Source: Antedon mediterranea
Taxonomy: Eukaryota; Echinodermata; Crinoidea; Comatulida; Antedonidae
Assembly (NCBI RefSeq): GCF_964355755.1
Contig: NC_092673.1
Location: 749,001-813,000 of the forward strand
Length of the DNA: 64,000 nucleotides
Direction of reading: 5' to 3'
Shown here: positions 1 to 64,000 of the stretch, one piece after another
Layout of the letters: every line of letters starts with the position of its first letter
Numbering within the stretch: position 1 is the stretch's first letter
Notes under the pieces: generated by a model
Databases searched by the model: none
What the model was told of the DNA's origin: nothing
Seen by the model: only the letters and a program-made list of their open reading frames with translations
Program-made: the position numbers and the translations under genes

Positions 1-308
1 AGAACCACATTTTGTTAGTGTCATTGCTTGTGACAGTGGCCTGGTATACTACACCAATTGTTAAGCATTTCCCTAAAGGGCAAATCAAATACAAATATAT
101 AAACTGAAAGATACACAAATTATGATAAATAAGTTAACAAACGTTTCATAACTAAACAACTTTTTTTCATTAAACATGCAATATATTTTGTAATAGATAA
201 CATAACAAAAAATATGCAGAAAATAATGTAAATATATATGAGATTCTGTAATTGTTGTTTATGTAACAAACATTGAATGAATAAAGGTGGTAGTAATATG
301 TAAGTAAG

Positions 309-388
309 TAATATGGCAAATAATATATATAACTATTATTAACAAAGTAATATGGCAAATATATATATAACTATTATTAACAAAGTAA
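309..388. repeat. Short tandem duplication (about 39 bp x 2) in NUP107 intron
   Basis: A unit containing aatatggcaaat and aactattattaacaaag occurs twice in a row. The rest of 1-565 is AT-rich intron or upstream sequence of NUP107 in which I see no exon; the motif agaaccacattttg recurs at positions 1 and 418. Confidence 0.6.
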
Positions 389-565
389 AGGGAAAATTCT
401 TGAAACATATTAAAAAAAGAACCACATTTTGATTAGAATTTTTTTTAAATAAAAAAAATCATTTCTTAAATTATATTAGGCTACTATTACAAGTTTGATT
501 GTGAATAGCAACACTGATTTCTAGGCCCAATCATATTCCATTGTTGTTTTGTCTTAATTTGTTAG

Positions 566-3500
566 CTATGGGATTGCTTGACCAAGTAGCTACTCCAGGC
601 CTTGGGGTGTCAGCCACACCAAGCTCTTCACTTAAGTACAGTACATGTAAGTTCACATTTATTTAGCCAAAAGCATGGATCTTACAGAAGAAATAAAATG
701 TGTTTCTTTAATTGTAAGAAAAAGAAAAGATAAATAGTGCACAAACATAATGACAAGTAAACAGAAAAATATATAAAAAATACATATAAAAAAAAACTTT
801 AAAATATACAATTCTCCAAGTTTATTAATCAAATTCAAAAGTAAATTGGACAAATCTTTTTTCTCTTCTATTTGGTAACCAAATGGCCTATGCATCCACC
901 TAGGAAAACACACACAGATTTAGTCCCTAAATGGCCTATGCATCCACCTAGGAAAACACACACAGATTTAGTCCCTAAATGGCCTATGTATCCACCTAGG
1001 AAAACACACACAGATTTAGTCCCTAAATGGCCTATGCATCCACCTAGGAAAACACACACAGATTTAGTCCCTAAATGGCCTATGTATCCACCTAGGAAAA
1101 CACACACAGATTTAGTCCCTAAATGGCCTATGTATCCACCTAGGAAAACACACACAGATTTAGTCCCTAAATGGCCTATGCATCCACCTAGGAAAACACA
1201 CACAGATTTAGTCCCTAAATGGCCTATGTATCCACCTAGGAAAACACACACAGATTTAGTCCCTAAATGGCCTATGTATCCACCTAGGAAAACACACACA
1301 GATTTAGTCCCTAAATGGCCTATGTATCCACCTAGGAAAATACACACAGATTTAGTCCCTAAAGTATAAATATTTTATTTGTTTATATCAAAAAAGTAGA
1401 TTGTGAAATTTATGCCAATTTTGAGTGTTTTTAATTTGATTTGACGTTTAATTTGTTTTAGATACACCAAGTAAATTGCCAATACCATCGCAATATGATG
1501 TAACAGGCATAGTAAGTCCAACACCACGAAGACTGAAGACTCAGAATATGCCAGCAGATCCTATGTCATTGGTAAATATTGACACACAGGGTTATCATTA
1601 AATGATAACTTTGTCAGTAAATTTATCAAAGTCGTTACTGATTATTTGGTTGTGAATCAAACGTTTAGAAATGATTGCATTTCATACATGTTTATTCCTT
1701 TGTTTTATTTCTTTGTAAAGTAATAAATTCTATGAAATCAGTATAAAGATTGAAATCAGTATAAAGATTGAAATCAGTATAAAGATTGAAATCAGTATAA
1801 AGATTGAAATCAGTATAAAGATTGAAATCAGTATAAAGATTGAAATCAGTATAAAGATTGAAATCATTATAAAGATTGAAATCAGTATAAAGATTGAAAT
1901 CAGTATAAAGATTGAAATCAGTATAAAGATTGAAATCAGTATAAAGATTGAAATCAGTATTAAGATTGAAATCAGTATTAAGATTGAAATCAGTATTAAG
2001 ATTGAAATCAGTATTAAGATTGAAATCAGTATTAAGATTGAAATCAGTATTAAGATTGAAATCAGTATTAAGATTGAAATCAGTATTAAGATTGAAATCA
2101 GTATTAAGATTGAAATCAGTATTAAGATTGAAATCAGTATTAAGATTGAAATCAGTATAAAGATTGAAATCAGTATAAAGATTGAAATCAGTATAAAGAT
2201 TGAAATCAGTATAAAGATTGAAATCAGTATAAAGATTGAAATCATTATAAAGATTGAAATCATTATAAAGATTGAAATCATTATAAAGATTGAAATCATT
2301 ATAAAGATTGAAATCATTATAAAGATTGAAATCATTATAAAGATTGAAATCATTATAAAGATTGAAATCATTATAAAGATTGAAATCATTATAAAGATTG
2401 AAATCATTATAAAGATTGAAATCATTATAAAGATTGAAATCATTATAAAGATTGAAATCATTATAAAGATTGAAATCATTATAAAGATTGAAATCATTAT
2501 AAAGATTGAAATCATTATAAAGATTGAAATCATTATAAAGATTGAAATCATTACATTCCTTTTAACGAACTATGACAGTTAGCATAATTGCACAATTGAA
2601 TAAAATCAAAATTATTACCTTTTTTCTCTAAAATTAAAGAAAAGATTTTGAGTTTTTAATGTTTAATGATCATAACTTTGTCAGTATTTTTGTCTAAGTT
2701 CTTGATTATTGCTTGTGTAGCAAACATTTAAAATGTGAAATGGGCATTTAGAAATGTTCATAAATGTTTATTTCTGCGTTTTATTATCATTTCTTAATAC
2801 TATGTATAATTGGAATTCTATAAGAATTATAATTTAAAAAATTTAATTCATTGTAAGCATTTTATTATATTTCAACAAACTGTTGCAACCATGACAGTTG
2901 AATAATTGCATAATTAAAATCAAATTTATTATTTTTCCCTTCAAGATTTTGAGTTTTTAATGTTTTTTTTAACAGGGTAGTATGTCAATTCCTGAGCAGA
3001 CACGTCTTGCTGCTTCTTTATTGATGACACCAATACGACAACCAATAGCGTCATTGGAATCTATGACACCTAGTGAAGTGACCGAAGACTTTACTCTCAC
3101 CAATGTCAATCTGTTATTAGAAGATGACCCAGGAATGAGTGGTAAGGATGCTGATGACTTATTTTACAATTTTAACACAGTCAGCTCTCTCAATACCCTA
3201 CACCCCTGGTTTGGCCTAATATACATATCTTTTCTAATTTTGTGTTTTCAAAAGTCTTGCATTGGGAATGAATATAAATGAATATTATTTTTCTGTGAAA
3301 AAAAAACTACTTTAAAATATTTTGTGTCTTTATTGAATACATGTTATGACTCACTGTCTGATGAATTTTGATGAACGTTATCTTTCTTAGCAACTGCTGG
3401 TCTTTTTGAGGACTTTATGAAAAGTTTTAGAGTGTTTTCCTCACCAACCGATGTCTTCAGGCTGGTTGCAGAATATGAAAAGCTTTGTTCAGAACAAGTA

Positions 3501-6500
3501 ACAATGTTGAACAAGCTGGTAAAGAAAGCTAATCCTGGCCAGAATAAGTAAATACTGTTAACGTGTCAGTGTTTTAGTAGAATTCTTTTGTATTAATGAT
3601 TGATATTTTATTATGGTACTATTAGACTATTGGGTCCAAAAACTTGGATCATGAAATTCCCATGTACTTCATTAGAGGCTTTTGTTTTTCTCAGTTCGTT
3701 CTGGAACCTAATTTTCTAGAATTATGTGCATAAAACATCAATTGCCTTTATGAAATGTTCATGTCCTTATGGTTTATATTATGTGCATAAAACATCAATT
3801 GCCTTTATGAAATGTACATGTCCTTATGGTTTATATTATGTGCATAAAACATCAATTGCCTTTATGAAATGTTCATGTCCTTATGGTTTATATTATGTGC
3901 ATAAAACATCAATTGCCTTTATGAAATGTTCATGTCCTTATGGTTTATATTATGTGCATAAAACATCAATTGCCTTTATGAAATGTTCATGTCCTTATGG
4001 TTTATATTTTGTCAAATTATATATTCTTGTATTTTGTTTTATATTTAGATTTTCTAAAACAGTTGAAGTGCTTAATCTATTGGAGCAAGAGAAATGTACT
4101 TGGCGATTGCTGGGTTCATTGTATCAAGACAGACAGTCCGCAGAGGATGAGGAAACAATGGACACAGGGATGGATGTAAGTTGACATAATAAACCTATTG
4201 TTATAAACATGGACACCGGGATGGATGTAAGTTGACATAATAAACCTATTGTTATAAACATGGACACAGGGATGGATGTAAGTTGACATGATAAACCTAT
4301 AGTTATAAACATGGACACAGGGATGGATGTAAGTTGACATAATAAACCTATTGTTATAAACATGGACACCGGGATGGATGTAAGTTGACATAATAAACCT
4401 ATTGTTATAAACATGGACACAGGGATGGATGTAAGTTGACATGATAAACCTATAGTTATAAACATGGACACCGGGATGGATGTAAGTTGACATTAAATAA
4501 ACCTATAGTTTAACAATCATCAACTTTGCAATTTTCTTCCTGAATAGCAGCATTATTTCAAATTGTTTCTATTCCTTAACTTTTAATAGATGGAAAGAAA
4601 ATCAGAGCAGGAGATATCAAATTCCTTATTTGCTAGGAATTCATCTCTGCGTCAGAGTCAAATTGTTGTTGATTGGTTGGAGAGAAATGCTGTTGACCAA
4701 ATTCAAGATTATTATGAAAATGTTGAGTTCTACTCTCAATCTGTTTGTTGGTAAGTATTATTATGGATAACAAGACAGCAAACATTCTATAAATGGATTG
4801 TATTTATTAGTTAGCTTGAGTATATCATGACTTTATCTGTTGCTTTTTAAGGTTGAATAGTTAATCTCAATATCTGAAATTTAAAATGAAATTCAATTTC
4901 AGGGAAAATACTTTGCATTCACTTCAACAAAAAACTGCAAGAGTATCAAGAAGTGATCGACAACTGGTATCCCACATGGATCCTGACGCACCTGTGAGAG
5001 AGAATAAACCACTTGCAGAACTGGATAGGGTAAATATAACATGACAGAGAATAAGCCAATTGAAAATTTCAGATGTAAACAGGTGTAACTTAATGTATAA
5101 TTAACAGGTGTCTGTAAGGCAATATTTTGTGAGGCATTCTTAAAATTATGTGATTTCAATTGTGTGATCACTGACATCATTTCAGGAAGATGAGGCTAGG
5201 CTGCTGAAAAACCTCTTTGCTAAGATTCGAGCTGGGCAGCTTGAGGATGCTCAAAGACTGTGCAAGAAATGTGGTCAGGCTTGGAGAGCAGCAACATTAG
5301 AGGGCTGGAAACTCTACCATGATTCCAATATGAAAGCTTGTAAGTGTAGCACCGTAGCATTGAATTTATCATTCCTTTTAATCTGAGGAGCATTACAGAA
5401 TTCTATATATATATATATATATATCTATATTCTAAGATTTATATTTGTCTTTCTAACATGTTGTACTTGGTTTAGTATCAACAGGTAATATAGCAGCAAT
5501 TGAAGGCAATCCAAACCGTGATATCTGGAAGGCGACAGCCTGGCGTATGTCTCAAGATGAGCGGTTTCACCCATATGAGCGGGCAATTGCAGCTGTGTTT
5601 AGTGGAAACCTTAAAGAGGTATAGTTTTCAAAACTTATTATTATTAATGGACACCATATTTGGACTCGGCATGCCCAAATTAGAACATAAATTAACAACA
5701 TGTGAACGCTAACATACATTTGCCGATATTCAACAGACACATATTACAATTTTGTATTAATCCATCTTTTAAGTAAATATTATAATTGTGCCGTCACAGG
5801 TTCTTCCAGTGTGTCGTTCATGGGATGATTGCCTGTGGGCTTACTTTAGGGTGCTGGTTGACCAACAAGTGGAACAGGAAATCCGGGAAAATGTTCAACC
5901 TGGACGGGAAAGCCAACCACTTCCGGATAATTATTTTGATAAATTGTAAATATACATTTCGTTTTCTTTTTATATACTAGTCTTATCTTGTAAATATTTT
6001 GTATCAGAAATATAGAAATATTATAGTTTCATTCTTTTATCAATTGTATATATTGATGTATCAATTCTAGTTTTGGCATGAGTAAAATTAAGGCAAACAA
6101 ATACGGTTATGGCACCATGTTATATTTTGTTTGGTTTTTTTTTTCAGATTAACAACTAATAAAATCTTTCAAGATTTACAAGCTTTTCCAAGTGAGGTAT
6201 GTTTTTTTTATTCCAATTGTTTTGATTTTCTCATAAAACAATGTAATATATCAATGAGATGTACTAACTGTTTCATTTATTTTTAAATATTAGGACATTG
6301 AAATGCAGTCAAAACAAAAATACCACTTGATTCAGAAATACTTAATTCTAGGAGAAATTGATGGTAAGATACAGAAATGCTATATATTCTATATAAATTC
6401 CATTCCTACTAATATTTATGCTCTTATGTAATTGCTAACAAAAAATTTACTTGATCTAAGTTTCACACTCTCATCTTTGATATATAGACAACTGTGGCTG

Positions 6501-9500
6501 GATTTATCAAACTTTCTTTTTTTTAAACTTTGCCATAAATCCTTGATAAGCAAAAATATAAGCAAATATTGATAAATGCCTTCACAGAATAAATTTCTAG
6601 TTGATGAAAATCTATCTGTTGTTTTTTCTTCAAAGCTCTTGTTGAAGAAATGGGAGAGTGGCTCCTAGATGATGTGCACCGTCCATCTCAGCATCTTGTA
6701 CGGTTCATGGCTCATGTTGTGCTCTTTTTCCGTGGTCTTGGGTTAGACAGTAAAGAAGAGATTTGTACTGCCATCATAGAGGCTTATGTAAAGGTAAATG
6801 CTGATCATCCTGTACTTACTGTTAAGCATTGTAACAAGTATCAGTTAGTAGCTGTCATACCATCCCCCATTTAGGGGTTTGGTCAATCCCCTTAGTAACT
6901 TTGGTCAATCCCCTTAGTAACTTTGGTCAATTTCATTGTTAATGCAGTCAGGGTATAATTAAATCCCACCCACCAGAAATTGTGTACCTAGGACTGTTCT
7001 CGGTCATGTACACTAATACAAGATACAAACAGCCAATTCTAAGTCTATACAGTATTTTCATCACACTAAATCATTTTATCTACATTTTTTAATAAAATGA
7101 AAGAAAGAAGAAACAATAATTAAGTAAAGGCATGGCACATAATAATATTATTATTGCATTTATGTGTTTCAGAATTTAATTGATGTTAAACATCTAGAGT
7201 TGGTGTCTGTTTATGCTGCTCAACTCCCTGAAAGTCTTCAGGTTGAATGCTATGCACATTTCTTAGAAGGTAAATTACATTAAACATAGCGAATTAATGA
7301 GATAGAATCCATCCCACAATGCAATTGTGTTGTATGAATTGAAGTATCAGTCAACTCTCATAAAGACTTCAAAAACCAGAAACACTTTGACTTACAATTG
7401 TACAGTGTTTTTAAAAAGTCGAAAGCACTTCTGTTTTTAGGAGTGTGTGCCTTACAGTGTACACTCTTTAACATAAATGTGCATAAGCACTTTAAGTGAC
7501 CAATCATGTCCTGATTATTATGGTCAATTGTCTCATACAAATTGATTTTGTTTATTACAGGAATTCAAGAAAAGGACACAAGAAAATATTGCCTACAATT
7601 AGCAGAAGAAGCAGGTACAGTACTGCATTTGAACATAGTATTCTCCCAAAGCAATGTGGATGCTACTGCTACCTCTCTGTAATCTAACTGTGTGGTTTGT
7701 AAAGATGGCCAGCAATTGCCATGCTTGTGTTGCATTGCTCTGATGTAACAAAAAAGTAAAATAATATTTTTTTGGAAATTGACAATCTAACACTCCAGGG
7801 AAATTAGAAGGTGCCCCAGAGTAAATAGCATGAGCATCGGAACAGTAGTTTAGGGGGAGATAGAGGAACAAAAATACAAAGGGTTGTGTATAATGCTAAT
7901 GCAATATCTATTTCTCCAGGACTATAATATTGATTATTCATATTTGGTTTTAATTTGATTATTTTTACATACATATTAAAATTGTAGGCTTAGACGTACC
8001 CAAGATTACAAAGACTGTAGTTGAAAACATACGCAATAGAGATCTCACTGAATTCACAGCAGATACAGGATCTACACCAGCTATAGATGCTGCTACCTCT
8101 CAGGTAAGCTATCACAGCCAACTTACCCAATGTTTTGAGTTATATAAAGTTTTGCAATTAGTTTTGTTCTGTATTATATTTATCTGATATAAGAGTTCTC
8201 AGAGTGTTTCTACTGAGAGGCTGCTCTGTATTTAATAAAGTTCATTTGTTACAGGTTGATCGTAAAAAGATAGAGGCTATTGATTGGTTAGTTTTTGATC
8301 CGTCACAGAGGGCCGAAGCATTGAAGCAAAGCAATGCTGTCATGCGTACTTTCTTAGGTTAGTATATAAATCCAATAATCACACCCACTAATTGTTGCCA
8401 AATTTTTTACGCAGAACTTTCAAGGACTACACTTACTTACAGTAATGGTACGTATCATGTAACCTTTGTAAACTAAACCTCTTTATGTATCACATAATCT
8501 GCAGAACATACTGTTAATGTTCTTGTAGCCAGACACATGGCTGTCATTGACGAATACTTAGTATCTGTTGACTTCACTTATGGTGTACTCAAGATCTACG
8601 TTTATACCATGCTATACACTTATATTTTTTTAACAATTTTGTTTATATTACTAAATTTAATTTTTATTTTCTGCATCTCGTTCAGGAATCAAAAAGCATG
8701 ACGCTGCCAAAGAAGTGTTCCACAAGATTCCTGGAGACACTATCGATGTGATAATGAAGAACTGGTTGGGACATGCTGGCAGAGTGAGCCTTCCTGTTGA
8801 AGATGACAATGCTATCAAAGAGTATCTTTGTATCAAAGCTTATCTAGTAAGTCACCTCAGTAATAAGCCCACATTAATGTATAAGCCTGTCCCAATTACA
8901 TGTTCACTTTTGTACATTGTGGAAGTCTGAGTTGGAGGGTCACACCATTCTCAGAGATTTGGTTTGTGGTTTTTCTGCTATTGATCTTTCTCAGCACTCC
9001 TTTCTGAGTCTGAGGGTCACAGTACCATTAACGGTGATTGGTTTTTCTGCTTTTGACTCTCCTCATCATTCTGCTTCTTCCCTTCACTGTTTGCTTGTTT
9101 GTTTTTTGCTGAAAGGAATAAAATACGTTGTTTTCATTGTGTAGTGAGCATGAATTTATTTCAAGAGCTGTTCATGAACATGGATTTATTGATTTACAAT
9201 GTTGTAATCTTGTTTATCTCTCTAGAATGCATTAGATACATTTAACGATTGGTTTGAACATTTTCACAATAAGAAGCCAGTTGAACCCACAGTGATTGAG
9301 GGGGCAACATTCCACCAGAAGGTACAGCATGAACATGAAGAAAAAGAATTCAAGGTGATTTCATCAAACTTATTATTTTGTGTACATCCAATCCTCTCAA
9401 AATTGGACACAATATGGGAAAGGCGTCATTTTGGTTGTGAGAAAAATGTTACTACTTAATCGAAATAGACCAGGAAGGCAAAATGTCTAGAGCATCATCA

Positions 9501-10953
9501 TCAACTTCTTAAAGTTATTTGCTAAAGTAATTTTGACCATGGATAATAACGCAATTTCTTTTTTATTCTTATTTCAACTTTTTAGATGGAATTAGAAAGG
9601 TGGCAACATGGTTTAAACAGCAACACCAAAGCAGTGGTTGACAATATCTACAATGTTCTCTTGTTTCCTAATGGTGGTTGGATGGTGGATCAATATACAG
9701 TAAGTATTAGATTAACATCGTTTCTCCTTCTTTATGTTTTGCTGTGGAATACTGCTTACTATGTAGTTTAACATCCAAAATGTGGTGCATATGTTGGCAA
9801 TTAAAAAGCAAAACACAAGTAATTTTAATTCCAATACATTTATAAACAAAACATTGTTGTGAATCTTCAGTAAAACCACTGCTTTTTGCAATAAGGAACA
9901 TTCTGAACCAGTGGCCGTATTCACCATTCACACTTAGCCTACGGGAAACACCCTTAAAATAAAATCTACCTATATACAATTTAAGGGAAATACTTAAACA
10001 TATCACACTTAAGTGTGATTGGTGAATACGGCCACTGGACCCTATATTTGTATTTAAGTTTACCACCAAATTACACTACAATTTACATTCTTATTGTACA
10101 AGACTTTATTATTTCTAGGATGATTTAATGGATAATTCACGAGCAACTCAGCTACAAAGATTGCGTGAACTATGTATTCCACTGCTGGTGTTCTTACTAC
10201 AGTCAGTGTTGCACACTACAGGGCAGTACAAACAGGCTCTGATGTTGGCTGATGTTATTGCTTCAGAGGAACAACAACTTTATACTGCAAGTGGTTTATT
10301 TTGTGTTTGCATTTTTACTCATTTTATTTGTTTCTTTATCCATTGCTTTTTCAAATTCAATTAAATTTATTTTGACAAAAATCAGCAGACATCAAAATAG
10401 TATATTTACATTTACAAAACAAATAAAAAACACCAATAATTAATTGTTTAAGGTTAATTAAATTAATACATTGTAATATTGTGAGTGTTGTCTGGGTTTT
10501 CAATAATGAATATATGCAATAAGATGTTGGAGAGTTATGAATTTGTTGAATACAGAAATGAGACTCCCAACTTTATACATAATTATGCTATTTACATACT
10601 TACTCATTCTCACTTAACTACTCCACTCAACTCCACTACTTCAAAACTTGATTTTCTTGACATAATTTAATCTAAGCTGTGTACTCAGGCCGTTTCCACA
10701 GGCAGTTTATCAGTTAATTTTTATCAGTTAATTTTTGGTTGCGGAAACACGGCCTTAATTTATACTATGTACTTAATTTAAAATACATACTTAATTTTAT
10801 TAAGTTTGGCACCAAGCTTGCTCTTGATGTATTGTGATTTATTTCTTCCAGGTTTTTGATAAAGATGAATTAAGAAAACTGCTGTGCAAGATAAGGGAAT
10901 CATCCATTGAATTACTTGATGACAATTTAGATGCTCTGGGATACGAAATGTGA
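566..10953 (+). CDS. NUP107: Nucleoporin NUP107 (5' end partial), 22 exons
   Basis: Structural scaffold subunit of the Y-complex (NUP107-160) of the nuclear pore, also used at kinetochores in animals. Exons read from splice sites and frame: 566-646, 1462-1571, 2976-3141, 3391-3547, 4049-4175, 4590-4750, 4903-5029, 5186-5339, 5476-5618, 5800-5945, 6148-6196, 6294-6363, 6636-6793, 7173-7269, 7561-7614, 7988-8103, 8255-8357, 8686-8846, 9226-9354, 9586-9699, 10119-10286, 10852-10953. All phases close, giving about 897 codons; human NUP107 is about 925 residues, so little is missing upstream. Recognisable family segments include [65 protein letters not shown] and the C-terminus DALGYEM. The N-terminal about 120 residues are low-complexity and poorly conserved, as in the family. 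An ATG at 568 is in frame, but the exon follows an acceptor, so I treat the start as lying upstream. Odd: tandem repeats fill several introns, one spans the exon-5 donor, and the last intron is GC-AG. Confidence 0.95.
881..1364. repeat. Minisatellite, 48-bp unit x about 10 (NUP107 intron)
   Basis: Head-to-tail 48-bp units (core atggcctatgcatccaccta, then ggaaaacacacacagattta) with C/T variation at one site (tgcatcc or tgtatcc). It ends about 100 bp before the acceptor of the exon at 1462. Both strands are open only because 48 is a multiple of three; this is not a gene. Confidence 0.97.
1733..2553. repeat. Minisatellite, 18-bp unit x about 45, in blocks of variants
   Basis: The unit is gaaatcagtataaagatt. 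Three variants occur in runs: cagtataaag at about 1737-1960 (with one cattataaag copy at 1865), cagtattaag at about 1960-2155, cagtataaag again at about 2155-2240, then only cattataaag to the end. The block structure points to successive local amplifications. Confidence 0.97.
3724..4010. repeat. Minisatellite, 57-bp unit x 5 (NUP107 intron)
   Basis: Near-identical copies start at 3724, 3781, 3838, 3895 and 3952, with one T/A change in copy 2. The array ends about 40 bp before the acceptor of the exon at 4049. The period is a multiple of three, which creates an artefactual open frame. Confidence 0.96.
4158..4512 (+). repeat. 51-bp tandem repeat x 7 spanning the exon-5 donor of NUP107
   Basis: Copies start at 4158, 4209, 4260, 4311, 4362, 4413 and 4464. 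Copy 1 consists of the last 18 coding bases of the exon (ATGGACACAGGGATGGAT), the donor GTAAGT and 27 more intron bases. Every later copy repeats the exon-derived 18 bases and the same donor. Reading on from the exon gives GTA AGT TGA, an immediate stop. The next acceptor is at 4589. Confidence 0.95.
5406..5427. repeat. (TA)n microsatellite
   Basis: About 10 TA dinucleotides in the intron between the NUP107 exons at 5186 and 5476. Confidence 0.9.
6878..6932. repeat. 22-bp direct repeat x 2.5
   Basis: The unit tttggtcaatccccttagtaac starts at 6878, 6900 and (partial) 6922 in a NUP107 intron. Confidence 0.85.
8926..9080. repeat. Degenerate tandem duplication (about 80 bp x 2)
   Basis: Two diverged copies of a segment beginning tctgagt..gagggtcaca and containing ggtttttctgct lie side by side in the intron after the NUP107 exon ending at 8846. 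Confidence 0.6.
9908..10038. mobile_element. MITE-like element, 131 bp, TIRs about 30 bp
   Basis: The left end ccagtggccgtattcacca is repeated inverted at the right end (tggtgaatacggccactgg), and the match continues inward to cacactta(g/a). There is no coding capacity. It sits in the NUP107 intron after the exon ending at 9699. The family is not identified and a target-site duplication is not clear. Confidence 0.85.
10287..10851 (+). other. GC-AG intron (last intron of NUP107)
   Basis: The exon ends ...CAACTTTATACT and is followed by GCAAGTGG rather than GT. The acceptor is ttcttccag at 10851. Joining here gives [13 protein letters not shown] in phase 0, matching the conserved C-terminal region of NUP107 in which this segment is contiguous. 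GCAAGT is the usual sequence of U2-type GC donors. Confidence 0.88.
10688..10757. mobile_element. Very short TIR element (about 70 bp)
   Basis: aggccgtttccaca at the left is mirrored imperfectly by gcggaaacacggcctt at the right, and an internal 17-base segment (atcagttaatttttatc) contains a short direct repeat. It lies inside the GC-AG intron of NUP107. Confidence 0.6.
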
Positions 10954-11320
10954 ATTTATAAACGAATGCATTCTGTATATTCATTCAATATTAGGAATAG
11001 GCCCTAATATTTGTCTACATGCTCTAACTAGAGCTCCATTCATGATTGACCCTTCCACAAAGTGGAATCTACTGATTATGTTTCCTAAAAATCTGAACAC
11101 AGATCACACACAAATTAAAATTACCCTTGCACTCTATATTTAGATCAGGGTTTCATTCTTCCCTGCTTTGATGATTAAAAAAAATATTGATGTATTTAAA
11201 CATATTTAAAGTGAAACTCTCCAACATTTTCTATAAAAAATTTAAAATGGCTAATGATGTTTGTATTACCTGGACAGTGGCATGTATGAAACATGTAATA
11301 TAATAAACGTTTTTGTACTT
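10954..11320 (+). other. NUP107 3' UTR and poly(A) signal
   Basis: Non-coding sequence follows the TGA at 10951-10953, with a canonical AATAAA at 11302-11307. I see no other feature between here and the ATTGG boxes at 11544. Confidence 0.6.
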
Positions 11321-11539
11321 TGGTCCTGATTGGTTTTTGTATTGTTTGTATATTCAGTAAAATCATGCCTTGTGGCAATTGAATTGACAACATAACCACA
11401 ATTATGAAACGAAATGTGATGATGTGGAAAGACCATTTAAAAAATGTGTCTAATTATGTTATCCAGCCTCAATATATTATTTATCTATTACAGTACAGAG
11501 AGTAAGTAGGCCTATTAATTATTGTGCGGTCATAGTGTA

Positions 11540-11794
11540 TTATGATTGGCTGCAGTTAGGAACGATAAACTCTGCAGTAGAATGACAAACTCTGATTGGT
11601 CAAGTTAAAAGTAGATCAACCCACAAAACAAAATAAATAAATTTGTCACGTGTGCGTCCTCTTCTTCTTTTCGCTGTTTGTTTTGTAATGTGTTACCGTC
11701 AACAATTACTGGACTCCGTCAACAACTAGTTTTAAAGATCCAAGGAGTAGGCCTAGGCTAGTCCACAAATGTTTATACCTCCTTGGTCCACACC
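11540..11794 (+). promoter_or_regulatory. Probable promoter and 5' UTR of the first small gene
   Basis: Two inverted CCAAT boxes (ATTGG at 11544 and 11594) precede an E-box CACGTG at 11647-11652 and a CT-rich stretch. About 145 bp further is an ATG in strong context (CACCATGA) directly before a donor. This spacing is typical of an animal promoter plus first exon. The transcription start is inferred. Confidence 0.5.
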
Positions 11795-12590
11795 ATGAGG
11801 TAAAATTATTATTTTTTTACCTCCATGCCTAGCCTAGGCCATTACTTAATTTTAATCTTCCTTCCTGAGCATATGGAACATAAAACATAGTGATGAACAA
11901 GACAAAAAGTAGAAAAAGCACTCATTTGACTATGGAATTTAAAACGTCACAAAATGCGAGTTGACGTTTTGTTGACGTGATGTGACAGTTCGTGCGTCGG
12001 GTTCGCGCTGTTTTTGTTTTTGTGGTGATGAATGAATCAGGAGGACCGGTATCAACTGGATTGTTTTTTAACTAACTATAGTTTGTTATTTTTTTGTCAG
12101 GACCAATTGCTTATAATTGAGTTTTGTCATATATTGATGGTCGTGCATTTAAGTACCAGAAAATATCGTTTTTTAAGGGCTTATAATCGGGGTAAATCGG
12201 TTAAAAAGAACGGTTTACTAACCCATTCTTTATTCGAAATAGAAAACGGTTCCCTCTGCTAGGCATTTATAGGCCTAGGCCTAGACTAGTAGTAGGCCAA
12301 GCTCTCAGCAGATAGGCCTAACCTAGCCTATTTCGATTTTACTCTGCCCGTCGATGACGATGTACGTGCCTCCAAGCTAGGGCCTACTGTTGTAGAATAG
12401 ACCTACGGCTAAGGCAAAATTTGAAGAGTTTTTACATTTTAATATATTATTGGCCTAGGCCTAGCCTATATATATATAGAGGTAATTATTTTGTTTGTGT
12501 ATTTTTTATAATGATTAATATGATAATAAGATAAGCCTACCATCCAAGCCTAGACCTAGCTAGGCCTCGCCTAGTTAGAGGCCAATTTAT
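11745..12590. other. GGCCTA-rich cluster in first intron of small gene 1
   Basis: Many overlapping taggcctaggccta-type motifs (AGGCCT and CCTAGG palindromes) occur at 11745-11765, 11825-11842, 12262-12400, 12450-12470 and 12545-12585. Similar clusters lie in the 5' regions of the other genes that start in this window. The function is unknown. Confidence 0.6.
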
Positions 12591-13522
12591 TCTCTTATAT
12601 TTCAATTTTATTTCTTATTCCATGATTTTTACAATATTAATAAAGCACATTATAATTCGGTTACAGCCTTCTTATCAAAAAACATGCAGGTGTTTCCTGG
12701 TTGGTTGCTATTGTTGCTCATTATAAACATGCATAATCATATTTTTTGTTGGCATTAAAACAAATTGTAGTAAAGATATATAAAAGTAGACAACCATGTG
12801 TCTGCTAATGGCAATGCATGAGAAGGCGTACTAACCTAATCCTGAAAAATGAATGCAGATTGCAATTTGGCACACATTCCTAGGTTTCTGAATAAAATGT
12901 CAACATAACACTACTGATACTGTATACACTCGAGTGGATACAGGATTTGTTTACTAGACGAGAAGCAAATTTTGGTTTTTTTAAATGGCTGACACAGGGC
13001 CCCCTCTGGTCTACTCCTGGATCTGCTGTGTACCACATGATTTTGGTGTACATCAGATGGTGTATTCATTAACTTTTTTGATAAATATTTGGAAATATTT
13101 TTCTGAAATTAAAATAGTATCTTGTTTATCAATTGTCCTTGTTTTAGGGATTCTGTACCAGTATACAGTACTGTATAATAGAGATTTTTATATAAATAAG
13201 TATAAATTATTTATTATTATTTAAGTTTATTAATTGTTGTTATTGATTCATAATAAATGAAATGTTATATTTTATCTTTAGAAAGATGTCCACTACAGAA
13301 ACTGAATATATTGGAATTCTGGATCCAGACAGTGACATTACAGCTGAAAATGATCCCCTTCATCTTGCAAAGACAATACAAGCTATTCCATCATATTCCC
13401 CTCCTAAAAGTTTAACAAATTTGAGTAAAACAGTTTGTAAAAAACCAGTATCCATCAAGAAACGACGTCACAGTCATTCAGATAATGATCAAAATAGCAA
13501 AAAACTAGTTAGAACAGTATAA
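11795..13522 (+). CDS. Small unknown disordered protein, copy 1 (about 78-81 aa)
   Basis: I do not recognise this gene. The main coding exon is 13282-13522 after the acceptor ttatctttag. An ATG at 13286 gives 78 residues. A proposed first exon contributes ATGAG (11795-11799, donor GTAAAA) and joins in frame as Met-Arg-Lys-Met-Ser, for 81 residues. The protein is hydrophilic with no membrane segment, an acidic N-terminal part (GILDPDSDITAENDPLHL), a Ser/Pro middle and a basic patch KKRRHSHSD that could act in nuclear import. From memory, the I-L-x-P..DIT..DPL-x-L arrangement resembles the disordered N-terminal part of the 7SK capping enzyme MEPCE, but no methyltransferase follows; this is weak. 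Its 3' flank is homologous to that of the gene at 27016. Exon 2 is better supported than exon 1. Confidence 0.5.
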
Positions 13523-14859
13523 GACTTGATTTATAGAGTTTGTGATCAGTTGATGAGAAAAAAACAAGCTGGTTATCCACATCAGTTTAATTTTAAGCTT
13601 GGATACATCAAAATTCTGAATTGATTGTGGAACTGAGCTTCGGACCACGCAAGACAATGCTAAATGAATCTTGCCAATTGAACCATAGCCAGGACTAAGC
13701 ATCAGCCTATGCGCAAGATCCAACATTGTAAGTAATTGTGGATCAAAACTGATTACTTAGTTTGTTTGATTGGAAGAGAAGTTGCACATTGATCACCAAA
13801 TATATCTGCAAGTGCCTTATTTGCGGCGGTTTAGTAGAGGCATGTAATCGTCTTTCATCCATTCGTTGTGGAGGTCTTGCAATTTAGAGTTTTATCATGA
13901 TATTGTATATTTTCTAAAAGATGTACTTAGTGCATGGAGGCATTTTATGCTTAGTGCATGTTGAGTTGAGATCATGTATTTAAAATGTAGTAAAAATATG
14001 TATTAATTCCAGTGGTTACCTATTGTTGTTCAATGTGGGCACCACTTGCATCATATGACGAGGTGTCTGAGTTAAATCCGTCAAGTCGTCTTGAGATATC
14101 GTCGGCGTAGTTTTTAGGTCGTCGGGAGAACTTTAAAAATGTTTAATTTTCTCTTGACGGGCCTTGTCGTATGACACTGTCTGAGTTAACCTTTAGAAAG
14201 GAAGGTTCCTGGGACAAATCTTATTTGTGCTGGAAATATTGTCTATTGAAGACTTGTTTAAATTACTTAAACTGTCGTTATGATTTAAGGTGTTGTCCTT
14301 TTCAATGAGTATACTGTATTAAAACTAGTATAGTGAAAGATGTCCGGGTATTCTTTTACATTGGAACTCAAAAGGCAATACTTTTCATAATTCTGTATTT
14401 CTTTCCTTCTCTAGACTATGGGAGTAAAGAATTTAACAATAATTTCAATATTTAAGGTTGCTCTAACAAAACACTTAATTTCATGTTATGTATAGTTTGT
14501 TTAATTTTCTATACATGTATATAAGGTTTTATTTTAAATGTTTGTATTGTAATATGGAGTGAGTGCAAATTTTTTTAGCTTATTCTCACTCCTGGTTAAT
14601 ATTCATTGGTGACTGATTATTATTATTATTGTAGATTCTGTGTACAATCAAGATTAATTAGTTGATCATAGCTCTTGTTTGTTTGTTTGTTTGTTTTATT
14701 GGTTTCACCACACATTTTAAAATAAAAGATAACAATTACAAGTTGCAAAAAGAAAATTACAATAAACAAGAAAAACACAAAAATGTGCGGATGGAGGTCA
14801 AAATAAGTTGCGGACAACTTTAAGTCGTGACCACCAGTTAAAAAAAAAAAAAAATGAAG
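13523..14859 (+). other. Downstream region of small gene 1 (3' UTR-like)
   Basis: There is no convincing exon or open frame. It contains a (GTTT)n tract at about 14685-14700 and AT-rich sequence. It may be 3' UTR, by comparison with the paralogous gene at 27016, but a poly(A) site could not be fixed. Confidence 0.4.
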
Positions 14860-16060
14860 GTCTTAATATCTACAGTACTAATTGATAAATGTTTCCTCTT
14901 TATACTAAAGATTTTACCTTTTGTGTAGCTGCGAGGGCCATAATCTCTCCTTTGCCAGCCTAAACCATACAAGATGTATCACCTTTACAAAAGGCCATTC
15001 ACCAAACAGGATTACAATGGATTTACCCTATTTAATTAATAAGTAGTATTTGTACTGTGAAGAGCTTGATCATTATGTATATTTGTTTGTATATATTTTA
15101 ATTTTATTTAAGATATAGATTTTAAGAAATAGGTTTTAAGATGTATTTATAATGTTTGTTAATATTAATTGTATAATGTACATAGCCTTGCATTTGCGTG
15201 GTTTACTTGTAGAAACCATGTTAAATTACTGTTAAAGGTTAACTTTGAGTTTAAAATTTCTATACCTTAATATAAAATATAAACATTTGCAACCACGTTG
15301 ATATTAACCCATTGAAGAGTGAGCATTATGAAATACAGTTGCCTCTTTTTAAAAAGTGGTGCAAGGACTTATTCCTTGAATTTTATTGATTTTTTCAGAC
15401 TGGTACTGGTAGCATCACTTTTGAAAATGTGGGTCAATTCTATGATTCCTCTTCTGCTGCAAAGTTGAAAACATCATAGGCCTACAGTTTTCATCAACAT
15501 GGTTGTAAATGCTTATAGTGTATATTAAACATTAGATATTTTAAGCCTGGAGTTACCCTTTAAAAGTATGGTTTCTCTAAACACCGAAAAGCAAATGCAG
15601 ATACCAACATTGATTGTTCTGAAACATTCATCGTTTATTATTCTACTACATAACTGTATGTGGCAGTACTGTAGTTGGAAGGATGGGTAAATGGATTCTA
15701 TTATTCTACTACATAACTGTATGTGGCAGTACTGTAGTTGGAAGGATGGATGAATGAATGGATTTCATAACATTAATGAAGAAACATTTTAGATAATCGT
15801 ATATATAATATTTATGATTATATTTAGTATTTGATTACATTTTTTTCAAGACAGACAGAATAAATTAAATAATAATGTATAAAATTGTTAATTGTGAGAT
15901 TTTGATTTTAGCTCATTTAGGCCAATAAGTTTTTAATTCTTTTTTTTTTATATATTGATATTCTTGGTATATACATGGACCTTAATTTATAGGCTAGATC
16001 TATGGTATATGACGGATAATACATTTTTACACAGATGTAAAACTTGCTCAAGTATAAAAA
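14860..16060 (+). repeat. Duplicated 3' flank, copy 1 (homologous to 27780-30010)
   Basis: Collinear blocks are shared with 27780-30010. These include catagccttgcatttgc (15181 versus 28009), gaaaccatgttaaattactg, aagcctggagttacc (15545 versus 28771), the pair of 63-bp repeats at 15637, ttagctcattta (15909 versus 29921) and ttacacagatg (16028 versus 29996). Order and strand are conserved, showing a segmental tandem duplication offset by about 13-14 kb. Confidence 0.8.
15637..15765. repeat. 63-bp tandem repeat x 2
   Basis: Two copies of a unit starting ttattattctactacataac and including cagtactgtagttggaagga. The same doublet is present at 28880-29017, so the doubling predates the segmental duplication or has been homogenised. 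Confidence 0.85.
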
Positions 16061-16319
16061 AGATACATTTTTTAATCTCTGTGTGAGAGTTTTTATCCAA
16101 GGTCGCTAATTTAATTTTTTATTGTTTATGTATAATAAAATTGATAATAAATTGAAATTGAATAAACAAAGTGACTCTGTAAAAGCTAAGCTTTTCATTT
16201 GACAGGATGTTAGACAATAGGTCTTTTGTTATTTAAACTTTGACCCTTGGCTTGTGCTACTTAATTAGTTGTTGTTTTATATTTTATTCATTGGACTTGA
16301 TAATGACCCCATGATGGAG

Positions 16320-17220
16320 TCATTTAGGTATATTTATTCATAAAAAGACATCAAAATACAACGGCAGCCAAAAGGCTGAAAAGTAGTATTTTACAAAATT
16401 TGATAAAAATATATAAATACATTATGTATAAAAGGTAAAACTAGTTTAAAAAAAAAAATAATAATTTACCACATTAAAATTGGTCTACCTGTAAGTTAAA
16501 ATAGTGCCAGCCTATTCAATATTCATCATTAATGAGTCGGACTAAAAAGGGGACTGGTGAAGATCTAAATCTTTCTGTACGACCAAACGGGATTTTGAGT
16601 AGAGGCTTACTCGCAGACCTCAGGGTTCTGCTAATGTCACGAACAGGGGGAAGAATGCTTCTAAATGTATCGGACTTTATTATTCCTTTACCAAATTTCA
16701 GTAAGAGTTGGACTCTTCTGTTAACTAGCGATGGAAGATCTGACAATTTAAGAGCAGACTCGTAGGATACATAGTTCATGCCATAAATGATTCGTAGAGC
16801 TCTTTTTTGAATTCTTTCTATTGACTTAGTTTGGTCTTTCGTAATTGAACTGTGCCACACAGGGCATGCATATTCAACTAAAGGACGTATATAGCAAGTA
16901 TATACTTGTAGTAAATCTTTAGAAGGCGCCTTGGCTTTCTTAAGTATAATCAAAGTGTACAAACGTCGACATGCTTTAGCAACGATATCATGAATATGCA
17001 TCTCCCATTTAAGGTTATCCTGCAAGGTGACACCAAGCAGTTTAATGTGATTTACACATTTAAGATCATGGCCATTTAGATTGAAACTGGGAGGAGGACA
17101 GTCGGACTTTAGGAAGGAAATACGCATCACATTGCACTTGGATGGCTTGGGGAGGACTCTATTTATCAAACACCAATCATCAAGTTGATTTAAAGTGTCC
17201 TGCGAAACGTCGTTCTCTTT
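16320..17220 (-). mobile_element. 5'-truncated non-LTR retrotransposon (LINE) with reverse transcriptase C-terminus
   Basis: The minus-strand frame from about 17215 to 16516 encodes the end of a LINE reverse-transcriptase ORF. It has the LxQLDDWCL..N..LPKPSKC motif, the thumb-like HIKLLGVTLQDNLKW motif, then LLQVYTCYIRPLVEYACPVW and ERIQKRALRIIYG, all characteristic of CR1/L2/Jockey-type elements. The catalytic palm (YxDD) is absent, so it is dead on arrival. A 3' UTR containing cagccttttggctgc and ending in aataaatata reaches about 16320. The exact clade cannot be fixed by eye. Confidence 0.88.
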
Positions 17221-17599
17221 TAAGTGTTATTTTTATATTATGTATTTACAATAAACGTACCCTCATTCGTAATAAATGATTACACAAGGAAAGTTCATTT
17301 TATTCTTTATTATAGTGCGAGGCTGTGTATGTACTATGTGCTGGTTCAATATTCAATATCAAAAGAACAAATAAAATCTGAAAATAAAGTATAATATTTG
17401 GATGTAGTGCCCTCACAAAACAAAATTCACAAATAAATTGTGTTCTTTATTATACATTTAGTTTAGATCATTGGACTGCTGACTCTTGTACTTGTTATAG
17501 TAATCTTATTTACTTTAGCAGTCCCTGACCATTTCATCTCATATATTTTATATGGTTTGTTGGTCAATAAATGAAATTAATTAATTCACATGAACCTTT
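17221..17599. other. AT-rich non-coding sequence
   Basis: I see no gene, repeat or regulatory signal I can support between the LINE fragment and the following tandem repeat. Confidence 0.4.
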
Positions 17600-18110
17600 A
17601 AGTTTATTAGTAGGTGTTATAACGTTCGTAAAACCAGTTACTTATTCGCTGTAGAGGGCGTAGATGCAAAAAAGTTAGCGGAACTAGGGTGGAAAATGAG
17701 TAAAGTAGGTCAAGGGTCATCGATCCATACAAAAATGTTGTGAAAAAATTTAGTAGGTCAAGTGTTATAACGTTCGTAAAGCCAGTTGAGGGCGTAAATG
17801 CAAAAAGTTTGCGGAACTTGGGTGGCAAATGGTAAAGTAGGTCAAGGGTCATCGATCCATACCAAAAATATTGTGAAAAAATTAAGTAGGTCAAGTGTCA
17901 TAACGTTCGTAAAAGCCAGTTACTTATTCGTCGTAGAGTAGATGCAAAAAAAGTTCGCGGAACTACTGTGGAAAATGACAAAGTAGGTCAAGGGTCATCG
18001 ATCTAAACCAAAATATTTTGAAAATATTAAGTAGGTCAAGTGTTATAACGTTCGTAAAAGATAGTTACTTATTGCGTAAATGCATAAAATGTTATTGAAC
18101 TTTGACCGGA
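17600..18110. repeat. Diverged tandem repeat, about 130-150 bp x 3.5
   Basis: The motifs ggtcaagggtcatcgatc (17708, 17839, 17986) and gtcaagtgttataacgttcg recur in the same order with small insertions and deletions. The units share gcgtaaatgcaaaaag-like and gcggaac segments. 18110-18540 is AT-rich with nothing further recognised. Confidence 0.8.
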
Positions 18111-18539
18111 AGAAGTAGAGGAGGTCAAGCCTAACATGTTGATGCAATAACAACTCAATTAGACAGTTATTACGTATTAAAATCTGTTTTTTTTTTGTGA
18201 CTGTCCCTTCAATTAAACTTGAATAAGACATCAAATATTTGTTTTTTTGGATGAATTTGACATGAATTTGTTGAGCCCCTATGTAAAACAAACCGATACT
18301 ATAATAGCCCTAAGCTTCTTACACGCCTCCTTAATGAGAGATAGATTTTAACTCAGTAAAACTAAAGACATTTTTGAAGACGTATAAATAAATTAAACAT
18401 AATATGTGAATATGTACAAATAAATATAATACTACTGTAAATAACTTAATAACTCCATAATTTTCACATTTTCTAATTTTATCAAATTTCATAATCTTGT
18501 AAATAAATAATCAATTTCCATATTTCCCTTATTTAATTA

Positions 18540-18755
18540 AATTTTTAAATTTGTAGATAAATTTTAGCTAAATTTGTATTTTTATGTATTTTTCTTGTGC
18601 AATATATTTGATTCCACTTTTATTTGTTCTTTGATTTCTATGTGAACTTTATATACTGTTTTATGCCTGTTTTAAATGTTTTTATATTTGTAAGTATCAT
18701 GTAATTCAGCCATTGGCTGCGATTTTGATATGCAATAAAATGAAATGAAAAAAGC
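18540..18755 (+). mobile_element. LINE 3' end fragment
   Basis: A T-rich 3' UTR-like segment ends in ttcagccattggctgcgatt and a terminal aataaaatgaaatgaaa. The cagcc..tggctgc hairpin plus A-rich tail matches the 3' end of the LINE at 16320-17220, here on the opposite strand. Confidence 0.5.
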
Positions 18756-18784
18756 AGAGCGAGTCGATCGACCTTGACAAAAAC

Positions 18785-18986
18785 AGCCGACCAATCAGCT
18801 GAGTTGATGATGTAGCTTCATTCATGACAAAACATAAATATCTGTCTACGTCTGGCGTGACTCCACTAGTAGTAGTAACTGTACACAAAATACAAGAATT
18901 TCATTTCCGGTGTGTTTATTGTTGTAAAATTCGGTTTTACTAGTCACACACACCACCAAATTTATACTTTGTAATCGACAGGACAG
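18785..18986 (+). promoter_or_regulatory. Probable promoter and non-coding first exon of the second small gene
   Basis: A CCAAT box (18791-18795) and a segment ending cgacaggacag|GTATGT (donor at 18987) would splice directly to the acceptor at 20381, whose first exon bases are ATGCCGG. Inferred from spacing and splice signals only. Confidence 0.35.
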
Positions 18987-19489
18987 GTATGTTACTTATA
19001 ATTATTGTAGTTAGATCAGATCTACATAAATATGGTCTTGGTGGAAATTGTTTGTGTACTGACGATATGGAGGCGGTTGTTACGCATGCTGCACGAGCTG
19101 GTTTATATCTGAGGCGGGTGTATATCCTAGAACTTAAAGCCCCATTCCCTACGTTTTTTAGATCTATTTTAAGATCACAAACTATATTTAATGTAAAAAT
19201 AATACTATATGGTCCTATTGCGATAACTTTTTTCGTCTTTAAACGGTTAAAAATGTGAAAAATAAATCGATTCTAATAATTATAGAGGCCCGCTATAAAT
19301 CCCAAAATGCATTGCGCGCGGATTGATATTTTTGTTTTTCACCTGTAATTCGCCCACTTTTCGATCGATCGTGAAGCCAAAACAAATGGAAGACTCCTAA
19401 CTTTTCAGCGAAAATACCGGGTTTTCCCCAATTTGTATCAACGGAGTCTGGCAAAAATAGAAAGACAATTAATGCAGCAACTATACAAC

Positions 19490-19860
19490 GTCAGGCTAGG
19501 TATATAGCTAGCGTACGATGTTCGTACGTTATCGATGTTTACCAGCTAGGCCTACAAAACTAAGCCTAGCTAGGCTAGGCCAAAGACCGTCCACGAGAGG
19601 TCGATCGCCGCGAGCTACTTAGGTAGTGCATTGTTTCTCACTTTTTATCATAATTTACCATAAAACGTACATTTAAGACAAGGAATGACATGGTTTAATG
19701 TTTTTAAAGTGATATATATGTATTATTTTCCAAAAAACGTCCAAAATTGCAGGGAAGGGGTCTTTAAATCTAGAAAACAGATAATAATTTCACTTCGTTT
19801 TTAGTTTCTTCTAGGCCTAGTCTTAGTTTACTTTTTTAGGCTAGGCCAGCCACCTAAATT
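19490..19860. other. GGCCTA-rich cluster, first intron of small gene 2
   Basis: Overlapping ctaggcctac, aagcctagctaggctaggcc and similar motifs occur. 18987-20381 otherwise looks like intron; an 89-codon open frame at 18989 has no support. Confidence 0.5.
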
Positions 19861-20050
19861 AATGAAATGTCGAAATTATTATTTACAAACAATGAACATT
19901 TGGGTTATAATATTCGCCCGGTAGGACCCAGTATTATGATATAAAAAGTTATCCACTACACATGCTGTATGAGGATGATATTTTTTTTTATTTCATTATT
20001 TTTATTAAATAAATTATTTGTTATTTATTTATTTATTTATTTTGTTCATA

Positions 20051-20195
20051 ATTGGTCAGATGTTTTGCCCTACTCTCCCTCTGATGTAATTTGTACTTTT
20101 TACTAAGTACATTTGAGAATACTTACGAAAAAAGGCGCTGATGGCTAGGGGTTAGATTCCAGCCCAGTCAGAGTAGGGCAAAACATCAGACCAAT
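20051..20195. mobile_element. MITE-like element, 145 bp, TIRs about 28 bp
   Basis: attggtcagatgttttgccc at the left end matches the inverse of gggcaaaacatcagaccaat at the right end with one mismatch, and the match continues through tactctga. The interior is non-coding. It lies about 185 bp before the coding exon of the second small gene. Confidence 0.85.
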
Positions 20196-20381
20196 GAGCG
20201 ATGCGAGACATGGTAACTATGTGCACACAGGGTGAAAACATAACCTCCTCTGTGAATGGATGTGAGGTGAGAGAGGGTTTTTGCTAGTTCGCACAGGGGA
20301 ACCTGGGGAGGGGTAATTGTCCTGTTGATTTGTGAGTAGATAAAAAAGAATTTTTACAAATTTATTATTATTGTTTTGCAG

Positions 20382-21094
20382 ATGCCGGATCTTAAAGAAA
20401 TCGGTGATCTTAGTGAGCATGCTCCTCTAGGCCCAGATCCCCTTCTTCAAGGGGTCACATTGAGAAAACTTAGCCCAGAACACCTACATGGACCAGGCAG
20501 TTTACATGGGTCAAGATCAGATGATTCAGGATTAGGAGCCTCAGTTTCAGGAATGTGGAAGGTCAATTCTGTACAAGGCAAGCGCTCCCACGCAAATGAG
20601 GAACCTTTTCCAGAATATGGCAACAGACCCCGACTGGAAGACAAGTTGGACACAGAAGGTATGGTAAATTACTTTCCATATTGACCTAAATTGATTAATA
20701 GGTCAGTTAATTTTGGAGGTTGCCACCTTCTTTTGCTTCTTTTTATTATACAGAAATATTTCGAAATAGAAATGTTGACATTCTTTTAATGATTCTGTGA
20801 TGAAAGTAATGATTTGTACATTACATTTTCTTTTTCTAAACCTTTTTATTATTGATTGATTATGTTCTATCTTTTCTGCAATTGAAGAAAATAAATGTTT
20901 ATTTTGATTTGTTTATTTATTGAAAATTCAAATTGAAAGTAGAAGTTATTTTCACACACAGGACCTGTCCTGTATAACATTATACCCCTAAATAAAAATA
21001 TAATGGTTTCTTTAATCCCATTTTTTTACTATTTCATTTAACTTCTTTTCTAGTTAATGTAACTTCAAGCATGTCTGGTTCATTAAAAGAGTAA
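20382..21094 (+). CDS. Small unknown disordered protein, gene 2 (105 aa)
   Basis: I do not recognise this gene. Exons are 20382-20658 (acceptor ttgttttgcag, donor GTATGG) and 21054-21094 (acceptor cttttctag, stop TAA); the phases agree (277 + 41 = 318 nt). ATGCCGG is the first codon of its exon, so the 5' UTR is probably wholly in the upstream exon ending at 18986. The protein is Gly/Ser/Pro/His-rich and lacks transmembrane or zinc-binding patterns. It contains GPDPLLQGVTLRKLSPEH, a serine-rich GSRSDDSGLGASVSG stretch and the basic turn GKRSH. Codon use and GC content stand out from the AT-rich surroundings, supporting real coding sequence. A DPL motif recalls its two neighbours, but I see no clear alignment. 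Confidence 0.6.
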
Positions 21095-22910
21095 TGAAGA
21101 GGAAATGCTTGAAGAGGAAATGCTACAACTGCAAATGCAGCGAGAGTGGCAGCAGTAACTGTACTGTACATTAATTTTATTTATTTATTGACGAGGCCCT
21201 TTTAAAAACAATACAAAAATATACAGACTCTTAAAAACAATCTAAAAAAAATCAAAATTCTCAAACAGATTAAAAATGTTAAAATTAAAAAATGTACACA
21301 AATTAGAAAAATGTTAAAATTCCTTAGAATTAATTTATGTGTTTGTAGTGTACTGACTATGGGATAAAGTAATTTTTTAATGTAGCCGCATTCCAAAATT
21401 TATCATTTATGCATTAAGATACATGCATTTAGGATGACCCAGTATATATTTGGTTTTAGGTATGCAAGGAAGATGGCACATAACAATTTAAAGTACAAAA
21501 AGAGTAAGGGATCCTCTCACAATTTGTGGTCATAACTCTTTACACACTGTACACAAAGAAAGTACAAAAAGAGTAAGGGATCCTCTCACATTAAAAATGT
21601 AGTACTGAGCTCTATAAATCATTGTGTACTCTGGGTTTACTTAATGTTTTGATTTTTGTAATGATTACTATAATATGTATTGAGTGTAGGTTTTATTTGC
21701 TTTTAAAGCTTTGTTCTGTACTAAATATAATTGTATTTGTTGCCGCACGTCCTTAGGCGACAGTGATTTTTCTGCTTTTGCGTCTCCGGAGTCAGCATGC
21801 CAAATAGAAAAATAGGGTGACTACTATGTATAGAGACTTGTATTATTCATTCATGTATTTTATTTTTATATTCTAGATAATTTATTTTACAATAGCAATA
21901 TTTTAGAAAAATGCTATTATAGCCAAAGAATTATGTTAACTCAAAGTTTAAAGAGATATTTCTATAAATTATTAATAAACATTTGTATGCTTAGAGAATT
22001 TTGTATACTTTAAAACAAGAAACTTAGCACACATTAAAGGAAAGTTTCATGCCGCGAATAATTTTTAGAATGTACAATTGTAGATCTATGTAGCTTATGT
22101 ATTAGCGTCTTTGTATTACAAAGGTCGCATATACACAATATTGTTGTTACAGTATTTACTGGTACTTTATTTTTCAAATTCACGAAAGTTTTATGTTGTG
22201 AAAATCGCTGGTGTAACCAATTTGCAAAAGTTTCTGGTTTTACAGTATATAATCAATTGAAAAATTGCAATATAATGTGTGTTCAAGATTTGTATTTATT
22301 CAAGTATTACTGATATAATTGCAGAGAGTAAATCACTGCAGTATTTTAAGTTTATGAAATTTTAATCTAGTAGTAGTAGTAATCCTGTATTGGTGTGCTT
22401 TGAATGCGTGCATATTTAAGATATATATTATTACAAACGGGTTCAAATTACCTCTATTTATGTACAGTATTGGAATTATTCAGGATTTAAACACACCACC
22501 TATAGAAAGGGTATACAGTAGTTACAATCTTTCTGTCTTATAGTATAGTGTCTATTTAGGCTTCATTAGTAGTACTTACAAATACAATGCATGACCAAAC
22601 CTAGTACAGGAATTTTATATATTGTATGTCTACATTCTATCTAATTGTATATACATATCTTTATATGGACTAAATATTTTTCATGACTTGTAAATTCATC
22701 TTTACAGTTAACAATTATTTATTTTAGCATTAATATAACTGTTTATTTCAGAATACCAGTGGTTGAATGGTATTGTTTTCTTTAGATATTCATAATGAAT
22801 AAAAATAAATGAGAATGTAGTATCTACTACTATACATTATTGTCCATTTTCATGTTTGACCACTCACTTCTTGTACTGTACATGTAACATTATGAATGAA
22901 TAAATTCATT
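21095..22910 (+). other. Long 3' UTR-like region of small gene 2, AATAAA at 22899
   Basis: There is no coding signal. A canonical AATAAA lies at 22899-22904. A short direct repeat (agtacaaaaagagtaagggatcctctcaca at 21495 and 21560) and a LINE-like tail (21185-21420) lie within it. The extent of the UTR is inferred. Confidence 0.4.
21185..21420 (-). mobile_element. Probable LINE 3' end fragment
   Basis: On the minus strand the segment ends ttttaaaagggcctcgtcaa followed by (taaa)n, the usual end of CR1/L2-like LINE copies. There is no coding remnant. Confidence 0.45.
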
Positions 22911-23351
22911 CTATTTTTTTGCTATAATTGTTTGATTGAATAGAAATGTCTATGATTAATTATTTGCCATTAATCCATGTTCAGCAATCCAGCAAATAAA
23001 TATTTGATTCAATAATTTGACTAATAATAAAATGTTTTCATTGGAAATAGACCAAATAAAACATATTCCGTCTGTATTATAGGAGAAAGCAGTCCACTGC
23101 CCTAGTAAATTGGTGTCCTTTTAAATACTATTATTATTATATTATTATACTACAGTATAATATTAGGACATCGTGATAGACAATTTTTGTGATGCGTTGT
23201 CATGTCACATTTCAAAACTGCCCCTCAACCCTTTTTTTTCATGGACGTCACTGATTTCAAATCTTACGTATTACTACATTTGTGGGGTTCGATTAAAAAA
23301 CACATTACACACAGTGGTTGTTTGAGCAGGGAGGTATAGGAGAGGAACATT

Positions 23352-23493
23352 AGTGATACCGGAATGTTCGATTATTTTGTATGCTAAGTGCATCATCCAG
23401 GGACCTCTCCTTACCAAGGCTATCTAACAATAATCCAGGGACTTGACAAATGTCCAAGTGAAAACTTAAAGAATCGAACATTCCGGTATCACT
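23352..23493. mobile_element. MITE-like element, 142 bp, perfect 22-bp TIRs
   Basis: agtgataccggaatgttcga at the left and its exact inverse tcgaacattccggtatcact at the right. The interior carries a doubled atccaggga motif and has no coding capacity. Family not identified. Confidence 0.9.
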
Positions 23494-23699
23494 GCCTTTT
23501 TAATGAATGGAATTTCAACAAATAAACGTTACGGTAACAGTTGGTCTGATGGAAATACAGTTATGTAATATTAAATGTTACACAACATTAAATATAAACA
23601 GTACTAAATTATTAGAAGTCTAATTCAATGGTCGTTGTTTATACCCTAAAGTTCTCCCACCGTACCCCCTATGCACAGAATGGTTATTCACCACTCTCC

Positions 23700-23800
23700 A
23701 CGACCAATCGCAATCTTCAGAATTTAGAGCAACCAATGAACAAGCTCCGCGTTTAATTGCTGGGTGATGCTGCTGCAATCAAGCGTAACATTGTGTATTG
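23700..23800 (+). promoter_or_regulatory. Candidate promoter (two CCAAT boxes) for the third small gene
   Basis: CCAAT at 23704 and 23733 precedes a GC-richer stretch. A second possible start region with GAGAG repeats lies at about 24590-24690. No exon joining to 27012 could be fixed, so the link to the gene at 27016 is a guess. Confidence 0.3.
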
Positions 23801-24179
23801 AGACTGGACGTTGGGTCGAGAGTAGTGTGGACGCCTCTCCTCGTCATCAGAACAACCAGATTATTTGTAATAGTAATACACATCCAGACTTTAGTAGTGT
23901 TTAACTTTGACAAAATGAGGACGAAATGTTCTGCAAAATATGTCCGTACGGAAGGATGCACACATATTATTTACACTGCCACAGAGAGAGGGCCGAGGTT
24001 GAGGCGACTTTTTTTTTATTATTTTCCCATCTTGACATCAAATAATTGTTTTTGTATTTTTGCGCGGTCGCTCTCGGAGCAGTTTTTCTGAATCACTATG
24101 AAATGCTAATAATATCACGTATATTCCATACAACATTAACTGTAGTTGTGGATTTGAAAGTAGACCTGGATCATAGCCG

Positions 24180-25010
24180 CCTAATTGGTTGGCCTACTTA
24201 CTAGGCCTAGGCCTATCTATACTAGTAGGCCTAGGCTAAGCTAGTAGGCTATCTATCTCCTGACGGGCTATTTTATATGAATATGATGAGACTATGCAGT
24301 ATTTTTACCAGTGCACTAAATTCGTTGACTTGTGTATATAGCCTAGGTAGGTACCGTATTTGGCCATTTTATTTTATTTTACATAGTTTCTTTTGAGGTT
24401 CAGATTGAAAACATTTACTATTGAGAATTTAGCAACGTCAAGATGCACTGTACTTAGGACCAACACACTAAAAGCGCTCCCTGCTAAAAGTAAATGAATC
24501 TGCACGATACGATACGATGTGTTTGCGAAGCTGGCTAATCTACGTTTAATAGCGCCCTCTGAGAAGTGAGGTTATTATGCGACAAAACGGAGGGGCGATG
24601 CGCTCTCTCTCATAAGTTGCAACGGCGGATGTCACGGTCAGAGCTTGGTGGGTGTTGTGAGAGAGTGAGAGAGGAGGAGAGAACAACCAAGAAATTATTT
24701 ACGTACGTTTTTTTATAGCGGCGGTATTTTGCAGCCAAATTTGTTTTTCTGATTTTTTCCCGATCAGGATCTACGTCGAATTTTCATCATATCTTTAGGC
24801 CTATCATTAGTGTTGTTGTTGACATTAATTTACATTTTAAAATATTATATTGGATTTTATTTTTAGGCCTACATTTTATTTTAATCAAGAGAGCAACAAA
24901 AAGGAGAATCACCAGATAGTATCATCTTCACACACGTACCAGCCCTTCTTCTTGCACTTGTTGGGAATCCCACTTGTTGACTATTACTAGGCCTAGGCCT
25001 AGGCCTACAC
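24180..25010. other. GGCCTA-rich clusters upstream of small gene 3
   Basis: Runs such as actaggcctaggcctatc (24201) and taggcctaggcctaggcct (24990) occur. They occupy the same relative place, downstream of a presumptive start region, as in the other genes. Confidence 0.55.
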
Positions 25011-25514
25011 TGGATCGGATGACACTGACCAGATCATAATGTAATGCTGATGGAATAATAATTCATTGTGGTTGATACAGTACCATTTATTATCCAAGCT
25101 TCTGGACGGCTGCATACTAAACTTAAGGTACAGTAGGCTGTATGACATTTTTTATCATAAATGCATAAATAGCAACAAAAAAGAAACTAGCCTACAAAAT
25201 GGTCTGCTTCTAATTGTTGCTATCATGGGGGTTGAAAGCCAGCAAGAATGTTGTTTTATTTTTGTATGAATTATTTAGATAGAGGGTTGGTTTAGATTTA
25301 ACTGTATTATAAAAAATACTTGTTTAGCGTCACCACACCTGAATTTTGGACCTGCCACTAATTGATTTTTTAGTTTCATTTTATGATAAAAATGGGTTTA
25401 GAAAAATATTATTATCACTAAAAAATATCGTTTTTGTTTAAATCATTAAATAGTGTGGTCTAAACAATTTTTTTAGATACCAAGTTAGGTTGTCAGTATT
25501 TTTTATACCTCATT

Positions 25515-26525
25515 AATTGAAAACAACCACAAACAACCACAAACAACCGAAAACAACCATAAAAAACCGAAAACAACCATAAACAACCGAAAACAAACCA
25601 AAAATAAAATAAAAAAATCTAAATACCGAAAACAAATTTATTTTTAATGTCGCCCTCTATTGATGGGTGTTTCTAAAGCAAAGACCATACAGAGAGAGGG
25701 TAAGACCAGGTAGTAGTGTAAAATACAACTCCCTGGTAAGATCATACAGAGAGAGAAAACTGCGCGCAAAAGCCAAGGAAGACCCTACGAAATGGTAGTG
25801 TGCACAAAATACAACTCAAAATCGTACAAATTCAATGAAATACACCGTAGACTACATTTACTTACAAAATCTATAAACACATTTCGTGTTTAGTCTTTTC
25901 AAAAACAAAGCATGATTTTACCTAACTTTGCGTTTTTGTCTCCGGTTTTCGTCACTTAAGTGAATACTGAATTGATTAAGGATAAAAACGTTATTTACTC
26001 GACTACGGTAATTTTACTAAATAGATTTTATTGTGAATCCTTTATTGTGAGCTTGTTTTAAGTATACTTTATAGTCCCTAATATTATCAATATTTTTGAA
26101 AATATCATTTCTGTATTATTATCTTTGAAAATCTATAATTAAATTGATAATGATTAACCATAGTCAATTTTACTTTCTATACTATGGATTAACGTATTCA
26201 CAATTATTGTGAGGAGTAATGCGTTGGCTGTATCAAAAATCGAAAGACTAAAATTAAAATATTTTTATAGATTGTGTAAGTAAATGCGATGTTATCATGA
26301 TTATACGATTTTTAGTTGTATTTTTTGCACACTGACATCGTAGGGTCTTCCTTGGCTTTTGCGCGGTTTTCTCTCTGTTATGGTCTTAGCTTTAGAAACA
26401 CCCATCAATAAAAAATATTATACAAATTTGTTTTCGGTATTTAGATTATTTTATTTTGTTTTCGGTTCGGTTTCGGTTGTTTATGGTTGTTTTCGGTTGT
26501 TTTCAGTTGTTTTCGGTAATTAGAC
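25515..26525. mobile_element. Foldback-type element, about 1 kb, inverted arms of about 300-350 bp
   Basis: The left arm (25515 to about 25890) is mirrored by the right arm (about 26270 to 26525). Both ends are runs of short aaaacaacc units (ttttcggttgtttt on the right). Inward, matching blocks include ccgaaaacaaattt, tgatgggtgtttctaaagc, accata..agagagaaaa, gcgcaaaagccaaggaagac and atttactta.aatctataaa. The central about 380 bp is unique and non-coding. Repeat-rich ends with long inverted arms are the hallmark of foldback elements; the family is inferred. Confidence 0.85.
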
Positions 26526-26639
26526 TGACCGGCTAAACAAGTATATTTTATATGCGGCCCTAAACTGTTATTTAGGAGGTTAGGTTTAGTTAGATTATTT
26601 AGCTGGAGAGTTGGGTAGATTACGGTACCATTGATTGAT

Positions 26640-26870
26640 TGAAATATATATTTATACTGGGTAACCTCTTCAGTCAAAGACTGGTCTCCCAGAGGGCCTA
26701 GTTGGTGATCAGTGGCTGTGATGTACTAATACATCGGGGTAACCCCCTACTCGTCTCGAAAGATGTACTAGGTTCTTTAAAGTGCACACGAGCTAGATGT
26801 GTACACTGGACCTACGGTTTATAGTCCTTATCTTAGAAGACTCGTTCTACCATATTCCTAGCCACAGCAA
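26640..26870. repeat. Possible interspersed-repeat fragment
   Basis: GC-richer segment with ggggtaaccccctactcg and ggttctttaaagtgcacacg, phrases I associate with dispersed repeats of marine invertebrate genomes. No second copy is present in this window, so this is tentative. Confidence 0.25.
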
Positions 26871-27015
26871 TAATATTTTTGAATAAATATTCCTGTGCAT
26901 TTTAATTATTAATTAAAATGAATGAATTAAAATTAAAAATGCATAATTACATAAAAGTAGAATTTCCTAGGTCTAGCCTATATAATGTTGTGTTTTGTTT
27001 TCTTTTTTCAGCAAA

Positions 27016-27276
27016 ATGTCATTGTCTAATAGTGTGGTTCTACCAAAAGACCCGTTAAATCTAAACAAGCTAGTGGAACGTTTAAGAAAAACGGAGAGTT
27101 CTAATCATCATCAGTCTGAGCAGCAAGTTGTTGTTCCTGAAATCTTGCCTCTAGACGTTACTTCTTCTTTAGAAGGAGACATCCTCCACAATGAAACACT
27201 TTTGAATAAGCTAAAAAAGGAGCCAATCTCATATGCATTTAGGGAAATTAGACACATTTCTTTTGGAGAGAACTAA
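27016..27276 (+). CDS. Small unknown disordered protein, copy 2 (86 aa)
   Basis: I do not recognise this gene. The exon opens after a strong polypyrimidine acceptor (ctttttttcag, 27011); CAAA precedes ATG, and the frame runs 86 codons to TAA at 27274-27276. It contains VVLPKDPLNLNKLVERL near the N-terminus, a His/Gln-rich linker and a second leucine-rich segment ending NETLLNKLKKEP. The DPLxLxK motif is shared with the gene at 13282, and DPLNLN also occurs, from memory, in the disordered region of MEPCE. The two proteins have diverged so far that homology rests mainly on their flanks (27780-30010 versus 14860-16060). An upstream 5' exon is likely but not located. Confidence 0.55.
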   Translation: MSLSNSVVLPKDPLNLNKLVERLRKTESSNHHQSEQQVVVPEILPLDVTSSLEGDILHNETLLNKLKKEPISYAFREIRHISFGEN

Positions 27277-27779
27277 AAATATTTTTTGAATTATATGGTG
27301 GCTAAGATTATTGGAGGAAGGACGGACCTCCCAACTCTCCTGATATTTTGTGTTATCTCTCGCTCTCCTGCTAAAATGCAATTTCTCCCGATTTTTTGGA
27401 AAGAAAAATATCTGATAATGTGATAGATGGATAGTCACCACCACTGCGTATCAGTTGTACTTTACCTGTTACAGAGATTATGAACCATGGTACCTCCAAA
27501 TTCAGTGCAACTATATCATTTTTTTGTTTAAATCATGGATCAAATTTAAAGATTACTGAAATGTTATATCGGAAAAGAATCAGTTTGAGATACTGCTTTT
27601 TGTGCTGTTAGTGGACTAAGTCATAAGTTTCTAATCACCAGAAATTGGAAATTCCTATATAATAATGAATGTTTTAAACGTTTACACCTAAAATTTGTAA
27701 AATTCTAGAAGGAATGTTTTTTATGTACTGTATATTTAACACACATTTTAGTACACCATCCTATTAAAGATTCTGTGGT

Positions 27780-30010
27780 TACTGTGTAATACCAAAGAGT
27801 ACCAGTAGGTACCTTTTTACAAAAACGAAAAAGTGTATGTGGATTCCTGTAATTTATCCTTAGCCAGACCAAACCATACACATCATTAGAGGATTAAGCA
27901 TATTAATAAGTTAATTGTTATAGATTTTTAGTGAAGAGCATTCATGATCTTATATTTGAATTGCTGTATATAGTTTTACAATAAGATGTACTTAAGAGAG
28001 ATTAATATAGCCTTGCATTTGCCTCCGGTTTACTTGTGGAAACCATGTTAAATTACTGTAAAAGGATAACTCGGAGTTTAAAATGTTGCTCTACACAACA
28101 ATTATAAAACAATTACAACCACATTGATATTGATCTATTGTAGTGAAGAGCCAGCATTAATTTATTTTTTTAATGAATTTTAATTGTTTAATACAAAGAT
28201 TAGTCTGGGACCTGAGTAAAGATGTGTATGTATTTAATTTAGAAGATAATATAGGATAATTTGACCCCAATGAACAACATGGGATGTGTGCCAAAATCAC
28301 TATTTGTGTCAAATTGTTCAGAATATACATAATTTGGTCTAACACAGCTTTTAGTGAAAAAAATGACTGGAATTGCGGATTACCCAACATTTGACCCAAA
28401 AAAAGGGGGGGGGGGGAAATACATTTGTGGGTTAGATTATTCTTGGTATGAAAATGAAAGCCCATGCTATCCGCTTCTACCAAACTTGTATTTGTATTGA
28501 AAATGTTTAAAAATGAGTCTGATGTAGTTTCAAATCTATTTTGGTTTATTTATAATAGTTAAATAATTTTTTATTTGGTATCAAATGACTTTATGCAAAT
28601 TCTTAAAAGTTGCTAAAAGTGAAAGTCGAAAATATGCAGTTGAAGAACATTAGGAAAAAAAAGATGTCAGTTTCAAAGTTGTGAAACATGTAGGATTATC
28701 ATAATGACAATATTACATTTTTTTTTTATTGATGTGGTTGTAAATGCCTATATTTTAAACATTAGGTTTAAGCCTGGAGTTACCATTTATAGTTGTAGTT
28801 TCTCAAATGCCAAAATTAAATGCAAAATAAAAAAGAAAAAAAATGCAGATACAGTACCAACATTGATTGTTCTGAAACATTTATCGTTTATTATTCTTAC
28901 TACATAACTGTATGTGACAGTACTGTAGTTGGAAGGATGGGTAAATGGATTCTATTATTCTACTACATAACTGTATGTGACAGTACTGTAGTTGGAAGGA
29001 TGGGTAAATGGATTCCATTAAATTAATGAAGGAAAATGTTAGATGATAAAGACTATATTTAATTATTGCTTACCTATAAAAAAAAATTTATATATTGGAC
29101 AGTGTAGATATTGCATTATAAGTATAGATAGACGTATGAATGGATTTCATTTCATTAATGAAGGAAAAGGTTGGATGATAAATACTAGATTAAGCATTCA
29201 AAAGAAAAAATATATTGCACAGTAGATATTGCATTATAAGTATATAACATCTTTATTTTGTTGCTGCATGTTCAATACTGCTTCCCAATCTGGTATCATT
29301 ATCAATAATGTAAAATGGATAAGATAGAAAAGGTTAGCAGATTTTATACACACCAACATAATATGAAGCTATTTGTTTGCTAAAGATGTTTTGCTCCTCC
29401 AAAAACAAGACAATGAAGATTTATAAAATCAGACTTTAAATCAATTAACAGGTATTAAATGTTTTTAATCGATTCAATTTTTTTAGATATTAAAATGGCA
29501 TATTATAAAAAACATTAAAACAAAAAATTGTTTTAGGGGGACAATATATCTTTAACAAATTTGTATATACAGTATTATCATTATTATTTTTTAGAATATT
29601 AGGCCTATATAATAGTTAAATACAAAGTTATTTATATTTAAATCCAAAGGCAAAATACTGAAAAAATGACAGTGCTGTGGGTATCAGTGGCTGGATCTCA
29701 ATGGAGATACAAAAAAAATCGAAAAACTAAATCAAAACGATAAAGTAAAACAGCCAAAAAAGTTAGCAGAGCTTTCGGGCAACACTATATTAACTATTAT
29801 AACAAGTTATATATATATAAATTTTGTTTAATGTTGATGTAATTACTGTTTAATTAATTTTGCATACAAATGGTTGAATATACTTAATAAATGTTTTTTT
29901 AGGATAAATTTAGACCAACGATTAGCTCATTTAGACCAATTATAATTTTATTATTTTATACATTTCTTTGGTATAAATAATTGATAATAAAATATTACAC
30001 AGATGCAAAA
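27780..30010 (+). repeat. Duplicated 3' flank, copy 2 (homologous to 14860-16060)
   Basis: See the blocks listed for 14860-16060; the same order is present here with insertions, which makes this copy longer. It includes the 63-bp doublet at 28880-29017, followed by two diverged relatives (gaatggattt..attaatgaaggaaaa) to about 29230. A poly-G run (gggggggggg) is at 28407. No exon is seen between 27277 and 30463. Confidence 0.78.
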
Positions 30011-30463
30011 GGAAAGAATTTTATTTATTTTTAGTTGTCATGGTTCATTCAATTATTATATTGCTGAGTTATTGTTCAGTTTTCAATATATCGAAAGAAA
30101 ATCCAATATTTTCAAGATTGGGATGTATTAGTGCCGGGCCGGCGAAATGTTCATGGCATAATTAATCTCATCAGGGAGTTGTTATTAGACTCTCATTCAT
30201 TATTCATGATTTCTGCCTGATTTTGATATAATTATTAATAGCCTTCTATTCGTTTCGAAAAAAAAAATTGTGTTGATGTGTAGCGCCCTCTCTAAAAACA
30301 CAATAAATAAAGTCAAAAATCAAAATCAACGCGATATTGGGTCGGATGCCTAGAACGAATAGTGAATGAATAATCCAAATACATCATCTTTATTACTGTA
30401 CTTGATTATGGTATTTTTATCGTAATTGTTAAAATAATAACCAAGAAATACATTTAGATAACT

Positions 30464-52390
<21,927 letters not shown>

Positions 52391-52767
52391 AGGCAACAAA
52401 AGACACCAACGTTTGTCATCGATAACATGGTGATAATTTCAATTGACAATTATGTAAGTAACTTACTGTGCGATAACTGGACATGCCAAAGGTAACTTTG
52501 ATGTAAAGTGCTAACATACCTAACTTATCAACCGAACATGATACAATATTTAATAGAGTATAAAATACTAAAAAACATTGTTTTTTAAGCTTAGTTTATT
52601 AAGTACACAATGTAGTGATGTCACAAGATCGTAAATACATTGATTTCTAAATAATTATGTTACCATTTCATGTTGGCCACATGATATGATTAAAAACAAT
52701 TGGAAGTTATTTAAGTTGCTCATTTATGTAGGCCTTAATAAGTAAGTAATTTGTAAATATTTTGGTA

Positions 52768-52773
52768 AATAAA
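52768..52773 (+). terminator. Probable POLR2B poly(A) signal
   Basis: A canonical AATAAA lies 378 bp after the stop codon, followed by T-rich sequence. It is the first clear signal on this strand. Confidence 0.5.
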
Positions 52774-52959
52774 TTTTTTGTGTAAACTTTTGAGTTTTAA
52801 GTTAATTAAGAAGTTTAATACTGAAAACACATACTTAAATTCAGAAAGATTCATATTCTATATCATAATATAATGTGACATGGTCAGAATTACATAATGT
52901 GTTCTCCGCATGTTACCTCAATACATATTTAAGTCAATATTTTGCATTTTTTTCTAAAA

Positions 52960-53830
52960 AAATCCTTAAACTATAGTACAGGGATTTTTTCAAAAAATGC
53001 CCAAATGTTGATCCTTTTATTTGTTGAAATAAATGGTTACTATACGTCTATAAGATAATGATAGCGCAATATATACGCATATATAGCAATATCATTGCAT
53101 AATAACAGTATTTTAAAAAGTGCGTATTTTGGCCATTTTTCGAAAAAATCCCTGTACTATAGTACATGGATTTTTTAAAAAAATGGCCATATTTCGACCT
53201 TTTTATTTTTTGACATAAATGCTTACTATAAGTCTATAAGATGCTTATAACGCAATATATGCACATATATATCAATATTATTGCATAATAACAGTATTTT
53301 AAAAAGTGCGTATTTTGCCCTTTTTTTGAAAAAATCCCTGTACTATAGTACATGGATTTTTAAAAAAAATTGCCATATTTCGACCTTTTTATTTTTTGAC
53401 ATAAATGCTTACTATACGTCTATAAGATTCTTATAACGCAATATATGCACATATATAGCAATATTATTGCATAATAACAGTATTTTAAAAAGTGCGTATT
53501 TTGGCCTTTTTTCGAAAAAATCCCTGTACTATAGTACAGGGATTTTTTTTTAAAATGGCCATATTTCGACCTTTTTATTGTTTGAAATAAATGGTTACTA
53601 TACGTCTATAAGATGCTTATAACGCAATATATGCACATATATAGCAATATTATTGCATAATAACAGTATTTTAATAAGTGCGTATTTTGGCCTTTTTTTG
53701 AAAAAATCCCTGTACTATAGTACAGGGATTTTTTTTTAAAATGTCCATATTTCGACCTTTTTATTGTTTGAAATAAATGGTTACTATACGTCTATAAGAT
53801 GCTTATAACGCAATATATGCACATTGCATG
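52960..53830. repeat. 186-bp tandem repeat x about 4.7, each unit with a palindrome
   Basis: Palindrome centres fall at about 52974, 53160, 53346, 53532 and 53718, exactly 186 bp apart. The core is CCCTGTACTATAGTACAGGG, flanked by A- and T-runs that extend the symmetry to about 34 bp in the last copies. Between palindromes each unit carries acgtctataagatgcttata and cagtattttaaaaagtgcgt. It lies exactly between the poly(A) signals of the convergent POLR2B and CFAP46 genes. Confidence 0.97.
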
Positions 53831-53924
53831 ATAACAGTATTTTAGAATCTTTCTTGGTATCTGCTCTTGGCTTATAAATAATTGCAATCATACATACAAA
53901 AAAATAATAATTAACACACACTAT

Positions 53925-53930
53925 TTTATT
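53925..53930 (-). terminator. Probable CFAP46 poly(A) signal
   Basis: AATAAA on the minus strand (tttatt on plus), about 735 bp beyond the stop codon at 54665-54667. No closer canonical hexamer was seen. Confidence 0.4.
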
Positions 53931-54352
53931 CATATTAAATATAATTCATTTTGAAAACATTTGTATTTTATGAAACACAGGACAATGAAATCTAATAACC
54001 TGAATGTAAAATTTAAAGCAAAACATCATATATATACATCACCAACAATATGTAAGCAGAAATAGAAACTGTGTCCTTCTTCAGGAATGGAAACTGTACT
54101 GAAGAAAAACAAGCAAACAGAGGGATAACGTAAGGGGCAAAGGTCACTGGTTTAGACCTCCAAAGGGGCCTTCCAATAGTGGGTAGTTGCATTGGTGATG
54201 CTCTGGGCCACTTAAGCTCTGGTGCCTCTGGATTTAGCCAGTGAGCACTCATAGCTGTTACTGTATGCAACCTATTGTGCCGTGTGTGAATGTGATGATT
54301 ATATTGATCAATTTACCTTGGCTTTTCCAACACTACACAAGTCCAGTTGATA

Positions 54353-54525
54353 AGGATTTATCATACCTCAAACATGGTAGTGATATTCCCAAATATGGTA
54401 GTGACGTTCCCAATGTAGTGATATTCCTAAATATGGTAGTGATATGTCATCATCTTGTCCATATATGGGCACAACACATTTTGTTGTCAAATACAGTTTG
54501 ATAGTGTAGACAAGGTTTTACACAT
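54353..54525. mobile_element. Diverged copy of the 50712 MITE family
   Basis: tatggtagtgatattcc repeats, tccatatatgggcacaacac and cagtttgatagtgtagacaa match the interior and right end of the element at 50712-50877; the left end is lost. In the CFAP46 3' region. Confidence 0.6.
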
Positions 54526-54664
54526 AACATGTGTATACATTTTGATTAAATTAAATTTAGATTTCAAAATTATGCATTTGTATTTGGTAAATTGACTGGC
54601 TCTGTTTCTGTCGTCCCAGATTACCAACAATCTCGACACCACCAAAAGCATTGCTGTTGACCTT

Positions 54665-57600
54665 TTACTGCTGGATGACCATCACGTTTGGTAGACCGTA
54701 ACAGACGGCATTAAACCAGTGTCTACTTGTCACATCTTTCTCTGTGTATGCTTCATTCACATTCTCTTCATAAATTTGCTTACTCTCCAAAGTTTTTATT
54801 TCATTTTTTGATCTGTTCTTTGCAGAACCTGGTTTCTTATTGGTTTTACCATTCTTTGTTGATCCACGACCTACGGCGCTACTGTCATCTACTCCCTCTT
54901 CTTCATCTTCAATTTCTCCTTCAGGTCGCCAATTTGGGATAAACAGACGTCGGACAGTCTGGCCTGTTGTTCGTCCAATCTCCAATAGACCTATGAATTA
55001 CAAAAACAATACAATGACTCTTGTATCCCAAAGTACTGGTGTGGATGAGAAGGATACATGCACGTTCCTCCTCGCATTGTTTGGAGTGGTGATTTGGTTC
55101 ATCCAAGGTAGATAAAACACTTTTCACAGAGTTTGGCATGTGCAGAAAACACAAACGGTTTCCTTGGAACTTGTTAACACAAATGTTTTTATAAAAAAAC
55201 AATATCTTTTATGGCAATCACTCTTTCTTAACTTTGCTACCATCATTTGCTTTTACATAATTTAATTTAATGGTTTTTGCATTCTTGTGAAGAGTGAGTT
55301 AAGCAGTATGATTTTGATTACAACAAAAATGTTTATTCACCTTTGGATAAAGTGTTGAAAGTGGAAGCATTGTCCTTGAGTGTACAGTGCCACTGGTTAG
55401 CAATCAAGCAGCCAATACCAGTCATACTCAACAGCATTGATGTCTCCACAGGTTTCTCATGCTTCAGATCATTATGGCTGAAAAAAATAAACAGAAAACA
55501 AAAACATAAAATAGGTACATGTTTGGTAAGAAAACATTGAAATGACATCATTCCACTAAGGTTTCTATGACCTTCATACTTTAATACAATTCTGTATAAT
55601 AATAAAAATATCCTGGATTTATAAAGCGCTTAATGTTGAGAAACTAACTAAGTACATGTACATATTATTGTAAGGGCGTGTGGCGCAGTGTGTTGGACGT
55701 TGGACTACCGATCGTCAGACCTAGGTTCGAATCCAACTCTTGCCGCATTGCTTGTATCCGTAGGCAAGATACTTTACTTACGTTGCCTCTCTCCACCCAG
55801 GTGTATAAATGGGTACCCAGTTAGATCTAGACACAACTTTGCGCTGGTTACCGGCTGCATTATGGGAGTATGTTTCCATACGTGTTTGATCCCAAAAAAT
55901 ACTGGGGTAATAATGCTCGTAAAGCGCCTTTGAGCATGATTACTCATGAAAAGGGCGCTATATAAATGTGGTATTATTATTATTATTATTATTATCCGGC
56001 CATTTTTGGATCAAACACGTAGTAATCAGCATAAAGTTCTGAACCCACGATCTCATGATCACACGCCTTCAATAATGATAGATGAGTGAATATATCATTT
56101 TATTTTACAATTGAACAAGGAAGCAATGAAAAAAGAATTGATTTTATACTGTAAATTATCAGAAAGTTCCACATATTTATTTTTAAAATTATTTTTGAAA
56201 TTAATTCTGAATGTTATCTAATGAATGATCAAAACACTTACGTTTTAATGACATCGATCTTGGATTGACGCAAGAAACTTTTATTGGTCTGGACAAGGTC
56301 CAATATTATGGCTAGTTTGCATTCTGAAAGAATAAAAACGCTAAAGGTTATTTTGAAATACTGCTGATAATTTAAAGGTGGGCTTTAGTGTGGTATCTCT
56401 TTTACCATAATTTCTTGGATTTATAAGGTATATTTGAGGAATGAGCTTTTCTGTGGTAACTCCAATGATTTATTTTAATTTTCAGGCAAATTACCAAGGA
56501 CTATCAACAGATATACAGCACACAAAAAAACATACACACAGATGCTCTACAAACATAACATCTTTTGTCACGAGAGCCACACCAGTAATAGAATCAACGA
56601 ATCTATAGGGGTCAGTAGTTGAGTGCTTAACTACCTAGCTACAGTATAACTCACTTTGACTGACGCAAGAAACTTTTACTGGTTTGGTCAATATTCTGAC
56701 TAATCATGGGATAGGAGGGCTTATACCTATCAGTAAATATCTTTATAATTGTTATGAAATATTGCATCTTACCAGCCATATTGCTTGCTATCACTTTTGA
56801 TGGATGTATGTAAGAAAACAATCTCTCCATTCCATAGAAGATAAAAGCAGAATTGTCTAACATATAGTTTTCCCACTCGCCAACACTAGAAGAGAAAAGT
56901 AAATACTTGTTTAAAACCAAAATAAAATGTACATTGAGTAGTGTATAGTGATCAACAACACAGATTAACAGAAAAAAGTGTTCTGTCACTTTATGTAACT
57001 CACCTTGGGATATGATCACTACCCATAATGCCTTGCCAACGTGCAGTAAACTGTGTTTGGTAATTGGTTAATATCTCGCTCATGACATTCATTGGTTTCT
57101 CAATCTCATTGTCGGTTTGTGAACAGTCACTATAAGGGTCAACAATGTCTAAAACTCTTTAAGGAAATACAACATAAAGAAGTGAGAAGTGACAAATCGA
57201 TCTCAGGTTTTATATTCTTAATGGTGGAGATAGATTTTCAATATGCCCAATATCTTTACATTTTTAATTGTATAATAACGTTTTAAAATCTTGTATTGTT
57301 CCCACAAAAACATGACAAATAAAGATTAATAAAATCAGACTTTAAATAGATTATTTTGTGATTTTAATCAAGTTAATCACTTCCATAGGAAAAAAAAAAC
57401 GGAAAAAATTAATGTTTTCACTTATAAATAAAATAAATGGTTAAATTCAACCAAAAACCCATTTGCTGGCAGCTAATTTCATTAGTTTTTGCTTTAAATT
57501 ACAGTTTTTTAGGTAAATACATTTTCTTTTCGATCCAATTTTTGGTCAAAGTGGATAACTATTAAATGACATTAAATTGGCATATTAAAAAAAAAATGTT

Positions 57601-60600
57601 AAGAATTATTTTTTCAGGGGGACAATACATCTTTAAGTATTATTTTAAAGGATACATCTAAAAGCATGCGTGTCAACACCAGAGCAGTGTGGAGGTACTT
57701 GACGGTCGAGTGGAAGCTGTTAAAAAAGAATAATTATTATGAATCAATCATTGTGAAATAAAAGATGTTGATATACAGTTTTCAATAAAAATATGGAATG
57801 TAAAAGAATAACATATCTGTTGTTAAACTCTTATGGATAATGAATAGGTCCATGTACAGTTGTTCATTACAGTTATACTGTATGCATTGTTTATAGGTCC
57901 AGCATACACAATTAGCTCAGCAAGTCACTAGACAGGTGTATTACAGTATATCATACAATGATCAGATTAAATAACACATCACAGGGGAGGAGCATATTAA
58001 TACATCTTATCAAATCAAGATGCTTACAATTTTAACAGCCCTGTTCTTAAATAGCACATCACAGAGGAGGAGCATATTAATACATCTTATTAAATCAAGA
58101 TGCTTACAATTTTAACAGCCCTGTTCTTAAATAGCACATCACAGGGGAGGAGCATATTAATACATCTTATTAAATCAAGATGCTTACAATTTTAACAGCC
58201 CTGTTCTTATCTTTTGCTTGTTTTGCTTTTAGAGCCTCCTTTTTCTTCTTCTCATCTAATTGTTCCTCAACTTAAAAAAAAACAAAAGATAATTGATAAT
58301 TCATTTTAGAAAACAGGCAAGTAAAAACCATTACACAGAGCGAAACAAATCGAACACCTAAGTTATAGGGTAGACTCCAGCTCTACAACGTAGAAGAAGA
58401 AGAATAAATGTTAATAAACAAACTGTCAGACAAATTAATTATAAATCATAATTTTTAAAATAAAACAAAAACTATTTACCCTCTGGTTCCTGGTGCCATC
58501 TGTTATAGAGCATCTGGAATGAGAAATCCCGAGAAAGAGAGAAGATGGAAGGCGATGCCAGAAGTGGTAGAGCCTCTAGAGGGAGTTCCATTAGCCATTT
58601 GTCCGCCAGGATAATAACATACTCTTCCTGATTAACTTGTCCAGCTGATGCTGCATTATCCAGAGCCCTGAATAGAGGAATAAGAGAGAATCAATTTTGC
58701 TGCAATATCTCATAATATGTTATTGTATTTGTACTGACTGTAATTTTGAAAGCATAGAGGAAATCTTGATGAAAAAAAACCAAGCTATTTGTATTTTTCG
58801 CCATAAAAAAAAAATGGAACATTTAATAATCTTTTCTTTGATGTCTTTAAAATATTGTCTGTTATCCTCTTCTGAATGGGAAAGAAGTGGGATATAATAC
58901 TCTACCTAAAGGCAGGTTCCATGGCTGTTGTGATAGGAAGCAGGTATTCATGCATCTTTTGTACAAGTTCAGAAAATTCAGCCTCAAGCTGTTCCTCTTC
59001 TAAGTCATTTTCTCTTGAAAAATCCTAAAACATAAACAATAGGAACATTTCTTGCAATTAAACATTATAATTACAACATGGCAGTGTCCTTACAATTTGA
59101 TATTTGGTAAAATATTTATAAAGAAATAATTTGCTATTATTTAATAAATATTCCAGACTATGTGAAAGCAGACTTTTATTGAGGTCCAAAACGTTCCAAA
59201 TTCTTTTACCATTAAAAACACATTCGAAATAGTATAATTTTCAGAAAAACCAGACATAGGAGGTCGGTCGGCCGGTATTGGGGAGTATTAAGAACATCTA
59301 ACATTCATAACTGAATAAATTGTCTGTTGATTAAAATATTTATTGTATTATGGTACAAACCTTAAAATCATTTTGTATATCTTCTGAGAGGTTCTCCATC
59401 ATTTTGTTCCTCTGCACTTGTTGTGCTCTGCGATACTCAGCTTTCAACAAAGCCTGCATGACATTCACTTTGTGTTGTTTGAAGCGTTGTAAGAGGCTAT
59501 CCAGAGCATCATTGTCAACCATTGTGCGTGTAACACATGCCTTAGACGTGCTGGCAGCTACTCCTTTTTGTTTGGTTTCTTTACCACCAGTTGGTTTTGG
59601 TTTATCAAGAAGAGTTCCATATAAAATTGACCTTAAACAACAAAATGTACATATTCAATCACATTGTTACTGTCTGGCTCAACCCATTTTAATATTGAGA
59701 TATAATTGAATACAAATATTGATTGATTGATCGCTTTATTTCAGAATAAAAATTCCATATACAAACAATACAAAACGGACAATCACACTTAAAACAGGAT
59801 TTTCTCCCATATAGTGAAGTAATTTGAATAGTTTTTAATTCATTGATATTCTCACTTACCTGTCTTCCGAGTGCTGGAGGACAAGAATGTTAAAATTTAC
59901 TGGTAAATCTTTTAATAAATCCAAATGGTTAGGATTAATCTTCAACTGTTTCCAAGCCTAGATGGTTAAAAACAACAAAGTAATTAAAACTGCAGATATA
60001 CTAAACTCTCTCAAAAACCAAAGGACCAACATTCTTTCTAGTATTAAAAAAACAGGGAGAGAAAAATGGAGAGAGAGGGAGTATATAGTAATATTAAACC
60101 GGTCAAGTAAAAATACTTTTCAAAATGTCAATGTTTGTAAAGGCTTCATATACCCAGTTGAATTTTTTCATTAATTTAAATTATTGCCACTTCTTGTCTA
60201 TTTTAATTCATGTACAGTGCACTGAGAGCTTGCTTATAATTGCGCTATATAAGAATGAACTATTATTATATATTTACCTGTGAATTTTCCATTAAACTTT
60301 GATCAAGTGCTTTCATAAGGTTACCTCTGGATTGATTGCTGATGATGTTGTTTGACATCAAGTGCTTTCTTTGGTGAAGCAAAGCAGCTTGTTGACATCT
60401 ACTTGGGTCTGGTTGACATCGCTCCAAAGCATCCATCATGACAGTTGAACATCGGCAACTCTAAAACAACAATGGTTTTTTATATTCTCTTTATTTTGAA
60501 AAATACTGACCAATTTACATCTCGTGGCCAAATAGCTAAATTGTCAAAAAATACATAAAAAGTGTAAGAATTAACAGCATTAAAAAGGGAAAAAACAATC

Positions 60601-63600
60601 AGGCAAAAAAATAAAAAACACATCAAAAGTAAAAAGAAAAAACAAGTAGATATAAGACATTCTTACGCCTAGTCTACTTTGCTACTGTTTGGCGAATTGA
60701 TTGCATTAGGTAATTACCTGATAAAGAGCCAGATACAGTGATGATGTCAGAGGGTCATACTGGCCACAACATTCAACCATCTCTAATGAGGCATTTGCTG
60801 CAAGATCCTACAAAGAAAAAAAAACAGTTTTTACTTTCCTAAATATTCTATGAAAGAGAAAAATGCCATTGATTGTATTTACTGAAAAGATGTGAAATAT
60901 GTGCAGTGCGATTTAGTTTCCAAATTTGGACAATTTCATGGTATCCCTATTTTAATGTTTCTTTTACTCATTTAATTTCCATACATTTTCTTATTTATTT
61001 AATGTATTCTTTTCAAGGGTACTTACAATAAGCTGTTCTTTCAAAGCTAGCTGGACACACTGACCGAATGCCTCCGAAGCCTGGGTAAGATATATCAAAG
61101 AAGTGTCCTGATCAGCCTGGAAAAACAAATATTAAAATGTTGAATATTCTCTGGTATCCCATAATTATATAAAGGAACAAGGGTTCTTTATATCTATTTC
61201 ATATCACCAAGCAAATCTCTGGAGTTTACACACACTGGAGCATCAGCACGTGTGTTGTGTAGGTAAACTCTGGAGTTTACACACACTGGAGCATCAGCAC
61301 GTGTGTTGTGTAGGTAAACTCTGGAGTTTACACACACTGGAGCATCAGCACGTGTGTTGTGTAGGTAAACTCTGGAGTTTACACACACTGGAGCATCAGC
61401 ATGTGTGTTGTGTAGGTAAACTCTGAAGTTTACACACACTGGAGCATCAGCACGTGTGTTGTGTAGGTAAACTCTGAAGTTTACACACACTGGAGCATCA
61501 GCACGTGTGTTGTGTAGGTAAACTCTGAAGTTTACACACACTGGAGCATCAGCACGTGTGTTGTGTAGGTAAACTCTGAAGTTTACACACACTGGAGCAT
61601 CAGCACGTGTGTTGTGTAGGTAAACTCTGAAGTTTACACACACTGGAGCATCAGCACGTGTGTTGTGTAGGTAAACTCTGAAGTTTTGCTAGACAATGTA
61701 CCTGTGCATGCTTTGCTAATTTTGCCAGTTTTACAGCCTCTTTTACAGATGTTGTGCCCTCTATCTGACCTTCTGTTGATTCTGTGTCAACTTCTTCTTC
61801 TGCTTTTGCCACCGATGCTGTTTCACTGGCACCAAATCCCTGTTGATATATCAATTGGTAAATACCTCATTAATTAAAATTCTTAAATTTCACTACACTT
61901 TCACAGTATATTAAGTGAAAAAAAAAATTAATAATTTACGGTAGTAGTACCCTATTAAAAGATAGCTTCATAATAAAACATAGTTTTTTATGAATAGGGA
62001 TGTCCACTTTATAGGGGTGTTGCAAAGAAGGGGTTCTTCTGTAAAGGAAATAACAATTTGAAGCAAATGAGTTTTTACCATAAGTTGTAAATCCCACAAG
62101 TTGGCCGAATCTGGTGAATTGTGAACGGCCATGATGCGTAAACATCGACCAATGTTGTACAGAGTCTAAAATAAAACAAATAGTATAATATTATATCTTG
62201 TAATTATTATCTCTTATTATTTTATAAAAGTAGATTGTTAACACAAATAAATTATTGTGGTAAACGGAATATAAACCATCGACAAAAATGAATATATATA
62301 ACAGTATATAATAGTAAACAAACTGACCTTTGCCCTCAATTCCTGAATTGGCCCAGCAAGACTATGGGCTGCTGTCAATTCTATCAAGATCTTTGAGGAA
62401 AGCTCACTAAAAAAAAAAAAAATTGAATAATCTCTATGGTATTACAAAAATCTAAACACCTGTATTTTTTAAAATAATATAAAATATTGTTACAGATGGT
62501 TTAAATATATTTTCATATTATATTTACCTTGTCAGGGTCTGCCATTTCATCTCTGTGTCAGTCAATGTTGGGGACTCTGCAATGTAAGTCTCCACAAGCT
62601 GAAAATTAAGAATACATACATCAGACTTTTTAAAACTAAAACATTGTTATTACTTAAATATACATTCAGAAAACCTATCTGATAATCCAAAGGTGCCTTT
62701 GTGTTATATATATATACATGTACATCCAAGTATACAATCTTTTCTTTTCCAAGATGTAAAAAACCCAACTCCTTCAGGTTCCTCCAGGTTTATAATTAGA
62801 ATATTAACAATAAAACAGAGTAAAAAAATATACTTACTTTTATAACAGACGGCTTACGTGCTTCAGTTATTTTATGCTTTCGTTCTTCATTAGAATGGAT
62901 TACAAAAATATCGATAAGCAACTCTGCCAGAGTGTTCTTGATAGCGCACGCTTGTCTCTGAATCGGCAACACAACACCACCAATCTAGAAATAAAGCCAA
63001 GATTACATTTAAAAAAAGATGCAGACATCATGTAAAATTTTATTGTGCTGTCATGTTCCACTCATTGGGTCTACTTTGATCTGCTGATTCAAACTTTATA
63101 TAATCTCAATTCATCCTCACCGGGAAAAATCATTTTCTAAAGCTCTGTCTACACTATTACACTTAATGTGACAAACTTGATGTGCCCACATGTATATGAT
63201 CACTGCCATATTTGGGCATATTACACTTTTTTGTTTAAACTACTGTATTTTGATACTGTAACATTCGTTTCATTGCTTTTAAAACAATAATGTACGCATG
63301 GCATACCTGTTGTATTGCAGTCATACCAAGCACATCTTCCAATCTCTCATTGGTCAATCGCACAGCCTTTTCTAAAAGTTCATATGCTTGTAATAGATAA
63401 CTGTGCTGTAGATCAGTATTGTCGCTATCACACACAAACAACCTATATAAAAGAATCATACAATTATGATGAGGTACATCAGGGCTGTAGCCATAAGTAC
63501 CGTATGGTTGGTAAGGTTTCAACTTGACCACCGATCCACTGTAGCCAGCACAGGGGATTGTCCCCCTTTTTTTGCAACCACCACCCGTCCTTTTGATTTA

Positions 63601-63881
63601 TGCATTGATGAGATGAATAAAGAGATTGATTGATTGTGATTGACTTTCACTGCTTTCTGCTTTCCGTGGCTATGGCACTACAATGCTACAGTGGTTGTTA
63701 GCAAGTGATTCAAGTACATGCAAAGTAACAGATCAAATGATTCTATATACTGCATGCACAGAAAACTATACACAGTAAAATCTGTTGATTACCTTAGTAC
63801 ATTAGCATGTTGCTGCAAGACTTTTATTGCCTCATTCATCTGTCCAGTTTCAAACAGTAAGGTGAAACTCTGTTCAAATTT
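54665..63881 (-). CDS. CFAP46: CFAP46-like axonemal protein, C-terminal 910 residues, 21 exons (5' end outside window)
   Basis: In other species CFAP46 is a central-pair (C1d) axoneme protein needed for ciliary beating. Exons in transcript order: 63881-63793, 63442-63307, 62984-62838, 62598-62528, 62406-62328, 62165-62079, 61839-61702, 61116-61027, 60807-60718, 60460-60278, 59957-59860, 59631-59361, 59024-58906, 58667-58480, 58270-58188, 57716-57656, 57148-57004, 56885-56773, 56323-56242, 55477-55341, 54990-54665. All phases close. The first half is helical, TPR-like. The C-terminal third has the pattern of a CHAT/separase fold: ADKWLMELPLEALPLL, SLSRDFSFQMLYNR, THAFRYIVDPYSDC, AFIFYGMERL, then SMTGIGCLIANQWHCTLKDN (the NLWDxTD-type strand). 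The catalytic His and Cys expected of proteases are not evident, so it is probably structural. It ends with a charged Lys/Ser tail. The name rests on remembered family features; CFAP46-type architecture is firm, the exact orthologue less so. Confidence 0.75.
55597..55650 (-). mobile_element. SINE tail fragment, minus strand
   Basis: The reverse complement reads agcgctttataaatccagga then (tta)n-like sequence, the same gcgctttataaat plus (att)n 3' end as the SINE just downstream but in the opposite direction. Confidence 0.5.
55672..55996 (+). mobile_element. tRNA-derived SINE, about 325 bp
   Basis: The 5' part has RNA polymerase III promoter boxes: A box tggcgcagtgtgttgg (55681) and B box ggttcgaatcc (55723-55733). 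A tRNA-unrelated body follows, then gggcgctatataaatgtgg and an (ATT)n tail. It sits in a CFAP46 intron on the opposite strand. It is not a functional tRNA because the 3' half does not refold into an acceptor stem. Confidence 0.88.
56655..56699 (-). pseudogene. Relic duplicated exon in CFAP46 (copy of exon 56323-56242)
   Basis: The minus-strand sequence agtaaaagtttcttgcgtca closely matches the real exon (aataaaagtttcttgcgtca), and in one frame it encodes TSKSFLRQSK like the real NKSFLRQSK. It still has AG before it and GTGAGT after it, but the upstream phase puts it in the wrong frame and the similar frame ends in TGA. Confidence 0.7.
57149..57655 (-). other. U12-type (minor spliceosome) intron in CFAP46
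   Basis: On the minus strand the donor is GTATCCTTTAA, a full match to the U12 5' splice site GTATCCTTT. Near the acceptor (ttccttaaagagttttag) is TTCCTTAA, the U12 branch-site core, about 10 nt before AG, with no long polypyrimidine tract. Splicing joins AGA T / AC ATT GTT GAC in frame (RYIVDPY). Confidence 0.9.
57975..58214 (-). repeat. 80-bp tandem repeat x 3 spanning a CFAP46 donor
   Basis: Copies begin (plus coordinates) at 57975, 58055 and 58135. On the minus strand the first copy is the last about 22 coding bases of the exon 58270-58188 (AAGAACAGGGCTGTTAAAATT), donor GTAAGC and about 52 intron bases. The two further copies repeat exon end and donor. In-frame read-through reaches TAA within 20 bases. 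Confidence 0.95.
60222..60272 (+). mobile_element. SINE 3' tail fragment
   Basis: gcgctatataagaatgaact plus attattata, the 3' end of the same SINE family as 55672-55996; it abuts the donor of a CFAP46 exon. Confidence 0.5.
61195..61690. repeat. 51-bp minisatellite x about 9.5 (CFAP46 intron)
   Basis: Unit ctctggagtttacacacact..gagcatcagcacgtgtgttg..tgtaggtaaa, in two variants (ctctgga, ctctgaa) that form two blocks. Most copies contain CACGTG. On the gene's strand the array starts about 16 bp after the donor at 61701. The minus-strand 149-codon frame is an artefact of the period. Confidence 0.97.
63138..63250. mobile_element. Third copy of the 50712 MITE family (partial)
   Basis: aaagctctgtctacactat is the left terminal repeat; the interior has gatgtgcccacatgtatatg and tcactgccatatttggg. 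The right end is degraded. Confidence 0.55.
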
Positions 63882-63934
63882 CTATTCGAACAAAAAAAAA
63901 AGTTAAAATTACACAGTTTTGAAATGATTAAGCT

Positions 63935-64000
63935 TGGTTCTCACTAGGGATGCAATATATGGACACAAGCGCTAACAAAAATGATTTGACCAATCACACA
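63935..64000. mobile_element. Possible element edge truncated by the window end
   Basis: gcttggttctcactagggat..gcaatatatggacacaagcg reads like the terminal part of a TIR element; the partner end is outside the window. No coding exon of CFAP46 is seen between 63882 and 64000. Confidence 0.25.

Follow-up and report, generated by a model that had tools for sequence, protein, structure and literature searches.

The question raised by this locus is whether short tandem repeats lying across 5′ splice sites in three genes of one stretch of Antedon mediterranea DNA (64,000 nucleotides; hereafter, the window) reflect a shared process, or whether they are intronic repeats that chance to touch an exon. 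The case that we followed most closely is an array across a donor of CFAP46, which TRF places at 57967–58209 on the minus strand (period 80, 3.0 copies, 97% matches, score 465). A repeat search recovers two copies at 96% and 98% identity to the reference copy, with start-to-start spacings of 80 and 80. The first-pass annotation had described an 80-bp unit, present three times, with about 22 coding bases and a GTAAGC donor, and TRF and the sequence confirm this: the unit comprises 22 exonic and 58 intronic bases, including the donor. It had set the array at 57975–58214; the array is there, with the position off by 5–8 bases and the last five bases outside the TRF array. The exon concerned (58188–58270, minus strand; 83 bp as predicted from the sequence, the exon finder and the flanking protein match; translation ending ...AKDKNRAVKI) has its last 22 bases in the array. 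On the minus strand its 3′ end reads ...AAGAACAGGGCTGTTAAAATT/GTAAGC, with ...AAAATT/GTAAGC at the junction and the GT of the real donor starting at 58187. In sense order, copy 1 (58130–58209, minus strand; TRF and repeat search) holds the real exon end, and copies 2 and 3 are intronic. Protein continuity points to the GTAAGC at 58182–58187 as the real donor; the sequence of the same strand holds a first spare GTAAGC at 58102–58107 in copy 2 and a second at 58022–58027 in copy 3. ATT/GTAAGC is retained in both extra copies, and the copies differ by private changes. The whole array has a single match in the 354-Mb genome (E = 6 × 10−122; the search skips very common words and leaves out some stretches), and a three-copy match over 243 bp lies far beyond what random bases would give by chance. 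A transposed or dispersed element as the source of the array was ruled out by this one genomic match.

The identity of the gene comes from the joined exons, which align with 'Cilia and flagella associated protein 46' (PDB 9ijj, chain A; E = 1.4 × 10−26) across the junction with a one-residue gap. The protein shows no copy-sized insertion in this alignment; that is, no extra CFAP46 copy is translated. Splicing at the first spare donor would lengthen the transcript by 80 nt and bring in an in-frame stop. A repeat within the protein was also considered and ruled out, as the reading to the next donor meets a stop. Separately, the CFAP46 exons between about 57000 and 58660 match the Pfam Peptidase_C50 (separase) profile (E = 1.6 × 10−8, over the cut-off), and a 51-bp × 9 array at 61217–61686 begins about 15 bases past another CFAP46 donor without spanning it.

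Two further arrays in the window, both on the plus strand, have the same architecture. A 51-bp × 7 array at 4153–4510 (TRF, Pfam) spans a donor with its GT at 4176 and includes 23 exonic bases; a 139-bp × 3.9 array at 40739–41288 (TRF, alignment, Pfam) spans a POLR2B donor with its GT at 40831 and includes 92 exonic bases. The former belongs to a Nup84/107 family gene, which we take as NUP107: Pfam PF04121 is found at 4 × 10−17 and 7 × 10−7 on two exons other than the array exon, which itself scores 8.5 × 10−5, just under the cut-off. Alignment to known proteins shows that POLR2B continues past its array without a copy-sized insertion. Because the protein enters the next exon without such an insertion in both the CFAP46 and the POLR2B alignments, the copy on the exon side appears to be the one still translated. 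GT is kept in two of two extra copies in CFAP46, three of three in POLR2B and six of six in NUP107. The first-pass annotation had seen a like architecture with unrelated sequences in three genes, the other two of which we identified from its remark as NUP107 and POLR2B, and the comparison of units bears it out: with the units paired as circles, the longest shared words measure 5, 8 and 5 bases for same-strand matches and 10, 7 and 8 bases for opposite-strand matches, and the three units look unrelated because these words are so short (at most 8 and 10 bases, respectively). One unit common to CFAP46, NUP107 and POLR2B was ruled out by this word comparison, which was run from 4 letters on both strands. 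The three genes together carry ten arrays, of which three span donors, none spans an acceptor and seven are intronic; about 1.0 donor and about 1.0 acceptor case are expected under uniform placement (P = 0.077 for three or more donor cases). The window was treated as the discovery set and kept out of testing.

TRF lists 35 rows in the window as a whole. A 54-bp × 77 array at 31547–35728 begins about 17 bases past a POLR2B donor without spanning it, and another POLR2B intron holds a 5.4-kb TRF array of 153 copies of a 37-bp unit (44929–50379). A near-identical 63-bp unit occurs in two copies at each of two places (15636–15756 and 28889–29020), which marks it as a dispersed family. A 21-bp repeat family (CAAATATGGTAGTGATAT-like) is also dispersed, at 54369–54445 and, outside the window, at 7032–7133 of sample locus L013, and was a source of false homology and exon calls. 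The minus strand at 16516–17226 carries a 236-aa open frame that we take to resemble part of a LINE reverse transcriptase.

An independent sample was assembled by fixed rules from 32 gene regions outside the window: 19 dynein heavy-chain, 9 CCT and 4 myosin. Dynein regions were 10 kb in the sense direction, starting 300 bases ahead of the first AAA_6 match; myosin regions were 9.5 kb at the four best-scoring places, with the remaining myosin places left out; and CCT regions came from PF00118 places, leaving out those on C8 near 9.19 Mb, C10 near 3.07 Mb and C2 near 24.78 Mb. Coding exons were called from paralog similarity with a small splice-aware exon finder. One dynein locus, L010, was dropped from the array counts because it is a near-copy of L009 (94–98% identical over long matches); the two lie 384 kb apart (C1:2.21 and 2.60 Mb) and may be a recent duplication or a haplotype copy. 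The array counts thus cover 31 loci. These contain 438 predicted exons, of which 305 have support from homology, from Pfam or, for L018 and L023, from a hand mark. Arrays had a period of at least 24, at least 75% matches and at least 1.8 copies. Those within predicted exons were dropped (L013:7032, the dispersed 21-bp repeat; L035:7790; L004:2932), four predicted exons within arrays were removed (two each in L012 and L028_29_36) and one L028_29_36 acceptor was relocated from 2169 to 2307. In L005, 5,118 bases read N. Some array classes were refined after inspection, and counts shifted during curation. As an aside on the myosin search, 19 of the matches listed on C3:19.6–25.1 Mb of the genome (G000) fall on about the same myosin-head segment (profile positions 342–408), which marks a large cluster of myosin-like copies within 5.5 Mb.

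The sample contains 54 arrays, of which 10 span donors (two each in L003 and L012, one each in L017, L018 and L023, and three in L028_29_36), 2 span acceptors (L012:677 and L032:7567, the latter at an exon that lacks support) and the other 42 lie within introns. If arrays were placed uniformly in collapsed coordinates, 4.50 donor and 4.49 acceptor cases would be expected (P = 0.0097 for the donor excess, P = 0.0070 for the donor–acceptor difference; n = 54), and placement over whole loci gives P = 0.0090 and 0.0053. The acceptor deficit is not significant by itself, either for the 54 arrays (P = 0.16) or in the supported-exon variants (P = 0.22, 0.09 and 0.35). The donor excess and the difference persist when at least 10 exonic bases are demanded (9 donor versus 1 acceptor; P = 0.0083 and 0.0027) or at least 90% matches (8 versus 2 among 40 arrays; P = 0.018 and 0.020). 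Introns with both exons supported give 6 versus 1 among 27 arrays (P = 0.048 and 0.025), or 5 versus 1 among 21 arrays when at least 90% matches are also demanded (P = 0.057 and 0.046). With at least one supported flank, there are 9 versus 1 among 44 arrays (P = 0.011 and 0.003), the donor cases lying in 6 loci and the acceptor case in 1 (locus bootstrap, P = 0.001). The ten donor cases sit in six of the 31 loci, three of them in one CCT gene and two each in two dynein genes. The weakest are L018, with an AAA_7 match under the cut-off (E = 5.8 × 10−5), and L023, with 6 exonic bases and a 21-aa piece that has no Pfam hit; the L023 mark was made for a peptide that we take to resemble CCT.

The founder unit of an array, obtained by collapsing the array to one unit, covers 10 of 432 donors and 2 of 431 acceptors. 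Moving into the intron from the donor, cover is 2/431 at +60, 4/431 at +80, 2/416 at +100, 2/376 at +120 and 5/344 at +150; 60 bases ahead of acceptors it is 6/429. Array-bearing donors score higher than the rest (medians of 3.55 for n = 10 and 2.78 for n = 422; P = 0.013) on a matrix whose training set included some of them. Either selection or chance may lie behind the difference. Arrays that begin within 50 bases past an untouched donor are about as frequent as arrays that end within 50 bases ahead of an acceptor (five each, counted by eye).

Other counts speak against a donor preference. A raw test for 30-mers with a copy within 5 kb marks 6 of 274 donors and 3 of 270 acceptors at homology-supported borders, a difference that is not significant (Fisher's exact test, P = 0.50), and 13 of 402 donors and 5 of 400 acceptors across all predicted exons. 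Intronic 30-mers have such copies more often than borders do (1,542 of 16,456; 9.4%). Paired within introns of at least 260 bases, donors have copies in 4 cases versus 12 for deep intron (n = 147; sign test, P = 0.039) and acceptors in 2 versus 9 (n = 146; sign test, P = 0.039). Two of the calls were corrected: the donor L026:153 is a false one in this test, a 21-bp repeat with copies 1.7 and 3.7 kb away, and the acceptor L028_29:169 turned out, with 2 kb more sequence, to lie in coding sequence within an array that spans a donor. None of the 52 donors or 52 acceptors in the four myosin loci has a copy. The bulk of repeat DNA sits elsewhere than at borders. We think that the raw depletion of borders stems from long arrays being counted at every base, and founder units were adopted because the 30-mer test counts long expanded arrays many times. 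A genome-wide search for the pattern pair AGGTAAGT N{20,50} AGGTAAGT showed no excess (371 versus 1,990 for the reversed control); this count tallies array copies rather than arrays, the donor matches listed come mostly from a few arrays, and it decides little.

The arrays at donors are alike in their polarity. The first-pass annotation had proposed that extra donors sit downstream of the real one, and in all 13 donor cases (3 in the window and 10 in the sample) the extra copies do extend into the intron, downstream of the real donor. In 12 of these 13, splicing at the next donor position would introduce an in-frame stop (10 of 10 in one set, with additions of 28–139 nt, and 2 of 3 in another). 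The exception is L017, in which the next position is weak (AAG/GTTGAG) and would add 14 codons in frame; with the frame kept open, an intron-only reading is therefore not forced there. The acceptor duplications on supported exons (L012:855 and L017:8086) have their spare copies upstream, with AG kept. Judging from coding continuity, the copy nearest the exon seems to be the one in use at donors and acceptors alike. The L017:8086 duplication, with two copies 200 bases apart, is absent from the TRF list, and it lies 200 bases upstream at the same exon as the donor-spanning two-copy repeat at 8241–8322 (sense coordinates) of L017. The acceptor-spanning array at 677–891 (sense coordinates) of L012 has a 77-bp unit with telomere-like AACCCTAACCCTAACCC and perhaps came from break repair. 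Donor-spanning arrays also form a series of decay: those in L003 and L012 are perfect or near-perfect (eight copies at 100% in L003:4742), L017:8278 is a two-copy remnant at 85%, the spare donor of L018:9352 has no GT, and the degenerate array in L023 has GT at one of six spare positions (as placed by a script alignment that may slip by a base or two).

We consider it probable that local tandem duplications arise throughout introns, that those astride donors are tolerated and those astride acceptors are rarer, and that the CFAP46 array is a young, locally born 'mirage' minisatellite. A tandem duplication would have taken the last 22 exon bases together with about 58 intron bases, copying the exon end with its donor, and a further event would have produced three copies; the structure, the single genomic place and the high identity are observed, and the order of events is our reconstruction. 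The spare donors lie further down, in the intron, and would be removed along with it. This position past the real donor may be why donor-astride duplications are tolerated, and the arrays may persist close to neutrally because the encoded protein is unchanged. Acceptor-astride duplications would put spare acceptors upstream, and their rarity perhaps reflects mRNA that is spoiled more often. The common cause in the three genes would then be genome-wide short tandem duplication in introns combined with a splicing filter, possibly with extra seeding at donors. The CFAP46 array itself probably serves no function.

The donor preference is suggestive, not proven, because it comes from ten cases in six genes, array classes were adjusted once cases had been inspected, and raw coordinates show fewer repeats at borders than in introns. 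The shared process proposed in the first-pass annotation finds partial support: the architecture recurs outside the window (10 of 54 arrays at donors versus 2 of 54 at acceptors), but the raw counts give no enrichment of repeats at borders over introns. The donor excess exceeds the neutral uniform expectation, and tolerance alone leaves the excess unexplained. That 5′ splice sites are preferred places for tandem duplications to be founded or kept, at several times the level of acceptors and of neighbouring intron, with about 2% of donors carrying a minisatellite of their own exon end, is a possibility that we take seriously but stop short of favouring. Border seeding and selective tolerance are not separable from these counts.

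Coincidence, whereby arrays fall evenly across introns and intron edges and the three window cases are picked-out luck, seems to us rather unlikely. The window count (3 of 10 against 1.0 expected), the non-significant border-copy difference and the position of donors below the intron level in raw coordinates all fit it, but it sits poorly with the 10 donor and 2 acceptor arrays of the sample, for which about 4.5 each are expected (P = 0.007), and with the locus bootstrap on the 9 versus 1 subset. Unlikely too, and slightly more so, is that the DNA of 5′ splice sites is a hotspot of tandem duplication, one conceivable cause being damage linked to transcription and another pausing at strong donors. 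Cover at donors above points deeper in the same introns (10/432 versus 2–5 of 344–431) and the higher scores of array-bearing donors are what such seeding would produce, but non-spanning arrays near donors and near acceptors, small as their numbers are, are about equally frequent.

The remaining explanations concern what the CFAP46 array does, or whether it is real. It is improbable that the spare donors act as a switch that regulates CFAP46, through stop-adding downstream splicing and mRNA decay or through extra U1 binding. Both spare donors are intact and the first would add a stop, but AT-rich introns are expected to contain chance stops, old copies decay (L017, L018 and L023) and the units are unrelated among the three window genes. 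We give even less credence to the array being a step in intron or exon gain, in which copies of an exon end and its donor later turn into new exons or introns; models of this kind appear in PMC3087553 (lancelet globins) and PMC4974935 (tandem genomic duplication), and in L017 the frame would stay open through the copy, but no CFAP46 copy is translated and the protein has no insertion of that size. An assembly artefact, for which there is nothing direct in favour, is scarcely credible, given that the array is short (243 bp) and the assembly comprises 18 contigs, that the copies carry private differences and that a like structure recurs at other loci. Duplication throughout introns with tolerance at donors remains our preferred account.

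If tandem duplications are indeed preferentially founded or kept at donors, then both minisatellites and surplus splice donors would arise systematically at donors. Were the bias genome-wide, each array would be a natural experiment in which two to ten near-identical donors compete; with the exon-proximal donor seemingly the sole one used, the rules of donor choice could be read from ordinary RNA data. The birth of minisatellites would be tied to gene structure and would supply raw material for intron and exon gain. If the bias fails, these are ordinary intronic minisatellites that chance to touch an exon.

Border-spanning repeats are a known kind; what may be new is the possible bias towards donors. 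The literature searched, from which subscription papers were mostly absent, showed no genome-wide count of donor-spanning versus acceptor-spanning minisatellites, which is a weak negative. Mirage minisatellites of lancelet genes were reportedly described by Canestro et al. in 2002. Lancelet DNA has a G+C content of about 41%, and that of the window is lower (about 33%). In human segmental duplications, PMC2812944 describes variable internal tandem repeats at exon–intron boundaries; as here, minisatellite units lie at exon/intron borders and are able to change gene structure, but the human repeats alter exons or introns in transcripts, whereas the encoded CFAP46 protein looks unchanged. Intron gain by tandem genomic duplication, as PMC4974935 presents it for ATP2A1 and a potato RdRp, likewise involves a duplicated segment that includes a splice signal. 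It creates a new intron, whereas in CFAP46 an existing donor is copied and no new intron is apparent from the protein alignment; and it starts from an exonic segment with AGGT that gives both splice sites, which the CFAP46 unit (22 exonic and 58 intronic bases, ATT/GTAAGC) is not. The closest likeness is to the lancelet mirages, which PMC3087553 and PMC3902484 describe as tandem repeats across exon/intron borders in Adh (Adh3), troponin C, the globins BflGb6 and BflGb9, and PGBD5, with splicing reported as undisturbed and a proposed route to new introns. As in these genes, the CFAP46 repeat spans an exon/intron boundary and its copies carry the splice signal. According to the same papers, lancelet units range from tens to over 100 bp with normal mRNA reported, and haplotype length differences and RNA are documented, whereas the CFAP46 array is known from one assembly and is read through protein continuity; and lancelet mirages occur at both borders, whereas donors predominate in our sample.
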